In this document: one piece after another, positions 1 through 64,000 of the stretch
How the letters are laid out: each line of letters opens with the position of its first letter
How positions within the stretch are numbered: the first letter of the stretch is position 1
Made by a program: the position numbers and the translations under genes
Source: Halopiger aswanensis
Lineage (GTDB): Archaea; Halobacteriota; Halobacteria; Halobacteriales; Natrialbaceae
Assembly (NCBI RefSeq): GCF_003610195.1
Contig: NZ_RAPO01000002.1
Location: 310,001 to 374,000 of the forward strand
Reading direction: 5' to 3'
DNA length: 64,000 nt
The notes under the pieces: model-generated
Database searches by the model: none
Seen by the model: the letters and a program-made list of their open reading frames with translations, nothing else
What the model was told of the DNA's origin: nothing

Positions 1-516
1 TTCGGCGAGGACGCCACCGTCACACTCTCGATCGACGTCGAAGGGCCCGCAACCGCCTACTCCGGCGATCTCGAGTCCAGCGACGACCTCGTCCAGCCCG
101 CGGACGAGAACGTGCCGATCATCGAACTCAAGGACGGCCAGCGGCTCGAGGCCGAGGCCGACGCCGTACTCGATCGCGGGAAGGACCACGCCAAGCATCA
201 GGGCGGCGTCGCGGTCGGCTACCGGCACCTCCAGCGGGTCGTCGTCGAAGACGACCTGCCGGAGTTCGAGGAGCCCGAGGCCCAGATCGTCCGCGGCGTC
301 GTCGAGGACGACGGCGAACTCGTTCCCACGAGCGAGTTCGACCACGACCTCTCGAACCGCTACCCTGACAAGCAGGTGTCGGTCGAGGACGTGCCCAACG
401 CCTTCGTCTTCCACGTGGAGACGGACGGCTCCTTTACCGTCGAAGAGCTCGTGACTCGAGCCGCCGAGACGCTCGAATCGCGCGCAACCGAACTCGAAGA
501 CGCAGTACAGCTTTAG
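1..516 (+). CDS. rpo3: DNA-directed RNA polymerase subunit Rpo3 (subunit D), C-terminal part
   Basis: This reading frame is open from base 1 to the TAG at 514-516, so the N-terminus lies outside the window. The 171 visible residues match the C-terminal half of archaeal RNA polymerase subunit D, the alpha-like assembly platform that pairs with Rpo11. They include the family's invariant HAKHQGG segment (about residues 63-69 of the visible part) and a C-terminal helix typical of the dimerisation domain. The identification is supported by position: rpo3, tRNA-Leu, rpl18e, rpl13, rps9, rpo10, rpo6, eno, rps2 is the standard haloarchaeal order. No 4Fe-4S cluster motif can be judged because that domain is upstream. 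Confidence 0.95.
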
Positions 517-676
517 ATAGATATGACCCGACGCCCCCGACCCACCGTGTCTGCGTGTCTGCACGAGGACGGCAGTGTCCGTTCCGGCGCCGTGAGCCGC
601 GAGGCCGGGACGGCAGCCTCCTCGCTCGATGGAATCGAAAGGGGTTTGAAGGGGCGACGGGTACACGGAAGTGCGA

Positions 677-761
677 GCAGGGATAGCCAAGTCAGGCCAA
701 CGGCGCAGCGTTCAGGGCGCTGTCTCGTAGGAGTCCGCAGGTTCAAATCCTGCTCCCTGCA
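677..761 (+). tRNA. tRNA-Leu (anticodon CAG)
   Basis: An 85-nt cloverleaf with a long variable arm is present. The acceptor GCAGGGA (677-683) pairs with TCCCTGC (754-760), the discriminator is A at 761, and no CCA is encoded. The anticodon stem CAGCG/CGCTG flanks a TTCAGGG loop with anticodon CAG at 713-715, reading CUG. The T arm is GCAGG-TTCAAAT-CCTGC (737-753). The long variable arm is diagnostic of class II Leu/Ser tRNA and the anticodon sets leucine. The gene sits between rpo3 and rpl18e and is probably processed from, or transcribed together with, the ribosomal operon. Confidence 0.97.
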
Positions 762-950
762 TCAACCTCACTTCCGTTTCTCTCACATCGGTACCACGCG
801 ACCGACGAGCAGTGTGACCGTCCAGGATCGACGTCGATCCCACGGCCGCAGTGCTCGCGTCGTCGGTCGCCGGTATTGCAGTCACAATCACTACAGTCGC
901 GGTTGCCGCATGACGCGTCGCAACCGCTCGCAGTTATTTGGAGGATACCA

Positions 951-1304
951 ATGAGTAGCAAAACGAATCCGAGGCTCAATGATCTCATCGCCGAGCTGAA
1001 GTCGACGTCCCGCGAGACGGACGCCGACGTCTGGCGAGACATCGCGGATCGACTCGAGAAGCCCCGGCGTACCCACGCTGAGGTTAACCTGGGCCGCATC
1101 GAGCGATACGCACGCGAAGAAGAGACCGTCGTCGTTCCCGGCAAGGTGCTGGGTTCGGGCGCACTGCAGAAGTCGGTCACCGTCGCAGCCGTCGACTTCA
1201 GTTCGTCGGCCGAGACGAAGATCGATCAGGTCGGCGAGACCGTACAGCTCGAGCAACTGCTCGAAGAGAACCCCGAAGGATCCGACGTGCGGGTGATCGC
1301 ATGA
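951..1304 (+). CDS. rpl18e: Large ribosomal subunit protein eL18 (L18e)
   Basis: The 117-residue product is archaeal L18e, a large-subunit protein related in fold to bacterial L15. The reading frame is open further upstream to 876, but the ATG at 951 is preceded by a strong Shine-Dalgarno sequence GGAGG at 940-944 and gives the usual family length, so it is taken as the start. The conserved segments [10 protein letters not shown] and VTVAAVDFS are visible in the middle of the protein. The gene begins the block of ribosomal genes after tRNA-Leu and its stop overlaps the start of rpl13 by four bases (ATGA), indicating translational coupling. Confidence 0.96.
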
Positions 1305-1750
1305 GTGTAAACATTTCCGACTTCGACGCCGACGTCGTCGTCGACGCCCGAGACTGCATTCTCGGTCGCGTCGCCAGCGAGGTCGCCCAGCGCGCGCTCG
1401 ACGGCGAGCGCGTCGCGGTGGTCAACGCCGAGGACGCGGTCATCACCGGCGACAAGGAAGACATCTTCCAGACCTACCGCAAGCGACTCCAGCTCGGCTC
1501 CGACAGCGGTCCCTACTACCCGAAGCGACCGGACACGATCTTCAAGCGGTCCATCCGGGGCATGCTGCCGTACAAGAAGCCGCGCGGTCGCGAGGCGTTC
1601 GAAAACGTCCGCGTCTACGTCGGCAACCCCTACGAAGACGAGCAGGACGCCCAGATCCTCGAGGGGACGTCGCTGGATCGACTTTCGAACATCCGCTTCG
1701 TCCACCTGGGCGAAGTCGCAGACCAACTGGGTGCTAACGTCACATGGTAA
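1301..1750 (+). CDS. rpl13: Large ribosomal subunit protein uL13 (L13)
   Basis: The 149-residue product is ribosomal protein L13. It carries the family core with an N-terminal [12 protein letters not shown] strand-turn, the [17 protein letters not shown]-binding segment (about residues 87-100) and a typical C-terminus for Halobacteria. The start ATG overlaps the stop of rpl18e, and the last seven bases overlap the start of rps9, so translation along this operon is tightly coupled. The length equals that of other haloarchaeal L13 proteins and nothing looks missing. Confidence 0.97.
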
Positions 1751-2142
1751 CCAACACGAGTGGCAAGAAAAAGACGGCCGTCGCTCGCGCCACCGTGCGC
1801 GACGGAGAGGGTCGCGTGCGAATCAACTCCAAGCCGGTCGAGCTGGTCGAGCCGGAAATGTCCCGGCTCAAGATGCTCGAGCCGTTCCGCATCGCGGGAG
1901 AGGACCTGCGAAGCGAGATGGACATCGACGTCCGCGTCGAGGGTGGCGGTATCAGCGGGCAGGCAGACGCCGTCCGCACCGCGATCGCACGCGGCATCGT
2001 CCAGCACACCAACGACGCCGAGCTCCGGGACGCGTTCATGGAGTTCGACCGCTCGCTGCTGGTCAACGACGTTCGCCAGTCCGAACCGAAGAAGTGGGGC
2101 GGCCCCGGTGCGCGGGCCCGCTACCAGAAGTCCTACCGCTAA
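1744..2142 (+). CDS. rps9: Small ribosomal subunit protein uS9 (S9)
   Basis: The 132-residue product is ribosomal protein S9. It shows the N-terminal [12 protein letters not shown] segment, the [18 protein letters not shown] helix region and the basic C-terminal tail ending in KSYR, which in ribosomes of known structure reaches towards the P-site tRNA. The start overlaps the end of rpl13 by seven bases. The L13-S9 pairing is conserved in all three domains of life, and the following genes are the RNA polymerase subunits Rpo10 and Rpo6. Confidence 0.97.
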
Positions 2143-2154
2143 GGTGATCCAATC

Positions 2155-2349
2155 ATGATGGTACCGGTCCGGTGTTTCACCTGTGGCAACGTCGTCGGCG
2201 AACACTGGGAAGAGTTCGACGAGCGAGCCAACGAGGGCGACGAGGACCCACAGAAGGTTCTCGACGACCTCGGTGTCGACCGCTACTGCTGTCGGCGGAT
2301 GCTCGTCAGTCACACCGACCTCGTCGACGTCGTCTCCCCCTACCAGTAA
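2155..2349 (+). CDS. rpo10: DNA-directed RNA polymerase subunit Rpo10 (subunit N)
   Basis: The 64-residue product is the small zinc-binding subunit N of archaeal RNA polymerase (RPB10 in eukaryotes), which sits in the Rpo3-Rpo11 assembly platform. The diagnostic atypical zinc site is complete: CFTCG near the N-terminus and the adjacent cysteines of YCCRRM near residue 46. Two tandem ATG codons start the gene (2155 and 2158) and either could be used; with the second the protein begins MVPVRC. It lies 12 bp after rps9 and 15 bp before rpo6. Confidence 0.97.
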
Positions 2350-2364
2350 CGCACCACCCAACCT

Positions 2365-2544
2365 ATGCAACAGCAACGACACAACCGCTACGAGAAGGCG
2401 CGAATCCTCGGTGCGCGAGCGCTGCAGGTGTCCTACGGGGCGCCCGTGCTGATCGAGACGGATCAGACGCAGCCGATCCTGATCGCCGCCGAAGAGTACG
2501 ACGCCGGCGTGTTGCCCTTTACCGTCAAACGAGGGAACGAGTGA
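2365..2544 (+). CDS. rpo6: DNA-directed RNA polymerase subunit Rpo6 (subunit K)
   Basis: This 59-residue gene runs from ATG at 2365 to TGA at 2542-2544. The translation begins [20 protein letters not shown] and ends PFTVKRGNE, matching archaeal Rpo6/RpoK, the omega/RPB6 homolog that helps assemble the largest subunit. The family hallmarks [15 protein letters not shown]-like helix and the proline-rich strand before the C-terminus are present. It lies between rpo10 and eno as in other Halobacteria. The gene is short enough to be lost by length cut-offs of 60 residues. Confidence 0.95.
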
Positions 2545-2551
2545 GCGTAGT

Positions 2552-3763
2552 ATGACGCTAATCACCGACATTCGACTCCGACGGATCCTCGACTCGCGCG
2601 GCAACCCGACCGTTGAAGCCGACGTCGTCACCGAGAGCGGCGGCTTCGGCCGCGCAGCAGCACCGAGCGGTGCCAGTACCGGCGAGTACGAAGCCGTCGA
2701 GCGACCGCCGACCGAGGCGATCGCCGCGGCCCGCGAACACGCCGTCCCCCGCCTCGTCGGGGAGGCCTACGCCGGCAACCAGCGCGAGGTCGACTCGATC
2801 CTGCGCGCCGCCGACGGCACGGACGACTTCTCCGAGATCGGTGCCAACAGCGCGGTCGCTATTTCGATGGCCGCCGCAAAGGCCGGCGCCGACGTGCTCG
2901 GCGCCCCGCTGTTCCAGCACTTAGGCGGCACCTTCCGCGGAGAGAACTTCCCGACGCCGCTCGGTAACGTCGTCGGCGGCGGCGAACACGCCGCCGACGC
3001 GACCGACATTCAGGAGTTCCTCGCGGCACCCGTCGGCGCACCGAGCGTCGAGGACGCCGTCTTCGCGAACGCGGCCGTCCACGCCGAAGTCGCCGACCTG
3101 CTCGAGGAGCGCGGACATCCCTCCGGCAAGGGTGACGAGGGCGCATGGGCGCCCTCGATCGACGACAGCGAGGCGTTCGAAATCGTCGACGAGGCGGTGT
3201 CGACGGTGCAGGACGACGTCGGCTTCAACATCGGCTTCGGCCTCGACGTCGCGGCCGCCGAGATGTACGACGCCGACTCGGAAACCTACGAGTACGAGTC
3301 CGCCGGCGTCAGCCGCGACACCGAGGAACAGATCGAGTACATCGCGGAGCTGGTCGACGAGTACGACCTCGTCTACGTCGAGGACCCGCTCGATGAGGAC
3401 GACTACGACGCCTTCGCCGAACTCACCGACGAGGTCGGCGACCAGACGCTGATCTGCGGTGACGACCTGTTCGTCACGAACACCGACCGTCTCGTCGACG
3501 GGATCGATCGCGGCGCGGCAAACAGCATCCTGATCAAGCCGAACCAGATCGGGACGCTTTCCGACGCCTTCGACGCGATCGAACTCGCCACGCAGAACGG
3601 CTACGACTCGGTTATCTCCCACCGCTCGGGCGAGACCGAGGACACGACGATCGCACACCTCGCCGTCGCGACCGACGCACCGTTCATCAAGACCGGTGCC
3701 GTCGGCGGCGAGCGAACCGCAAAGCTCAACGAGCTCATTCGAATCGCAGACGACGCGACATGA
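2552..3763 (+). CDS. eno: Enolase (phosphopyruvate hydratase)
   Basis: The 403-residue product catalyses 2-phosphoglycerate to phosphoenolpyruvate in the lower glycolytic and gluconeogenic pathway. Diagnostic features are the N-terminal [15 protein letters not shown], the ASTG loop, the metal-binding VEDPL (about residue 277) and CGDDL (about residue 305), the catalytic lysine in [10 protein letters not shown] and the [10 protein letters not shown] segment near the C-terminus. The length is normal. It is inserted between RNA polymerase and ribosomal genes, as in other Halobacteria, starts 7 bp after rpo6 and overlaps rps2 through ATGA. Confidence 0.97.
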
Positions 3764-4560
3764 CAGACAACGACACGACCCAAGAAGGGCTCGACGCCGC
3801 CGAGGAGGAAATCGACGAGGAGCCAGCCGAAGGGGCTGGCCCCGCCGCCGAGGAGGACGTCGAGCCAGTAGACGAACAGTCCGCAGACGCCGAAGCCGAC
3901 GAGGCCGAGGCCGACGCCGAAACCGAAACCGAGGAAGACGCCGGTCCCGCCCTCGACGACGACGTGATGTCCGACGAGGAAGCGGACCTGCTGATCCCCG
4001 TCGAGGACTACCTCGGCGCCGGTGTCCACATCGGTACCCAGCAGAAGACCTCGGACATGGAGCGGTTCATCCACCGCGTCCGGACCGACGGCCTCTACGT
4101 GCTTGACGTCTCCAAGACCGACCAGCGCATCCGTACGGCCGCGGACTTCCTCGCGAACTACGACCCCGAGCAGATCCTGGTCACCTCGAGCCGCCAGTAC
4201 GGTCGCTTCCCGGCCGAGAAGTTCGCCGAGGCCGTGGGCGCTCGCGCCCGCACCGGCCGCTTCATCCCGGGTACCCTGACGAATCCGAAGTACGACGGCT
4301 ACATCGAGCCGGACGTGCTGGTCGTCACCGACCCGATCGGCGACGCTCAGGCCGTCAAGGAAGCCATCACGGTGGGCATTCCGGTCATCGCGATGTGCGA
4401 CTCGAACAACCAGGTCAGCAACGTCGACCTGGTCGTCCCGACCAACAACAAGGGTCGCAAGGCCCTCTCGGTCGTCTACTGGCTGCTCGCCAACGAGGTC
4501 CTCGACCGCCGCGGCGCCGAGCCGTCCTACGCCCTCGAGGACTTCGAGAGCTCCGTCTAA
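3760..4560 (+). CDS. rps2: Small ribosomal subunit protein uS2 (S2) with acidic N-terminal extension
   Basis: The 266-residue product is ribosomal protein S2. The conserved core starts at about residue 78 with [19 protein letters not shown] and contains [12 protein letters not shown]-like and [12 protein letters not shown] segments typical of the family. The first about 75 residues are an extension made almost only of Glu, Asp and Ala, a haloarchaeal feature that is not part of the rRNA-binding core. The start overlaps the enolase stop by four bases. It closes the rpo3-rps2 block; a T-rich stretch follows its stop. Confidence 0.96.
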
Positions 4561-4739
4561 CGCGGTTTTCATTTCGAACCGTCGGATCACGAATTGCGCC
4601 GTTCGTTTTCCGCTGTTCTTCACTACGACAGCCTCGTGTATCCGTCTTCGAGTTGCATCGGCGCTGCCCTTCGCCGATCGCTCGAGCAGTATCGAACCGC
4701 GAGCGAAGGAATTACCTCGCGACCGTTCGAAAGGCGGCT

Positions 4740-4865
4740 ATGGACTCCCTACTGTTCGACTTCGAGAAGGAGAAACTCCCCGCGCCGGTCGTCCTCGCGA
4801 CGATGGGACTGATCGCGCTGTTCGCACTCGGGATTCCGCTTCGGGTGCTGATGACGCTGCTGTAA
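4740..4865 (+). CDS. Small single-span membrane protein, unknown function
   Basis: A 41-residue frame runs from ATG at 4740 to TAA at 4863-4865 and encodes an N-terminal charged segment (FDFEKEK) followed by one hydrophobic stretch of about 22 residues, suggesting a single membrane helix. A possible TATA element (GGAATTACC, around 4709) lies about 30 nt before the ATG, compatible with leaderless expression. It stands alone between rps2 and the convergent ThiR-like gene. I do not recognise a characterised family; the composition and position argue for a real small gene, but the product is too short for firm assignment. Confidence 0.55.
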   Translation: MDSLLFDFEKEKLPAPVVLATMGLIALFALGIPLRVLMTLL

Positions 4866-4876
4866 CGGCCGTCCCG

Positions 4877-5812
4877 TCACTGGTTTTCCGACACGGCCGT
4901 AGTTTCCAGTAGCGCCGCGACTCGCTCGGCGGCGTCGACGGCCGTCGAGCCGAAGACGTAGGTCGCCGGCTCGATACCGAACGCGCCCCGGTGGTAGGCT
5001 ATCCGCGGCACCGTGGACCGCTCGGCGAACCGATCGCGGAGGTGTTCGCCCCGATCCTCGTAGTCAGCGTCGAACTCGAGGGGCTCGATCCCGTGCTCGC
5101 GAGCGGCCTCGAGGAGAGCGTCGTCGGTCGCGATGTTGACCGCGCCGCGGACTTCCGGATCGGCATCGCTGGCCGCGAGGACGGCGGTCGCGACGTGTTT
5201 CGAGGCCCCGAACTCGGGGTTCGCGGGGATTTCGATCCGGCCGCCCATCGCGTAGATCCGCCCGGGGACGGCGGCGACGTCCGTCACGTCGTCGGCTTCG
5301 GGCAGCGCCATCCCGACGTTCGTGCCGACGTTCGGGATATATCGGGCCATTCCCTGTACGGACGCGAGCGTCCGCGCGGCGGTCCGGACGTTCGCCAGGA
5401 CGTCCCGCTCGGCCCGCACGTCCGGGTCGAGGCCGCGGACGCAGAGGTCACAGCCCAGCCCGCGGAGTTCGGGCATCTCCTCCTCGTGGAGTTCGCAGAT
5501 CGGGCCCCGATCCTCGAGGCTGCGGATCAGCGAGAGGAGTTCGGCGAGCGCGTCGTAGCCGTCCATATCGCCGCTGGCGAGGCCGTCGGCGATGCGCTCG
5601 ACGGTCGCGACGGTCTCGGGGTCGTCGCGAAAGCGGGCGTCCCCGCCGCCCTCGCCGCTGACGTACTTGCTGACGGCGGCCTGGGTGACGCCGAGTTCGG
5701 CGGCGATCTCCTGTTGGGTCAGGCCGCGGTCGGCGAGTTCGGTCGCGAGCATCGCCCGCACGGTGGGGAGAAAGCGGTCGACGACGAGTTCGCTCGGCAG
5801 GACAAGCGACAT
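4877..5812 (-). CDS. thiR: ThiR-like transcription regulator (HTH plus ThiN-type thiamine-phosphate domain)
   Basis: The 311-residue protein begins with a helix-turn-helix domain (about residues 10-60, with LTQQEIAAELGVTQAAVSKY) and continues into a long C-terminal domain resembling thiamine-phosphate synthase ThiN. A Cys-rich linker (ICELHEEE, CDLCVRG) joins them. This domain order is that of ThiR, the archaeal thiamine regulator that senses a thiamine phosphate through a ThiN-like domain. The start at 5812 is preferred because a TATA box (5837-5843) lies 28 nt upstream, although the frame is open to 5965. No thiamine biosynthesis gene is adjacent, but a thiamine-type ABC transporter is at 31.4-35.7 kb. 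Catalytic activity of the ThiN domain cannot be excluded. Confidence 0.8.
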   Translation of the reverse strand: MSLVLPSELVVDRFLPTVRAMLATELADRGLTQQEIAAELGVTQAAVSKYVSGEGGGDARFRDDPETVATVERIADGLASGDMDGYDALAELLSLIRSLEDRGPICELHEEEMPELRGLGCDLCVRGLDPDVRAERDVLANVRTAARTLASVQGMARYIPNVGTNVGMALPEADDVTDVAAVPGRIYAMGGRIEIPANPEFGASKHVATAVLAASDADPEVRGAVNIATDDALLEAAREHGIEPLEFDADYEDRGEHLRDRFAERSTVPRIAYHRGAFGIEPATYVFGSTAVDAAERVAALLETTAVSENQ

Positions 5813-5813
5813 A

Positions 5814-5829
5814 CGCTCGCGTTCGAGCG
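5814..5829. promoter_or_regulatory. Inverted repeat over the predicted start of the thiR transcript (candidate operator)
   Basis: CGCTCG (5814-5819) and CGAGCG (5824-5829) form a perfect 6-bp inverted repeat with a 4-bp spacer. It lies directly between the predicted thiR TATA box (5837-5843) and the thiR start codon (5810-5812), so a bound protein would block transcription start. Autoregulation by the ThiR-like protein is an inference; CTCGAG-like words are common in this genome, which lowers the weight of the repeat. Confidence 0.35.
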
Positions 5830-5836
5830 ATGTCGG

Positions 5837-5894
5837 CTTAAATCTGTAATTCCCCGGACACCGAGGTATCGGACGCGAGAAGGTAGCTATTAAG
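5837..5894. promoter_or_regulatory. Divergent promoters of thiR and mvk
   Basis: On the minus strand a TATA box TTTAAG (plus-strand 5837-5843) is centred 28 nt before the thiR ATG. On the plus strand CTATTAAG (5887-5894) is centred 27 nt before the mvk ATG. Both spacings match haloarchaeal leaderless promoters and fix both start codons. Confidence 0.7.
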
Positions 5895-5917
5895 CGTCGT
5901 CGTCCGAACGCTCGGAT

Positions 5918-6904
5918 ATGGCAGTCTCGAGCGCTCCCGGGAAAGTCTACTTGTTCGGGGAGCACGCGGTCGTGTACGGCGAGCCCGCCGTCCCCTGCGC
6001 CATCGAGCGACGGGCGCGAGTGGGCGTCGAGCAGCGGGCGGACAGCAAACTACGCGTTCACGCCGAGGACCTGAGTCTGGACGGGTTTACCGTCGAGTAC
6101 GGCGGGTCGACGGACGACCGGCCCGACGTCGACGTCTCGGAGTCGCTGATCAGCGCGGCGATGGGGTACGTCGACGAGGCGATCGCACAGGTCCGCGACG
6201 TCACCGGCGAGGAGGAGGTCGGCTTCGACGTGACCATCGAGAGCGACATCCCGCTCGGTGCGGGACTCGGGTCATCGGCCGCGGTCGTCGTCGCGGCCAT
6301 CGACGCCGCGGCCCGAGAACTCGGCGTCACCCTCGAGGCCGACGAGATCGCCGACCGCGCGTATCGGACGGAACACGAGGTCCAGGACGGGCAAGCCTCC
6401 CGCGCCGACACCTTCTGCTCGGCGACCGGCGGCGCGGTCCGGGTCGAGGGCGAGGATTGTCGCTCGATCGAGGCCCCCGATCTGCCGATCGTGATCGGCT
6501 TCGACGGCGGCGCGGGCGACACCGGCCAGCTCGTCGCCGGCGTGCGGAATCTGCGCGAGGAGTACGGCTTCGCGGCCGACACGGTCGAAGCCATCGGCGA
6601 CGTCGTCCGTCGGGGCGAGGAAGCGCTGGCCGACGGCGACCTCGAGGAGGTCGGCCGGCTGATGAACTTCAACCACGGGCTGCTGTCGGCGCTCGGCGTC
6701 TCCTCGCGCTCGCTCGATACGATGGTCTGGGCGGCCCGCGACGCCGACGCCTACGGCGCGAAGCTGACCGGCGCCGGCGGCGGGGGTTGTATCGTCGCAC
6801 TCGACCCCTCCCCGGAGACCGAGACAGCCCTCTCGTTCACGCCGGGTTGCGAGGACGCCTTCCGCGCCGAACTCGCCGAAACCGGGGTGAAGCGACTCGA
6901 ATGA
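5918..6904 (+). CDS. mvk: Mevalonate kinase
   Basis: The 328-residue GHMP-family kinase phosphorylates mevalonate at the first committed kinase step of the archaeal mevalonate pathway, which feeds membrane lipid synthesis. Visible motifs are the N-terminal APGKVYLFGEHAVVYG, the ATP-binding PLGAGLGSSAA (about residues 112-122), the RADTF segment with the likely catalytic aspartate (about 164) and the C-terminal KLTGAGGGGC. The length is typical. It has its own promoter, divergent from thiR, and its TGA overlaps the ATG of isopentenyl phosphate kinase, so the two are co-translated. Confidence 0.95.
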   Translation: MAVSSAPGKVYLFGEHAVVYGEPAVPCAIERRARVGVEQRADSKLRVHAEDLSLDGFTVEYGGSTDDRPDVDVSESLISAAMGYVDEAIAQVRDVTGEEEVGFDVTIESDIPLGAGLGSSAAVVVAAIDAAARELGVTLEADEIADRAYRTEHEVQDGQASRADTFCSATGGAVRVEGEDCRSIEAPDLPIVIGFDGGAGDTGQLVAGVRNLREEYGFAADTVEAIGDVVRRGEEALADGDLEEVGRLMNFNHGLLSALGVSSRSLDTMVWAARDADAYGAKLTGAGGGGCIVALDPSPETETALSFTPGCEDAFRAELAETGVKRLE

Positions 6905-7659
6905 TCGTCCTGAAGCTCGGCGGTAGCGCGATCACGGACAAGGAGCGGCCCGAAACGCTCGACAGGGAAGCACTCGAGCGGGCGGCCGACGCGATCAGCG
7001 GGACACGGGACGGCGCGGCCGGAGCCGAGGACCTCGTCATCGTCCACGGCGGCGGCAGTTTCGGCCACCACAACGCAAGCGAGCACGGGGTGACGACGAC
7101 TAAGGGGACCCACGACGCCGAAGCGGTCATCGACATCCACGGCGCGATGAAGACGCTGAACCAGTTCGTCCTCCAGCGGCTCCTCGAGCGGGACGTAAAC
7201 GCCGTGCCGGTCCACCCGTTCTCGACCGCTCACCGCGACGCCGAGGGCGCGCTCGCGCTGCCGACCGGACAGATCGAGACGATGCTGGCGGAGGGGTTCG
7301 TCCCCGTCCTCCACGGCGATCTCGTCGCCCACGCCGACGAGGGCGCGACCGTCGTCAGCGGCGACGAACTCGTCGCCGCGCTGGCCCGCGACCTCGAGGC
7401 CGATCGGGTCGGCCTCTGTTCGACGGTTCCGGGCGTCCTGGACGATGAAGATGCAGTGATCGACCGCATCGCGTCGTTCGACGATGTCGCGGCCGTCCTC
7501 GGTGCGAGTGACGCGACCGACGTAACCGGCGGCATGGCCGGCAAGGTGCGGACGCTGCTCGATCTCGACGCGCCGGCGTCGATCTTCGGCCTCGAAGACA
7601 TCGAAGCGTTCCTCGAGGGCGGGGAACCGGGGACGACCATCGAGTCCGAGGCGTCGTAA
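6901..7659 (+). CDS. ipk: Isopentenyl phosphate kinase
   Basis: The 252-residue amino-acid-kinase-fold protein converts isopentenyl phosphate to isopentenyl diphosphate, the last step of the modified mevalonate pathway in Archaea. Motifs include the N-terminal VLKLGGSAITDK, the HGGGSFGHH glycine-rich loop (about residues 48-56) with the family histidine, HGDLV in the middle and DVTGGMAGK near the C-terminus. ATGA overlap with mvk and the downstream polyprenyl synthase show a lipid-precursor gene set. The start at 6901 gives the standard length, although the frame is open further upstream inside mvk. Confidence 0.95.
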   Translation: MIVLKLGGSAITDKERPETLDREALERAADAISGTRDGAAGAEDLVIVHGGGSFGHHNASEHGVTTTKGTHDAEAVIDIHGAMKTLNQFVLQRLLERDVNAVPVHPFSTAHRDAEGALALPTGQIETMLAEGFVPVLHGDLVAHADEGATVVSGDELVAALARDLEADRVGLCSTVPGVLDDEDAVIDRIASFDDVAAVLGASDATDVTGGMAGKVRTLLDLDAPASIFGLEDIEAFLEGGEPGTTIESEAS

Positions 7660-7725
7660 CCGAGTCGTCGTAGTCGGAGCAGATCGACCCATTTTCACCT
7701 CGAGCATCGGACACGACCAACCCAC

Positions 7726-7740
7726 GGTGTTTTTAACACC
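7726..7740 (+). promoter_or_regulatory. TATA box inside a perfect inverted repeat, upstream of the RNase J leader RNA
   Basis: GGTGTT (7726-7731) and AACACC (7735-7740) form a perfect inverted repeat around a TTT spacer. The centre TTTTTAA (7730-7736) is a good haloarchaeal TATA box and would place transcription start near 7760, just before the folded RNA at 7765. A symmetric site that contains the TATA box is compatible with a repressor operator; that role is inferred. Confidence 0.5.
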
Positions 7741-7764
7741 CGGGCGTGTAAGGGTACATACCGA

Positions 7765-7890
7765 GACCCGCGGGCAAGTGCGTTCGGGGCTCACGGTTGT
7801 GAGCAACGGCGGATTCGCCGTCCGAGCGCATAGCGGGATGGCCGACGCGCTGTAAGACGCCGGGGCCGGATAACCACTAGTCCGCGGACC
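7765..7890 (+). ncRNA. Structured RNA candidate in the leader of RNase J
   Basis: The 274-bp gap between ipk and RNase J contains nested complementary segments. A 10-bp helix with two G-U pairs joins 7778-7787 to 7822-7831. It encloses hairpin GCTCAC/GTGAGC (7789-7794 with 7799-7804) and hairpin ACGGCG/CGCCGT (7806-7811 with 7816-7821), giving a tight three-way junction with only single unpaired bases between stems. A further small stem AGCG/CGCT follows (7832-7851), and CCGCGG at 7768-7773 can pair with CCGCGG at 7882-7887 to close the whole unit. It may be a stand-alone ncRNA (for example a guide RNA) or a cis-regulatory leader of RNase J; no ACA box or known family signature could be assigned. 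Confidence 0.5.
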
Positions 7891-7933
7891 GTTTCGATGA
7901 GAGTCCATCACGCGGCTTTCAGTACAACGAACC

Positions 7934-9286
7934 ATGGAAATCGAAATCGCAACCATTGGCGGCTACGAAGAAGTCGGACGGCAGATGACTGCCGTCCGCG
8001 CCGGCGACGACGTTGTCATCTTCGACATGGGTCTGAACCTCTCGCAGGTTCTGATCCACGACAACGTCGAAACCGAACGGATGCACAGTCTCGATCTGAT
8101 CGATATGGGCGCAATCCCCGACGATCGGATCATGAGCGACCTCGAGGGCGACGTGCAGGCTATCGTGCCCACGCACGGCCACCTCGACCACATCGGCGCC
8201 ATCAGTAAGCTGGCCCACCGATACAACGCACCGATCGTCGCGACGCCGTTTACGATCGAACTCGTCAAACAGCAGATCGAAGGCGAGCAGAAGTTCGGCG
8301 TCGAGAACGACCTGATCAAGATGGAGGCCGGCGAGACGATGTCGATCGGCGACTCCGGCAAGGTCGACCTCGAGTTCGTCAACGTGACCCACTCGATCAT
8401 CGACGCGATCAACCCGGTCCTCCACACGCCCGAGGGCGCGGTCGTCTACGGGCTGGACAAGCGCATGGACCACACGCCGGTTATCGGCGATCCGATCGAC
8501 ATGGAGCGGTTCCGCGAGATCGGTCGCGAGGGCAACGGCGTCCTCTGTTACATCGAGGACTGTACCAACGCGAACAAGAAGGGCCGCACGCCCTCTGAGC
8601 GGGTCGCCCGCGAACACCTCCGGGACGTCCTCTACAGCATCGAGGACTACGACGGCGGCATCGTCGCGACGACCTTCTCCTCGCACATCGCCCGCGTCAA
8701 ATCGCTCGTCGAGTTCGCCGACGACATCGGGCGCCAGCCAGTCCTGCTCGGTCGCTCGATGGAGAAGTACTCCGGCACCGCCGAGCGGCTCGACTTCGTC
8801 GACTTCCCGACCGACCTCGGGATGTTCGGCCACCGGAAGTCCGTCGACCGCACGTTCAAGCGGATCATGAACGAGGGCAAGGAGAACTTCCTGCCGATCG
8901 TCACCGGCCACCAGGGCGAGCCCCGCGCGATGCTCACCCGGATGGCCCGCGGCGAGACGCCCTACGAACTGGACGACGGCGACAAGGTCGTCTTCTCCGC
9001 CCGCGTCATCCCCGAGCCGACCAACGAGGGCCAGCGCTACCAGGCCGAGAAGCTGCTCGGCATGCAGGGCGCCCGCGTCTACGACGACATCCACGTTTCC
9101 GGCCACCTCAATCAAGAGGGCCACTACGAGATGCTCGACGCGCTCCAGCCCCAGAACGTCATCCCGGCCCACCAAGACATGAGCGGGTTCTCGAGCTACG
9201 TCAACCTCTGTGAGAGCGAGGGGTACCAGATGGGTCGTGACCTCCACGTCACGCGCAACGGCAACCTCATCCAGCTCGTGGACTGA
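7934..9286 (+). CDS. rnj: Ribonuclease J (beta-CASP metallo-beta-lactamase RNase)
   Basis: The 450-residue protein is an archaeal RNase J, a zinc-dependent 5-prime to 3-prime exonuclease acting in RNA decay and processing. The first metal motif is complete: HGHLDH (H81, H83, D85, H86), with further ligands in NVTHSI and in the conserved HVSGH motif of the beta-CASP region; the C-terminal PAHQDM segment is also typical. Length and gene neighbourhood (between isopentenyl phosphate kinase and polyprenyl synthase) match other Halobacteria. The start ATG is 44 nt after the end of the folded RNA element, which could be its mRNA leader. Confidence 0.93.
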
Positions 9287-9297
9287 TACTACTCGCC

Positions 9298-10383
9298 ATG
9301 ACTACCCCCGAGGCACGAGAGGAGGCGGTACTCGAGGCAGTCCGCAAGCGCCGCGAGCGCGTCAACGACGCGATTCCCGAGGAGTTGCCGATTCAGAAAC
9401 CGGAGCGGCTCTACGAAGCGTCCCGGTACCTGCTTGACGCGGGCGGCAAGCGACTCCGACCGACCGTCCTGCTGACGGCCGGCGAATCGCTGGTCGACGC
9501 CGAGCCGCTGACGACCGATTACCGCGAGTTCCCGACGCTGTACGGTGCCGGCGACGACTCGAGTGCCGCAGCTGCAGGCCCCGATACGATCGACCTCATG
9601 GACGCTGCCGTCAGCGTCGAGGTCATCCAGTCGTTCACGCTGATCCACGACGACATCATGGACGACGACGACCTCCGCCGGGGCGTCCCCGCGGTCCACC
9701 GGGAGTACGACCTCGAGACGGCGATTCTCGCGGGCGATACGCTCTACTCGAAGGCCTTCGAGATCATGCTCGAGACCGGCGCCGCACCCGACCGCGCGGT
9801 CGAGGCGCTTAATATCCTCGCGACGACCTGTACGAAGATCTGTGAAGGCCAGTCGCTGGACGTCACCTTCGAGGAACGCGACGACGTCACGCCCGACGAG
9901 TACCTCGAGATGGTCGAGCAGAAGACGGCCGTGCTCTACGCCGCGTCGGCGTGTCTGCCGGCCGTCCTGCTGGGCGCCGACGACGAGACGATCGATGCGC
10001 TGTACGGCTACGGGCTCGACATCGGCCGCGCGTTCCAGATTCAGGACGACGTGCTGGATCTGACCGTCCCGAGCGAGAAACTCGGCAAGCAGCGCGGCAG
10101 CGACCTCGTCGAGAACAAGCAGACGCTGATCACGGTCCACGCTCGGGAACAGGGCGTCGACGTCGAATCGCTCGTCGATACCGACGACGTCGACGCCGTC
10201 ACCGAGGCCGAGATCGATGACGCCGTCGCCGAACTCGAGGCGGCGGGCTCGATCGGCTACGCCAATGAGATGGCTCGCGACCTGGTCGCCCAGGGGAAAG
10301 AGCGCCTCGAGGTGCTGCCGGACAACGAGGCCCGCGAACTGCTGTTCGACATCGCCGACTACCTGATCGAACGGGGCTACTGA
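9298..10383 (+). CDS. idsA: Polyprenyl diphosphate synthase (geranylgeranyl or farnesylgeranyl type)
   Basis: The 361-residue trans-prenyltransferase condenses isopentenyl diphosphate with allylic diphosphates to make the C20 (or C25) chains of archaeal membrane lipids. The first aspartate-rich motif DDIMD is at residues 118-122 and the second DDVLD at about 249-253; GGKRLRP (about 49-55) is the substrate-binding motif. A roughly 25-residue segment rich in Ala, Ser and Asp (about 70-97) is inserted before the first Asp motif. The gene begins 11 bp after RNase J. Chain length cannot be decided from the sequence here. Confidence 0.9.
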   Translation: MTTPEAREEAVLEAVRKRRERVNDAIPEELPIQKPERLYEASRYLLDAGGKRLRPTVLLTAGESLVDAEPLTTDYREFPTLYGAGDDSSAAAAGPDTIDLMDAAVSVEVIQSFTLIHDDIMDDDDLRRGVPAVHREYDLETAILAGDTLYSKAFEIMLETGAAPDRAVEALNILATTCTKICEGQSLDVTFEERDDVTPDEYLEMVEQKTAVLYAASACLPAVLLGADDETIDALYGYGLDIGRAFQIQDDVLDLTVPSEKLGKQRGSDLVENKQTLITVHAREQGVDVESLVDTDDVDAVTEAEIDDAVAELEAAGSIGYANEMARDLVAQGKERLEVLPDNEARELLFDIADYLIERGY

Positions 10384-10444
10384 GCCGCGTTTCGGTCCCG
10401 ACTTTTCGTTTCGTCGCTCGAGCGACCGCGAGCGACGCGTGTCG

Positions 10445-10930
10445 TCAGCCCGCGGCGTAGATTGCGTAGTTGAGGACGGCCGCGAACGAGACCCAGGCGA
10501 GATAGGGAACAAGTAACGCGGCCGCGAGCCGGTCGACGCGGTCGAACGCGACGATCGTGCCCACGATCGAGAGCCAGAGGGCGCCGATCACGACGAGCCC
10601 GAGATCGGGCCGCTGCAACCCGAAGAAGACCGGCGTCCACGCGAGGTTCAGCGCGAACTGCACCGCGAACGCGGCGAGCGCGATTCTGACCGGGCGTCGG
10701 TGCGTTCCCCGGCGATAGACGAGCGCGAGTGCGATCCCCAGTAACGTAAACAGCAGCGTCCAGACGATCGGAAAGGCGATTTCCGGCGGGAAGAACCACG
10801 GCCGGTCGATCCAACTCGTGTCGGAGCCGACGACGAACGACGGCGACGCTCCCAACAGATTGACGCCGAGGATCGCCGCGAGCGCGACCAGGAGATCGCG
10901 TCGCTCGAGGCGGCGGAGGCGGGCGTACAT
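10445..10930 (-). CDS. tspO: TspO/MBR family membrane protein
   Basis: The 161-residue product has five predicted membrane helices and the Trp/Pro-rich motifs of the TspO family: RPWFFPPEIAFPIVWT in the first loop and helix 2, NLAWTPVFF in helix 3 and a Trp near the last helix (AWVSFAAVLNYAIY). TspO proteins bind porphyrins and other tetrapyrroles; the role in Halobacteria is not settled. ATG at 10930 is chosen because the family begins about 15 residues before helix 1 and an AATTACT box lies about 27 nt upstream; the frame stays open to 11041. It is convergent with the polyprenyl synthase gene. Confidence 0.88.
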   Translation of the reverse strand: MYARLRRLERRDLLVALAAILGVNLLGASPSFVVGSDTSWIDRPWFFPPEIAFPIVWTLLFTLLGIALALVYRRGTHRRPVRIALAAFAVQFALNLAWTPVFFGLQRPDLGLVVIGALWLSIVGTIVAFDRVDRLAAALLVPYLAWVSFAAVLNYAIYAAG

Positions 10931-10991
10931 AGGTGTCCCTCCGCCGGGAAGACAGGTAGTAATTGCCCCCGCGGGACAACGCCGCGAGCGC

Positions 10992-11740
10992 TCAGACGAG
11001 CAGCGAACCCGCCAGCCCGACCAGCGCGACGCCGAGCGCAAACTTCAGTCGGTCGGCGTCGATGCGGTGGGCGAGCCACCAGCCGAGCGCGACGCCGCCG
11101 AGGTACGCGACCGTGATCGGAACGAACAGGCCGAGGCCGACCGCGTCGCGGAGCAGGTAGCTGAGCGACGTAAACAGCGCGGTGAAGACGACGACGATCT
11201 GGGTGACCGCGATCGTCACGAGCATCGGCACGCCGACCAGCACGAGCGCCGGGGCCGACAGCGCCGCGCCGCCGATCCCCAGCAGGCCGCCGAAGGCGCC
11301 GATCACGAGCCCGATGGCGGCGAACGCGGCGAGATCCGTCCGCGTCCGAGTTCGACGCGCGGCTCGAGACCGCGATACTCCCGATAGATGATATTGCCGC
11401 CGACCGACGCCAGCAACGCGGCGAGGACGATGCCGTACGCCGTCCGCGAAAGGGCGGCGTTGGCCTGCACGCCGACCCACGTGCCGACGGCGGCCGCCGC
11501 GCTGACCGCGCCCGCGATCGGCCAGTCGATCTCGCCCGAGCGGGCGTAGACGAAAGTCCCGAAGATCGCCCCGACGGTGAAGATCGCGCTCGAGGTGCCC
11601 GCGACTTCCGCGCTCGAGAGCGACGTCAGCAGGTAGAGGCCGGTGACGATGAGGATGCCGCCGGGCCCGATCGTCGCGACGATCACCCCGCCGAGGAAAG
11701 CCAGTAGGAGGAGGGCGACCAGCGTTTCGGTGGCGACCAC
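10992..11740 (-). pseudogene. TauE/SafE-family sulfite exporter, interrupted by a frameshift
   Basis: The two halves of a TauE/SafE transporter lie in different frames. From GTG 11740 the first frame encodes helices with LGGVIVATIGPGGILIVTG, the N-terminal repeat, and runs to a stop after SPPSGS at 11303. The C-terminal repeat (IGAFGGLLGIGGAAL, then four helices and LAGSLLV) is in another frame ending at 10992. The frames join at about 11335-11355: inserting one base after the minus-strand word GAACTCGG would restore a continuous protein of about 249 residues, the family's normal size. The break is a pseudogene mutation, a programmed event or a sequencing error; the intact reading of both halves suggests it is recent. 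Confidence 0.8.
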
Positions 11741-12095
11741 GAATCAACTCTCGGCCGGAGGTAGTCGATCCGGTCGGTTAGCTACTTCCCTTGCGGCGTC
11801 CGAATTCGACGATCCGTCGCGGGGTCTCGGAGCGCCGCACCGCCGACACGGCCCCGCGGCATCGTCGTCTCGAGCGTGACGCACGGGTTGAATCTTCCGG
11901 GCGCAATCACTTCTCCGGCCGTAGCCTCGCTACACTTGTCTTGCTATCAACTATGGTTGGTCACCCACTCGAAATACCCCCTTCCCTGACACGAGCGCGA
12001 TCCCCGATCGACGCGCAACGGTTCGATATTCCCTGGTCGTCGATCAGCGTCCGTCACCTCCTGCGAATCGATCGCTCCGACGCGAGGGCAGACGA
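11741..12095. other. 355-bp intergenic region
   Basis: This stretch separates the broken TauE/SafE gene from the Nramp-like transporter. Short frames here have no family resemblance. A weakly AT-rich patch around 11936-11956 (TTGTCTTGCTATCAACTATGG) may hold promoter elements for the plus-strand gene, but no clear TATA box at the expected distance from 12096 was found. Confidence 0.4.
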
Positions 12096-13358
12096 ATGAG
12101 CATCCGCAACCTCTCCCCGGTCGACTACGTCGCCGGACAGGTACAGCAGTACGGACTGGCGTTCGTCATGGTCGCCAGCTACTTCGGCTCGGGCTCGGTG
12201 TTCATCGCCAGCCAGGCGGGCGTGATGCACGGCTACACGTTGCTGTGGGCCGTCGTCGGCGCCGCCCTGCTGGGCTTTATGGCTCAGGACATGAGCGCCC
12301 GCCTCGGCATCCACGGTGAGCCGCTGATGATATTCGTTCGGGAGAAACTCGGTCGTCCGCTGGCGACGGCGATCGCACTCTTCCTCTCCGTCGGCTGCGT
12401 GGCGTGGACGCTCGGGCTGGTCGCGGCCGTCGGCGCCGGGGTCTCGTTCCTCACCGGCGGCGCGATCCCGTGGCAACCGATCGCCGTCGCGACGACGTTC
12501 GTGGCGATCGGCGTCGGCCTGCTGGCCTACGACACCGTCGAGAACGCCATGATCGCGATGATGCTCTCGCTGATGGTCGTCTACGTGATCGTCGCGCTCC
12601 CCAGCGGTGCGGACCCCGGCGCGGTCGCAGTCGGGTTCGTTCCGACGGCGGACACCTTCGGCGCGCTGGCGATGGCCGCCGGCCTGCTCGGTACGACCGC
12701 GCTCTGGCCCAACTTCTTCCTCGAGTCGATCCTCGTCCACCAGAAGGGGTGGACCGACGAGAGCGACCTGCCCGAGGCGCGGACGGATCTGGCGGTCGGC
12801 TACGCCGTCGGCGGGCTGACGACCGTCGCCATCCTGATCGCCGCGGCCGCGTTGCTCCGTCCGATGGGCTTTACGGAACTCGAGACGTTCATGACGCCCG
12901 GCGAGGCCTTGGTCGAAGTGCTCGGCGTGTGGGCGATGGTGCTTTTCATCGGCGGCGTGATCGCCGCGGCGTTCAACAGCATCATCCCGATCATGTGGGC
13001 GCCGGCCTACATGATCCCGCAGGCCGCCGGCTACGACGTTCGGCAGGGCGACCGGCTGTTCAAGCTCGTCTTCGCCGGACTGACCGGGGTCGGTATCTTC
13101 TCGCCGGTGATCAGCTGGGCGCTCGACCTCTCGGTCGTCGACATGGTGATCCTGTTCCCGATGTACAACGGGATCTTCGGGCTGCCGCTTGCGGCCGCGC
13201 TTTTGTTCTGGGCGGTCAACGACCGCGAGACCATGGGCGAGTACCGGAACTCGCGCAAGCTCAACGTCGTCAACGCCGCGCTGGTGCTGCTGGCGATCGT
13301 GCTGGCCGCGCTGTCCGTCCGGGACTTCCTGGCCCTGCTCACCGGCGGCGGCTTCTGA
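12096..13358 (+). CDS. Nramp-fold transporter lacking the canonical metal ligands
   Basis: The 420-residue protein has about 11 hydrophobic helices in Nramp arrangement. Helix 1 reads YFGSGSVFIASQAG where Nramp metal transporters have a DPGN motif followed by a similar ATDLQAG, and helix 6 reads TALWPNFFLESILV where they have VMPHNLYLHSSLV. The Asp, Asn and Met that bind transition metal ions are therefore replaced by Gly, Ser and Trp/Pro. The fold assignment rests on these two aligned segments plus the helix pattern. Family members without the Met site are known to move other ions or no metal, so the substrate is open. No partner genes are adjacent; GltX follows 107 bp later. Confidence 0.75.
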   Translation: MSIRNLSPVDYVAGQVQQYGLAFVMVASYFGSGSVFIASQAGVMHGYTLLWAVVGAALLGFMAQDMSARLGIHGEPLMIFVREKLGRPLATAIALFLSVGCVAWTLGLVAAVGAGVSFLTGGAIPWQPIAVATTFVAIGVGLLAYDTVENAMIAMMLSLMVVYVIVALPSGADPGAVAVGFVPTADTFGALAMAAGLLGTTALWPNFFLESILVHQKGWTDESDLPEARTDLAVGYAVGGLTTVAILIAAAALLRPMGFTELETFMTPGEALVEVLGVWAMVLFIGGVIAAAFNSIIPIMWAPAYMIPQAAGYDVRQGDRLFKLVFAGLTGVGIFSPVISWALDLSVVDMVILFPMYNGIFGLPLAAALLFWAVNDRETMGEYRNSRKLNVVNAALVLLAIVLAALSVRDFLALLTGGGF

Positions 13359-13464
13359 GGGGCCGACGCCGCTCGCCGGTCGGCGCACGGTCGGGGCTCG
13401 GTCACGGCTCGCTCGAGGCGCGAATCCGCGGGGGTTTTGGTCCGGGCACGAATACCGCTGGGTA

Positions 13465-15192
13465 ATGAACGACGACTTGCGCGAACGCGTCGAGCGCGAG
13501 GCCGAAAAGCACGCGCTGTTGAACGCCGTCAAACACGAGAGCGACGCCGACGTCGGCGCCATCATGGGGCCGCTGATGGGCGACAATCCCGATTTCCGCC
13601 CGCACGGCGACGAGATCCCCGGCGTTATCGGCGGCGTCGTCGGCCGGGTCAACGACCTCGAGTACGAGGAGAAACGCGAGCGCCTCGAGGAACTCGCCCC
13701 CGAGGAACTCGCGGAAATCGAGGCCGAGGAGGAAGAAGACGAACACGCCCTTCCCGACCTGCCCAACGCCGACGAGTACGACGAGGTCCGGATGCGCGTC
13801 GCGCCGAACCCCAACGGCCCGTGGCACGTCGGCCACGCCCGGATGCCCGCCGTCATCGGCACCTACAAGGAGCGCTACGATGGCTGGTTCTGCGTCCGGT
13901 TCGACGACACCGATCCCGAGACCAAGCGGCCGGATCTCGACGCCTACGACGCCATCCTCGAGGACCTCGAGTACCTCGGGTTCGAGCCCGACGACGTCTA
14001 CCGGGCCAGCGACCGCCTCGAGACCTACTACGACCACGCGCGGGAACTGATCGAGTTGGACGGCGCGTACACCTGCTCCTGTTCGGGCGAGGAGTTCTCC
14101 GAGCTGAAAAACAGCGGCGAGGCCTGCCCGCACCGCGACAAGGACGCCGAAACCGTGCTCGAGGAGTTCGAGGCGATGGTCGACGGCGAGTACGAGAGCG
14201 GCGAGATGGTGCTTCGGGTGAAGACGGACATCGAGCACAAGAACCCCGCGCTGCGCGACTGGGTCGCCTTCCGGATGATCGACACGCCTCACCCGCGCGA
14301 GGAAGCCAGCGAGTACCGCTGCTGGCCGATGCTGGACTTCCAGTCGGGCATCGACGACCACCTGATCGGGATCACCCACATCATCCGCGGGATCGACCTG
14401 CAGGACTCCGCGAAGCGCCAGCAGTTCGTCTACGATTACTTCGGCTGGGAGTACCCCGAAGTCGTCCACTGGGGCCACGTCCAACTCGACGCTTACGACG
14501 TGAAGATGAGCACCTCGACCATCTCCGAACTAATCGAGGACGGTGAACTCGACGGCTGGGACGACCCGCGCGCTCCCACCATCAAGAGCCTGCGACGGCG
14601 GGGCATCCGCGGCGAGGCCATCGTCGACGCGATGGTCGACCTCGGCACTTCGACCAGCGACGTCGACCTCGCGATGAGTTCGATCTACGCCAACAACCGC
14701 GACCTGATCGACGACGAGACCGACCGCCGGTTCCTCGTCCGCGAGGGCAACCAGGTGCCGCTGGCCGGCGACCCGCCCGCCGAGGCCAACCCGCCGCTGC
14801 ACCCCGACCACGAGGACCGCGGCGTCCGCGAGATTCCCGTCGGCGACTCCGTCCTCCTCGAGCCCGACGATCTGCCGGCCGAGGACGCCGAGGACAGCCG
14901 CGTCTGGCTGAAGGGCCTGGGCGGATTCCGGTTCGACGACGGCGTCCTCGAGTACACCGACGACGATATCGACGTCGTCCGCGAGGAGGGTGTCGACGTG
15001 ATCCACTGGGTGCCGGCCGAGGAGAGCGTCCCCGTCCGTATGCGTACGATGGACGGCGACGTCCGCGGGCGCGCCGAACCCGCCGTCGGCGACCTCGCAG
15101 CCGACGAGATGGTCCAGTTCGAACGCGTCGGCTTCGTCCGGATCGACCGGCAGGACGACGACGAAACCGTCGTCTACTACGCTCACGCGTAA
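13465..15192 (+). CDS. gltX: Glutamyl-tRNA synthetase (archaeal type)
   Basis: The 575-residue class I synthetase charges tRNA-Glu and, in Archaea without GlnRS, also tRNA-Gln for later amidation by GatDE. The HIGH-like motif is HVGH (residues 121-124, in PNPNGPWHVGHARM) and the KMSKS-like motif is KMSTS (about residue 347). An acidic N-terminal domain of about 100 residues precedes the catalytic core, as in archaeal and eukaryotic enzymes, and a beta-barrel anticodon-binding region fills the C-terminus. ATG 13465 is preferred over earlier in-frame codons because upstream residues are Arg-rich and unlike haloarchaeal proteins. Confidence 0.95.
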   Translation: MNDDLRERVEREAEKHALLNAVKHESDADVGAIMGPLMGDNPDFRPHGDEIPGVIGGVVGRVNDLEYEEKRERLEELAPEELAEIEAEEEEDEHALPDLPNADEYDEVRMRVAPNPNGPWHVGHARMPAVIGTYKERYDGWFCVRFDDTDPETKRPDLDAYDAILEDLEYLGFEPDDVYRASDRLETYYDHARELIELDGAYTCSCSGEEFSELKNSGEACPHRDKDAETVLEEFEAMVDGEYESGEMVLRVKTDIEHKNPALRDWVAFRMIDTPHPREEASEYRCWPMLDFQSGIDDHLIGITHIIRGIDLQDSAKRQQFVYDYFGWEYPEVVHWGHVQLDAYDVKMSTSTISELIEDGELDGWDDPRAPTIKSLRRRGIRGEAIVDAMVDLGTSTSDVDLAMSSIYANNRDLIDDETDRRFLVREGNQVPLAGDPPAEANPPLHPDHEDRGVREIPVGDSVLLEPDDLPAEDAEDSRVWLKGLGGFRFDDGVLEYTDDDIDVVREEGVDVIHWVPAEESVPVRMRTMDGDVRGRAEPAVGDLAADEMVQFERVGFVRIDRQDDDETVVYYAHA

Positions 15193-15324
15193 GCTCGACG
15201 GTCGGTTCGTCCGTCGTCGTCCGAAAAAGCGAACTGAAGTTGAATCGAGACGGCTGCCGATCAGATCCGACTATCCGCGTCGGAACCGACGCGGTACAAT
15301 CGCTAAACTGGATCGTCGGGGATT

Positions 15325-16053
15325 CTACGTGTCGGACTCGTTGTCGTCGGATTCGTTGTCGGCTGACTCGTTATTATCGGATTCGTTGCCCGCCATCTCG
15401 TCGGATTCGTTCCCGTCCGACTCGTTGCCGTCCATCTCGCCGCCACCGCCGTCGCCGCTCTCGAGTTCGATATCGCCGACCATCGTGGAGGAGTGGGGCT
15501 CGCAGACGTACTGGGCCATCTCGTCGGTGACCTCGTCGATCTCGAGGGTTGCACTCTCGCCTTCCTCGCTCACCATGTCGGTCTCGTAATCGTCGACGGT
15601 CTCCTCGCTGTCGTCCCAGATGACGAGGTTGTGCTGGGCGCCGTCGGCGTTTTCGAACGTGATGTCGTAGGATTCGCCCTCCGTGAGGGTCAGCGTTGGG
15701 TTCTCCTCGTCCGCAATAGCTTCGGGTTCGACGCCGGTCCAGGCCTGAGTCGACCCCTCGAGCATGATCTCCGTGCCGGGTTCGATGGCCTCGCCGGAGC
15801 CGCCGTCTTCGGCTGATTCGTTGTCGGTTTCGTTGTCCTCAGTTTCGTTCTCCTCCTCGTCTCCCGATTCGGTTTCCGTCTCCGTCTCGTTACCGCCGGT
15901 CTCGGTTTCGTCGGTCGTCGCGTTCTCCTCTTCGTCTCCCGATTCGTTTCCTTCGCCACCGGGGCCACCACAGCCCGCAAGCGCCGTCGTGACGCCGGCA
16001 ACACCGGTGATCTTGAGCACTGTACGACGAGTGATCGGGTCAGCGTCTTTCAC
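15325..16053 (-). CDS. Halocyanin-like blue copper lipoprotein with Asn-Glu-Ser rich tails
   Basis: The 242-residue secreted protein has a twin-arginine signal (TRRTVLKITG) and lipobox LAGC with the lipidated Cys at residue 28, then an acidic Thr/Glu/Asn linker and a cupredoxin domain. The type-1 copper ligands are all visible: His in GAQHNLVIW, then Cys, His and Met in VCEPHSSTM. It probably carries electrons on the outer membrane face. The last about 35 residues repeat NESD-like units; NES is an N-glycosylation sequon. GTG 16053 is the likely start because TTTAATAA (16077-16084 on the plus strand) is 28 nt upstream; an in-frame ATG at 16101 lies beyond that TATA box. Confidence 0.88.
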   Translation of the reverse strand: MKDADPITRRTVLKITGVAGVTTALAGCGGPGGEGNESGDEEENATTDETETGGNETETETESGDEEENETEDNETDNESAEDGGSGEAIEPGTEIMLEGSTQAWTGVEPEAIADEENPTLTLTEGESYDITFENADGAQHNLVIWDDSEETVDDYETDMVSEEGESATLEIDEVTDEMAQYVCEPHSSTMVGDIELESGDGGGGEMDGNESDGNESDEMAGNESDNNESADNESDDNESDT

Positions 16054-16076
16054 GTTCGACCGAACACGACAGAGCG

Positions 16077-16084
16077 TTATTAAA
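16077..16084 (-). promoter_or_regulatory. TATA box of the halocyanin-like gene
   Basis: TTTAATAA on the minus strand is centred 28 nt before the GTG at 16053, giving a leaderless transcript. This decides between the GTG and the upstream ATG at 16101. Confidence 0.65.
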
Positions 16085-16221
16085 CCACATTTATGGAACA
16101 TGTGACCTTCTGAGAGGTCAATATCACAGAATATTGGATTAGAGTTAAAATATTAGCGAAATAAGTAACTCACGTCGAGTCGACGGTAACTCGAAACCGA
16201 CTCACTCGAGCGACGAACTGT

Positions 16222-17118
16222 TCACGACGATGACTCGAGCGATACCGTTCCCGTCGTCTCGCGAGCGAACCGAACCTCGACGGTTGCTGTCGCGGGTTCG
16301 TAGCCGGGCGCGTCGACGGTGACGACGTGGCGGCCGTGCTCGAGTTCGAGTTCGAACGTGCCGTCGTCGGCCGTTCGGACGTACGATCCGTCCGCGCGGA
16401 CGGTCGCGTCCACGATGGGTCCCCCGTCGTCGACGACGGTGCCAGTGAACCGGCCGAAATCCGGCAATTCGCGGGGTTCGCCCGCCGAATCGGCTTCGCG
16501 GAGTTCGACGATCGCGACCTCGGTCTCGTCGGCCGCGACGTACGCCTTCCCGTAGCCGTCGTCGTAACCCTCCGCGTTCGTAACACGAACCTCCCACCAG
16601 CCCTCGGCGACGGCGAAGCCAGCGTTCCAGCGCTCGCCGTCCGGGACCGAGCCCCGCGGTGCCGTCAGCCCGTAGCGGGTGTCGCCGTAGATCGTCACGT
16701 CGCACGGAATCGTCGGCCCGCCGCCGACCTCGGTCGCGAAGACCTCGAGTTCGCCCTCGCCGGGCCCCCACGCGCGCTCGAGCGAGACGTTCTCCCTCGT
16801 CGGGCCGTCCGCGGCGACGTCGACGACCCTCGTCGCGTCCCGGTAGCCGTCGGCCGTCACCGTCCGGTAGTAGGTTCCGGGCTCGAGATCGATCCCGTAG
16901 TCGCCGTCCTCGTCGGTGGTTACAGTGTGTGCGTCGATTCCGCCCGCGAGCGTCACCGTCGCGTCGGCGACCGGAACGCCGAAGTCCGTGACCGTTCCCT
17001 CGATCCGTCCTGCGGTCGCTTCATCGACTGTCACGGCTCCGACGACACTCGAGCCGGCGAGCAGACTCGTTCCGACGATCCCCGCCTGCCGGAGCAGCGT
17101 TCGGCGATTCGCGCTCAT
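16222..17118 (-). CDS. Secreted protein with carboxypeptidase-regulatory-like beta-sandwich repeats
   Basis: The 298-residue product starts with a Tat-like signal (NRRTLLRQAG followed by a hydrophobic stretch ending near VVGA). Two copies of the CarboxypepD_reg-like fold follow: GRIEGTVTDFGVPVADATVTL at about residues 37-57 and GRFTGTVVDDGGPIVDATVRA at about 215-235, each continuing with GTY/GRH...VTVDAPGY strands. Such domains are usually adhesive or structural on the cell surface. The middle third (about 110-200) has no motif I recognise. The start at 17118 puts the twin arginine at residues 5-6. Function is unknown beyond export. Confidence 0.75.
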   Translation of the reverse strand: MSANRRTLLRQAGIVGTSLLAGSSVVGAVTVDEATAGRIEGTVTDFGVPVADATVTLAGGIDAHTVTTDEDGDYGIDLEPGTYYRTVTADGYRDATRVVDVAADGPTRENVSLERAWGPGEGELEVFATEVGGGPTIPCDVTIYGDTRYGLTAPRGSVPDGERWNAGFAVAEGWWEVRVTNAEGYDDGYGKAYVAADETEVAIVELREADSAGEPRELPDFGRFTGTVVDDGGPIVDATVRADGSYVRTADDGTFELELEHGRHVVTVDAPGYEPATATVEVRFARETTGTVSLESSS

Positions 17119-17205
17119 TGCTGTCCGCAGGGATCCCACAGTCGAGCATATGTCTTCCGTATTCGGCCTCGAGAGGAGCTGTGTTCAGGAAAATACGAAT
17201 GTGCG

Positions 17206-17691
17206 TCAGAAGAGAAAGACGGCGATCAGGAAGCCGAACAGGACCGACGCCGTCAGCAGCGCTTCCACGGCCGTCGAGGCGAGCACGCCGATCGTCGTGT
17301 AGATCGCCGACCGCGCGCTGTGATCGACCGTGCGCTCGCGGGCGAACTCGAGGACGAAGACCGTCCCGAAGAGGCCGGCGAGCAGGCCGAGTGGTCCGGT
17401 GACGATCATGAGCGCGATGCCGACGACTGCAGCGGCAGCCGTGGTCGTCCACGACGCGCCGCCGGCCCGGGCGGCGATCGACCCGCCGAAGAGTTCGACG
17501 AGCATGGCGGTTGCGCCGAGAATCGCCAGCGTCACGACGGTAATCGCTCCCGGTTCGGTGAAGCCGGTGTGCCACCAGTAGAGGAAGACCCCCGCAAGCG
17601 AGAGCGCGCCGCCGGGGACCAGCGGGAGGACGGTACCGAGGACGCCGCCGACGAGCAGGGCGACCGCGACGACGGTGATCGCATCGACCAT
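17206..17691 (-). CDS. DUF456 family membrane protein
   Basis: The 161-residue product has about five membrane helices and the glycine-rich LLVGGVLGTVLPLVPGG motif at the N-terminus (residues 12-28), repeated in spirit by VVGIALMIVTGPLGLLAG in the middle. This pattern is that of the DUF456 family, whose function is not known. The start ATG at 17691 is 77 bp from the divergent SDR gene at 17768. No operon partner is apparent. Confidence 0.8.
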   Translation of the reverse strand: MVDAITVVAVALLVGGVLGTVLPLVPGGALSLAGVFLYWWHTGFTEPGAITVVTLAILGATAMLVELFGGSIAARAGGASWTTTAAAAVVGIALMIVTGPLGLLAGLFGTVFVLEFARERTVDHSARSAIYTTIGVLASTAVEALLTASVLFGFLIAVFLF

Positions 17692-17767
17692 ACCGACCCT
17701 ACGACGGGCCGCGGCAAAGTCGTGCTGTCTTCAGTACCGTTACGTACCGGGCTCCGAACCCCTACGT

Positions 17768-18505
17768 ATGACGCGTGGTGCGATCATCGTCGGCGCGTCC
17801 TCCGGCATCGGCGCGGCGCTGGCGCGGGAACTCGCCGACGATGGATACCAGATCGGGCTGGCAGCCCGTCGAACCGAACGCATGCGACGGATCGGCAGCG
17901 AACTGCCGACGAAATCCTACGTCGCGACGATGGACCTGCTCGACGCCGAGGACGCCCGCGAGGGCTTCTTCGAACTGGCCGAGGCGATGCCCGCCGTCGA
18001 TCTCGTCGTCATCAGTTCCGGCGTCGCCGAGATGAACCCCGACCTCGAGTGGGCGGCCGAACGGCGGACGATCGACGTTAACGTCCGCGGTTTCACCGCG
18101 ATCGCGACGGCGGCGCTCGAGTACTTCGAGAACTCTCCCGACCACGCCAGCGAGGCCGACGGCCACCTCGTGGGCATCTCCTCGGTCGCGGCCCACCTCG
18201 GCACCGGCGGCACGCAGGCGTACAACGCCTCCAAAGCGTACGTCTCGCGGTATCTCGAGGGGCTGCGCCACCGCCAGCAGCACCGCGACGCGGACGTGAC
18301 GATCACGACGATCGAACCGGGCTTCGTCGACACGGACATGTCGATGGGCGGCTTCTGGGAGTGTTCGCCGGAAACCGCGGCCGCACAGATCGTCAATGCG
18401 ATCCGCAAAGAGAAGAACCACGCCTACGTCACCCGCCGCTGGCGGCTGGTGGTCTGGGCGCTGGCCCTACTGCCGGAGCCGATCCGTCGTCGGGTAATCC
18501 CCTGA
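17768..18505 (+). CDS. Short-chain dehydrogenase/reductase
   Basis: The 245-residue protein has the classical SDR features: the Rossmann motif GASSGIG (residues 8-14), a catalytic serine in VGISSVAAHLG and the YNASK active-site motif (YxxxK, about residues 155-159). A hydrophobic C-terminus (WRLVVWALALLPEPIRRR) could attach it to the membrane; similar short SDRs act on lipids or quinones in bacteria, but the substrate here is unknown. The frame is open to 17675, yet ATG 17768 directly precedes the first beta strand and is the natural start. Confidence 0.88.
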   Translation: MTRGAIIVGASSGIGAALARELADDGYQIGLAARRTERMRRIGSELPTKSYVATMDLLDAEDAREGFFELAEAMPAVDLVVISSGVAEMNPDLEWAAERRTIDVNVRGFTAIATAALEYFENSPDHASEADGHLVGISSVAAHLGTGGTQAYNASKAYVSRYLEGLRHRQQHRDADVTITTIEPGFVDTDMSMGGFWECSPETAAAQIVNAIRKEKNHAYVTRRWRLVVWALALLPEPIRRRVIP

Positions 18506-18663
18506 CCGTTACCCGTCGGTGACTCGAGGAATCGGGTGACGCGATCGCCCGCTTCCTATTCGCCCACGACGGGACGTCTCCGTGACGAATTCCGGGCCTC
18601 GATCCGACCGGTCCAAATCCTTTCGGAGAACGGTTCAAGCACGCCGCCGAGAAAGGACGCGGT

Positions 18664-18852
18664 ATGCTCACGAACAAGTCCCCGTCCGACGGCGAGACGA
18701 CCCAGCGATTCCTGGTGACCTGCGACGGCTGTTCGTTCGAACGGACGGCCGACGGCCGCGAGAACGCGGCGGCGATCGGCGACGATCACCGGCGGGAGAC
18801 GCGCCACGACGTCGTCGCGCTCGAGGTACCGCCGTCGCTCGGGGCGAAGTAA
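18664..18852 (+). CDS. Small haloarchaeal protein with one CxxC motif
   Basis: The 62-residue product has a single CDGC motif followed by FERTADGRENAAAIGDDHRRET and resembles a half zinc-ribbon. Proteins of this shape are frequent in Halobacteria and have no known role. It lies between the SDR gene and the convergent tmcA gene. ATG 18664 has no strong Shine-Dalgarno sequence. Confidence 0.6.
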   Translation: MLTNKSPSDGETTQRFLVTCDGCSFERTADGRENAAAIGDDHRRETRHDVVALEVPPSLGAK

Positions 18853-18877
18853 CGGATTCCGGATTCGAGAGGTGTAC

Positions 18878-21166
18878 TCATTCGTCGACGAACCGCTCGC
18901 GAACCTCGAGCGCCGCGTCTACGCCCGCGTCCGCACCGTAGTAATCCACCAGCGGACAGACGGCGTCGCCGAGCGCCCGCATGCACTGGCCCGATGAAGG
19001 GTACTCGAGGCGCTCCGCGACGGTCGGCCAATCGCGACCCTGGAGCGCCCGCAGTACGAACAGTCGTTCCTCGCGAGCGGTCAGATCGATAGCGTCGGGA
19101 TCCTCGACGAAGTATCGCACGACCAGCCGACGGAACGGTCCGGGGTCGACGTCGAACAGCCCCGGGCCGTAGGCCGCGCCGGCGACGACGCGCCACTCGT
19201 GGTCGTCGAGGCCGGCCGGCGGCGCGGCGGCCGTGTCAACGCTTCGGAGTGCTGTGCGGGCTACATCCGGCTCGAGGTCGTCCAGTGCGTCCGAGCAGAG
19301 CGCGGCGAATCGGCGGGCGAACCACCGAGCGTGGCGGTCCTGCAGTTCGCGGCCGGTCGCGCTCGTCGGATCGAGCATGAGTGCCGAGTACTCGCCGCTG
19401 GCGTCGTTGCGCGTCGTCGAGAGGTGGACCGTCCGGTAGCCGTTCTCGCGCCAGAACTCGAGGAGCCCGGGCGTCGCGCCGAAGCCGGTGCCGAGCCAGT
19501 CGACGTCGTCGCCGAATTCCTCGCGCACGCGCTCGAGCAGTCGCGAGCCCAGCCCGCGCGAGCGCGCTTCGTGGTGGGTCGCGATGCGGACGACGCGCAG
19601 GCCCGCGGGTTCGCCCGCGGACTCGTCGCGAAGCTGGCTCGTGAGCACGTCGGGGAGCATGTTTCCGCGGACGCGGCCGCCCTCGTACATCATCGCCCGC
19701 GTCGCGGGCTCGAGGTTCCCCTCGCGGGCCAGCAGGGCGACGCTGACCACGTGGCCGTCCCGAACCAGCGCGCGGGCCTCGAGGTTCGGCGCGTCGAGCA
19801 GGCGCGCGAGGTCGTTTGGCTCGGTCCGGTAGTGCGCGAGGACGAGCAGGCCGAACGCCTCGCGCAGCAGGGTCTCGTCGGCGAGCAGGTCGTCGGGCTC
19901 GAGGCGTCGGTATTCGACGGTGTCCGGCGTCGCATCAGCGACGAGCGGCGCGACCGGCGGCCGCGCGTCGAGCAAGAGCGCACGGAAGGCCCACACCTCG
20001 ACGGGGTCGCCCGCCGCGTACCGGATCGGCTCGACGAGCGTGCGGTCGACCACCTCGTGGTTACTCTCCGCGAGCCGATCCCGGAAGCGGACGGAGAAGC
20101 CCCGTCCAGCCCCCTCGTAGCCGTGGATCGTCGTCGCGAACGCGACGCGGTCGGCCGCGAGGAAGGCCTCGAGCCGCGAGACGGGCAGCGCGGCGGCCTC
20201 GTCGACGATGACGATGTCAACGGTCTCGAGTTCGTCGACGGCTTCGGCGGGTTCGTGGAACCGGACGCGGCCGCCCGCGGTCGTCTCGAGGCGGCGGGAG
20301 TCGGCCGCCGTCAGGTCGACGTCCTCGAGCCCCTCGCACAGTTCCGTGGCGCGCTCGAAGACCTCCGCGGCGTTACGCGCGTTCGGGGCGGTCACGAGCA
20401 CGTCCTGCCCGTCGGCGGCGAACGCACCCGCGGCCAAGCCGGCGGCGCTCGATTTCCCGCGGCCGCGGTCGGCCTCGAGGACGACGGCGCGCCGGTTGAA
20501 ATCACCATTTGCGTCCGAGACCAGCGATTCGAACGCCTCGACGGCGTCTATCTGATCACTCGTTAGACAGGCCTCGTAGGCGGCGGTCGGGAACCGACGG
20601 GTGTCCGGCGGCTCGAGCGCCGGTTCTTCAACGCGGGGTGCCGGATCGGTCAGCCCGCCGGAGTCGAGTCGCCCGTTCTCGAGGTCGACGATCGAGATGC
20701 CCCGGTGGGCCCGCAGCGTCTCGACGAGTCGCCGGCGGAAGCGGCCGGTGACGTCCTCGAGCGCGAACGGCGGAACGGCCAGCGACTCGTCGAACGCGCC
20801 TCGCCGGTCCGGCCAGTCCTCGAGCGGCGGCGTCAGGAGCACGAGCAGGCCGCCGCCGTCGACCGCGCCGACGACCTTCCCTAAGGCGTTCGGCCGCAGC
20901 CCCTCGTGGGCGTCGAGGATCACGACGTCGCGGGTGGTCCCGAGCAGTTCGCCGGCGTTCGCCTGCGGGAGGTGCTCGCAGCGCAGCCGGTCCGCGGGGC
21001 CGACGAGCGTGGTGTCGGTGATCGCGACCGGCAGGGCGTCGAGGACGGCCTCGAGAGCGTCGTACCCCTGTTCGCGATTCCCGGCGAGCACCAGCACTCG
21101 GCGTTCGTTCGCTCGCGTCGCCTCGGCGCGGAGCGCGTCGGCGTGCCCGACGACGTCGACGGTCAT
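18878..21166 (-). CDS. tmcA: tRNA(Met) cytidine acetyltransferase TmcA
   Basis: The 762-residue protein matches TmcA/Nat10-type enzymes, which make N4-acetylcytidine in tRNA and, in several Archaea, rRNA using ATP and acetyl-CoA. Domains in order are an N-terminal DUF1726-like region, a RecD-like helicase module with Walker A RGRGKSS (about residue 232) and VDEAAALP as Walker B (about residue 316), a GNAT acetyltransferase domain with RSRGLGSRLL, and a C-terminal helical domain. A TATA box (plus-strand 21190-21196) is 27 nt before the ATG, so the mRNA is probably leaderless. Length is normal for the family. Confidence 0.93.
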   Translation of the reverse strand: MTVDVVGHADALRAEATRANERRVLVLAGNREQGYDALEAVLDALPVAITDTTLVGPADRLRCEHLPQANAGELLGTTRDVVILDAHEGLRPNALGKVVGAVDGGGLLVLLTPPLEDWPDRRGAFDESLAVPPFALEDVTGRFRRRLVETLRAHRGISIVDLENGRLDSGGLTDPAPRVEEPALEPPDTRRFPTAAYEACLTSDQIDAVEAFESLVSDANGDFNRRAVVLEADRGRGKSSAAGLAAGAFAADGQDVLVTAPNARNAAEVFERATELCEGLEDVDLTAADSRRLETTAGGRVRFHEPAEAVDELETVDIVIVDEAAALPVSRLEAFLAADRVAFATTIHGYEGAGRGFSVRFRDRLAESNHEVVDRTLVEPIRYAAGDPVEVWAFRALLLDARPPVAPLVADATPDTVEYRRLEPDDLLADETLLREAFGLLVLAHYRTEPNDLARLLDAPNLEARALVRDGHVVSVALLAREGNLEPATRAMMYEGGRVRGNMLPDVLTSQLRDESAGEPAGLRVVRIATHHEARSRGLGSRLLERVREEFGDDVDWLGTGFGATPGLLEFWRENGYRTVHLSTTRNDASGEYSALMLDPTSATGRELQDRHARWFARRFAALCSDALDDLEPDVARTALRSVDTAAAPPAGLDDHEWRVVAGAAYGPGLFDVDPGPFRRLVVRYFVEDPDAIDLTAREERLFVLRALQGRDWPTVAERLEYPSSGQCMRALGDAVCPLVDYYGADAGVDAALEVRERFVDE

Positions 21167-21286
21167 GTCCGGGTCTTGGGGGCTCGCGAGTAATAGCCTC
21201 CGGACTCGAGCGTCCGGGAACGCGGAGCCGCGATTAGCGGCGCACAGCTTGCCAGCGATATCTGGCCCTGAAACTCCGACTTCCGA

Positions 21287-21293
21287 TTTATAT
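21287..21293 (+). promoter_or_regulatory. TATA box of the UPF0145 gene
   Basis: TTTATAT is centred 29 nt before the ATG at 21319, the usual spacing for a leaderless haloarchaeal transcript, and fixes the start codon. Confidence 0.65.
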
Positions 21294-21318
21294 CCGTATC
21301 GTGCCTATCTGCGGGTAC

Positions 21319-21648
21319 ATGGCAGAGATCACGATCACGACCACGGACGGCCTCGAGGGCCGAGAGGTAGTCGAGTACTGCGGCGTCGTCTCCGGCGAGG
21401 CGGTCATCGGCGCGAACGTCGTCAGCGACATCGCGGCCGGCATCCGCGACGTCGTCGGCGGCCGCAGCGGCTCCTACGAGAAGAAAATCGAGAAAGGGCG
21501 AAAGGAGGCAATCGCCGACCTGCGGGCCGACGCCGAAGAACTCGGCGCGGACGCCGTCGTCGGCGCGACCTTCGACTACGAGGAGATGGGCGAGGGAATG
21601 CTCTGGGTCAACCTCTCGGGCACGGCGGTCAAGACGCGTCGCGCGTAA
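21319..21648 (+). CDS. UPF0145 (YbjQ) family protein
   Basis: The 109-residue product has the UPF0145/YbjQ pattern: [19 protein letters not shown] near the N-terminus, a helix with [15 protein letters not shown] and the strand ending VNLSGTAV. These pentameric beta proteins are common and of unknown function; older names suggest heavy-metal binding without proof. ATG 21319 is chosen because TTTATAT (21287-21293) lies 29 nt upstream, giving leaderless expression; the GTG at 21301 lies too close to that box. Confidence 0.85.
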
Positions 21649-21723
21649 CGATCATCGGTCCGGACAGTTTGGACTCGAGGTTGCCGTGCGGACCCATCCC
21701 ACGGCCCCAGCCGTTTGAACACG

Positions 21724-21731
21724 CTTTTAAG
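21724..21731 (+). promoter_or_regulatory. TATA box of the rpl7Ae-ndk operon
   Basis: CTTTTAAG at 21724-21731 predicts a transcription start near 21754, only a few bases before the folded leader RNA at 21759. The resulting untranslated leader is about 128 nt, long for a haloarchaeal mRNA. Confidence 0.65.
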
Positions 21732-21758
21732 GGGGGCAACGCTACAGACGTAGTACAC

Positions 21759-21866
21759 CCTACGCGGGGTTGATGATGCTCCTAGCCCCACAGGACTCCC
21801 GCCGATTTTCTATCGGCCCGGGCACCCAGTTCCCGGACGGCAGGGGAGCGCGAGCCCACGCGTAGG
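21759..21866 (+). promoter_or_regulatory. Folded 5-prime leader of rpl7Ae with closing helix next to the Shine-Dalgarno site
   Basis: CCTACGCGGGG (21759-21769) pairs with CCC-A-CGCGTAGG (21855-21866), an 11-bp helix with one bulged A. Inside, GCTCC (21778-21782) pairs with GGAGC (21845-21849), GCCGAT with ATCGGC (21801-21806 and 21812-21817), and CCGGG with CCCGG near 21818-21836. The two strands between the outer and second helices read TTGATGAT and GCGAG, which resembles a kink-turn, the L7Ae-binding motif. The 3-prime arm of the outer helix includes the GG of GGAG (21865-21868), so folding could affect ribosome access. A 31-codon frame (21773-21868) also spans the leader. Confidence 0.55.
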
Positions 21867-21881
21867 AGAGGTGAACAACCT

Positions 21882-22244
21882 ATGTCAGTCTACGTCAACA
21901 CCGACATCCCAGCCGACCTCGCCGACGACGCCCTCGAGGCGCTCGAGGTCGCACGAGACACCGGACGAGTAAAGAAAGGAACCAACGAAACGACGAAGTC
22001 GATCGAGCGCGGCAACGCCGAGCTCGTCTACGTCGCCGAAGACGTCTCGCCCGAAGAGATCGTCATGCACATCCCGGACCTCGCCGACGAGAAGGGCATC
22101 CCCGTCGTCTTCATCGAGACCCAGGACGACGTCGGCCACGCCGCCGGCCTCGAGGTCGGCTCGGCCGCCGCGGCGATCGTCGACGCCGGCGAGGCCTCCG
22201 GCGACGTCGAGGACATCGCCGACAAGGTCGAGGACCTCGACTGA
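21882..22244 (+). CDS. rpl7ae: Large ribosomal subunit protein eL8 / L7Ae
   Basis: The 120-residue protein is archaeal L7Ae, which binds kink-turns in 23S rRNA, box C/D and H/ACA guide RNAs and RNase P RNA. The signature [17 protein letters not shown] (about residues 32-48) and the [13 protein letters not shown] segment are complete. GAGGTG at 21868-21873 is the likely Shine-Dalgarno sequence, 8 nt before the ATG. The gene heads an operon with rps28e, rpl24e and ndk. A kink-turn-like site in its own leader suggests feedback control, which is inference here. Confidence 0.96.
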
Positions 22245-22255
22245 GGTGATTATAC

Positions 22256-22480
22256 ATGAGTGCTGAAGAGGAAGAAAGCGGATCAACGCCCGCCGAGGTC
22301 ATCGAGATCGTCGGCAAGACCGGCATGCACGGCGAAGCCATGCAGGTCAAATGCCGGATTCAGGAGGGCGAGAATCAGGGACGTATCATCACCCGAAACT
22401 GCCTCGGGCCGGTCCGCGAAGGGGACGTGCTCCAGCTTCGGGAGACCGCCCGCGAGGCCGACTCCATCGGAGGTCAGTAA
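22256..22480 (+). CDS. rps28e: Small ribosomal subunit protein eS28 (S28e)
   Basis: The 74-residue protein is S28e, an OB-fold small-subunit protein near the mRNA exit path. The motifs [20 protein letters not shown] and [13 protein letters not shown] together with the C-terminal [13 protein letters not shown] are characteristic. It starts 11 bp after rpl7Ae with a Shine-Dalgarno-like GAGGTGAT (22243-22250) overlapping the end of that gene, and ends 3 bp before rpl24e. Confidence 0.96.
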
Positions 22481-22483
22481 CCA

Positions 22484-22855
22484 ATGGTCGAGAAACGCAC
22501 CTGCGACTACACGGGCGAAGAGATCGAGCCCGGCACGGGTATCATGTACGTCAAGAACGACGGCACCGTGCTGCACTTCGTCGACTCCAAGGCGGAGAAA
22601 AACTACAAGCTCGGTCGCGAACCGCGCGATCTCGAGTGGACCGAGGAAGGTCGTCGCGGCAAGGGCCCCGCTCAGGCGGACACGCCCGCCGACGAGGAAG
22701 CCGACCAGACCGAGCAGGTCGACGCCGCCGAAGACGAGGATGTCGAGGAAGCGACCGAGGTCGCCGAGGACGATGACGAGGACGTCCCTGCCGGGGACGA
22801 AACCGTCGACGAGACCGAGGACGCGGAGGCCGAAACCGAGGAGGCCGAACAATGA
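22484..22855 (+). CDS. rpl24e: Large ribosomal subunit protein eL24 (L24e) with long acidic tail
   Basis: The first about 60 residues are a standard archaeal L24e zinc-ribbon protein ([22 protein letters not shown], then [12 protein letters not shown]). The usual four-Cys site is reduced: only the first Cys is present, as in some Halobacteria. The remaining about 60 residues are a tail made of Glu, Asp, Ala and Thr that roughly doubles the protein. Such tails occur in halophile ribosomal proteins, but this one is long. The gene overlaps ndk by four bases (ATGA). Confidence 0.93.
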
Positions 22856-23316
22856 GCGATCACGAGCGCACCTTCGTGATGGTCAAGCCCGACGCCTTCG
22901 CACGCGGGCTCGTGGGCGAGGTCATCTCTCGACTCGAGGACCGCGGGCTCAAGCTCGTCGGCATCAAGGTCGAGAACATGCCTCGCGAGCGCGCTGAGGA
23001 ACACTACAGCGAGCACGAGGACAAGCCGTTCTACGACGACCTCGTCGATTTCATCACCTCCGGTCCCGTCGTCCCGATGGTCTGGGAGGGCCAGGACGCG
23101 ACCCGTCAGGTCCGCCAGATGATCGGCGAGACCGACCCGCTCGAGGCCGAGCCCGGAACCATCCGCGGCGACTACGCGCTCGATCTCGGTCGGAACGTCG
23201 TTCACGCGGCCGACCACGAGGACGAGGGCGCCAACGAGCGCGAGATCGCGATCCACTTCGACGACGACGAACTGATCGACTACGACCAGCACGACGCCGA
23301 GTGGCTCTACGAGTAA
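22852..23316 (+). CDS. ndk: Nucleoside diphosphate kinase
   Basis: The 154-residue enzyme transfers the gamma phosphate from ATP to other nucleoside diphosphates. It shows the family start [11 protein letters not shown], the [14 protein letters not shown] segment, [16 protein letters not shown] with the phosphorylated histidine (about residue 121) and the C-terminal acidic W-L-Y-E end. It closes the ribosomal operon and is translationally coupled to rpl24e. A T-run follows about 60 bp later. Confidence 0.96.
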
Positions 23317-23376
23317 CGCTCAACGCTTTGACCCGTCGGTTTGCCGACGGTATCCGTGCTGGACTGCGTTCTTCCG

Positions 23377-23382
23377 TTTTTT
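23377..23382 (+). terminator. Oligo-T terminator after ndk
   Basis: A TTTTTT run about 60 bp after the ndk stop fits the archaeal pattern of termination at T-tracts without a needed hairpin. It is the clearest such tract after the rpl7Ae operon. Confidence 0.45.
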
Positions 23383-23561
23383 ACGTTCTCCCCAGTCACG
23401 ACGCTGTGTTTACGATCACACAATAACCGGCCATTCTATCTTTTGATCTAGTAACGCATTAAAGACAGGTATTGGTCTAGAGAGACGTAACATCTAATGT
23501 GTCGGCTAGAGTAGGGGCGGGTGGTGGTTTCGAATGGTAACATACGGTAGGTGGTCTGTGG

Positions 23562-24020
23562 ATGCGTGAACGGGAGCGGGCATCGACGATGGTGGCGACC
23601 GACGCGACCCCGTCGCTGGACCTCGTTTTCGATCTCCTCTCGAATCGGCGGCGGCGCTTCGCGCTGTACTACCTCTACGACCAGCCGGATGGCGTCGCGA
23701 CGATCGACGATCTCACGGACCACGTTGCTCGACTCGAGCGTCGAACGCTCGAGACCGAGGCGGACACCGAGTCCCTCTCGGAATCCGAGATCGAGTCCGA
23801 CTCCTCCTCCAACTCGACAGGCGAATCCGACGCTGCATCCGTATCGACTGCGACGGGCGACCGACGCCAGCAGATTCAGACGGAACTGCAGCATATTCAT
23901 CTGCCAAAGCTCGAGGATGCCGGGGTCCTCGAGCACGACCCCCGCAGCGAGACCGTTCGGTACTGGACCCAGCCGTCGCTCGAGGAGTGGCTCGAGCACG
24001 CCTATCACAAGGAACTGTAG
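23562..24020 (+). CDS. Haloarchaeal winged-helix protein (DUF7344-like)
   Basis: The 152-residue protein opens with LDLVFDLLSNRRRRFALYYLYD (about residues 20-41), a pattern typical of the haloarchaeal winged-helix domain found in many putative regulators, and ends with HIHLPKLEDAGVLEHDPRSETVRYW, the wing. Between them lies a Ser/Glu-rich stretch of about 40 residues that interrupts the domain. A second in-frame ATG at 23589 is an alternative start. The 245-bp region before it is AT-rich for this genome. DNA binding is inferred from the fold; target and partner are unknown. Confidence 0.75.
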   Translation: MRERERASTMVATDATPSLDLVFDLLSNRRRRFALYYLYDQPDGVATIDDLTDHVARLERRTLETEADTESLSESEIESDSSSNSTGESDAASVSTATGDRRQQIQTELQHIHLPKLEDAGVLEHDPRSETVRYWTQPSLEEWLEHAYHKEL

Positions 24021-24097
24021 CTCGGTCGCAACGAACCGACGCCGCTCGAGTGACGTACCGTCTTCTCGCCCGCTCACCGATAAGTGGCGTTGAAAGG

Positions 24098-24153
24098 TTT
24101 AACACGGTGCTCGTGGTGGCATTCGGTACTGTCCCGTGAGCCCGTCACGGGAC
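24098..24153 (+). promoter_or_regulatory. sod promoter region with perfect 9-bp inverted repeat
   Basis: TTTAAC (24098-24103) is a possible TATA box predicting transcription start near 24127. Directly after it GTCCCGTGA (24131-24139) and TCACGGGAC (24145-24153) form a perfect inverted repeat with a 5-bp spacer. A second TATA-like box CTTAACA (24191-24197) lies 40 nt before the sod ATG. The repeat could be an operator or a stem at the 5-prime end of a longer transcript. Confidence 0.5.
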
Positions 24154-24233
24154 GAACCCATGAGGTGTGGTACCGTTTCACTCCTCAACGCTTAACAGGC
24201 AAGCTGTCGACACGAACCCTGTAGGTGATTCAT

Positions 24234-24836
24234 ATGGCAGACCACGAGCTTCCACCACTTCCGTACGATTACGACGCGCTGGAACCGTCGATTTCCGAGC
24301 AGGTACTGACCTGGCACCACGACACCCACCATCAGGGCTACGTCAACGGCCTCAACTCGGCTGAAGAAACCCTCGCGGAGAACCGCGAGGAGGGCGACTA
24401 CGGATCGACGCCCGGGGCTCTCAAGGACGTCACCCACAACGGCTGTGGCCACTATCTCCACACGCTGTTCTGGGAGAACATGTCCCCCGACGGCGGCGGC
24501 GAACCCGAGGGCGACGTCGCCGACCGCATCGAGGAGGACTTCGGCTCCTACGAGGGCTGGAAGGGCGAATTCCAGAAGGCTGCCGGCGCCGCCGGCGGCT
24601 GGGCCCTGCTGGTGTACGACCCGGTCGCCAAGCAGCTGCGCAACCTCGCGGTCGACAAGCACGATCAGGGCGCGCTCTGGGGTGCCCACCCGATCCTCGC
24701 GCTGGACGTCTGGGAGCACTCCTACTACTACGACTACGGCCCGGATCGCGGGGAGTTCATCGACGCCTTCTTCGACGTCGTCAACTGGGACAGCGTCGAA
24801 GAGGAATACCAGAAGTGCGTCGACCACTTCGAGTAA
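24234..24836 (+). CDS. sod: Superoxide dismutase (Mn/Fe family)
   Basis: The 200-residue enzyme dismutates superoxide. All four metal ligands are present by alignment to the family: H28 in TWHHDTHHQGY, H76 in GHYLHTLFW, D158 and H162 in LDVWEHSYYYDY. The residue pattern (Gly and Gln near the active site) fits the manganese form known from Halobacteria. A GTG at 24225 is in frame, but ATG 24234 gives the standard N-terminus MADHELPPLP. It is monocistronic; the T-rich CGATTTTCTTTC after its stop may terminate it. Confidence 0.95.
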   Translation: MADHELPPLPYDYDALEPSISEQVLTWHHDTHHQGYVNGLNSAEETLAENREEGDYGSTPGALKDVTHNGCGHYLHTLFWENMSPDGGGEPEGDVADRIEEDFGSYEGWKGEFQKAAGAAGGWALLVYDPVAKQLRNLAVDKHDQGALWGAHPILALDVWEHSYYYDYGPDRGEFIDAFFDVVNWDSVEEEYQKCVDHFE

Positions 24837-25007
24837 GCAGGACGCGACGACTCGGTCAATCCCGATTTTCTTTCGCGCATCCTTCGAGAGCACCGGCGCT
24901 CGGCCTCGAGTAGTGCCGTCGACCGCAATCGGTTGCGATCCCCGACAGTTCCGCGAGTGTGAATAACTACCACTATTTATCAGGATGGATGTCGAGTGAG
25001 GGCGTAC

Positions 25008-28000
25008 ATGGCCGTCGAGGACCGACGGACGACCGGGAGGAATCGATCGATCCAGGGCAGCGACCGCGAGCGGGAACGCGAGGGAGACGCGGGCGACGAG
25101 AGCGGGGAGGGCGACGCACGGCTGGCCGCCGCCCTTCAGGCCGCCTGCCGCGGCGACGTCCGGTTCGACGAGTACACGCGCGTGCTCTACGCGACCGACG
25201 GCAGCATCTACGGGGCCCAGCCCGCAGGGGTCGTCTTCCCGCGAGATACTGCCGACGTCAAAGCTGCAGTTCGCGTCGCGGCCGACCACGGCGCGCCGGT
25301 GTTGCCCCGCGGGGCCGGCTCGTCGCTCGCCGGGCAGGCGGTCGGCCCCGGCTGCGTCGTGCTGGACCTGTCGCGCCACATGGACGAGATCCAGGAGATC
25401 GATCCCGACGGGCGGCGGGCCGTCGTCCAGCCCGGGGTCGTCCAGGACGACTTAGACGACGCCCTCGAGCCCCACGGGCTCAAGTTCGCGCCCGACCCGG
25501 CCTCCTCGAACCGGGCGACGATCGGCGGCGGGATCGGCAACAATTCGACCGGTGCCCACTCGGTTCGGTACGGCATCACGGACGCCTACGTCGAGGAGTG
25601 TACGGTCGTCCTCGCGGACGGCTCGCTGATCCGGACGCGGGACGTCGTCCTCGACAGCGAGGAGTGGGACCGAATCGTCGGAAAGGACGACCGCGAGGCC
25701 GCGATCTACCGAACGGTCCGCGCGGTCGTCGAGGACAACGCCGAGGAAATCGAGGCCCGGTATCCGGAACTCAAGCGCAGCGTCAGCGGGTACAACCTGC
25801 AGAAGGTGATCCGGGAGGACGAAGACGGAAATCGAGCGATCAACCTCTCGAAACTGCTGGTCGGCGCCGAAGGGACGCTGGGTGTCGTCGTCGAGGCGAC
25901 GCTCTCGCTGGTCACCCGCCCCGAGGAAACCGCCCTCGTCGTCTGCTGTTACGACGACCTGCTCGAGGCCCTCGCCGCGGTGCCCGACGCGCTCGCTCTC
26001 GAGGCAAGCGCCGTCGAGTTGATGGACGAGGAAGTGTTCCGGCTGGCCGCGGACTCCCAGGAGTACGCGGAGTACGCCGAGCCGATTCCCGACGGCACCG
26101 CCGCGGCGCTGATGCTCGAGTTCGACGACGAGGTGTTCGACGACCTGCCCGACGCGATCGCGGACGCCCAGACGCACCTCGTCGAGGCGGGCGCCGCGTT
26201 CGACTCGATCGAGGCGTTTTCGCCCGCCAAGCAGGAGCGGCTCTGGAAGCTCCGGAAGGCCGCGATCCCGCTGTTGATGAGCATGGAGGGCGATCCGAAG
26301 CCGTACCCGTTCGTCGAGGACGCCTCCGTTCCGCCGGACGAACTCGCCGCGTACGTCGACGGCTTTCAGGAGATTCTCGAGGCCCACGACACGACGGCGG
26401 CGTACTTCGCCCACGCTGGCGTCGGAACGCTGCACATCCGGCCCGTACTGAACCTCAAGGAGGAAGACGATATCGAGAAGATGCGGTCGATCGCCGCCGA
26501 CGTGACGGACCTCGTCCTCGAGCACCAGGGATCGTTCTCAGGCGAACACGGCGACGGCCTCGCGCGCACGGAGTTCAACCCGAAGCTCTACGGGCCGGAC
26601 CTCTGGCAGGCGTTCAAGGACGTGAAATCCGCGTTCGACCCGGACTGGCGGCTGAACCCCGGCAAGGTCGTCTACCGGGATGAGGATCCCACGGACATCC
26701 GCGATCACCTCCGGTACGGCGCCGATTACGCCAGCCTCGAGCCCCGGACAGCGCAGCAATTCGACGAGGAAGGCGGCTTCTCGCACCTCGTGGAACTGTG
26801 CAACGGCTGCGGGACCTGCCGGCAGACGGATTCGGACGTGATGTGTCCGACCTACCGCGCGACCGAGGAGGAGATCGCGACGACCCGGGGACGCGCGAAC
26901 CTGCTCCGGGCGGCGATCAGCGGCGAGATCGACCCCGAGGAACGGTTCAGCGAGCGGTTCCAGCGGGAGGTGCTCGACCTCTGTATCGGCTGCAAGGGCT
27001 GTCAGAGCGACTGCCCCACCGGCGTCGACCTCGCGAAGCTCAAGGCCGAGGTCAAACACGGCTACCACGAGCGCGAGGGCCTGTCGCTGCGCGAGCGGCT
27101 GTTCGGCAACGTCGACCGGCTCGCGGCGCTGGGGAGCGCGGTCGCCCCGCTCGCGAACCGCGCGCCCGAACTGCCGGGCGCCAGGACCGCCCTCGAGCGA
27201 ACGATCGGCATCGCGGCTGACCGGACGCTGCCGACGTTCCGGCGCGAGTCGCTCGTGGACTGGTTCGCCGATCGAGGCCCGCAGGTCGATCCCGACGAGG
27301 CGACGGCGGGCGTCGTCCTCTACCCCGACACGTACACGAACTACTCGAACCCGGCGCCGGGGAAAGCCGCCGTCGAGGTGCTCGAGGCCGCCGATATCCA
27401 CGTCGCAGTTCCCGACCTCGGGCCGACGGGCCGTGCGGCCTACTCCCAGGGGATGCTCGATGTCGCCGCCGAACGGGGTCGGGCGCTGCTCGAGGACGTG
27501 GCGCCGTACCTCGAGAGGGGCTGGTCGGTCGTCTTCGTCGAACCCTCGGACGCGTCGATGGTCGTCGACGAGTACCGGTCGCTGCTGGGCGGCAGTGCGG
27601 ATCGAGGCGCGGACGGCGTCGAGACTGATCGCCTCGAGAGACTCGCGGCCAACGCCTACGGGATCTGCGAGTACCTCGACGAGCACCGGCTGGACGAAGA
27701 CCTCGCCTTCCGCGACGAGACGGCCGGCGAGCGGCTGACGGTCCACGGCCACTGCCACCAGAAAGCCCGCGGCGCGGACCATCACGCGGTTGGCGTGCTC
27801 CGCCGGGCGGGCTACCGGGTCGACCCGGTCGATTCCGGCTGCTGCGGGATGGCCGGCAGCTTCGGCTACGAAGCCGAGCACTACGACCTCTCGACCGCCA
27901 TCGGCGACCTGCTTCGGGAGCAACTCGAGACCCTCGCGACGAACGCCGCCGACGCCGATACTGACGCGGCCGACGACCCGACGGTCGTCGCCCCCGGCAC

Positions 28001-28088
28001 CTCCTGTCGGACCCAGATCGGCGACTTCGACGGCTACGACCGACCGCCCCACCCGGTCGAACTGCTCGCTCGAGGGCTCGCGGAGTAA
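25008..28088 (+). CDS. dld: FAD-linked dehydrogenase fused to iron-sulfur subunit (D-lactate/glycolate dehydrogenase type)
   Basis: The 1026-residue protein fuses a GlcD-like flavoprotein to a GlcF-like iron-sulfur protein. The FAD-binding half has PRGAGSSLAGQAVGPG (about residues 100-115), the NNSTGAHSVRYG loop and a C-terminal GEHGDG motif. Then follow two 4Fe-4S motifs, CNGCGTCRQ...CPTYR and CIGCKGCQSDCP, and a CCG-type domain with HCHQKA and SGCCGMAGSFGYE. The first of the two usual CCG motifs has lost its Cys pair (PTGRAAYSQG). The likely substrate is D-lactate or another 2-hydroxy acid, with electrons passed to the membrane. TATTTAT (24974-24980) is about 31 nt before ATG 25008. Confidence 0.88.
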   Translation: MAVEDRRTTGRNRSIQGSDREREREGDAGDESGEGDARLAAALQAACRGDVRFDEYTRVLYATDGSIYGAQPAGVVFPRDTADVKAAVRVAADHGAPVLPRGAGSSLAGQAVGPGCVVLDLSRHMDEIQEIDPDGRRAVVQPGVVQDDLDDALEPHGLKFAPDPASSNRATIGGGIGNNSTGAHSVRYGITDAYVEECTVVLADGSLIRTRDVVLDSEEWDRIVGKDDREAAIYRTVRAVVEDNAEEIEARYPELKRSVSGYNLQKVIREDEDGNRAINLSKLLVGAEGTLGVVVEATLSLVTRPEETALVVCCYDDLLEALAAVPDALALEASAVELMDEEVFRLAADSQEYAEYAEPIPDGTAAALMLEFDDEVFDDLPDAIADAQTHLVEAGAAFDSIEAFSPAKQERLWKLRKAAIPLLMSMEGDPKPYPFVEDASVPPDELAAYVDGFQEILEAHDTTAAYFAHAGVGTLHIRPVLNLKEEDDIEKMRSIAADVTDLVLEHQGSFSGEHGDGLARTEFNPKLYGPDLWQAFKDVKSAFDPDWRLNPGKVVYRDEDPTDIRDHLRYGADYASLEPRTAQQFDEEGGFSHLVELCNGCGTCRQTDSDVMCPTYRATEEEIATTRGRANLLRAAISGEIDPEERFSERFQREVLDLCIGCKGCQSDCPTGVDLAKLKAEVKHGYHEREGLSLRERLFGNVDRLAALGSAVAPLANRAPELPGARTALERTIGIAADRTLPTFRRESLVDWFADRGPQVDPDEATAGVVLYPDTYTNYSNPAPGKAAVEVLEAADIHVAVPDLGPTGRAAYSQGMLDVAAERGRALLEDVAPYLERGWSVVFVEPSDASMVVDEYRSLLGGSADRGADGVETDRLERLAANAYGICEYLDEHRLDEDLAFRDETAGERLTVHGHCHQKARGADHHAVGVLRRAGYRVDPVDSGCCGMAGSFGYEAEHYDLSTAIGDLLREQLETLATNAADADTDAADDPTVVAPGTSCRTQIGDFDGYDRPPHPVELLARGLAE

Positions 28089-28105
28089 GCCGCTGCGACG
28101 GTCGC

Positions 28106-29887
28106 TCACTTTGAGGAAGAATCGACCCGGTTCGCCCGAGCGCGTTCGCTTTCGATGCCGGTCATTTCGAATCGGGCACCGCCGGCTTCGCTCTCGGTCG
28201 CCGCGACGGTCCAGCCGTGGGCCTCGGCGATCCGCTCGACGATGCGTAGCCCGAGGCCCGTACCGTCCCCGTCGCCGGTGTAGCCGCTCTCGAAGATGCG
28301 ATCGCGCTGTTCGGGCGCGATACCGCGCCCGTCGTCTTCGACGTAGAACCCCTCGAGCGCACCTTCGTCGCCGATCGTCCCGACCGTGATTTCGATCGTG
28401 CTCGATCCATCGGCGTCCGGATCGTCGGCCTCGTCTGAGCCGTCAGCGGTCTGGGGCTCCGGCACGGCGGCCGGCCGACCGTGCTCGATCGCGTTGCGAA
28501 ACAGGTTCTCGAGGAGACGGGTCGTTCGATCCGCGTCGGCGCGGATCGTCGCGGTCGCGTCGACCGTCAGCGTCGCAGCCGCCGAGTCGACGTGCTCCCA
28601 GGCCCGCTCGGCGAGGGACTCGAGCGCGACCGGTTCCGGGTCGGTGACCTCCTCGCCGTCGCGGGTGAGCGCGAGCACGTCGTCGATGATCGTCTCCATG
28701 CGCTCGAGCGACCGTTCAGCGTCCTCGAGGTGGGACGTGTCGCCGGTTTCTCGCGCGAGCGAGACGTAGCCGTCGGCGACGCTCAACGGATTCCGCAGGT
28801 CGTGCGAAACCATGCTCGCGAACTGATCGAGACGCTCGTTCTGGCGCTCGAGTTCCCGCTCGTGGCGTTTTCGCTCCGTGACGTCCGATGCGACGACGAT
28901 CCAGCCGACGTGGCGGCCCCGGCCGTCGTCGACCGGCGTCACCCGGACGTCGTAGTACGAGTCACCCACGGAGAGGACGTCTCGGCTCTTGTCCGGAGAC
29001 GCCGTGAGCGCTTCGTACAGGTCGATCGAAGCGGGGGAAAAGAGCGACTCGATGGGTCGGCCGACGAGCGTCTCGTCCTCGTTGTCGATGAACCGACGAC
29101 CGGCGGAGTTGACGTCGACGAGTCGATCGTTGCGGTCGACGACGAACACGCCTTCGGCGATCGTATCGAGAACGTGGTGGCGAGCGATCGGAACGATGTC
29201 GATCAATCGGTAGCGGCCGATCGCGACTGCGAACAGCGCGCCCGCGACGACGAAGCCGATCGGCGTCGTATCGATGTCGCCCAGTCCGAAGAGTTCGAGC
29301 GTGTGGACGGCGTTCGCGAGGAGCGGCGCCGTCGTCGCGCCGAGGAGGGTTGCGGCCTGACCCCGGTAGAGCGATCGGGCGGCGTACAGCGACTCGACGA
29401 CCATCGCGGTGCCGACGAGCAGGAGGAGATACGAGTAGACCAGGTGGACGTCGAACGCGAACCCCATCTCGACCGAAATCCCGCCCGGCGTCGTCGGGTC
29501 GGGTTCGATAGATTCGAAGAACACGCCTCCGGGATTCGCAAACGCGAGCGCGACGACGAGGACGGGTTCGATCGAGAGCAACGCGACGGTCCTCGGGGTG
29601 ACGAGGTGTTCGCGACCGGTGTACTCGAGGATGAACAGGAACAGGCCCAGAACGCTGACGACGACGCCGACGTAGAGAAACCGGAGCAGGAACGTCGAGA
29701 CCACGACGCTGTCGACGGCGACCAGTGCAAACAACGATCCCGCCCAGAGTGCCGCCCCCGCGATCGCCGCCGCGAGCGCGACGGCCCCACACCGTTCTCG
29801 CCGCCGCCAGACGACGCCGGCGAGAACGGCGGCACTGACCGTTGCGACGGCGTAGGCGGCGAGAACGAGGTCGTTCCCGATTGGCAT
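28106..29887 (-). CDS. Sensor histidine kinase with 7TM N-terminus and PAS domain
   Basis: The 593-residue protein has about seven hydrophobic helices in its first 220 residues (the HisKA_7TM arrangement), a PAS domain (about 235-345, with DTIAEGVFVVDRNDRLVDVN), a HisKA H-box SHDLRNPLSV (about residue 378) and a HATPase_c domain with NAIEHG, DDGRGI and TGLGLRIVERI boxes. It is a complete membrane sensor kinase. ATG 29887 is chosen because it starts the first helix and a TATTA box lies about 28 nt upstream. No response regulator is adjacent, which is common in Halobacteria. It is convergent with dld, with only 17 bp between stops. Confidence 0.9.
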   Translation of the reverse strand: MPIGNDLVLAAYAVATVSAAVLAGVVWRRRERCGAVALAAAIAGAALWAGSLFALVAVDSVVVSTFLLRFLYVGVVVSVLGLFLFILEYTGREHLVTPRTVALLSIEPVLVVALAFANPGGVFFESIEPDPTTPGGISVEMGFAFDVHLVYSYLLLLVGTAMVVESLYAARSLYRGQAATLLGATTAPLLANAVHTLELFGLGDIDTTPIGFVVAGALFAVAIGRYRLIDIVPIARHHVLDTIAEGVFVVDRNDRLVDVNSAGRRFIDNEDETLVGRPIESLFSPASIDLYEALTASPDKSRDVLSVGDSYYDVRVTPVDDGRGRHVGWIVVASDVTERKRHERELERQNERLDQFASMVSHDLRNPLSVADGYVSLARETGDTSHLEDAERSLERMETIIDDVLALTRDGEEVTDPEPVALESLAERAWEHVDSAAATLTVDATATIRADADRTTRLLENLFRNAIEHGRPAAVPEPQTADGSDEADDPDADGSSTIEITVGTIGDEGALEGFYVEDDGRGIAPEQRDRIFESGYTGDGDGTGLGLRIVERIAEAHGWTVAATESEAGGARFEMTGIESERARANRVDSSSK

Positions 29888-30031
29888 CGATCCGTATCTA
29901 GTAGCTGGGTAATAAGTCCCTGTGGCCAATGGTATTCGTGTTGACAGTTCCGCCTCCGTCGCCACGCCGGAAACGCGACGGCGCGACCGGTATCGGTGCG
30001 GTCTTGTGGCGCCCCGCCGATACGTCCGACT

Positions 30032-30331
30032 ATGCCCGTTCCGAAATCCGAGTTCGACAGCCTGCCACCCTGTGACTTCTACACGCCCGAGGAGCTCCTC
30101 GAGGCCGACCAGATGTACACCGTCTACGAGATCGCCCGACTGCTGCAGGGTCTCGAGCCCGACGCGGAGATCGAGGAGGAAACCGAAGCTATCCTGCTAG
30201 ACTGGGCGATTCCGTGGATTATGACGAACTCTGACGACCTCGTGGTCGCGGAACCGCGCAGCGACGACGAGCCCGGCTACTACGGGCTCAAGGAAGACGA
30301 GGCCGACGACGCCGACGACGCCGACGCATGA
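30032..30331 (+). CDS. Conserved haloarchaeal protein (DUF5827-like)
   Basis: The 99-residue acidic protein contains PCDFYTPEELLEADQMYTVY near the N-terminus and LLDWAIPWIM in the middle, a pattern I associate with a small family restricted to Halobacteria (probably DUF5827). Its stop overlaps the start of the downstream P-loop gene by four bases, so the two are translationally coupled and may act together. The tail is an Asp/Ala repeat. No known catalytic motif is present. Confidence 0.7.
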   Translation: MPVPKSEFDSLPPCDFYTPEELLEADQMYTVYEIARLLQGLEPDAEIEEETEAILLDWAIPWIMTNSDDLVVAEPRSDDEPGYYGLKEDEADDADDADA

Positions 30332-31164
30332 TCTTCCTCGTCGTCGGCGCCGACCGCGTCGACGCCGGCAAGACCACCTTCTCGGTCGGCCTGCTCGAGC
30401 GGACCGGCGCGGTCGGCTACAAGCCCCGCGCGGGCAACGACTACTGGTTCGACTACGACGACTGCCGGCGGGCGCTGTCGGACGGCCGCCTCTACGGGAA
30501 GGACGCGAAGCGACTCGCCGGTGCCGAGAACGGCGCTCGAGCGCCCGAACAGTTGAATCCGGTCCACCGACTGTGGCGACCGGCGCCCGACGGCGGCACG
30601 GGGCTGCTCGGGCGCGCCGATCGGGAGTTCGTCGTCGATCGCGTCGGCCGCCCAAGCGAGGACGAGTCTCCGACGTTCGTTCGCAACGCTACCGCGGACG
30701 TTCCCGAGGCGGTCGCCGAGGCGCTGCCGCTCGAGGACGCCGTCGCCGTCGAGACGGTCGCGGAGTTCAACGAAATCGCCGAGCAACGCTACGTCCCGGC
30801 CTTCGAGTCGCTGGCCGCCGAGATCGAATCGGCGGACGTCGCCGTCGTCGAATCCTACGGCGACATCGCCCAGCCGCTCCAGTCGCTCGATCCGGCCGCC
30901 GTCGCCGCGGTCGCGGCCGTCGAACCGGGCCGTGCCCGAATCTACCCCGGCGACCGCTACTGTCGCGCCTGCGAAATCGCGAGCTCGAGCCCGCAGGACG
31001 GTCGCCTCGAGAAGCGCGTGCCCGACGTGCTCGAGTATCTCGACCCGCTCGAGCGGGTGCAGTTGCCGCCGCTGAGCGACGTAGGGCGTGAGGATCCGGC
31101 GCGGATCGCCGAGGCGTACGCGGACGCGTACGACGCGCTGTTGGCCGCCGCGAAGAACGTCTGA
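30328..31164 (+). CDS. P-loop NTPase resembling dethiobiotin synthetase fold
   Basis: The 278-residue protein begins IFLVVGADRVDAGKTTFSVG, a P-loop (residues 8-17) of the BioD/SIMIBI type, followed by GAVGYKPRAGNDYWFD, which resembles the AGYKP(V/I)xSG element of dethiobiotin synthetase. Further on ADVAVVESYGDIAQP looks like the DxVVVEGAGG strand of that fold. No biotin genes are nearby, so an enzyme role in biotin synthesis is not supported; a regulatory or maturation ATPase is equally possible. The gene overlaps the DUF5827-like gene by ATGA, suggesting a functional pair. Confidence 0.7.
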   Translation: MIFLVVGADRVDAGKTTFSVGLLERTGAVGYKPRAGNDYWFDYDDCRRALSDGRLYGKDAKRLAGAENGARAPEQLNPVHRLWRPAPDGGTGLLGRADREFVVDRVGRPSEDESPTFVRNATADVPEAVAEALPLEDAVAVETVAEFNEIAEQRYVPAFESLAAEIESADVAVVESYGDIAQPLQSLDPAAVAAVAAVEPGRARIYPGDRYCRACEIASSSPQDGRLEKRVPDVLEYLDPLERVQLPPLSDVGREDPARIAEAYADAYDALLAAAKNV

Positions 31165-31350
31165 TCGGTGCGCGGCGACAGGCCGCCGGTTCGATTCCGC
31201 CGTTCGGCCGGTTGCATCCACTTTTTCGTTTTGCTGCCCGCGGTCGCGTTTGGCCGCTCGAGAGGCCAGTCGCGTCGTCTCTGCCTACCGAGTACCGGCC
31301 TCGAGACTCGCATTGGCAGGGATCGACACGGCCGTCTCACGATCACAGCG

Positions 31351-31357
31351 GTTAAGA
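31351..31357 (+). promoter_or_regulatory. TATA box of the thiB-thiP-thiQ operon
   Basis: GTTAAGA is centred 28 nt before the thiB ATG at 31381, predicting a leaderless transcript. The 216 bp between the P-loop gene and thiB contain GGCCGCTCGAGAGGCC around 31253-31268, an imperfect palindrome that could be examined as a regulator site. Confidence 0.6.
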
Positions 31358-31380
31358 CCACTCAGTAGAACAACCGCGTA

Positions 31381-32550
31381 ATGAGACGACGAACCTTCCT
31401 CGGGACCGTCGGTAGCGGGACCGTCATCGGCGTCGCCGGCTGCCTGACGCAGGAGAACGAGAGCGGAAACGGCGGCGGGAACGGTGACGGTGGAGACGGA
31501 AACGGTGCCGGCAACGGCACCGACTCGAACGACGGTGACGACTCCGACGCATCGACCCTCGAGGGCACGCTCGAGGTCGTCACCTACGAGTCGATGATCG
31601 ACACCGAGAACTCCGCCGGGCCGTGGCTCAAGGAGGCCTTCGAGGCCGAGTACCCCGACGTGACCCTCGAGTGGACGCGTCTGCCCGAGCAGGGCATCAA
31701 CTACTACATCGAGCGAGCGTCCCGGGACGTCGAGATCGAACCCGACGTCTACCTCGGGCTGAACGTCGACGACCTCGTCCTCGTCGACGACAATCTGGGG
31801 GACGGCGGCCTGTTCGGCGAACTCGAGCGCGACCGCCTCGAGCACGCCGGACGGGTCCGCGACGGCCTCGACATGGGTGACCCCCACGACCGCGTACTGC
31901 CCTACGACACGGGGTACATCAGCCTCGTCTACGACGAGAACGAAGTCGACGAACCCCGGACCTTCGAAGATCTGACCGAACCCGCCTACGAGGACGCGCT
32001 GCTGGCCCAGAACGCCCAGGCCTCCGACCCCGGGCAGGCGTTCCTCCTGTGGACGATCGACGCTTTCGGCGAGGACGGCTACCTCGACTACTGGCGGGAG
32101 TTGGACGACAACGGCGTCCGCATCCTTGACGACTGGACCGAGTCCTACTCCGGCGCGTACATGGAGGGCGAGCGGCCGATGGTCGTCTCCTACTCGACGG
32201 ATCAGGTCTACGCCAACGAGTACGACTACGACTTCTCGCGCCACCAAGTCGCCTTCCTGAACGACCAGGGGTACGCGAACCCGGAGGGGATGGCGATCTT
32301 CGAGGACAGCGACAACGCCGATCTCGCGAACGCGTTCTTCGATTTCGTCCTCTCGAACGAACCACAGGCCGAGATCGCCCAGCGCAACGTCCAGTTCCCC
32401 GCCGTCGCGGACGACCACGTCGATCTGGACGAGGAGTTCGACCAGTACGCCCACGTCCCGCCGGAGCCGGTGACGGTCGGCTACGACCGGCTCCGCGGGA
32501 ACCTCGATCAGTGGGTCGACGACTGGGCCCGCGAGTTCGCCAGCCAGTAA
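31381..32550 (+). CDS. thiB: Thiamine-type ABC transporter substrate-binding lipoprotein
   Basis: The 389-residue protein has a twin-arginine signal (RRRTFLG), lipobox VAGC (Cys at residue 21) and a Gly/Asn/Asp linker, then a periplasmic-type binding domain. Segments match thiamine-binding TbpA closely: VTYESM...GPWLKEAFEAEYPD, PDVYLGLNVDDL, LPYDTGYISLVYDE, and WTESYSGAYMEGE. It should capture thiamine or a phosphate ester outside the membrane and deliver it to ThiP/ThiQ. The gene opens a three-gene operon; thiP starts 54 bp later. Binding specificity could still shift to a related cation. Confidence 0.85.
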   Translation: MRRRTFLGTVGSGTVIGVAGCLTQENESGNGGGNGDGGDGNGAGNGTDSNDGDDSDASTLEGTLEVVTYESMIDTENSAGPWLKEAFEAEYPDVTLEWTRLPEQGINYYIERASRDVEIEPDVYLGLNVDDLVLVDDNLGDGGLFGELERDRLEHAGRVRDGLDMGDPHDRVLPYDTGYISLVYDENEVDEPRTFEDLTEPAYEDALLAQNAQASDPGQAFLLWTIDAFGEDGYLDYWRELDDNGVRILDDWTESYSGAYMEGERPMVVSYSTDQVYANEYDYDFSRHQVAFLNDQGYANPEGMAIFEDSDNADLANAFFDFVLSNEPQAEIAQRNVQFPAVADDHVDLDEEFDQYAHVPPEPVTVGYDRLRGNLDQWVDDWAREFASQ

Positions 32551-32604
32551 CGGAATCGCCCATCTTACCGTCCCGTACCGCGACACCTGTCTCTCGACCG
32601 AACC

Positions 32605-34527
32605 GTGTCCACCGCCTCAGACGATCACAGCAGTGCCGCGCTCGAGCGCGTTCCCGACGCCGTGAGCGGCTGGCTCGAGCGCCGCGGACTCCACCTCGCG
32701 GCGATCGTCACGGCGGTAATCCTCGTCGTCGTGCTCTACGTCCCCGTCGGCGTCGTCTTCGTCAACGCCGTCGGCGAGGAGGGAGCGGCGACGCTCGCCA
32801 ACTTCCGCGCGGTGCTAACCGACCCGTTCTACTTCGGGGTCCTCGCGGAGGTCTTCGCGGATCCGCTCGCGATCGGACGCCACCTCGAGGGACTGGTCGG
32901 CTGGCTCGCGGCGATTTCTATCTCGCCGTCGCTCGAGGGGGTCGTCGTTCCCGGCGTCGGCCTCGAGGTGCCGGTGCCGCGGCTGGGCCTCGACGCGCCC
33001 GCCGTTCGCAAGGGTCTGTTCGGCTTTACGACCTACCAGGCCGTTCTCTCGACGGCCGCGAGCGTCGCCCTCGGACTGCCGGCCGCGTACGTCCTCGCGA
33101 ACTACGAGTTCTACGGCCGGCGGACGCTGCGCTCGCTGACGATCCTGCCGTTCGTCCTGCCGGGGATCATGGTCGCGGTCGGCTTCTACGCGATGTTCGG
33201 CCGCGCGGGGACGTTAAACGGCCTGCTCGGGCTGGTCGGCGTCGGACCGATCGCGTTCATCGAGTCGAACCCGCTCGCGATCGTCATCGTCGCCCACGCC
33301 TTCTACAACGCGCCGCTGGTCGCCAGGCTCACCGTCGCCGCCTGGGAGTCGGTGGACATCCGGGCCGTCGAAACCGCCCGCAGCCTCGGCGCCGGCCCGC
33401 GGCGCGCGTTCCGGGACGTCGTCGTCCCCCAGCTCGCGCCGGCCGTCCTCACCGGCGCCCTGCTGACCTTCGTGTTCACGTTCATGACCTTCCCTATCGT
33501 GCTCGCGCTCGGGGGGCTCCAGTTGGCGACCGTCGAGGTCTGGATCTACGACCGCATCCAGCAACTCGACTACGCCGAGGCCGCCACGCTCGCGATCCTC
33601 GAGACGACCTTCTCGCTCGGGCTGACCTACGCCTACCTCCGGTACGAATCCGCCCAGGCGGGCTTCTCGCAGGCCGCGTCGCCGCCTCCGAAGGAGCCGC
33701 TGTTTCCGGACCGGCGGACGGTACTGACCGCCCGACGACTCGCGATCGCCGCCTACGGGCTCGTCGCCGTCGTCGTCTTCGTCGGCCCGCTGGCGAGTCT
33801 GGTGGTGGGCAGTCTCACCGACGGGAGCGGCCTGACGCTGCGCCACTACGCCTTCCTCCTCGAGCGCCAACTCGAGGGCGCGAGCTTCCAGACCCAGCCG
33901 CTGCCGGCGATCCGCAATTCCTTGCTGTTCGGCGTCGCGACGCTCGCCGTGGCGGTGCCGATGGGCGTCGTGATCTCGGTGCTGACGGTGCGGGCCGGCC
34001 GGCTCGGCACGGCGATCGACACGCTCGCGATGCTTCCCTTAGCGGTCAGCGGCGTCGTCTTCGGGATCGGCCTCCTGCAGGGGCTGGTCTTCGGTCTCTC
34101 GCTACCCGGCGGGTGGCGGCTCCAGCTGACGGGCCCGATCGCGATCGTCGTCGCGCACGCGGTCGCAGCCTACCCGTTCGTGACGCGTAACGTCTCCCCG
34201 CTGCTCTCGAGTCTCGATCCGGCAATGGTCGAGTCCGCCCGCGCCCTTGGCGCCTCGCGGCTGCGCGCGCTGGTGGACGTCGAACTGCCGCTGGTCGCGA
34301 CCGGCATCGTCGCCGGCGCGGCCTTCGCCTTCGCCATCTCGATCGGCGAGTTCTCGTCGACGGTGATTTTGGCCAGCGGCTCGGAGAGCTACACGATGCC
34401 CGTCGCCGTCGAACGCTACCTGGGTCGTCGTTCCGGGCCCGCGATCGCCATGGGCACGCTGCTGCTTATCGTCACCGCAGCGAGTTTCGTCGTCGTCGAC
34501 CGCGTCGGCGGGAGGTACGAACCGTGA
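32605..34527 (+). CDS. thiP: Thiamine-type ABC transporter permease (fused double domain)
   Basis: The 640-residue membrane protein contains two copies of the binding-protein-dependent permease domain with about twelve helices, the layout of ThiP and FbpB permeases. Each half has the EAA coupling loop (AVETARSLGAGPRRAF at about residues 253-268 and VESARALGASRLRAL at about 540-554). The start is a GTG at 32605 giving MSTASDD. Its TGA overlaps the thiQ start region by four bases (GTGA). Substrate assignment follows from the adjacent TbpA-like binding protein. Confidence 0.87.
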   Translation: MSTASDDHSSAALERVPDAVSGWLERRGLHLAAIVTAVILVVVLYVPVGVVFVNAVGEEGAATLANFRAVLTDPFYFGVLAEVFADPLAIGRHLEGLVGWLAAISISPSLEGVVVPGVGLEVPVPRLGLDAPAVRKGLFGFTTYQAVLSTAASVALGLPAAYVLANYEFYGRRTLRSLTILPFVLPGIMVAVGFYAMFGRAGTLNGLLGLVGVGPIAFIESNPLAIVIVAHAFYNAPLVARLTVAAWESVDIRAVETARSLGAGPRRAFRDVVVPQLAPAVLTGALLTFVFTFMTFPIVLALGGLQLATVEVWIYDRIQQLDYAEAATLAILETTFSLGLTYAYLRYESAQAGFSQAASPPPKEPLFPDRRTVLTARRLAIAAYGLVAVVVFVGPLASLVVGSLTDGSGLTLRHYAFLLERQLEGASFQTQPLPAIRNSLLFGVATLAVAVPMGVVISVLTVRAGRLGTAIDTLAMLPLAVSGVVFGIGLLQGLVFGLSLPGGWRLQLTGPIAIVVAHAVAAYPFVTRNVSPLLSSLDPAMVESARALGASRLRALVDVELPLVATGIVAGAAFAFAISIGEFSSTVILASGSESYTMPVAVERYLGRRSGPAIAMGTLLLIVTAASFVVVDRVGGRYEP

Positions 34528-35681
34528 CCGAACTCCGCCTCGAGGGCGTCTCGAAGCGCTACGGCGGCAGCGGCGACGGGATGGAGACGACAGAGACCGT
34601 CGGGGACGCGACCGTCGCCCTCAGGGACGTCGACCTGACCGTCCGCGACGGCGAGTTCTTCACGCTCGTCGGCCCCTCCGGCTGCGGGAAGACCACCACC
34701 CTGCGGACGATCGCCGGCTTCGAGGAACCGACCGCCGGCCGCGTCGCGTTCGACGGCGACTCGATGGCCGGCGTCCCGCCCGAGGAGCGCGACGTCGGGA
34801 TCGTCTTCCAGAGCTACGCGCTCTTTCCCCACATGAGCGTCGCCGAGAACGTCGGCTACGGGCTCCGGTTCCGCGACCCGCCCGCCGGCACGACCGCCGA
34901 CGAGCGCGTCGCCGACCTGCTCGAGCTGGTCGACCTCGAGGGGATGGGCGAGCGCTCGCCCGACCAGCTGTCGGGCGGTCAACAGCAACGCGTCGCGCTG
35001 GCTCGCGCGCTCGCGCCCGAGCCGGACCTGCTCCTGCTCGACGAGCCGATGAGCGCGCTCGACGCGCAACTGCGCGAGTCGCTGCGGCGGCAACTCGTGC
35101 GGATCCAGTCGGAACTCGAGATCACGACCGTCTACGTCACCCACGATCAGGCGGAGGCGCTGGCGATCTCGGATCGAGTGGCGGTGATGCGCGACGGTCG
35201 GGTCGAACAGGTCGGCCGGCCCCAGGAAATCTACCGCGAGCCAGACACGCGGTTCGTCGCGGAGTTCGTCGGCGACAACAACGTTTTCGACGGCGAGATC
35301 GTCGCTCGCGACGGCGACCGAGCACAGGTGTCGATCGACGGGACCGAAACGACCGTCGAACTCGCCGGGCTGCCGGGGGCGGATGCGCGCTCGGACGGTT
35401 CGGGGGCGACCGCGGCAGGAGCGACGGACCGACTCGAGAGCGGCCGCATTTGTTTCTGCGTGCGGCCTGGCGCGCTCTCCCGCACCATCGAGCAGAACCA
35501 GTTCGTCGTAACCGTCGAAACCGCCGAGTTCCTCGGGGAGCAGGTGCGAGTCCACGGCCGCTGGAACGACGTGCCGATCGTGTTACGACTCGCGGACGTC
35601 CCGGACGAGGGCAGCGAGTTGACGGTCGGATTCGCCCCCGAGGATGCACACGTCGTGGACCTGGATGTGGAGCGTGCGTGA
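34524..35681 (+). CDS. thiQ: Thiamine-type ABC transporter ATP-binding protein
   Basis: The 385-residue ATPase powers the importer. It shows Walker A GPSGCGKTT (about residues 51-59), the Q-loop VFQSYALFPH, signature LSGGQQQR (about 151-158), Walker B LLLLDEPMSALD and the switch His in YVTHDQAEAL. A C-terminal TOBE-like region (about 250-385) carries two OB strands. The family is close to PotA/FbpC ATPases, so substrate specificity is inferred from the operon. A Met-start GTG at 34524 overlaps the thiP stop. Confidence 0.87.
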   Translation: MTELRLEGVSKRYGGSGDGMETTETVGDATVALRDVDLTVRDGEFFTLVGPSGCGKTTTLRTIAGFEEPTAGRVAFDGDSMAGVPPEERDVGIVFQSYALFPHMSVAENVGYGLRFRDPPAGTTADERVADLLELVDLEGMGERSPDQLSGGQQQRVALARALAPEPDLLLLDEPMSALDAQLRESLRRQLVRIQSELEITTVYVTHDQAEALAISDRVAVMRDGRVEQVGRPQEIYREPDTRFVAEFVGDNNVFDGEIVARDGDRAQVSIDGTETTVELAGLPGADARSDGSGATAAGATDRLESGRICFCVRPGALSRTIEQNQFVVTVETAEFLGEQVRVHGRWNDVPIVLRLADVPDEGSELTVGFAPEDAHVVDLDVERA

Positions 35682-35709
35682 GCGGACCGGCGCGTGACCG
35701 CGTCGCCGC

Positions 35710-36297
35710 TCAGGCCTGTCGGGCCATCCGCGACGCCAGTTCCACGTGCTCGTACGGGTCGTCGGTTATACTCGGGCCGTGGCCCGCGTGCAGCGCCGTC
35801 AGCTCCTCGTCGATCCGCTCGAGCACGCGATCGATGCTCTCGATCAGCGTCGCCCGGTCCCCCTCCTCGAGATCCGTCCGGCCGAAGCTGCCGTTCTGGA
35901 AGACGAGATCGCCCGCGAAGAGGATACCCGGCTCGTCGGCGTAGAAACAGAGGTGGTCGTCCTTGTGCCCGGGCGTGTGAAGGGCGACGTACTCGTGGTC
36001 GCCCAACTGAACCGTCTCCCCGTCCGCGATCTCGTGATCGATCGCCACGCCCTCGATTTCGGCGTCGTACCCCCACACCTCGACGTCGAACGCGTCCGTG
36101 ACGGCCTCGAGGTTGCCGACGTGGTCCGGGTGCGTGTGGGTGAGCACGACCGCCTCGAGGTCGTCCTCGAGAGTGGATCGGATCGAATCGACGACGTCGA
36201 AGTTCGCGCCCGGATCGACGAGGACCGTTCGCTCGCCCTCGACGAGAAAGACGTTGCTCGTGAACGCCTGCACATCAGCCGCGAGATTGGTGATCAT
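35710..36297 (-). CDS. Metallo-beta-lactamase fold hydrolase (glyoxalase II-like)
   Basis: The 195-residue protein keeps all metal ligands of the glyoxalase II group: THTHPDH (about residues 53-59), HTPGHKDDH (about 107-115), AGDLVF (about 128) and the final His in LHAGHG (about 170). It probably hydrolyses a thioester or related ester; the true substrate is unknown because Halobacteria lack glutathione and use other thiols. ATG 36297 directly precedes the first beta strands; upstream frame to 36462 is not protein-like. It is convergent with thiQ and divergent from the membrane regulator. Confidence 0.87.
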   Translation of the reverse strand: MITNLAADVQAFTSNVFLVEGERTVLVDPGANFDVVDSIRSTLEDDLEAVVLTHTHPDHVGNLEAVTDAFDVEVWGYDAEIEGVAIDHEIADGETVQLGDHEYVALHTPGHKDDHLCFYADEPGILFAGDLVFQNGSFGRTDLEEGDRATLIESIDRVLERIDEELTALHAGHGPSITDDPYEHVELASRMARQA

Positions 36298-36431
36298 GCC
36301 CGTCGGTAGGCGGTCGCCCCGTTTTGCGTTTGCGTCTCCGCGCCGTTCGGCTGCAGCGGTCGTCGCTCTGTGCGACCGGACGCGGCGATAGCTCCAACCT
36401 ATCACGCCATTGACTAGCATATTCACAAGCA

Positions 36432-36438
36432 TTTTTAG
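36432..36438 (+). promoter_or_regulatory. TATA box of the membrane-anchored regulator
   Basis: TTTTTAG is centred 27 nt before the ATG at 36462, indicating a leaderless transcript and supporting that start. Confidence 0.6.
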
Positions 36439-36461
36439 CCCCCGCGCGTAGTTCCAAACCA

Positions 36462-37892
36462 ATGACCCGGCCGGGCCCCGTTGGAGTGCTCATCGTCGTT
36501 CTGGTCCTTACTGTCTCGGCCGTCGGAAGCGGGCCGATACTGCTCGCCGGTGCGACGACCGGATTCGGCCCCGAGCCCGGCTCCGACTCCGTACTCGAGT
36601 CGAGCGCGGACACTGGGCCCGCTACCGGAAGCGCTGTCGCCGGCACCGACAGTAGCGGCACGACTCACACCCTCGAGTCGTCGCCACCGGCGGCGACAGT
36701 TGGAACAGCAGATCCTGCCACAGTCAGCCCGTTTACGGTGAGCGTCGAGGATTTCGACAAGACGACGTTCGAGATTACCGTCCACGAGAACGGCTCGGCG
36801 ACGTGGACGTTCAGCTACGAGCAACAGCTCGGCCAAGGTGACAACGATACGTCGGAGGAGAGCTTCGAGACGTTCGCCGAGGAGTTCGAAGGGTCGGAAA
36901 CCGAACTCTACACGCTCTTTACCGAGCAGGCCCAGGCGATGGTCGAGTCCGGCACCGAACTCACCGGCCGGGAGATGGCGGCGACGAACTTCAATCGCTC
37001 CGCGCGGATCGACGGCCCGCTCAATCCGGTAGGCGTCGTCGAAATGTCGTTTCGCTGGGACGGGTTCGCGGCCACCGAGGATGGCGAGGTCATCGTCGGC
37101 GACGTCTTCCAAAATCTCTACCTGACTGCCGACCAGTCCATGGTCATCGCCGCCGGCGACGGCCTCACCTTCCAACACGTCGAACCCGAAGGCGACTACA
37201 CCTACCAGTACGACAGCCGTAGCTCGGACACCGAACTCGAGGAAGCCGAATCGGTGCGCTGGCGCGGCGAGCGGGAGTTTTTCGACGGCCGGCCGCGGGT
37301 CGTCTTCGATCGAACTGCCGCCAGCGGCGGCGTCCTGTCATCGGTACCGGATGCAGGCCCGTCGCTGCCGGTCGTTACGGCCGGCCTCGCCGTGCTACTG
37401 GCTGTCGGCGGCGCCGTCTGGTATCGGCGCCGCGACGGTTCGGGTGCTGACGGCGGCTCGAGTGAGACGCCTGCAGCAGCGGTCAGCAATTCTTCCCGGG
37501 AACGGACCGGGACCGACGCGGCCACCCCGACGGGTGCAGCCGACTCGGAGCACCCCGCTCCGTCGGCTACATCGGCGGCCACAGCCCCAGCGGGCTCGAG
37601 CAGCGACGCTGCCGATTCCGCGGCTGGGTCCGGTTCTCGAACGGACCCGCTCTCCGACGAGGAACTCCTCACCGACGAGGACCGCGTCGTCAAACTCATC
37701 CGCGAGAACGGCGGCCGCATGAAGCAGGTCAACATCGTCGAGGAAACCGGCTGGTCCAAGTCCAAGGTGAGCATGCTCCTCTCGGACATGGAAGACGAGG
37801 GCCTCATCAGCAAGCTCCGCGTCGGCCGCGAGAACATTATTAGCCTCGACGGGTTCGAACCCGAAGCGACGAAGTCGCCGTTCGACGAGTAG
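36462..37892 (+). CDS. Membrane-anchored HTH regulator with extracytoplasmic domain
   Basis: The 476-residue protein has an N-terminal signal or helix (VGVLIVVLVLTVSAVG), an outer domain of about 220 residues rich in beta strands (VSVEDFDKTTFEITVHENG onward), one membrane helix (about 300-322, LPVVTAGLAVLLAVGGAVWY), a Ser/Ala/Pro linker and a C-terminal winged helix (about 395-465, EDRVVKLIRENGGRMKQVNI, WSKSKVSMLLSDMEDEGLI). This layout is common in Halobacteria (DUF7345 plus DUF7343-like domains): an outside sensor joined to a DNA-binding domain. Ligand and target genes are unknown. It may control itself or the divergent MBL gene. Confidence 0.82.
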   Translation: MTRPGPVGVLIVVLVLTVSAVGSGPILLAGATTGFGPEPGSDSVLESSADTGPATGSAVAGTDSSGTTHTLESSPPAATVGTADPATVSPFTVSVEDFDKTTFEITVHENGSATWTFSYEQQLGQGDNDTSEESFETFAEEFEGSETELYTLFTEQAQAMVESGTELTGREMAATNFNRSARIDGPLNPVGVVEMSFRWDGFAATEDGEVIVGDVFQNLYLTADQSMVIAAGDGLTFQHVEPEGDYTYQYDSRSSDTELEEAESVRWRGEREFFDGRPRVVFDRTAASGGVLSSVPDAGPSLPVVTAGLAVLLAVGGAVWYRRRDGSGADGGSSETPAAAVSNSSRERTGTDAATPTGAADSEHPAPSATSAATAPAGSSSDAADSAAGSGSRTDPLSDEELLTDEDRVVKLIRENGGRMKQVNIVEETGWSKSKVSMLLSDMEDEGLISKLRVGRENIISLDGFEPEATKSPFDE

Positions 37893-38038
37893 CCGGTCGC
37901 GTCCCCGCCGGATTCGTCGTTCCAGTTTACCGTTAGTGGCCACGTCCTCCCGTGGTACGGCGAATCACTCCCGAATCGAAACGGAATGCTTAAACATCCG
38001 ACCGCGTTACGATTGAGTGCAGACGCGACGTGCGGTGC

Positions 38039-38113
38039 GCTCCGATAGTGTAGTCCGGCCAATCATATTGCCCTCTCGAGGCAATGACCGGGGTTCAAAT
38101 CCCCGTCGGAGCA
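38039..38113 (+). tRNA. tRNA-Glu (anticodon CTC)
   Basis: A 75-nt cloverleaf is present with acceptor GCTCCGA (38039-38045) pairing with TCGGAGC (38106-38112), discriminator A at 38113 and no encoded CCA. The anticodon stem TTGCC/GGCAA flanks loop CTCTCGA with CTC at 38075-38077, reading GAG. The T arm is CCGGG-TTCAAAT-CCCCG-like. A CTTAAACA box near 37990 can serve as the promoter. Confidence 0.96.
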
Positions 38114-38152
38114 TCCTTCCTCTCGAACCAAGTTCAGTAGCTGAGCGTAGTG

Positions 38153-39166
38153 CTACCGACGGAGTATCTTATAACCCGCATACAGCGCCGTCGCGGCGAG
38201 ACCGGCGACGACGGTCGACGGCACATTACGTCGCTGGCGGAGCCGCGTGTACAGACTCGAGTCGGCGACGTAGCCCTCGTACCCGCCGCGTTCTTCGAGG
38301 TCGTCGGTCGGCTCGTCCAGCCCGTTGCGGTCGCTCGGCGGCGCGTCCTTCTGCTGGAGGTCGACGAACAGCGTTTCCATGATCGTATCCATCACTCCTG
38401 AGGCGGTCCGCCCGAGCACGGTCATGTTCTTGCCGCCCCCGCCGACGGTGATCTCGCGCTCGGGATCGGGCGCTTCGGCCGCGTGGAGAATCGTTCGCGC
38501 GGCGGTCTCGGGCGCGTAGACGGGCGCGGGGAGTTTCGCTGCCTCGTTCATGTAGTTTTTCGCGTGCTCCGCAAACGGGGTATCGATCGCGCTCGGTTTG
38601 ACCAGCGTCACCGAAACCGGGGCATCTTCTTCCTCGAGTTCCATCCGGAGCGCGTCGGTAAAGCCCTTGACGGCGTGTTTGGAGGCCGAATAGCTGCCCT
38701 GCAGGATGACCGCTCGATCGGAGACGATGCTCCCGATGTTGATGAGTCGCCCGCCGCCACTTTCCTTGAAGTGGCCGACGGCCTCGAGCGAGCCGTACAA
38801 CAGTCCCCAGACGTTGACGTCGAACTGCTCGCGCATGTCCTCGACGGGGACGTCCTCGAGTGTGCCGTAGATGGAGACGGCGGCGCCGTTGATCCACGTG
38901 TCGAAGCCGCCGTAGGTTTCCTCGGCGACCTGCGCGAGTTCACGGACGTCGTCGCGGTCGCTCACGTCGGCGACGACGTACTCGGCGTCGCCGCCCGCAG
39001 CGGTGATTTCTTCGGTCGCCTCCTGCAGCGCGTCTTCGCTCCGGGCTGCGAGGACGACTCGCGCGCCGCGGTCGGCGGCCGTGCGTGCGGTTGCGAGACC
39101 GATTCCTGACGATGCACCGGTGATGACGATCACCTGCTCTTCGAGGGGTTTCGTTGGCTGAACCAT
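38153..39166 (-). CDS. Short-chain dehydrogenase/reductase with C-terminal membrane anchor
   Basis: The 337-residue protein has the SDR motifs GASSGIG (residues 17-23), NGAAVS, a catalytic Ser in IGSIVSD and YSASK (YxxxK, about 163-167), giving an NAD(P)-dependent reductase. The C-terminus ends with a hydrophobic helix (STVVAGLAATALYAGYKI) and a basic tail, suggesting membrane attachment. Between them is a unique 90-residue extension. ATG 39166 gives the first strand at residue 11; the frame upstream to 39382 is not conserved-looking. Substrate is unknown. Confidence 0.87.
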   Translation of the reverse strand: MVQPTKPLEEQVIVITGASSGIGLATARTAADRGARVVLAARSEDALQEATEEITAAGGDAEYVVADVSDRDDVRELAQVAEETYGGFDTWINGAAVSIYGTLEDVPVEDMREQFDVNVWGLLYGSLEAVGHFKESGGGRLINIGSIVSDRAVILQGSYSASKHAVKGFTDALRMELEEEDAPVSVTLVKPSAIDTPFAEHAKNYMNEAAKLPAPVYAPETAARTILHAAEAPDPEREITVGGGGKNMTVLGRTASGVMDTIMETLFVDLQQKDAPPSDRNGLDEPTDDLEERGGYEGYVADSSLYTRLRQRRNVPSTVVAGLAATALYAGYKILRR

Positions 39167-39378
39167 AGTGGAAGTAGCGGTCGTCTTCCGTTCGGCCGTC
39201 GGTCGAACGCAGTTGTATCCGCAGCATCGAACGGGATGACAGCCGACCGACGAAGTGGCGGGCAGTCGCCCCGCCACGATCGACAACTGGAATGCTGGTC
39301 CCGATGCGTTGCTACTTGACGCCTGTATACGCCGGCCGCGTCCCGCCACACTACCGTCCGCTCGAGGGGACCGACCCC

Positions 39379-39627
39379 TCACATCGAGCGGCCGTCACCG
39401 CACGCCGGACACCGCATCGTGTTGTTCATGACCAGCACGTACGACCGACCGCAGCGAGAGCACGGGCCGCCGATCGTGACGCCGGTTTCGCGACCGATCG
39501 CACACGTCGCCGTCCGCAACAGTCGCTGCTCCCGCTCGAGCGCGGTCACTCGTGCGCGGAGGGCGTCGATCGCAGCCGCCGTTTCCCGGTTTTCCCGGGA
39601 CAGTCGAGTCGAAGTCGCTCGTTTCAT
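39379..39627 (-). CDS. Small coiled-coil and zinc-ribbon protein
   Basis: The 82-residue product has an N-terminal heptad-like helix (ENRETAAAIDALRARVTALEREQ) and a C-terminal zinc ribbon with CSRCG and CPACG (residues about 59-79). ATG 39627 is chosen because the conserved-looking part starts there and a GATATCG-like box lies about 30 nt upstream; the frame runs to 39852 without protein character. Such small ribbon proteins are frequent in Halobacteria and have no known role; nucleic-acid or protein contact is a guess. Confidence 0.6.
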   Translation of the reverse strand: MKRATSTRLSRENRETAAAIDALRARVTALEREQRLLRTATCAIGRETGVTIGGPCSRCGRSYVLVMNNTMRCPACGDGRSM

Positions 39628-40282
39628 CACGTGCTGTAGGGGCCACTGCGAGAAAACGATATCTCCGAATATCGCCGGTTCGACGGCCGTCGTTTTCGAT
39701 ACGACGTCGGCATCTGCTCGAGCAGCGGGCCGCGACCGAATCGCGACTCGAGCCACGCTGCGGTAGTGATCCAGCAGCGCACGCCTGAAGACATCCGATA
39801 TGCTGGTTCGGGATCGCGACCTACCGCAATTCAGCATACAGATCGATGTCATTTTCAGCTCCTACAGCCGTTTTCAGCTGATGTAGACCTCGATATCAAT
39901 TATACAGAACGTCATTCTTGATAGACGTACTGTCGTTGTTGAACGGCCGACCGATGTTCAGGGCGGTCGGTCAACGGCCAACGCGATTACATCGGCCCGT
40001 TGGCGGGCACGGTTCCACACGCCCGACTGACTCGAAATCCGCTGTCGGGGCCGAATATGTGGGTGGTTCAAAACGAGAACACGGTAGAATTATTACGATG
40101 TGAGTGAATGTCTGGATCAGCGGATGGTTTACGTTGACACGATTCGGACAGCGAACCCGCCGTCCGAAGCGCTGCGAACGTTCAGCGTTAACCACGTTGG
40201 ATCGACTATCACAGAAAGAAACGTATCGAATAGAGAATCGGCCTACTAGGGATTTTTGGACCCCCGACTCAATCCACGTGAT
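39628..40282. other. 655-bp gene-free region with AT-rich patches and inverted repeat
   Basis: This region between the zinc-ribbon gene and PEP carboxylase has no supported gene. It contains an imperfect stem: GTTGA...CCGACCG (39937-39953) against CGGTCGG-TCAAC (39964-39975) around a 10-nt loop. A tRNA-Ser-like fragment lies at 40029-40045 with a TTCAAAA at 40067-40073. AT-rich stretches at 39840-39920 and 40080-40110 may hold promoters. The frames in this region give Arg/Ser-rich peptides with no family match. Confidence 0.5.
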
Positions 40283-42973
40283 ATGCAACTTCATAACAGA
40301 GACGTTCGGCAGGACGTCCGCGAGCTCGGCGCGCTGCTCGGGGACGTCATCGAGGAACAGACGTCGCGAAAATCGTTCGAGACGGTCGAATCGTGTCGAC
40401 GCGCCGCGATCGACTACCGCTCGGGCGATCTCGAGTCACGACAGCCGCTCATCTCCGAACTCGAGAACCTCTCGCCCCATCAACAGCGGATCGTCGCGCG
40501 GGCGTTTACGAGCTACTTCGAACTGATCAACCTCGCGGAGGAACGCGAGCGCGTCCGGACGATTCGAACCGAATCCCAGGAGGGCACGCTCGAGGACAGC
40601 CTCGAGACGGTGGCCGAACAGCTCGGCGAGGACGACGTCGAGACCGTCGAGCAGGTCCTCGACGACGTCCTGATCGAGCCGACGTTTACGGCCCACCCGA
40701 CCGAGGCCCGGCGCAAGACCGTCAAATCGAAGCTTCGCGCTATCTCCACCTATCTCGAGACGCTCGACGAGCGCCTCCTGACCGACAAGGAGAAGTCCCA
40801 GGTCTGGCGGGACGTCGACGCCGAGGTGACGAGCCTCTGGCAGACGCCCCAGGTTCGCAACCGCCAGCCCGAGCCGGAAGACGAGGCGCGCAACGTCCAG
40901 TGGTACCTCGAGAACACGCTGTTCGACGTCGTCGGCGAGGTCTACGACGAACTGGCCGACGCCATCGACGAGGAGGTCGACGGCGACCTCGAGATTCCGA
41001 AGCTGTTCGAGTTCCGCTCGTGGGCCGGCAGCGACCGCGACGGCAACCCCTACGTCACGCCCGAGGTGACGGCAAATACCTTGGAGCGCCAGCGCTCGGT
41101 CATCCTCGAGCAGTACCGGCGCCAGCTCAAGCGCCTCTCGGGCGTACTGAGCCAGGACGGCAGCCGGATCGAAACGGACTCAGCGTTCGAGGCGTCCCTC
41201 GAGCGCGACCGCGAGCGGCTGCCCGGCAGCGCTCGCACCGCCAAGGAGCGCTACCCGGACGAGCCCTACCGCCAGAAGCTCAAGCTCATGCGCGAACGGC
41301 TCGACCGCGTCGGCGACGTCCGACCCGGCGGCTACGACGACGCCGACGAACTCCTCGAGGACTTGGAGATCATCGCCGAAACGCTTCGCGATAACGGCGC
41401 CGAGAGCGTCGTCGACGCCCACGTCGATCCGATCCGGCGTCGCGTCGCCACCTTCGGCTTCTCGCTTGCTAGCCTCGACCTGCGCGACCACCAGCAGAAA
41501 CACACCGACGCCATCGCCGAGGCCCTCGAGAGCGAGGGGATCGACTACCACGCGATGTCCGAGGAGGAGCGCGCCGAGTGGCTCACCGACGCGGTCCTGC
41601 AGGACGAGCCCGTGATCGACCTCTCGGACACCGAGGACCTCTCGGACGACTCGTCCCGCGTACTCGAACTGTTCGACAGCCTCGCCGAGTGGCAGACCGA
41701 GTACGGCGTCGAGGCGATCGACACCTACTGCATCTCGATGACCGAGGAGCCCAGCCACGTCCTCGAGGTCCTGTTCCTCGCGGATCAGGCCGGCGTCGTC
41801 TCCCTGCCCGAGCACTGCGGGATCGACATCGTCCCGCTGCTCGAGACGGAGTACGCCCTCTCGGGCGCCCGCCGGATCATGGGCACGCTGTTCGAGAACG
41901 AGGCCTACTCGCAGGCCCTCGAGGCCCGCGGCCAGACCCAGGAGATCATGCTGGGCTACTCCGACTCGAACAAGGAGAACGGCTTCCTCGCGGCGAACTG
42001 GTCGCTGTACAAGAACCAGCGCCGCCTGGGCGAGATCTGCGACGACTTCGACGTGACGATGCGGCTGTTCCACGGCCGCGGCGGCTCCATCTCCCGCGGT
42101 GGCGGGCCGATGAACGAGGCGCTGCTGGCCCTGCCCAACAGCACCGTGACGGGGCAGGTCAAGTTCACCGAGCAGGGCGAGGCGATCGCCGAGAAGTACG
42201 CCAACCCCCGCATCGCCGAGCGAAACATCGAACAGATGCTGAACGCGCAACTGCGCGCCCGCCACAACGCCATCCACCAGCCCGAGGAGGACGTCCCCGA
42301 GGAGTGGATCGACGCGATGGAGACGATGGCCGACGCGGCTCGGCAGGAGTACCGCGACCTCTTAGAGAGCGACGGCTTCGTCCAGTACTTCGAGCAGGCG
42401 ACGCCGATCACCGTCATCGAGGACCTCAACCTGGGCTCGCGACCGGCCTCGCGGTCGGGTGAGCGCACCGTCGAGGACCTGCGGGCGATCCCGTGGGTGT
42501 TCTCCTGGACCCAGTCCCGGTGTATCCTGCCGGGCTGGTACGCCATCGCGACCGGCGTCGACGCCTACCTCGAGAACGGCGGCGACGTCGAGACGCTCCA
42601 GGAGATGTACGACGAGTGGCCGTTCTTCCAGACGACGCTGGACAACGCCGCGCTGTCGCTGTCGCGGACGGAACTCGAGATCGCCGAGCAGTACGCCGAT
42701 CTGGCCGACGAGGAACTGCGCGAACAGTTCTTCCCGCGGCTCACCGACGAGTACGAGCGCGCGACCGAACTGGTCAAGACGATCGGCCAGCGCGACCAAC
42801 TGCACACTCGCGACTGGCTCGGCGAGAACTTGGAGCGCCGGAACCCGTACGTCGACCCGCTGAATCTGCTTCAGACGTACCTGCTGGATCAGACTCACCG
42901 GACCGACGTCGAGGAACGGACGCTCCGACTCACGGTGAAGGGAATCGCTGCCGGCATGAAGAACACCGGATAA
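40283..42973 (+). CDS. ppc: Phosphoenolpyruvate carboxylase (bacterial type)
   Basis: The 896-residue enzyme makes oxaloacetate from PEP and bicarbonate, an anaplerotic reaction. It has the full-length bacterial-type layout: TFTAHPTEARRKTV with the catalytic His (about residue 140), FRSWAGSDRDGNP (about 250), GYSDSNKENGF (about 559) and FHGRGGSISRGGGP (about 600-613), and it ends MKNTG. The usual GYSDSGKD reads GYSDSNKE. ATG 40283 is preferred to the TTG at 40256. Upstream sequence has no clear TATA box at leaderless spacing, so a leader is likely. Confidence 0.95.
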   Translation: MQLHNRDVRQDVRELGALLGDVIEEQTSRKSFETVESCRRAAIDYRSGDLESRQPLISELENLSPHQQRIVARAFTSYFELINLAEERERVRTIRTESQEGTLEDSLETVAEQLGEDDVETVEQVLDDVLIEPTFTAHPTEARRKTVKSKLRAISTYLETLDERLLTDKEKSQVWRDVDAEVTSLWQTPQVRNRQPEPEDEARNVQWYLENTLFDVVGEVYDELADAIDEEVDGDLEIPKLFEFRSWAGSDRDGNPYVTPEVTANTLERQRSVILEQYRRQLKRLSGVLSQDGSRIETDSAFEASLERDRERLPGSARTAKERYPDEPYRQKLKLMRERLDRVGDVRPGGYDDADELLEDLEIIAETLRDNGAESVVDAHVDPIRRRVATFGFSLASLDLRDHQQKHTDAIAEALESEGIDYHAMSEEERAEWLTDAVLQDEPVIDLSDTEDLSDDSSRVLELFDSLAEWQTEYGVEAIDTYCISMTEEPSHVLEVLFLADQAGVVSLPEHCGIDIVPLLETEYALSGARRIMGTLFENEAYSQALEARGQTQEIMLGYSDSNKENGFLAANWSLYKNQRRLGEICDDFDVTMRLFHGRGGSISRGGGPMNEALLALPNSTVTGQVKFTEQGEAIAEKYANPRIAERNIEQMLNAQLRARHNAIHQPEEDVPEEWIDAMETMADAARQEYRDLLESDGFVQYFEQATPITVIEDLNLGSRPASRSGERTVEDLRAIPWVFSWTQSRCILPGWYAIATGVDAYLENGGDVETLQEMYDEWPFFQTTLDNAALSLSRTELEIAEQYADLADEELREQFFPRLTDEYERATELVKTIGQRDQLHTRDWLGENLERRNPYVDPLNLLQTYLLDQTHRTDVEERTLRLTVKGIAAGMKNTG

Positions 42974-43081
42974 CGCGGTCCGGTCTCGAGGCGACCGCGT
43001 ACCGGTTCGAACCGGTCGCCGAATACCGACGGAACCGAGTCGGAGAAATACTCTTCTCTCTCGGGCGCGCTACGTAGTCAC

Positions 43082-43393
43082 ATGATCGACCTCGCGTCGA
43101 TCCCGCTCGCCTATCGACTCCTCATCGCCGGGGGCGTGATGATCGGCCCGACGCTGCTGTTTCTCGGGCTCTGTCGCTTCCTCGAGTGGCTGCGCGACGA
43201 CGCCCTGCTCGAGCGGGTCGCCGAGCGCGAGGAGTACGCGGACGGACTCGAGCCGACGTTCAGCGACGTGCTTCCGGGCGAGGCGGGGCCGTCCGCGTTC
43301 GGGGACGGATCCGTAATCCGCTGTTCGCACTGCGGCGCGCCGACGCTCGCGGACGCGTCGGCGTGTCTCGAGTGTGGCCGATCGCCGTCGTGA
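43082..43393 (+). CDS. Small membrane protein with C-terminal zinc ribbon
   Basis: The 103-residue product has an N-terminal hydrophobic helix (about residues 10-32) followed by a charged linker and a C-terminal CSHCG...CLECG zinc ribbon (about 81-100). This membrane-anchor plus ribbon architecture is common in small haloarchaeal proteins of unknown role. ATG 43082 has an AAATACTC box about 33 nt upstream. It stands alone between ppc and the convergent HExxH-TPR gene. Confidence 0.65.
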   Translation: MIDLASIPLAYRLLIAGGVMIGPTLLFLGLCRFLEWLRDDALLERVAEREEYADGLEPTFSDVLPGEAGPSAFGDGSVIRCSHCGAPTLADASACLECGRSPS

Positions 43394-43437
43394 TGATTTC
43401 GAAGCACAGACACCATCCCCACGGATAAGAAAGCGAA

Positions 43438-44853
43438 TCACCCCCGGGAATCGACCGTATTCTCGTGACGTACTGCCACGTCAGCACTATCGGCACCGTG
43501 AGTACTATCGGTTCGGTCGGCGTACCGTTGTGCCTCCTCGGACCGGCCGCGATCTTCGAGGAACGTCGCGTAGCCGTCGGTCGCCGGCTTACAGTCGGGA
43601 TTTAGTTCGAGCGCCCGCTGGAACTGATGCTCAGCGGCTCTATCGTCGCCGTGATCGGCGAGGAATTCGGCGTACCCTGCCCGAATGACCGCTGTCTCCG
43701 GCCCCAACTCGAGTGCCCGTTCGTACCGGCGCTCTGCATCGGAAATCTGCCCGCGCTCTGCACAGAGTTCAGCGTAACTGGCGTGGGCGTGTGCTTCGTC
43801 CGGATTCATCTCGAGGCCGCGGTGGCAATGATCCTCGGCCTCGTCGAATCGGCCTTGCTCGCGGAGCACTTCTGCGTAGTTGACGTGTGCCTTCGCTCTG
43901 TGATAGACCCGCTCAATATCCTCATCGATAGTCAGTTCGAGGGCCCGTTTACAGTGGCGCTCAGCCTCGTCATAACGCTCCTGACGGACGAGGATGCCTG
44001 CGTAAGTAATGTGAGAAGGGACGCACTCCGGATCAATTTCAATTGCGTGCTGACAATAGTCCGTGGCCGCTTCGGTTTGCCCGCGTTCGAAGAGAAGACC
44101 AGCGTATGACGTGTAGACTGTCGTATGTTCGATGCCGTGTTTCTCAACAATGTCAATTGTACGGAGGAACTGACGGTTCGCTTCCTCGTCGTTATTCTGG
44201 TACCAACAGAGCCCAGCATACTGGCTCCGAAGATCGACTTCTGCGCGGTAGATCGCTTCCATATCGATATCAGGTCCGAGTCCAATGAGAATAGAGAACC
44301 CAGTAGCTCCGATAACCATGATTACCGTGTCGAGCGGCGGCGCTGACCATCCACTACCGACTACGTATCCGTATGTAACGATGAGCCACAGGAATAGTCC
44401 CGAAAACTGAACGGTATTGATTCCGACGACCGAAAGCCACCAGAGTCGGCCATCGAAGACGGTACACTGGACGAATAGGGCTTCCAGATCGGACTCCGAC
44501 GGGACCGCACTCAGACAGATTCCGATCCCTTGAACGACTAGAATCAGCGCAAGGATGGTACCAGCCATCGATCCGAATTCGAGCGCGATACCGACCAGCA
44601 TCGTCACCAAAAGCGCCGGTGCGATGAGACTGAACGGTGAAATGCTGATAAGAACTGCCATCACCGTTGACGTGACGACTTGCGGGAAGAGCAGATGCGA
44701 CCGTCCCGCGTTGGCATCTAGAAACGTCAACCGCATTCGATACTCGACGTCAAAGGCTCGACAAACGACTGCGTGGGAGAGTTCGTGAAGTACGACACCG
44801 GTGAAAAATACGATTTCAAAGAGTCGTTGCGCGTTCCACTCGTTCGTCCCCAT
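43438..44853 (-). CDS. Membrane protein with HExxH motif and C-terminal TPR repeats
   Basis: The 471-residue protein has about six membrane helices in its first 210 residues, the first carrying VVLHELSHAVVCRAF, an HExxH zinc-protease-like motif as in M50 (site-2-protease-like) proteins. The C-terminal half (about 225-440) contains six or so tetratricopeptide repeats (for example YAGLLFERGQTEAATDYCQHAIEIDP and YAEFLADHGDDRAAEHQFQRALELNP). The second M50 motif is not clearly recognisable; GLGPDID is the only Asp-containing candidate. ATG 44853 is chosen over GTG 44868 because TTTATAT (44887-44893) lies 37 nt upstream. Base composition is more AT-rich than its neighbours, a sign of possible transfer. 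Confidence 0.75.
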   Translation of the reverse strand: MGTNEWNAQRLFEIVFFTGVVLHELSHAVVCRAFDVEYRMRLTFLDANAGRSHLLFPQVVTSTVMAVLISISPFSLIAPALLVTMLVGIALEFGSMAGTILALILVVQGIGICLSAVPSESDLEALFVQCTVFDGRLWWLSVVGINTVQFSGLFLWLIVTYGYVVGSGWSAPPLDTVIMVIGATGFSILIGLGPDIDMEAIYRAEVDLRSQYAGLCWYQNNDEEANRQFLRTIDIVEKHGIEHTTVYTSYAGLLFERGQTEAATDYCQHAIEIDPECVPSHITYAGILVRQERYDEAERHCKRALELTIDEDIERVYHRAKAHVNYAEVLREQGRFDEAEDHCHRGLEMNPDEAHAHASYAELCAERGQISDAERRYERALELGPETAVIRAGYAEFLADHGDDRAAEHQFQRALELNPDCKPATDGYATFLEDRGRSEEAQRYADRTDSTHGADSADVAVRHENTVDSRG

Positions 44854-45023
44854 TCGTTTGATAACCACCAGAAATTCTCATAAGCAATATAAATTAGTTA
44901 TCGAATAGGCGCGCTACTCTTCCGTCATCAGCCGTCGAGAAATATCCCCACTACTACCTCGTCGCACTGACCGCGAACCGCTGATCGGTGCGGGCTGTCA
45001 GTCTATCAATCCATTCAACGAGT

Positions 45024-45980
45024 TCAGTTAGACTCGAGCGTCGGCACCGGCACCGACTCGAGGACGGCGTCGATCACCTGCGATTTCTGCACGTCGTTGA
45101 CCGTCGCGTCGGGCGTCAACACCAGCCGGTGCGCGAGTACGGGCTCGGCGACGCGCTTGATGTCGTCGGGCGTGACGTACTCCCGGCCGACGACCGTCGC
45201 GTAGGCCCGAGCCGCTTCGAACAGCCGCTGGGTGCCGCGCGGCGAGACGCCGACGTCGACCCGGCCGTCGGTCCGCGTTTCGCGGGCGATGTTCGCGACG
45301 TACTCGAGGAGATCTTCGTCGACGCGTACCGATTCGGGCACCTGTCGGAGCTGTGCGACTCGCTCGGGCTCGAGGACGCGTTCGACGGACGGACTCCCGG
45401 TCTCGCGGCCCGCGCGTCGGCGGAGGAGTTCGACTTCGCCTTCTTCGTCGGGGTAACCCATCGAGGTCTTGACGAGGAAGCGGTCCACCTGCGCTTCGGG
45501 CAGCGGGAAGGTTCCCTCCTGTTCGACCGGGTTCTGCGTCGCGATGACGAAGAACGGGTCCGGCAACTGGCGCGTCTCGCCGTCGACGGTGACCTGGCCC
45601 TCCTCCATGGCCTCGAGCAGGGCGGCCTGGGTTTTGGGCGGCGCGCGGTTGATCTCGTCCGCGAGGACGATGTTAGCGAAGATGGGGCCCTCGTTGAACT
45701 CGAACTGGCGCTCGCGCTCGTTGAACACGTGCGTGCCGGTCACGTCCGCGGGCAGGAGGTCGGGCGTGAACTGGATTCGGGAGAAGGTGAGGCCGAGCGC
45801 GTCCGCGACGCTGCGAGCCGTCAGCGTCTTGCCGGTCCCGGGCACGTCCTCGAGCAGCACGTGGCCCCGAGCGACGACGCCGACGAGGATCTCCTCGAGG
45901 AACGAGCGGTCGCAGATGACCGCGTCGCCGACTGTCTCGAGGACGGTCTCGCATTCGCCGCTGGCCTGAGTGACGTCCAT
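45024..45980 (-). CDS. MoxR-family AAA ATPase
   Basis: The 318-residue protein is a MoxR ATPase, a class that helps assemble metal-containing or membrane complexes as a chaperone. Walker A VPGTGKT (about residue 48), Walker B LADEINRAPPKTQ (about 107), sensor ATQNPVEQEGTFPLPEAQ and the C-terminal lid SPRGTQRLFEAARA are all visible. Start ATG 45980 is preferred; the upstream frame overlaps the tRNA-Ser gene and is not coding. The usual DUF58 and von Willebrand-type partner genes are absent next to it in this window, since the neighbour is the HExxH-TPR gene. Confidence 0.92.
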   Translation of the reverse strand: MDVTQASGECETVLETVGDAVICDRSFLEEILVGVVARGHVLLEDVPGTGKTLTARSVADALGLTFSRIQFTPDLLPADVTGTHVFNERERQFEFNEGPIFANIVLADEINRAPPKTQAALLEAMEEGQVTVDGETRQLPDPFFVIATQNPVEQEGTFPLPEAQVDRFLVKTSMGYPDEEGEVELLRRRAGRETGSPSVERVLEPERVAQLRQVPESVRVDEDLLEYVANIARETRTDGRVDVGVSPRGTQRLFEAARAYATVVGREYVTPDDIKRVAEPVLAHRLVLTPDATVNDVQKSQVIDAVLESVPVPTLESN

Positions 45981-46110
45981 GGGGACGCCGTCGGCGCCTC
46001 GTGTCAAATCGTTTTCGCTACCGGCACTCGATACTCGATACGATACCACGGTACAGGAGCCGAGAAAAATCGAAACCGGTAAAAACGTCTCCCGGGTACA
46101 TTGGAGTGAG

Positions 46111-46195
46111 CCGAGATAGCCTAGCCCGGCCAAGGCGGCAGATTCGAAATCTGCTGTCCTCACGGACTCGGGAGTTCAAATCTCCCTCTCGGCGC
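46111..46195 (+). tRNA. tRNA-Ser (anticodon CGA)
   Basis: An 85-nt class II tRNA is present: acceptor GCCGAGA (46111-46117) pairs with TCTCGGC (46188-46194), discriminator G at 46195. The anticodon stem GCAGA/TCTGC flanks loop TTCGAAA with CGA at 46146-46148, reading UCG. A long variable arm and T arm GGGAG-TTCAAAT-CTCCC (46171-46187) complete it. TAAAAA at 46081 may belong to its promoter and TTTT at 46197-46200 to its terminator. Confidence 0.96.
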
Positions 46196-46488
46196 TTTTG
46201 CGGCAACTAACCGATGAGCACCGCGTAGCGGTGCGAATCAACCCTCGTCGCTGCGAAACGACGTCGGAGATTTGAACGAGGTCAGACGCGCAACGAAGTG
46301 AGTACGTCTGGCCGCTTCCACGAACAACGTCCTCGAGCAGCGCAGTACGGACAAAACCGGTTCAGCGGGGAGTCTCTCTCGACTTCCGAAATGTCTCGAG
46401 AGATTACTCGGAATCGTGGTTTGCCCATCACTCGCAGGCCTGTTTTTTATCGAAGTCGGTGTGGTCGGCTCACACGTTCGTGACTACT
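46196..46488. repeat. tRNA-Ser downstream flank with two hairpins and an inverted T-arm fragment
   Basis: The region holds a perfect hairpin GCACCGC-GTA-GCGGTGC (46218-46234), then GGAGATTTGAAC (46266-46277), which is the reverse complement of the tRNA T-arm word GTTCAAATCTCC, then a second stem GGTCAGACG (46280-46288) with CGTCTGGCC (46305-46313). No integrase or other gene is present. An inverted piece of the tRNA 3-prime end close behind the tRNA looks like a scar of an element that integrated there. TTTTTTAT at 46443-46450 is a TATA-like box for the next gene. Confidence 0.5.
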
Positions 46489-46542
46489 ATGGGACTGAGT
46501 GACATTCGACCGGCCGGAGTGCGGGGTGACGGGGAGAAATGA
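46489..46542 (+). CDS. Possible 17-residue upstream ORF overlapping the iron-sulfur gene start
   Basis: ATG 46489 opens a 17-codon frame (MGLSDIRPAGVRGDGEK) whose TGA at 46540-46542 overlaps the ATG of the iron-sulfur gene by ATGA. With transcription starting near 46474 from the TTTTTTAT box, this frame would be the first on the mRNA and could couple translation. No family is recognised and chance is possible. Confidence 0.3.
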   Translation: MGLSDIRPAGVRGDGEK

Positions 46543-47978
46543 GTCCTCGCGACGAGGACACAAGCGACGACGGGTTCCATCCACTCGGCGAAGCGGCCGA
46601 AGAAGAATTCGAGAAGATGCTCGAGGACACCGAGTACGACGCCGAACTCGGGATGGAGATGGCGAAAGACGCCATGCGGGTGACGAAGGGAGAACTCAGC
46701 GACGAGGCGTTCTACGATCGGTATCACGAGGACGTGATGGACGAGTTCGGCGAGGACTCCCGTCCGATGGCCGAGGAAATCGAAGCGAAGCGCGAGGAGC
46801 AGAGTCCGTTCGAGCGGACGCTCTCACGGTTTGGTCTCGGTGACGAATCCCGGCGCGATATGATGAAGAAGATGGGCGCCGGCGCCGGCATCTTCGGCTT
46901 CGGCGCGTGGAGCGCGACCAGCGACGGCGCCGACGCGGAGCCCAACGTGGCCGCTCAAAACGAGAGCGGTAACGAAAGCGGAAACGAGAGCGAGGGTGGC
47001 GAGGGAGAGGGCCACGGCGGCGACGAAACCCAGTGGGGCATGGCCATCGACCTCGAGTCCTGCGACGGCTGTCTCTCCTGTGTCGTCGCGTGCAACGCCG
47101 AGCACAACTGGGACGAGGGCGCCAACTGGATGTACGTGCTGGCCTACGAGGACGGGACCGTCGAATCCCCGGAGCCGGACGACTTCGAGTCGACGCGCGA
47201 TTTCAACTACATCGTCCGGCCGTGCCAGCACTGCACCGACGCACCCTGTGAGAAGGTCTGTCCGACGACGGCGCGCCACACGCGAGATCAGGGCGGGCTC
47301 GTCCTGACCGACTACGACGTCTGTATCGGCTGCCGGTACTGCCAGGTCGCCTGTCCCTACGGCGTCAACTACTTCCAGTGGGACGAGCCGAACGTCGATG
47401 CCGAGGAGATGAGCGAGGAGATGATGTACGACCAGCGCGACCGCTGGGTCAGCGGTCGCGGTCCCCGCGGGGTCATGCAAAAGTGCGTCTTCGATCCGGC
47501 CCGCCAGGACGGCCAGATGGGCGAAGATCTGGTCGGGACGACCGCCTGCGAGCAGGCCTGTCCGCCGGGCGCGATCCAGTTCGGGGACATGAACGACCCC
47601 GAGAGCGATCCCCAGCAGTATATCGAGGACATCCCACTCGCTCGGGCGCGGAATCAGGCGACCGACGACAACGAGGAGGTCCAAGAGGCGATCGCGATCC
47701 TCGAGGGGGAACAGGAGCCGGCCGACGAAGAGGGCGGCGACGGCATGACCGAGGAGGAAGCATCGCAGCTCCTGCGGGCCGAGTTCGGCGACACCGACTC
47801 GTCGTACAGGCTCCTCGAGGAGTACGACACGCATCCGAACGTCCTCTATATCGGGAACGAGCCGGGATCGGAGGCCGAGCAGGTTCCCGGTCCGGTCTCC
47901 TACGAGGAGGTCGGGATGGTCGACAACCGCCACGACGTCCTCGAGGAGGAGACGGTCGACGGCGGCCTCGAACTGTAG
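46539..47978 (+). CDS. Iron-sulfur electron-transfer protein with internal Tat signal (PsrB/NrfC type)
   Basis: The 479-residue protein is the four-cluster ferredoxin-like subunit type used by molybdopterin oxidoreductases. Clusters: CDGCLSCVVAC, CQHCTDAPCEKVCP, CIGCRYCQVACP and an atypical fourth with CVFD...CEQACP, where one Cys of the usual CxxC is Asp. A Tat-like motif SRRDMMKKMGAGAG lies at about residue 104, after a 100-residue acidic N-terminal domain rather than at the start, then a NESGNES linker with N-glycosylation sequons. No catalytic or membrane subunit is adjacent, so its redox partner is unknown. Confidence 0.83.
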   Translation: MSPRDEDTSDDGFHPLGEAAEEEFEKMLEDTEYDAELGMEMAKDAMRVTKGELSDEAFYDRYHEDVMDEFGEDSRPMAEEIEAKREEQSPFERTLSRFGLGDESRRDMMKKMGAGAGIFGFGAWSATSDGADAEPNVAAQNESGNESGNESEGGEGEGHGGDETQWGMAIDLESCDGCLSCVVACNAEHNWDEGANWMYVLAYEDGTVESPEPDDFESTRDFNYIVRPCQHCTDAPCEKVCPTTARHTRDQGGLVLTDYDVCIGCRYCQVACPYGVNYFQWDEPNVDAEEMSEEMMYDQRDRWVSGRGPRGVMQKCVFDPARQDGQMGEDLVGTTACEQACPPGAIQFGDMNDPESDPQQYIEDIPLARARNQATDDNEEVQEAIAILEGEQEPADEEGGDGMTEEEASQLLRAEFGDTDSSYRLLEEYDTHPNVLYIGNEPGSEAEQVPGPVSYEEVGMVDNRHDVLEEETVDGGLEL

Positions 47979-48053
47979 CGTCGCGGTCGGCTCGGAGCGC
48001 GGCCGAGCGGGGCAGGACGCGACCTTCATAACCGTCCGGTCGAACACTCGGGT

Positions 48054-48251
48054 ATGAACGCTCGCGATCGTATCGTCGTCGGCATCATCTGGATCGCCGT
48101 CGCCGGGCTGATGGCGACGACCCTCGAGTTGGACGGCGGCCTGTCGGCCGGGCTGATCGCGCGGCTGCTCGTGGTTCTCGTCGCGCTGTTTCTGGCCGGC
48201 GTCTACCTGTTCGATCCCTGGGGTCTGCTCAGTCGGCAGCCGTTCCACTGA
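48054..48251 (+). CDS. Small two-helix membrane protein
   Basis: The 65-residue product has two hydrophobic helices (about residues 8-24 and 32-54) and no recognised motif besides FDPWGLL near the end. TTCATAACC around 48026 lies about 27 nt before the ATG, fitting a leaderless promoter. It stands between the iron-sulfur gene and the convergent synthase gene. Function is unknown. Confidence 0.6.
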   Translation: MNARDRIVVGIIWIAVAGLMATTLELDGGLSAGLIARLLVVLVALFLAGVYLFDPWGLLSRQPFH

Positions 48252-48333
48252 CGCTGGTTCGTCGTTTCCGATTCCAGAACCGCAAAAACGAGGGGAGAGC
48301 GGCGGCGCCGTCGCCGCAGCCGCTGCAATCGCT

Positions 48334-49905
48334 TCAGTCGTCGGCCGGCGCGAGCGGCTCCCGATCCGTCGCGAGCAGCCGGTCGAGCGCGTCGACCATC
48401 GCCTCGACGCTCGCGCGCGTGATGTCGGCCTCGCTGCGGGCGACGGTCACCGAGCGGTCGTTGCGCGCCATCGTCACTTCGACGGTGACGACGGCGTCGG
48501 TACCGCCCGTGACGGCGTCGACGTGGTAGGACTCGAGTTCGGCGTCGGCCATCGACCCCAGCGCCTCCCGAACGGCGGAAACGGCGGCGTCGACGGGCCC
48601 TGAGCCGGTGCCGCTGGCGACGCGTTCCTCGCCGTCGACCTCGAGGCGGATGCTCGCGGTGGGGACGGAGCCCCCGCTCGTGGCGTTTAAATCGAGAAGT
48701 TCGACGACGCGCTCGCGGTCGTCCCCGGTGACGTCTTCGGCGATCGCCAGCAGGTCGGCGTCGGTGACGCGGCGACCGCGATCGCCGAGTTCGGTCACGC
48801 GGGTTGCGATCTCGGCGATCTCGTCGCCCGTCGCCTCGACGTCGTGTTCGTCGAGCGTCGCCTTCACGCCCGCGCGGCCGGTGTGTTTGCCGAGCGCGAG
48901 CCGGCGCTCGCGGCCGACCGTCTCGGGCGCGTAGGGTTCGTACATCTTGTCGTCTTTCAGCGTGCCGTCCGTGTGGATGCCGCTCTCGTGGGTGAAGGCG
49001 TTCTCCCCGATGACGGCCTTGTTCGGCGGCAGTTGGACGCCAGTCGCCCGCGAGACGATCTGTGCGAGGTCGTACAGCTCCTCGAGTTCCAGCGTTTCGA
49101 CGTCGTAGACGTGCGAGAGGGCGATCGCGACCTCCTCGAGCGCCACGTTCCCGGCGCGTTCGCCGAGTCCGTTGACCGTGCAGTGCACGAGGTCGGCGCC
49201 CGAAGCCACGGCCGCGATGGCGTTGGTGACGCCCAGCCCGAGGTCGTCGTGAGTGTGAGCGCTGACAGGCCCTAACTCGGCAAGTCGGGAGACCGCCTCG
49301 GCGGTGCGCTCGGGCCCCGTGTGGCCGACGGTGTCGGCGAAGCAGGCCCGGTCTGCGCCCGCGTCGAGGGCAGTCGCCATGAGCTCCTCGAGGTAATCGA
49401 GGTCGGCCCGGGAGCCGTCCTCGCCGATAACCTCGACCCAGAGGTCGTGGTCGGTGGCGTACTCGACGAGTTCGGCGGTCGCCGCGAGGTTGTCCTCGCG
49501 GGAGGTGCCGACCTTCTCCTCGACGTGGCGGTCGCTGGCGGGAACGACGATGTGAACCCCGTCGACGTCACAGTCGAGCGCGAGGTCGATGTCGTGCTCG
49601 AGGCCGCGACAGAAGCTCGTCACTCGCGCGTCGAGGTCCAGATCGGTGACCCGCGAGATCGCCTGCCGCTCACCCGCGCCGGTACAGGCGCTGCCCGCTT
49701 CGATGACGGCGACGCCCGCGCGCTCTAACGCTCGGGCGATCTCTACTTTTTCGTCGGGCGACAGCGAGACGCCCGGCGCTTGTTCGCCGTCACGAAGCGT
49801 CGTATCGAGAAGGCGGACTGTACGATCCGATGGAATCGTCTGTTCGGTGGAGTGATTGACAGGCAAGAGTGTTGAACTGCGACTACGTTCGTCGCGGAAT
49901 TTCAC
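48334..49905 (-). CDS. Citramalate or 2-isopropylmalate synthase
   Basis: The 523-residue protein is a DRE-TIM metallolyase of the LeuA/CimA group: LLDTTLRDGEQAPG (about residues 32-45), HTHDDLG (about 217-223), GERAGNV and AFTHESGIHTDG are the catalytic and metal-binding segments. The C-terminal about 130 residues form the LeuA allosteric domain. The enzyme makes either (R)-citramalate from pyruvate for isoleucine or 2-isopropylmalate for leucine; the two are hard to separate by eye. The start is a GTG at 49905. A TATA-like box at 49998-50004 would give a leader of about 65 nt holding a short ORF. Confidence 0.85.
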   Translation of the reverse strand: MKFRDERSRSSTLLPVNHSTEQTIPSDRTVRLLDTTLRDGEQAPGVSLSPDEKVEIARALERAGVAVIEAGSACTGAGERQAISRVTDLDLDARVTSFCRGLEHDIDLALDCDVDGVHIVVPASDRHVEEKVGTSREDNLAATAELVEYATDHDLWVEVIGEDGSRADLDYLEELMATALDAGADRACFADTVGHTGPERTAEAVSRLAELGPVSAHTHDDLGLGVTNAIAAVASGADLVHCTVNGLGERAGNVALEEVAIALSHVYDVETLELEELYDLAQIVSRATGVQLPPNKAVIGENAFTHESGIHTDGTLKDDKMYEPYAPETVGRERRLALGKHTGRAGVKATLDEHDVEATGDEIAEIATRVTELGDRGRRVTDADLLAIAEDVTGDDRERVVELLDLNATSGGSVPTASIRLEVDGEERVASGTGSGPVDAAVSAVREALGSMADAELESYHVDAVTGGTDAVVTVEVTMARNDRSVTVARSEADITRASVEAMVDALDRLLATDREPLAPADD

Positions 49906-49969
49906 GCCCAGCCGGGTTGCCCCGACTTCCTCTATCCTCGTCCGGCGTTGAGAACGAATCTCGCGCCAT
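49883..49969 (-). CDS. Possible 28-residue upstream ORF before the synthase
   Basis: ATG at 49969 (minus strand) starts MARDSFSTPDEDRG and ends in TAG at 49883, overlapping the GTG of the synthase in another frame. CTTAAAT (49998-50004) lies about 32 nt upstream of this ATG, so it would be the first, leaderless start on the mRNA. The peptide has no Leu or Ile and so is not a classical attenuator peptide, but its translation could gate the synthase. Chance cannot be excluded. Confidence 0.35.
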   Translation of the reverse strand: MARDSFSTPDEDRGSRGNPAGREIPRRT

Positions 49970-50073
49970 TGTATCTCGTCCTATCGGAACACCTCGTCTT
50001 AAATGCGCCGGTTCCGTGCGGTGGTGTCCCGTGGCACGTGGTGGGGCGCCACGAATCCAGCAGCCGACGGCGG

Positions 50074-50442
50074 TCACTCGTCTGCGGCGTCCGAACCCAC
50101 GAACAGCAACCTATCGCCGGGTTCGACGTCGTCTGCGGTGCCGGCGGGAAGTTCGATGATGGTGTCTGCCTCGCCCCGCTCGAAGCCGAGCCAGGGCCGC
50201 AGCCGCTCGACGCGCTGGACGGTACCGTCGACGAGCCAGACGACGTCGATCGGGAAGAAGACGAACAGCATGTGGACGTCTTGGGTCTCGACCGACCCGA
50301 ATCGGAACGCCAGCGCGTAGTCGTCGGGAATCGAGCGGCGGAACATGAGCCCGCGCAGTTGGCTCAAAACCGAGTCCGCGAAATCGACCGTCGTCGCGAG
50401 AACCGTCGAGGAACCGTTCTCGGGCCTGTGAACGAGCTGCAC
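50074..50442 (-). CDS. DUF192 family protein
   Basis: The 122-residue product has the DUF192 (UPF0127) pattern: LRGLMFRRSIPDDYALAF near residue 30, MLFVFFPIDVVWLVDG in the middle and ERGEADTIIELPAGTAD at the end. It is a small beta-barrel domain of unknown role, in other prokaryotes sometimes membrane-associated or secreted. The start is a GTG at 50442 giving MQLVHRPEN. It follows the Htr-type transducer on the same strand, separated by about 100 bp. Confidence 0.83.
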   Translation of the reverse strand: MQLVHRPENGSSTVLATTVDFADSVLSQLRGLMFRRSIPDDYALAFRFGSVETQDVHMLFVFFPIDVVWLVDGTVQRVERLRPWLGFERGEADTIIELPAGTADDVEPGDRLLFVGSDAADE

Positions 50443-50543
50443 TGCCGATCACTCGGCGCGGCGCCGTCAAAAAGGTCACGCCCGCGACGGGAACGAGACG
50501 GGCCGGGGATCACCGCGATCGGCGACCGCGCCCCGTCGATCGC

Positions 50544-53180
50544 CTACTCGTTCGCGGCGTTTCGCGTCTCGTCGTCCTCGTCGGCCTCCTGGGACTCGTT
50601 GTCCGCGTCCGAACTCGCACTCGAGGTCGGACCCTGGAACTCGAACGTTTCGCCGGCGCCGTCGGCCGGCTCGGCGTCATCGAGTTCCGCCGCGTCGTCG
50701 GACTCGAGGTCGGCCTCGTCCGTCGTCTCGACGAACGCGAGTGGGTCCTCGTCGTCGGTCTCGCCGTCTTCGGCCGTCGGTTCGGCGTCCGTGATCGGCG
50801 CGTCAGTCGGCTCTGACGCGGCCGGCTCGTTCGCCCCGTCGACCGCAGCCGCGCCGCCGGACTCGAGATCGGCGTCGAACTCGAGACCGTCGCCCTCGAC
50901 GTCGGTCTCGAATCGGTCGAGCGCACCGGAGAGGCGCGTCGCCTGGTGGCTGAGCCGATCCGCGGAGGCCGACACCTCCTGCATGGAACTGGTCTGTTCC
51001 TCGGCGGCCGCGGCGACGGTCTGGGCCTCGGCGGTCGTCTCCTCGGAGATCGATGCGACTTCGTCGACCATCGCGACGACCTCCTGGGTGGCCGCCGCCT
51101 GCTCCTCGGTGGCCGAGGAGATTTCCTGCACGCCGTCGTTGGTCTCGGCTGCGTACTCGGCGATGTCGTCGAGCGCCGCGACCACGTCGGTCACGAGGTC
51201 GTTGACGCGTTCGATTTCCTCGCTGGTCCGGTCGACGACGTCGGCCGACTCCTCGGTCTGGCTCTGCAGCGCGTCGAGGCGTTCGTCGATCTCCGCGGCG
51301 GCCTCCTTCGTGTCCGCAGAGAGCTGTTTCACCTCGGACGCGACCGCGGTGAACCCTTCCGCGTCGGCGCCGTCGGCCGAGCGCGACGCCTCGATGTTGG
51401 CGTTCAGCGCGAGCATGTTCGTCTGGTCGGCGATCTCGGCGATCGTGTCGGTCAGCGACTCGATCTGGTCGATCTGGTCGCGAAGTTGCTCGAACTCGGC
51501 GACGACGTCCTCGTACTCCGTCTCGAGGTCGTCGAAGGCGTCGATCGCCGCTTCGGCCGTCTCGCGGCCGCCGCGTCCGGTTTCGGCCGTCCGCGCCGCG
51601 ACGTCCGCGACGTCGTTCGAGGAGGCCGCGATCTCCTCGGTCGTCGTCGACAGCGTGTTCATCTCGGAGTCGATCGACTGCAGCGACTGGTGTTGCCGGT
51701 CGGCGCCGTCGGAAATCTCCTGGACCGACTCGCTGACCTCGCGGCTGGCCCGCTGGACCTCCTCGCTCGAGGCGGTCACTTCCTCGGAAGCCGTCGCGAC
51801 GTCGGTCGCGAACTGGTTCAGGCCGGCGACGGTCGCCTCGAGGTCGGCCAGCATCGCGTTGAACTCCTCGCCGATCTCGGTCAGGGCCTCGTTCTCGCTC
51901 TCGGGCGCCATCCGGACGGTCAGGTCGCCGTCCGCGGCGTCCTGCATCACGGCGCTGTACTCGTCGGCCTTCGCCTCGAGGTGGTCGTTCATCCGCTCGA
52001 CGCGCTCGCGTTCGCGCTCGGCTTCCTCGCGGGCCGCTTCGGCGTCTTCGATCTGTTCGCGAAGCGCGACGCGCATCGAGTCGAAGCCGTCGTAGAGCTG
52101 GCCGATGCTGTCGATCCGCTTCGTCTCGAGGTCGACGTCCAGGTCGCCCTCCTCCATCGCGGCCGCCTTGGACTTCAGGCGGTCGATCGACTTCGAGGTG
52201 TTGCGTCCGAGCACCGCGCCGACCGAGCCGATCAGCAGGACGACCACGGCGGTTACGCCGATCCCGTACTGGTTGACGGCATTGACGAAGCCGAAGGCGT
52301 CGGCTTCCGAGGTGTGGACGAGGACGGTCCAGCCGGCGTCGGTCGTCGCGTAGCCGACGACGTAGCTGTCGGGCGTGAACTCGTAGGGCGCACCCTGTAA
52401 GGTCTCGCTCGGCGCTCGATCGATCACGGTGGCGCCGGTGCCGCCGTTGGCCGCGGTCTCGAGGACGGCGTCGTCGCCGTAGGGTTCGAGGAAGACCGGG
52501 TCGCCCGTGTTGTACCCCAGGAAGGAGCTGTCGCCGACGATCCGTCCCTCGCCGTCGACGAGCGTCACGACGCTCGAGGAACTGTACAGGAGTCGCTCCG
52601 AGGGATTGACCGTGTAGACGAGCGCGCGGTCCTCGCTGGTCGCGACGTAGTAGGAGATCGCCGGTCGATCGGAGCGGTCACTATTGCCGAACAGTTTGTA
52701 GGGTTCGGTTCGCTGAACCTCGCCCATCAGGAGGTCGTCGTCGAGGCGGTCCCCGTCGGGGAAGTTGACCTCGTTGACGTTCTCGATGCCGACGTCTTGG
52801 CCGGTGTCAGCGATGACCTCGCCGGATGTCCGGTCGACGTAGAGGACGTGTTCCGCTTCCTCGGGAACTTCGCCGCGGAGTGAGAGCAGGTAGTCGTTGA
52901 TGGCCGTTTCGTTCCCGTTCTGGACGACGGGCGCCGTCGCCGTCGACGAGAGGAACCGTTCGTGTTCCGCGATCCAGTCGTCGAGCGCCGACGCCTCCTG
53001 GCGCGCGGTCGATTCCTGATCCTCGAGGACGGAACTCTCGACGCTGTCGGTGAGCGCCCCCGTCGCAATGAGTCCCATCGCCCCGACCGAGAGGCCGAGG
53101 ACGAGTAGTGCAATGCCGAACTTGAGTGCGTACCGCCGTCGAACAAATGACGGGATTAATCGCCGAAGTGGCCCGAGCAT
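50544..53180 (-). CDS. Haloarchaeal chemotaxis-type transducer (Htr) with extracellular Cache-like sensor
   Basis: The 878-residue protein has TM1 at about residues 22-43, an outer domain of about 250 residues with dCache-like features (DDWIAEHERFLSSTA, YVVATSEDRALVYTVN, DSYVVGYATTDAGWTVLV), TM2 at about 305-325, HAMP segments and a long signalling coiled coil with the hairpin tip QTNMLALNANIEASR (about 600). The C-terminal 120 residues are an acidic tail unusual for MCPs. It should pass an external signal to CheA, but no che genes are nearby. GTG at 53186 is an alternative start. A 10-bp palindrome sits just upstream. Confidence 0.9.
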   Translation of the reverse strand: MLGPLRRLIPSFVRRRYALKFGIALLVLGLSVGAMGLIATGALTDSVESSVLEDQESTARQEASALDDWIAEHERFLSSTATAPVVQNGNETAINDYLLSLRGEVPEEAEHVLYVDRTSGEVIADTGQDVGIENVNEVNFPDGDRLDDDLLMGEVQRTEPYKLFGNSDRSDRPAISYYVATSEDRALVYTVNPSERLLYSSSSVVTLVDGEGRIVGDSSFLGYNTGDPVFLEPYGDDAVLETAANGGTGATVIDRAPSETLQGAPYEFTPDSYVVGYATTDAGWTVLVHTSEADAFGFVNAVNQYGIGVTAVVVLLIGSVGAVLGRNTSKSIDRLKSKAAAMEEGDLDVDLETKRIDSIGQLYDGFDSMRVALREQIEDAEAAREEAERERERVERMNDHLEAKADEYSAVMQDAADGDLTVRMAPESENEALTEIGEEFNAMLADLEATVAGLNQFATDVATASEEVTASSEEVQRASREVSESVQEISDGADRQHQSLQSIDSEMNTLSTTTEEIAASSNDVADVAARTAETGRGGRETAEAAIDAFDDLETEYEDVVAEFEQLRDQIDQIESLTDTIAEIADQTNMLALNANIEASRSADGADAEGFTAVASEVKQLSADTKEAAAEIDERLDALQSQTEESADVVDRTSEEIERVNDLVTDVVAALDDIAEYAAETNDGVQEISSATEEQAAATQEVVAMVDEVASISEETTAEAQTVAAAAEEQTSSMQEVSASADRLSHQATRLSGALDRFETDVEGDGLEFDADLESGGAAAVDGANEPAASEPTDAPITDAEPTAEDGETDDEDPLAFVETTDEADLESDDAAELDDAEPADGAGETFEFQGPTSSASSDADNESQEADEDDETRNAANE

Positions 53181-53194
53181 ACTCACGGAAGGTA

Positions 53195-53204
53195 ACCAAT
53201 TGGT
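53195..53204 (-). promoter_or_regulatory. Palindrome upstream of the transducer gene
   Basis: ACCAATTGGT at 53195-53204 is a perfect 10-bp palindrome about 15 nt before the ATG at 53180, inside an AT-rich stretch (AACTATTACC on the minus strand may be the TATA box). Its place over the likely transcription start suggests an operator; no protein is assigned. Confidence 0.35.
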
Positions 53205-53327
53205 AATAGTTATGTTGGTACCCCCACTCGTTATCAGACTCGATATTCGGGCGCTGCTGCCGGCGAGTAGCGATCGGGGCAAACGAAACGATTGAACATC
53301 GTCCGCGCCGTAGATCGGGCGACCGCA

Positions 53328-53855
53328 ATGGAGAAAACGCCACGCGGGACGCCGGTCGGCGTCGACGACCCCTACGAGTTCGCCGGCGTTTGCGACTACC
53401 TCACCGGCGAGGGGACGTGCCGCTACGCCTTCGATCACTACGAGCACGATCCCGAATTCGCCCGCGAACGCGCCAGCGACGACTACGAGTGTCCCGTCGT
53501 CGATCCCGAAACCGACTGGTCGTGGGCCGACTGTCCCCACTTCCGGTCGCGCAATCACGACCGGGAGTGCGTCCGCTGCGGCCTCGAGGAAAAGCGGATG
53601 GCCCACGACGACGAGCGGCCGCTGCTCGAGGAGCACCACCTCTCCTACGATCGGGACGGCGAGACGCTCTCTCACGAGATCACGATCTACCTCTGTCGGT
53701 GGTGTCACGCCAAGGTCCACAACTCGTGGGCCCGGATCACCGACGACGCCGCGCCCGAACCGGACGCGATCGCCGCGCTCGAGCAGCGCCGCGGCCGCGA
53801 GCAGGACGAACTGGGATTCGAGTCGGCTGCGGAGCGGTACGACGAGGACGACTAA
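53328..53855 (+). CDS. Cys/His-rich HNH-like protein of unknown function
   Basis: The 175-residue protein shows ECVRCGLEE, then LLEEHHLSYDRDG and IYLCRWCHAKVHNSW (about residues 80-135), a spacing reminiscent of HNH zinc-finger nucleases where a HH pair and two CxxC motifs fold around zinc. An additional Cys pair lies in the N-terminal half (VCDYLTGEGTCRY, DCPHFRSR). ATG 53328 starts the conserved part, the TTG at 53292 being less likely. It is divergent from the transducer gene. Nuclease activity is inferred from the motif only. Confidence 0.65.
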   Translation: MEKTPRGTPVGVDDPYEFAGVCDYLTGEGTCRYAFDHYEHDPEFARERASDDYECPVVDPETDWSWADCPHFRSRNHDRECVRCGLEEKRMAHDDERPLLEEHHLSYDRDGETLSHEITIYLCRWCHAKVHNSWARITDDAAPEPDAIAALEQRRGREQDELGFESAAERYDEDD

Positions 53856-53933
53856 CCGGAGCGGCGGTGACCCTCGGACCGGGCGGCACTCGCTGGGCGA
53901 CCGCTTACCCGCCGGCCAGCCGCACCTGTTCCT

Positions 53934-55094
53934 ATGCAATCAGTGCTGCTCTACGGGTCCTACGGGTTCGTCGGGAACCTCGTGGCCCGAGAAGCGATCG
54001 ACCGCATCCGCGACGGCGACCCCGACTTCGAGCTCCTCCTTGCGGGCCGCGACCCCGAACGGCTCCGCGAGCAGGTCGACGACCTCGGGCGCCCCGGCTA
54101 CCGCTTCGCGCTCGACGATCCCGACACCGTCGCCGAGGCGCTCGAGCGAGCGGACCCCGACTGCGTGCTGAACTGCGCCGGGCCGTTCTCGAACACGGCC
54201 GAACCGCTCGTCGAGGGCTGCATCCGAACCGGCACCGACTACGTGGACATCACGGGCGAGATTCCGGTCATCGAATCGATCCGAGAGCGCGACGCCGATG
54301 CAGCGGATGCTGACGTCACGCTGCTGCCGGCCGCCGCGTTCTCCGCGGTGCCGATGGACTGTCTCGCCGCCCACCTCGTGGACCGACTCCCCGAGGCCGA
54401 TACCCTCGCCGTGGGCGTGGACTCGCTGCGCCCGCCCTCCATCGGCACCGTCAGGACGGTCATCGGGGGCCTCGAGGACGGCGGCGCTATCTACCGCGAC
54501 GGCCGCCTCGAGCACGTGCCGACCGCGTGGCGGACCCGCCGCATCGATTTCGGACGCGGCGAGCGCCCCGCGGTCACGATGCCGATGGGCGACGTGTCGA
54601 CGGCCCACTACACGACCGGCGTGCCGAACGTCGAAGTCTACGCGCTGATGCCACAGCCCGCCCGCATCGCGCTGAAAGCACACCGCTATCTGGCGCCGCT
54701 GCTCGAACCGACGCCCGTCCGCGAGGGGCTGAAGTGGCTCGCGGGGCTGGTTCGGGAGGGCCCGGCGTCGTGGTCGCGAAAGCGGGGTTCGGCGTACGTC
54801 TGGGGCGAAGCGCGCGTCGAGGACGACGGCAGTGAGAGCGAGTTCGGCGACGACAGCGAGCCGACCGACCGCGTCGTCTCCCGACTGCAAACGCCGGACG
54901 CCTACGTCGTGACCGTCGACGCCGCGCTGGCGGCTACCGAACGCGTTCTCGAGGGCGACGCCGACGACGGATTCCGGACGCCGGCCGGCGCGTTCGGGCC
55001 GGAGTTCGTCCTCGCGCTCGAGGGCGTCGAGGGGTTCTTCGACGAGTCGAAACCGGAGTCGGAGCCGCCGGCAGTCGACGTGTCGGCGCCCTAA
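53934..55094 (+). CDS. Saccharopine dehydrogenase-like NAD(P)-binding protein
   Basis: The 386-residue protein starts with a Rossmann motif YGSYGFVGNLVAREA (about residues 7-21), followed by LLAGRDPERL and VLNCAGPFSNTAEPLVEGCIRTGTDYVDITGE, the signature of the saccharopine-dehydrogenase/enoyl-reductase-like family. It probably reduces or oxidises a lipid or amino-acid-linked substrate, but no lysine pathway genes are near. ATG 53934 is the natural start. It is convergent with the SRPBCC gene at 55149. Confidence 0.83.
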   Translation: MQSVLLYGSYGFVGNLVAREAIDRIRDGDPDFELLLAGRDPERLREQVDDLGRPGYRFALDDPDTVAEALERADPDCVLNCAGPFSNTAEPLVEGCIRTGTDYVDITGEIPVIESIRERDADAADADVTLLPAAAFSAVPMDCLAAHLVDRLPEADTLAVGVDSLRPPSIGTVRTVIGGLEDGGAIYRDGRLEHVPTAWRTRRIDFGRGERPAVTMPMGDVSTAHYTTGVPNVEVYALMPQPARIALKAHRYLAPLLEPTPVREGLKWLAGLVREGPASWSRKRGSAYVWGEARVEDDGSESEFGDDSEPTDRVVSRLQTPDAYVVTVDAALAATERVLEGDADDGFRTPAGAFGPEFVLALEGVEGFFDESKPESEPPAVDVSAP

Positions 55095-55148
55095 CCCTAA
55101 CCCTACTCGGGCGGCGACGAGACACCGGACGAGCGACGGGTCCCGCCG

Positions 55149-55943
55149 TCAGACCAGGTCTCCCTGCCCGCGAGCGGAGATGCTGTCCTCGGTCGTCGGA
55201 ATGTCGCCCGTCTCCACGAGGCTCTTGAATCGACCCAGAATCCGTCCGGCGATGATCTCCGGGGCGAAGCCGAGGCGATCCATCGCCACGTCGCCGACCG
55301 CCCCACCCGGCGGCTCGTACTCGACCTCGAGCGTGGCAATCGTGCCCCGACCGCCCGGCTCCGGCTCGAACGAGATCGCGTACTCGTGGGGGACCGACGC
55401 ACCTTCGCGGGCTTCCCACCGTAGTTCATCATCCTCGTCCTCGACGAGTTGGGTGTCCCACTCGAGGGTCCGGTCGAGGGGGCCCTGTACCCGCCAGCGG
55501 TGGCCGTCGCCGCCGGGGATGTCGGCAATGTCGGCGAACTCGCCGACGATACGGCTCAGCCGGTCCGGATCGCGCCAGTACGCCGCGAGCTCGTCGGCTG
55601 ATTCGCCGACCGTGATGGATCGGTCGACCGTCGGCCGCTCCGCCTCGGCTGCCAGTTGCGGTTCCAGTTGGTCCGTATCGACGGCGCGGGACTCGAGCAT
55701 CCGGTAGAGCCGGCTCCGGCCCGTGAGCCCCCGATAGACGAGCGCGCCGCCGGCGAATGCGGCCGCCGCACCGCCGAACGTTTCTCGTCGAAGGCCGTGC
55801 AGGACGAGCAATCCGCCCAGTGCGGCCGAGGCGACGCGCTCCCCGCGCCCGACGTTCGTCCGGGACTCCGATTCCCCCCCATCCGACGCGGTCGTTATAT
55901 CCGGTGCCTCGTCGCCCGTCCGTCGATCGTGCGAAGAACTCAT
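55149..55943 (-). CDS. SRPBCC (cyclase/dehydrase) protein with N-terminal membrane segment
   Basis: The 264-residue protein has a hydrophobic hairpin at about residues 36-75 (ASAALGGLLVLHGLRR and AFAGGALVYRGLTG, DUF2892-like) and then an SRPBCC fold with SADELAAYWRDPDRLSRIV (about 113-130), the helix-grip pattern of polyketide cyclase-like proteins, ending with a long C-terminal helix. Family members bind hydrophobic ligands. ATG 55943 is fixed by the Ser-rich N-terminus MSSSHDR. Function is unknown. Confidence 0.82.
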   Translation of the reverse strand: MSSSHDRRTGDEAPDITTASDGGESESRTNVGRGERVASAALGGLLVLHGLRRETFGGAAAAFAGGALVYRGLTGRSRLYRMLESRAVDTDQLEPQLAAEAERPTVDRSITVGESADELAAYWRDPDRLSRIVGEFADIADIPGGDGHRWRVQGPLDRTLEWDTQLVEDEDDELRWEAREGASVPHEYAISFEPEPGGRGTIATLEVEYEPPGGAVGDVAMDRLGFAPEIIAGRILGRFKSLVETGDIPTTEDSISARGQGDLV

Positions 55944-56091
55944 AGACTGTCCGCTCCGCTACGTACTCGAGCGAACATCGGCATTGGATGTTGGGGCTGC
56001 GAATGCGGGCCGTCAGTCCCGTTTACCGCTGTGCGGGCGGGGTGCTGCTGCAGGCAACAGCGGCTTTCCCCGCGGGCGCCGCTCCTCGAGT

Positions 56092-56613
56092 ATGTGCGCC
56101 ACGTTTACCGAAGACGACGTCGGCAAGACAGTCGAGGACCCCAACGGAACGGCGATCGGCGTCGTCGCAGCCGTCGAGGACGACCACGCTCTCGTCGAAC
56201 CGGATCCCGGCGCCGTCGACTCGATCAAGGCGGCGCTGGGCTGGGAACAAGAGGCCGACGAGACGGTTCCGATCGCCCCCGACTCCGTCGACGTGATCAC
56301 CGGCGAGGTCGTGCGCCTCGAGAGCGATCCGGCGCCGTCGTCACCGACTGACGAAGCGACGGTAACGAACGAAAGCGACGGGGACGCGGACGAGCCGGTA
56401 ATCGAGCAGGACGAGGAGACCGACGGCCAGCGAAGCGCCGGCGCGTCCGGCGGCGAAGCCGACGACGCTTCCGAGCACCACGTCGGCGCCGGGAGCCCGC
56501 AGCCACAGGTCGAGGGCGAGGCCGGTGCAGATCGCCACGAGGACAACGAGGATGCGCCGCCGCACGGCGATCGAACGGTGACGCGGGAGCGCGGCGAGGA
56601 AGACGACCGCTAA
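56092..56613 (+). CDS. PRC-barrel-like protein with long acidic tail
   Basis: The 173-residue product begins MCATFTEDDVGKTVEDPNG and continues as a PRC-barrel-like domain (IGVVAAVEDDHALVEPDP, about residues 20-40; EVVRLES near 85). The rest, about 90 residues, is Glu/Asp/Gly-rich and probably disordered. Similar proteins are common in Halobacteria and are not characterised. The frame is open to 55984, but Arg-rich upstream residues are unlike haloarchaeal protein. It opens a cluster of small genes. Confidence 0.7.
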   Translation: MCATFTEDDVGKTVEDPNGTAIGVVAAVEDDHALVEPDPGAVDSIKAALGWEQEADETVPIAPDSVDVITGEVVRLESDPAPSSPTDEATVTNESDGDADEPVIEQDEETDGQRSAGASGGEADDASEHHVGAGSPQPQVEGEAGADRHEDNEDAPPHGDRTVTRERGEEDDR

Positions 56614-56743
56614 CAACCGATAGACGAGCGGCAGTCCCACTCCGACGAGAGTGGACGAAATCGGACCGGAAAAAGCCTCGAGACGGCTATTCTTCCCGTC
56701 ATCTGGCAAGATGGCTTTTCGTCGGGTCTCGCGAGCCACTCTC

Positions 56744-57097
56744 ATGGCAAGTGGACTGTCCGCACTCGAGCCGGGAGAATTCATCCTGCTGATCGTGTCG
56801 ATCGTCGGATTGGCGCCGATACTGCTCAGGTACACGTCGGAAGCGAAGTGGTTCGCCGTCGGATACGGCTGTATCGTCGTCGGGCTTATCGCGACGAACG
56901 CGGAGGGGATCGCACTCGGTGGCGTGTTCAACGGCATCGAACACAGCGTCGGCATTATGGGTGCCGGCATCACGTTCGCGTACGCCGTCTACGACCGCCG
57001 GCAAACGCTGGTGGCCGCCGCGGATGACGCGGCCGCTGAAAGTGAGACGAACGACGGGACCGCCGCAAGCGTCGGCATCGACGCCCCGGAGGCGTAA
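56744..57097 (+). CDS. Three-helix membrane protein, unknown function
   Basis: The 117-residue product starts MASGLSALEPGEFILLIVSI and has three hydrophobic helices (about 10-30, 35-57, 65-85) followed by a Glu/Asp/Ala tail. A second in-frame ATG at 56711 is possible. The gene lies 4 bp before another small membrane gene, with which it is probably co-transcribed and co-translated. I do not recognise a characterised family. Confidence 0.6.
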   Translation: MASGLSALEPGEFILLIVSIVGLAPILLRYTSEAKWFAVGYGCIVVGLIATNAEGIALGGVFNGIEHSVGIMGAGITFAYAVYDRRQTLVAAADDAAAESETNDGTAASVGIDAPEA

Positions 57098-57101
57098 CGC
57101 G

Positions 57102-57287
57102 ATGGTCGCAATCACCGCCCTGTTCGACGTCGTCGGCGCCGGTGCGTTCGCTATCGGGGGCGTGCTCGCAATCCGCAACTACCTCGAGTTCGAACTCGAG
57201 GACCGCCTCGACGCGTTCGAAATAATCGACGCGGCCGGCGGGGCCGCGGTCGCGACCGACCGCGGGGATCGGCGGCGTCGCGACTGA
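57102..57287 (+). CDS. Small membrane protein, unknown function
   Basis: The 61-residue product has one hydrophobic N-terminal helix (ITALFDVVGAGAFAIGGVLAI) and a short charged domain ending in RRRRD. ATG 57102 lies 4 bp after the previous stop, indicating a two-gene operon. No motif is recognised. Confidence 0.55.
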   Translation: MVAITALFDVVGAGAFAIGGVLAIRNYLEFELEDRLDAFEIIDAAGGAAVATDRGDRRRRD

Positions 57288-57328
57288 CGGCGTCAGTATC
57301 GAGCGACGAACGGCCACCGGCCGACCGC

Positions 57329-57526
57329 TCAGTCGAGAATGTCGCCAACGCGGCGTGGTTCACCTTGCAGATTCGGCTGCTCGGCGACGATCTTCAGCAC
57401 TTCGTGGTCGGTGACGTCGTAGTAGGACTTCTCCGTCGCCTCCTCGATCAACTCCCGCTCGAGGCGGAACTCGGTCCCTTCGTACACGACATCGACGCCG
57501 TCATCGTCGAACGCGAGGGTTGTCAT
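57329..57526 (-). CDS. Conserved haloarchaeal protein (DUF5800-like)
   Basis: The 65-residue protein begins MTTLAFDDDGVDVVYEGTEF and continues with LIEEATEKSYYDVTDHEVLKIV, a pattern of a small haloarchaeal family (probably DUF5800). CTAAAAA (57551-57557) on the minus strand is 28 nt upstream of the ATG, a leaderless TATA box that supports the gene. Function is unknown. Confidence 0.75.
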   Translation of the reverse strand: MTTLAFDDDGVDVVYEGTEFRLERELIEEATEKSYYDVTDHEVLKIVAEQPNLQGEPRRVGDILD

Positions 57527-57843
57527 GTCCGCTGGTACGAGATGGGGTCCTAAAAACGGGTCGGCTGGGATCGACGGGTGAAACCGCGAGACGGGTCGCC
57601 GTCCCTTGTGTCGGTCGGCCCGTTCTCGCCCCGATCGTCGAACGGCCGAGGGACGAACGAGTCACCTGTCATATGTCTGCTCTTTTGGTTGAATATCACC
57701 GAAATCGCCTACCCCCCTCAGTGGCCGTAGACACGCAATAGACGCTGTCGGGAACGTGAGCTGTAAACCAGCGAATAGTACTGTCCGTCACGCGTCAGAC
57801 GACGCGCGAAGTTTATTACTGGGGGGCCATATTGGATGCGAGT
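57527..57843. other. 317-bp intergenic region with divergent promoters
   Basis: The region holds the TATA box of the DUF5800-like gene (57551-57557, minus strand) and that of the bactofilin gene, TTTATTA at 57812-57818 on the plus strand, centred 29 nt before GTG 57844. Between them about 250 bp show no supported gene; they include an AT-rich patch near 57670-57700. Confidence 0.55.
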
Positions 57844-58707
57844 GTGGCATTCAGTACGGATCCGCTAGACGAACTCGTCGTCCCCGACGGCACCGAAGCG
57901 AAGGAAGTCGCCCTCGAGACCGACGGCGACGTGCTCGTCGGCAGTCGATCGACGGTCGAGTTCGGCGTGCGCGGCCGAAACGTCATCGCCGGGGAGAGCG
58001 TCGAGTTCGGCGGCGACATCGAGGCCGAGGGCGACTGCCGACTCGACATGTGGTGTGACGTCGCGGAGAACGTGCTGGTCGGCCAGGACGCCTACATCGG
58101 CGAGCGGGTCCACATCGCCGGCAAGCTGAAAGTCGCCGGCGACTTAGACATCGGCGACGACGTCGACATCGAGGAGGGGTTCGAGGCCAACGGCTGGATC
58201 GTCATCCGGAACCCGATGCCGACGATCGTCTTCCTGTTCGTCTACCTCAAGCACCTCCTGCTCATCGGCGAGGAAGACACCGCCCAACAGCTCGTCTCGG
58301 AACTCGTCGACGACGAGGAAGCGGACGACGAGCCCGACGCGGAGCCGCTCGTGATCCCCCGAAACGCGACGGTCGGCGACGACGCCTGGCGGGTCTCGAC
58401 GCCCGCGACGATCGGCGACGACTGCCGGCTCCACGGGAACGTCCGCGCCGAAACCATCGACGTCGGCGCGGACTGCAACATCTTCGGCAGTCTCCGCGCC
58501 CGCGGCGACGTTTCGGTCGGCCGTGGAACCCGAATCCACGGCGACCTCACCACGCGCGACGGCGACGTCGTCATCGACGAGGACGCCCGCGTGCTCGGCG
58601 ACGTCTCCTGTCAGGATCTCACCCTCGAGCCCGGCGCCGAGGTCGACGGTACGATTCGGGCCGACGGCGAGATTACGATGGGGACGACGGAACGCGAGCA
58701 GGAGTAG
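57844..58707 (+). CDS. Bactofilin-like polymer-forming protein with central hydrophobic segment
   Basis: The 287-residue protein consists of two beta-helix repeats arrays of the polymer-forming cytoskeletal (bactofilin) type: VLVGSRSTVEFGVRG, LKVAGDLDIGDDVDI at the N-terminal side and TIGDDCRLHGNVRA, FGSLRARGDVSVG, RVLGDVSCQDLTL at the C-terminal side. A hydrophobic stretch PTIVFLFVYLKHLLLI (about residues 124-140) separates them, so a membrane-touching insertion is possible. It should form filaments that organise the cell envelope. GTG 57844 is chosen from the TATA box 29 nt upstream. Confidence 0.82.
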   Translation: MAFSTDPLDELVVPDGTEAKEVALETDGDVLVGSRSTVEFGVRGRNVIAGESVEFGGDIEAEGDCRLDMWCDVAENVLVGQDAYIGERVHIAGKLKVAGDLDIGDDVDIEEGFEANGWIVIRNPMPTIVFLFVYLKHLLLIGEEDTAQQLVSELVDDEEADDEPDAEPLVIPRNATVGDDAWRVSTPATIGDDCRLHGNVRAETIDVGADCNIFGSLRARGDVSVGRGTRIHGDLTTRDGDVVIDEDARVLGDVSCQDLTLEPGAEVDGTIRADGEITMGTTEREQE

Positions 58708-58843
58708 GCCGAGTCGACGCTCGAGCGGGGTTTGATTCGACCGCTGGTTCGGAACTGCAACTCGAGGACGAGCGACTGCGGGCTCGAGGCTCGATTTGGA
58801 ATCCCAACGGATTGGGTGACAGCGGTTAGAACGTGACTGGGGC

Positions 58844-60073
58844 TTATTCCCGGTCGGACTCGGAGTACGTGAGTTCGTCGCCAGCGCCGGCTACCGTCGC
58901 ACTGCCCTGTGCCGGCCCGGCAGCGTCGGGGAGCCGGAACCCGCCTTCCGGCCGCGCACTGAGTTCCCGCTGGGGGTACGGAATGGCGATGTCCTCGCGA
59001 TCGTAGGCCGCTTTGAGTTCGTGGACCGCCTCCCGCAGCGTCGTCCACTTCTTGTGGGCGTTCGGCTGGCGGATCCAGAACCGACACTCCAGGGTGATCG
59101 CCGAGTCGCCGAACGCCGTCGGAACGATCTGCGGTTTGGGCGCCGGTGCCACGTCGTCGACGCCTTCGATCGCCTCGAGCGCGATTTCCTCGGCGCGCTC
59201 GAGATCCGTCTCGTAGTCGACGCCGACCTCAAGGCGCAGCCGCAGCCGGTTTCGTTTGCTGCGGTTGACGACGGTGCTGCTCGAGACGTGATCGTTCGGC
59301 AGGACGATGATCTCGCCGTCGAAGCTCCGCAGGCGCGTGTTGATGATCGTGATGTCGACGACCGTCCCTTCCTTGTCGCCGATCTCGACCCAGTCGCCGA
59401 TCTCGAACGGCCGCGCGAACATCAGGACGAAGCCGGCGATGAGCGAACCCAGCGTCTGGCGGGCGGCCATACCGACGACGATGCCGAGGAAGCCGGCCCC
59501 GACGAGCAGCCCGCCGAGGTCGATCGGCCACAGCGAGAGCGCGGCCAATCCGGCCGCCAGAAAGATCGTTACCTGCAGCACGCGGAAGACGACCCCCTCC
59601 TGGTGGGCCGTCACGTAGGTCGCGTCCGCGAGCCACTCGTCCAGACGCTGCTCGAGGTATCGGGTGCCGACGATGGCGCCGGCCAGCAGGCCGATCGTCA
59701 GGACGAGACGACCGAAGACGGGGAAGACGGTCGCGAGTAGATCGAGCGCCCGATCCGCGAGGTCCGGTCGGTCCCAGACGAACAGCAGGAGCAGTCCGGT
59801 CGTCCCGAGGACGACCGCCTGCAGCGTCCGAATCACCGCCCGCATCGGGAACGGAACGTCGGTCACCTCGTCGATCGTCTCGAGGATGCTGCCGGCCTCG
59901 CTCTCTCGGAGCCGCCGACCGACGTACCCTACCGTCCGGCGGACGGCGATCGGCGCGACGACGAACCCGGTCACGAGGGCGAGCGCGATGACGCCGGCGC
60001 TGACGGCAAGCCGCCCCTCGGTCGAGGTGATCGCCTCGAGCGTCGTCTGAATCGTCTCGACGTGTTCGAACAC
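58844..60073 (-). CDS. mscS: Small-conductance mechanosensitive channel (MscS family)
   Basis: The 409-residue protein has about five membrane helices, then the MscS core with LLVGAGFLGIVVGMAARQTLGSLIAGFVLMFARPFEIGDWV split between pore helix and beta domain (about residues 195-240) and VVDITIINTRLRSFDGEIIVLPN. It opens under membrane tension to release solutes, relevant for a halophile facing dilution. The start is a GTG at 60073 with GATATACC on the minus strand about 37 nt upstream; in-frame codons upstream to 60478 are not preferred. The C-terminus extends 70 residues past the core. Confidence 0.9.
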   Translation of the reverse strand: MFEHVETIQTTLEAITSTEGRLAVSAGVIALALVTGFVVAPIAVRRTVGYVGRRLRESEAGSILETIDEVTDVPFPMRAVIRTLQAVVLGTTGLLLLFVWDRPDLADRALDLLATVFPVFGRLVLTIGLLAGAIVGTRYLEQRLDEWLADATYVTAHQEGVVFRVLQVTIFLAAGLAALSLWPIDLGGLLVGAGFLGIVVGMAARQTLGSLIAGFVLMFARPFEIGDWVEIGDKEGTVVDITIINTRLRSFDGEIIVLPNDHVSSSTVVNRSKRNRLRLRLEVGVDYETDLERAEEIALEAIEGVDDVAPAPKPQIVPTAFGDSAITLECRFWIRQPNAHKKWTTLREAVHELKAAYDREDIAIPYPQRELSARPEGGFRLPDAAGPAQGSATVAGAGDELTYSESDRE

Positions 60074-60182
60074 TGGTGACAGTCGTCCGGACCGTACGGG
60101 CGGCCGGTATATCTGACTGGTGGCCCCATCGAAGGAGTCGGTAGGGCGGCCCCGGCCAAACTGCGTTATACAATCACTAACA

Positions 60183-60860
60183 ATGATTACGGTCGAGCGC
60201 GTACCGTCTCCAGTGGCGCTCATCGTCGAGTTCGAGCTCCGGACGCCCATTCTGCGGGAAGCGGCGCAGGCAGCCCGGAAGCTCCGCCTCGAGGAGGTGT
60301 ACGGCACCGAGTCCGGAGAGCCGAAACTGCTCTTCTGGGCGACGGTCGACGACAGCGACGCCTTCGAGGCAGCGCTGGACGACGATCCGAGCGTTCGGCG
60401 AGACACGCCGCTCGAGACGGCGTCGGACCGGCGTCTGTACAGCGTCGCGTTGACCGACGACGCGGCGGCGCGACTCACCTATCCTGCCGCGGCCAAACAC
60501 GACGTTGCGATCCTCGAGATCGTCGTCACCGACGAGACGGTCGTGCGCGCCCGCGTCCCCTCCCGCGACGCGCTGCAGGCCTACCGCGACCGCTGTCTCG
60601 AGCGAGGCGTCGGCTTCCGCCTGCAGCGACTGTATCCCGAACGGGATCCCGACGCCGACGGCGACCGCTACGGGGTTACCGAACCACAGCGCGAGGCGCT
60701 CCGTACCGCTCACTCGGCGGGATACTTCACCGTGCCGCGGGAGACGACGCTGTCGGAGCTCGCACCGGAGTTCGACATCACCGATCAGGCGCTGTCCGCG
60801 CGGCTTCGTCGCGGGCAGGCGAACCTGCTCGAGAACACGCTGGCCGACGACACTACGTAA
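60183..60860 (+). CDS. HTH_10 (bacterio-opsin activator-like) transcription regulator
   Basis: The 225-residue protein has an N-terminal sensor-like half (VERVPSPVALIVEFELRTPIL...) and a C-terminal HTH_10 domain with TEPQREALRTAHSAGYFTVPR and TLSELAPEFDITDQALSARLRRG (about residues 165-210), the winged helix shared with the bacterio-opsin activator Bat. No PAS or GAF domain is attached. ATG 60183 is the only start that gives the normal N-terminus. It is divergent from mscS and may regulate it, which is inference from position. Confidence 0.87.
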   Translation: MITVERVPSPVALIVEFELRTPILREAAQAARKLRLEEVYGTESGEPKLLFWATVDDSDAFEAALDDDPSVRRDTPLETASDRRLYSVALTDDAAARLTYPAAAKHDVAILEIVVTDETVVRARVPSRDALQAYRDRCLERGVGFRLQRLYPERDPDADGDRYGVTEPQREALRTAHSAGYFTVPRETTLSELAPEFDITDQALSARLRRGQANLLENTLADDTT

Positions 60861-61055
60861 CGGATTGCGGGTCAATGCGATCCAGCGCGCTGGACGCGCT
60901 GTTCGCCGCGCCTGACGCAGCCGATTGCGCCGCGCGACGATCGGCGCCGTGACCTTCACTTATGCGGACCGGCGCATCACCGTCGAGACGCCCGGCCGAA
61001 TCGAACTGATTCCTCTCGAGTCGTCTCCTCTCGATCGGCAAAAACGGCTGCGGCG

Positions 61056-61727
61056 TTAGTAAATCAGTTCGTCGTCGTTTTCGGCCATGTACAGCGTCCG
61101 CGCGGCGATGTTGACCGCGTGGTCGCCGACCCGCTCTAGGTCCCGAATCGTCAGCAGGAGCCGTGAGACGTCCTGCAGCAGCCGTTCGACCTCCTCGGGC
61201 TCCTCGAGTTCCCGCTCGATGAGGTCGCGGACGACGATCTCGCTCGCCCGTTCGGCGAACTGGTCGAGGTCGTCGTCGCGGGCCGCGATTTCCCGGCAAG
61301 TATCCGTGTTTTCGGTGTCGTAGGCTAACATCGCCTCCTCGATCATGTCGAGGGTCATCTCGCCCATCTCCTGGACGTCGACGTCCGGGAAGAGGTTCTC
61401 CTCGGCCTCGAGGGTGTACTCGCCGAGATTGACCGCGAGGTCGGCGATCCGCTCCAAGTCCGTCGTGATCTTGAACGAGGCTGCGATAAACCGCAGGTCG
61501 CTCGCGACGGGCTGCTGGAGCGCCAGCAGGTCGATACAGTCCTGCTCGAGGTCGAGGTACATTCGGTTGATCTCGCCGTCGCCCTCGATGACCTCCCGGG
61601 CGAGGTCTTCGTCTTTCTGCTCGAGCGCGTCCAGTCCCATGCGGAGCCGTTCCATGACGACTTCGCTCATGTAGAGGATATCCTCGCGGAGTTCCGCGAG
61701 TTGTTCCTGATAAGATTTCCGAGCCAT
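61056..61727 (-). CDS. phoU: PhoU family phosphate signalling protein
   Basis: The 223-residue helical protein has the two PhoU repeats: REVIEGDGEINRMYLDLEQDC with SDLRFIAASFKITTDLERIADLAVNLGEY, and ARDDDLDQFAERASE with LLLTIRDLERVGDHAVNIAA; the ERxGDxAxN motif in each repeat binds a metal cluster in known structures. It modulates phosphate uptake via PstB. It follows pstB on the same strand by 150 bp, so both are probably one transcript. ATG 61727 is the natural start. Confidence 0.93.
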   Translation of the reverse strand: MARKSYQEQLAELREDILYMSEVVMERLRMGLDALEQKDEDLAREVIEGDGEINRMYLDLEQDCIDLLALQQPVASDLRFIAASFKITTDLERIADLAVNLGEYTLEAEENLFPDVDVQEMGEMTLDMIEEAMLAYDTENTDTCREIAARDDDLDQFAERASEIVVRDLIERELEEPEEVERLLQDVSRLLLTIRDLERVGDHAVNIAARTLYMAENDDELIY

Positions 61728-61877
61728 AGTCCAGAAACGGCGGGCGTCACTGATAAAGGTTGTAGGCCGAACCGACGACGGAGTGGCGAGGAGGGGGCCG
61801 ATGATCGACGGTCGACGATCGGCGACGACGAGCCGGCAAGTCATCGAGCCGACAAGCCGTCGAGCCTGCGGGTCCGG

Positions 61878-62735
61878 CTACCCGAATTTCCCGGTGATGT
61901 AGTCCTCGACGCGGTCGCTCTCGGGGTTCTCGAAGATCTTGTCCGTGTCGTCGAACTCCACGAGGTGGCCGCCGGTCAGGAAGACGGCGGTCTTGTCCGA
62001 GATTCGGGCGGCCTGCTGCATGTTGTGCGTGACGATGATGACCGTGTACTCCTCGGCGAGTTCCTCGACGAGGTCCTCGATCTTCGAGGTCGCGACGGGG
62101 TCCAGCGCCGAGGCCGGTTCGTCCATGAGGATGACCTCCGGGTCCGGTGCGATCGCGCGAGCGATGCAGAGACGCTGTTGTTGCCCGCCGGAGAGATCCA
62201 GCCCGCTCGAGTCGAGTTGGTCCTCGACTTCCTCGAGCAGCGCCGCCCGCTCGAGGGCAGTGTGGACCTTCTCGTCGAGGTTCTCGTCCTGACCCTGAAC
62301 GCGGAGGCCGTAGGCGACGTTGTCGTAGATGCTCTTCGGGAAGGGATTCGGTTTCTGGAAGACCATGCCGATCTTCCGCCGCAGGGCGACGGGATCGACG
62401 TCCTCGTCGTAGACGTTCTTCTCGCGGAAGAACAGGTCGCCCTCGACGCGGGCGATGTCGATGAGGTCGTTCATCCGGTTGATCGAGCGCAAGAACGTCG
62501 ACTTTCCGCAGCCGGAGGGGCCGATCAGCGCCGTCACCTGCTCCTCGGGGATCTCGAGGTTGATCCCGTGGAGGGCCTGATCGTCACCGTAGTAGACGTC
62601 GAGATCCCGCGCCTCGATAACGGGGTCGACGATGTCTGGTGAGCCAAGCGGCGCGTCGCCGGTCGTCGATTCCGTCCGAGCGCCGTCGGACTCGGACGTC
62701 GATACGGTTCGTTGGCCGCCGCCGTTCGCGGTCAT
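61878..62735 (-). CDS. pstB: Phosphate ABC transporter ATP-binding protein
   Basis: The 285-residue ATPase shows Walker [10 protein letters not shown] (about residues 72-80), the Q-loop [21 protein letters not shown] that is typical of PstB, signature LSGGQQQRL (about 185), Walker [13 protein letters not shown] and the switch His in [11 protein letters not shown]. It powers high-affinity phosphate import with PstA and PstC, which must lie outside the window. An N-terminal extension of about 40 residues precedes the ABC core. Downstream is phoU; upstream is a histidine kinase gene 66 bp away. Confidence 0.94.
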
Positions 62736-62801
62736 ATGGGGTACCTGAAGCTTGGGCGTCGGGCAGTTACCAGTTCCGGAATCCGTCTCGGCCGTCTCGA
62801 C

Positions 62802-64000
62802 TCAGACGCCCGCAGGGACCGAACTGCCGGCACGGTCGGCACCGTCACCGGGAACGAGCGGGAGCTCGAGTACGACCGTCGCGCCCTGGAGCCCGCCGCC
62901 GCTGATTGCGTCGCGGTCGCCGGCGTCGTCGGTGCCGACCGCATCGGCGTCGACGGCGGAGCCGTGACCGCTGCCGTCCGCAGCCGTTCCGCACGGAATG
63001 ACGAGCCGACCGTCGTATCGGCTGCAGATCCAGTCGACCAGCCACAGACCGATGCCGCCGGTATGATTGACCTGCGACATCGCGCGCTCGCCGGTGATAA
63101 CCGACACCTCGTCCGCCGTGATGCCCGGGCCGTCGTCGGCGACGATGACCAGAATCCGGTCGGTTTCGATATCGACGTCAATCGTTACGACGACGGTCGG
63201 CGACGCGCCGGCGTGATCGACGACGTTCGCGAGCAGTTCGTCGATCGCGATCGCGATCTCGTCGCCGCAGGCCGCGACCGCCCGATCCGGGCCGCTGACG
63301 GTGACGTTCTCGAGCGATCGTCGTGGATCATCCTCTTCAGCGCTGTCGGCGAATTCGGCGACTCGCTCGCGGACGAGCGTCGCAACGTCGGTTCGTGGGG
63401 GCTCGTCTTCTGCTGCGACTGCGACCGGATCGAGTAACCCCTCGGTCAGTCGCGCCCGGTCCCCGAGTTCGAGCAGGTCCCGGGCCGTTCGCCGGATCTC
63501 CGCCGCTGCTTCCCGGTCGTCGTCCGCGAGCGACGCCTCGAGATCGCTCGCGCGGCCGATAACGATGTTTAAGTTATTGCGCAGGTTGTGCCGCAGGATG
63601 CGGTTGAGCACGAGCAGCATCTGCTCGCGGCGGCCGAGGGCCGCGCCGAGCCGGGCCAGCGCGTCGTCGATCCGGCGCCACTCGGCGGAACCGCTGATGG
63701 ACGGTCCCGCCTCGTACTCCCGTCGCTCGAGCGCGTGGACCCGCTCGAGGAGCCGACCGATCCGGCGCACCTGCGAGCGGTAGATCCAGACGCCGAACGC
63801 GATTACCGCCCCAAGCAGCGTCACACCGGAGACGACCTGCAGCGTCACGAGATTGATACTGGGCGACACGATCGCTGCCCGGTCGCGATATGTGGTGACC
63901 GTCCAGTCGACGCTCTCGAGGTCGGCCTCGGCGCTGATGGTTTCGCTCGGGTTCTCGATTTCGGCGTCCGTTCCGCCGTCGATCCCCTCGCCGGCCTCAC
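62802..64000 (-). CDS. Sensor histidine kinase, C-terminal part cut by the window end
   Basis: The minus-strand frame is open from 64000 to the stop at 62802, so at least 399 codons are present and the N-terminus is outside. The visible part starts with the end of an extracytoplasmic domain (DWTVTTYRDRAAI), one membrane helix (about visible residues 51-71), a linker, a HisKA-like box RILRHNLRNNLNIVIG and a HATPase_c domain with ELLANVVDHAG, DDGPGI and GGIGLWLVDWI. It is a one-helix-entry Cache-type kinase. The GTG at 63869 gives a product without the outer domain and is not favoured. It precedes pstB and phoU on the same strand, so a role in phosphate sensing is possible. Confidence 0.83.
   Translation of the reverse strand, partial: EAGEGIDGGTDAEIENPSETISAEADLESVDWTVTTYRDRAAIVSPSINLVTLQVVSGVTLLGAVIAFGVWIYRSQVRRIGRLLERVHALERREYEAGPSISGSAEWRRIDDALARLGAALGRREQMLLVLNRILRHNLRNNLNIVIGRASDLEASLADDDREAAAEIRRTARDLLELGDRARLTEGLLDPVAVAAEDEPPRTDVATLVRERVAEFADSAEEDDPRRSLENVTVSGPDRAVAACGDEIAIAIDELLANVVDHAGASPTVVVTIDVDIETDRILVIVADDGPGITADEVSVITGERAMSQVNHTGGIGLWLVDWICSRYDGRLVIPCGTAADGSGHGSAVDADAVGTDDAGDRDAISGGGLQGATVVLELPLVPGDGADRAGSSVPAGV

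Follow-up and report, generated by a model that had tools for sequence, protein, structure and literature searches.

The leader of rpl7Ae in Halopiger aswanensis carries an RNA structure that is real and strongly conserved, and in our judgment this structure is likely to be an autogenous control element, an enlarged form of the compact kink-turn (k-turn) leaders of archaeal l7ae genes. Judging from sequence comparison, L7Ae most likely limits its own production via this enlarged form of a known archaeal switch. The DNA analyzed, hereafter the window, is a stretch of 64,000 nt of the H. aswanensis genome (GCF_003610195.1, contig NZ_RAPO01000002.1, 310,001-374,000, forward strand), in which the leader occupies positions 21755-21881 (+). 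The features of the locus are presented in Table 1.

Table 1. Features of the rpl7Ae leader and its surroundings, in window coordinates.
Feature	Position	Strand	Basis
TATA-like box TTTTAA of the rpl7Ae promoter	21725..21730	+	Sequence; promoter spacing in relatives
Conserved UACA, predicted transcript 5-prime end	21754..21757	+	Columns 6-9, 94-99% conserved
P1 5-prime strand CCUACGCG	21759..21766	+	Compensatory changes; pairs significant in the tree-aware test
C-helix 5-prime strand, GGG plus U.G	21767..21770	+	In relatives, CGG/CCG or GAG/CUC in place of GGG/CCC
Kt-b strand: extra U, bulge GAU, G1b A2b	21771..21776	+	Column conservation
P2 (NC helix) 5-prime strand GCUCCUAGCC	21778..21787	+	Two-sided changes in all five outer P2 pairs
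Variable apical region with GGA motif (21794-21796) and two hairpins (folding)	21788..21838	+	12-87 nt among aligned relatives
P2 (NC helix) 3-prime strand GGCAGGGGAGC	21839..21849	+	Covariation tests
Kt-n strand GC-GA-G: 3n region, G2n, A1n, -1n	21850..21854	+	Column conservation
C-helix 3-prime strand CCC	21855..21857	+	Compensatory changes
Single bulged purine (A here) at the C-helix/P1 junction	21858	+	A or G in 96/99 relatives (column 192)
P1 3-prime strand CGCGUAGG, covering the first two G of GGAG	21859..21866	+	Covariation tests
Shine-Dalgarno core AGGUGA	21869..21874	+	Sequence
rpl7Ae (eL8), putatively controlled gene and gene of the probable ligand	21882..22244	+	TIGR03677, E 5.9e-50
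rps28e, rpl24e and ndk, downstream of rpl7Ae	22256..23316	+	NCBIfam matches

Transcription probably starts near A21755: the TATA-like box begins 26-29 nt upstream of the conserved UACA in 97/99 relatives, and this promoter spacing is the sole basis of the prediction. P1 and the predicted 5-prime end are 4 nt apart. In the PDB, 48 distinct L7Ae-family sequences match the rpl7Ae product, and rpl7Ae, rps28e, rpl24e and ndk, which overlap or are closely spaced, probably form one operon. Nearby, on the opposite strand, lies the gene of TmcA, a tRNA(Met) cytidine acetyltransferase (18878-21166, NF041296).

A sequence-only reading of this DNA had described an 11-bp closing helix joining the predicted transcript 5-prime end to bases overlapping GGAG, with three inner helices. 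The closing helix was recovered as 8+3 = 11 Watson-Crick pairs plus a U.G: the two strands of P1 form 8 bp, the C-helix pairs GGG(U) with (G)CCC and is extended by U21770.G21854, and A21858 is bulged between the two. Its junction with the transcript 5-prime end fits the promoter spacing given above, and the inner helices were found as P2, formed by the two strands listed in Table 1, and two apical hairpins. The overlap with the ribosome-binding region held in part, as P1 covers GGAG at its first two G, whereas the Shine-Dalgarno core lies outside P1, close behind it. From the end of P1 to the AUG there are 15 nt here and 11-19 nt across all aligned relatives. The Kt-b and Kt-n strands are 75 nt apart in this leader; among relatives, the length of P2 (about 10 bp) and that of P1 together with the C-helix (about 12 bp) are nearly constant, unlike that of the apical part. 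Directly past the P2 5-prime strand stands the apical GGA motif (alignment A3 columns 48-50, G97% G93% A90%), which the model leaves unpaired and which is not part of the k-turn.

The predicted minimum free energy of the leader was -56.4 kcal/mol, compared to -41.2 +/- 3.7 for 200 dinucleotide shuffles (z -4.11), none of which was as good. Of 320 segments of the same size drawn from the two strands of the window, 2 had z <= -3.5, so the fold is unusual but not unique within the window. By RNAfold, P1, the C-helix and P2 are about 99% formed without protein (medians). The Shine-Dalgarno core is predicted to be paired weakly. An extension of P1 through a 5-prime CACC and GGUG is confined to species with CACC; a UAC/GUG pairing, which is weaker, has a mean probability of 0.3-0.5. 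A UCCU/AGGA hairpin competing with P2 was considered and rejected: it is common across species and gone where P2 has changed (L106, L127, L026). Transcription attenuation was likewise set aside, as no terminator-like site was found. Mimicry of rRNA was also considered; the assembly gave no match to LSU rRNA. No Rfam 15 model matches the leader, even at E 5; elsewhere in the window, positions 49894-49946 (-) match RF03001, the leuA-Halobacteria RNA, at 70.7 bits, a known haloarchaeal cis-regulatory candidate.

The element is evident in the leaders of 30 relatives and in those of named genera such as Haloferax, Haloarcula, Halorussus and Natrinema. We aligned 33 leaders with MAFFT and built a covariance model from them, R1, which has matches in 368/392 Halobacteriales genomes, in 334/345 of the good ones and in 88/95 genera. 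The match normally occurs once per genome and, among the matches listed, ends at the start of rpl7Ae. In the H. aswanensis genome the rpl7Ae leader is the sole scoring site (second best E 0.42). Weak second matches in some genomes (E 0.003-0.4), several of which resemble coding sequence, were taken as chance, as was the one weak match in the sampled genomes of the phylum outside Halobacteriales (E 0.0018), which is not at an l7ae locus. Two genomes of genus g36 (G334 and G379) gave two weak matches each and not one strong match, and their leaders are possibly split by a long insertion; a related leader (L065) has about 100 nt inserted in its apical part.

The sequence-only reading proposed testing the helices for covariation among Halobacteria leaders, and they are conserved with compensatory changes. 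In the MAFFT alignment of the 33 leaders, which was not fitted to the model, 94.5% of the proposed cells were paired and 12 of 20 pairs had two-sided changes, compared to 35-53% of cells paired in slid registers; RNAalifold recovered the same helices unprompted. When 99 sequences were aligned to R1, 96.1% of cells paired and 16/20 pairs had two-sided (compensatory) changes, with slid registers at 37-54% and 0/500 shuffles reaching any observed measure; this alignment was made with the model and is hence biased toward model pairs. Therefore, we ran a tree-aware null, replaying the substitutions along a FastTree tree with randomly drawn columns. Three of 4851 column pairs reached E <= 0.05 (14-197, 16-195 and 17-194). 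Since all three are P1 pairs, strict statistical support is confined to P1; the model pairs 15-196, 31-183, 19-191, 33-181 and 32-182 ranked high and were individually not significant in the all-pairs test. For the C-helix and P2, support comes from two-sided changes and from replacements in single leaders, namely CGG/CCG in L126, GAG/CUC in L131, U.G to U-A in L025 and GUGC/GCAC in L026. The first two of these fix the C-helix/P1 register and ruled out a P1 register with the purine unbulged. A pairing of the P1 CCU with the apical AGG was not supported, both sides being nearly invariant and giving no covariation in the tree-aware test.

The internal loop, UUGAUGAU / GCGAG (21770-21777 / 21850-21854), had been read as resembling a k-turn, and this resemblance was upheld: the GA nucleotides are essentially invariant and the consensus is kept across relatives. 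We observed G1b (column 27), A2b (column 29) and A1n each in 99/99 sequences, G at -1n in 98/99, and the bulge GAU with G in 94/99, A in 98/99 and U in 99/99. With this bulge, tandem G.A/A.G and two flanking helices, the putative k-turn fits the consensus, and unpaired bases that stay invariant while the helices vary are as predicted for a protein-bound motif. The loop usually carries one extra pyrimidine before GAU and a 1x2 mismatch past the GA pairs, compared to the 3-nt bulge of the textbook form; the extra pyrimidine is absent, leaving a plain 3-nt bulge, in L025 and in the leaders of genera g74 and g89 (L214, L217, L218).

Position 2n is G in 84/99 sequences and A in 15/99, and all 15 A2n sequences belong to family f12 (L023, L187, L189, L190, L192, L193, L195, L200, L201, L204, L206, L208-L211). 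The sampled members of f12 thus have throughout a natural A.A k-turn (2b.2n), in which the extra loop position is nearly always C. This substitution does not break the motif, because L7Ae binds an A2n k-turn, Kt-23 of T. solenopsae, with which Huang and Lilley crystallised it (PMC3985660). Kt-23 likewise has A.A at 2b.2n; it is derived from rRNA and called rare in that work, whereas in f12 the pair characterizes a whole family and stands in an mRNA leader.

RNAfold, which has no k-turn model and cannot score k-turns, folds the loop into a straight form instead, with alignment pairs 26-186 and 27-185 (median probability 0.60 and 0.76), and these pairs are possible in 94-99 of the 99 sequences. 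The loop could on these grounds be a straight bulged stem whose resemblance to a k-turn is coincidental. We regard this as extremely improbable: A25 and A29 would become bulges despite 99-100% conservation, and neither pair ever varies on its 5-prime side, while the k-turn consensus accounts for the invariant bases.

The L7Ae encoded here aligns with PDB chain 1rlg_A, which we take to be L7Ae of A. fulgidus, at an offset of two, so that N35 and E36 would correspond to N33 and E34. In the studies of l7ae leaders, N33 and E34 of L7Ae contact G2n and G1b (PMC5539422, PMC6298567). Those studies described leaders with GAU-GA k-turns in S. acidocaldarius and A. fulgidus to which L7Ae binds and whose translation is repressed. 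The compact leaders share with the haloarchaeal leader the gene, the position adjacent to the Shine-Dalgarno site, and the GAU bulge followed by the GA/GA core. Their hairpins are small and have little stability of their own, and the k-turn contains or adjoins the Shine-Dalgarno site, whereas the haloarchaeal leader is about 90-170 nt long, branched in many species and predicted to be stable alone, and about 12 bp separate its k-turn from the Shine-Dalgarno site. It was also considered that the ligand is another operon product or RNA-binding protein (e.g. S28e or L24e), or that the apical GGA binds another factor, the k-turn being architectural only. The GGA motif is indeed conserved although it lies outside the k-turn, and k-turns can act as architecture in riboswitches (PMC4316175). 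However, rpl7Ae stands first among these genes and its product is the archetypal k-turn binder, which the compact leaders of the same gene are known to bind, and we hold such a ligand to be very unlikely.

Autoregulation of this kind, which the sequence-only reading cited for the Sulfolobales, is described there, but it has also been proposed and partly tested in several other archaea, including Haloferax volcanii (Daume 2017, PMC5539422). The H. volcanii test, made on the same gene in the same order, used about 50 bp of upstream sequence with an E. coli reporter and S. acidocaldarius L7Ae; a further Kt-b strand was noted upstream in the alignment of that work. As 103-106 nt separate the Kt-b strand from the ATG in ten Haloferax species (H. 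volcanii not among them), the 50-bp fragment probably held, of the haloarchaeal structure, Kt-n only and not the whole k-turn. The same authors stated high leader conservation for Sulfolobales only, which is contradicted for Halobacteriales by our data. Haloferax is absent from the text of Huang 2019 (PMC6298567), and no haloarchaeal L7Ae leader appears in the new-motif table of Eckert and Weinberg 2020 (PMC7247131). The leaders in the latter work, such as that of S15 in Halobacteria, are likewise structured, covarying cis-elements before ribosomal-protein genes with predicted autogenous control; the S15 leader differs from the L7Ae leader in gene and structure. The idea of autoregulation is not new; no description of the enlarged haloarchaeal form was found in the open main texts searched, and an earlier description is possible.

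Two divergent haloarchaeal families, f9 and f11, have no large RNA; right at their Shine-Dalgarno site stands instead a compact hairpin resembling a k-turn, as in L221 (CGU-GAU-GA-AGCGC-GCUA-GCGCU-GA-ACG-AGGUGA) and similarly in L029 and L030. Most of the sampled leaders from methanogen-side Halobacteriota, read by eye, also have a k-turn-like hairpin at the Shine-Dalgarno site, e.g. CCUGAUGAUUGAUGAAGGGCGAAAGCCCUGAAGGAGG (L224). A divergent leader of family f13 (L219) was missed by R1, yet its P1 is long and its GAU-GA/GA core canonical. The A+T-rich rpl7Ae leader of L222 (family f2) lacks the large element and shows no clear compact k-turn either. On the simplest reading, in which the direction is read without a tree, the large haloarchaeal leader would be an enlarged compact ancestral leader. 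The proposal that it is the haloarchaeal counterpart of the known L7Ae leaders thereby draws support from conserved helices, the k-turn consensus and compact hairpins at the same place in relatives. A k-turn in the leader of nop5 in the H. aswanensis genome was considered and dropped, as nop5 looks leaderless by promoter spacing (by eye).

The leader could alternatively be a stable RNA platform for mRNA stability or for a fixed low translation initiation, its 5-prime end locked in P1, with any L7Ae binding having no regulatory effect. Its nearly complete predicted folding without protein and the short distance from the predicted 5-prime end to P1 are in favor of such a role, as is the work of Babski 2016, in which most haloarchaeal mRNAs are leaderless and control by structured leaders is argued to be untypical. 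A platform leaves unexplained, however, the invariant A2b, A1n and G1b amid covarying helices, the L7Ae gene as sole carrier in the H. aswanensis genome and the compact k-turn-like hairpins of relatives, and we consider it unlikely.

In the autogenous control that we favor, surplus L7Ae, unclaimed by ribosomes, RNase P or guide RNPs, would bind the loop and convert the stem from its straight, alternative pairing to the kinked form. The kinked form would clamp the end of P1 so that the adjoining Shine-Dalgarno site becomes unusable by 30S subunits, and translation of L7Ae, perhaps also of the downstream genes, would drop. The on/off step would in the preferred version be the straight-to-kinked switch driven by L7Ae, and repression would occur through clamping or steric blocking and not through full sequestration, because the Shine-Dalgarno core is paired weakly. 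The A. fulgidus l7ae leader is unstructured without L7Ae (PMC5539422, PMC6298567). Since the haloarchaeal stem hardly reaches over the Shine-Dalgarno site and, by prediction, is stable without protein, its switching would not simply be A. fulgidus-like; the stable stem predicted by RNAfold would argue against an unstructured free state of the haloarchaeal leader. A more specific and rather doubtful proposal is that the leader works by geometry and not by melting: the stem would always be formed, L7Ae would toggle it between straight and kinked, and kinking would swing the apical GGA against the Shine-Dalgarno end of P1 as a bipartite clamp, which is not seen in compact leaders. The swing of GGA is suggested because P1 plus C-helix and P2 are near-constant in length while the apical part varies.

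These results place a nearly universal, single-copy and strongly covarying structured leader in a group said to use few such leaders (Babski 2016). They also suggest that the published test of haloarchaeal L7Ae autoregulation used a fragment apparently without half of the k-turn, so that a clean experiment in Haloferax volcanii is possible, and family f12 provides a natural A.A k-turn. With protein-dependent compact hairpins on one side and a large, predicted-folded stem on the other, the mechanism of an ancient autoregulatory switch becomes directly testable.
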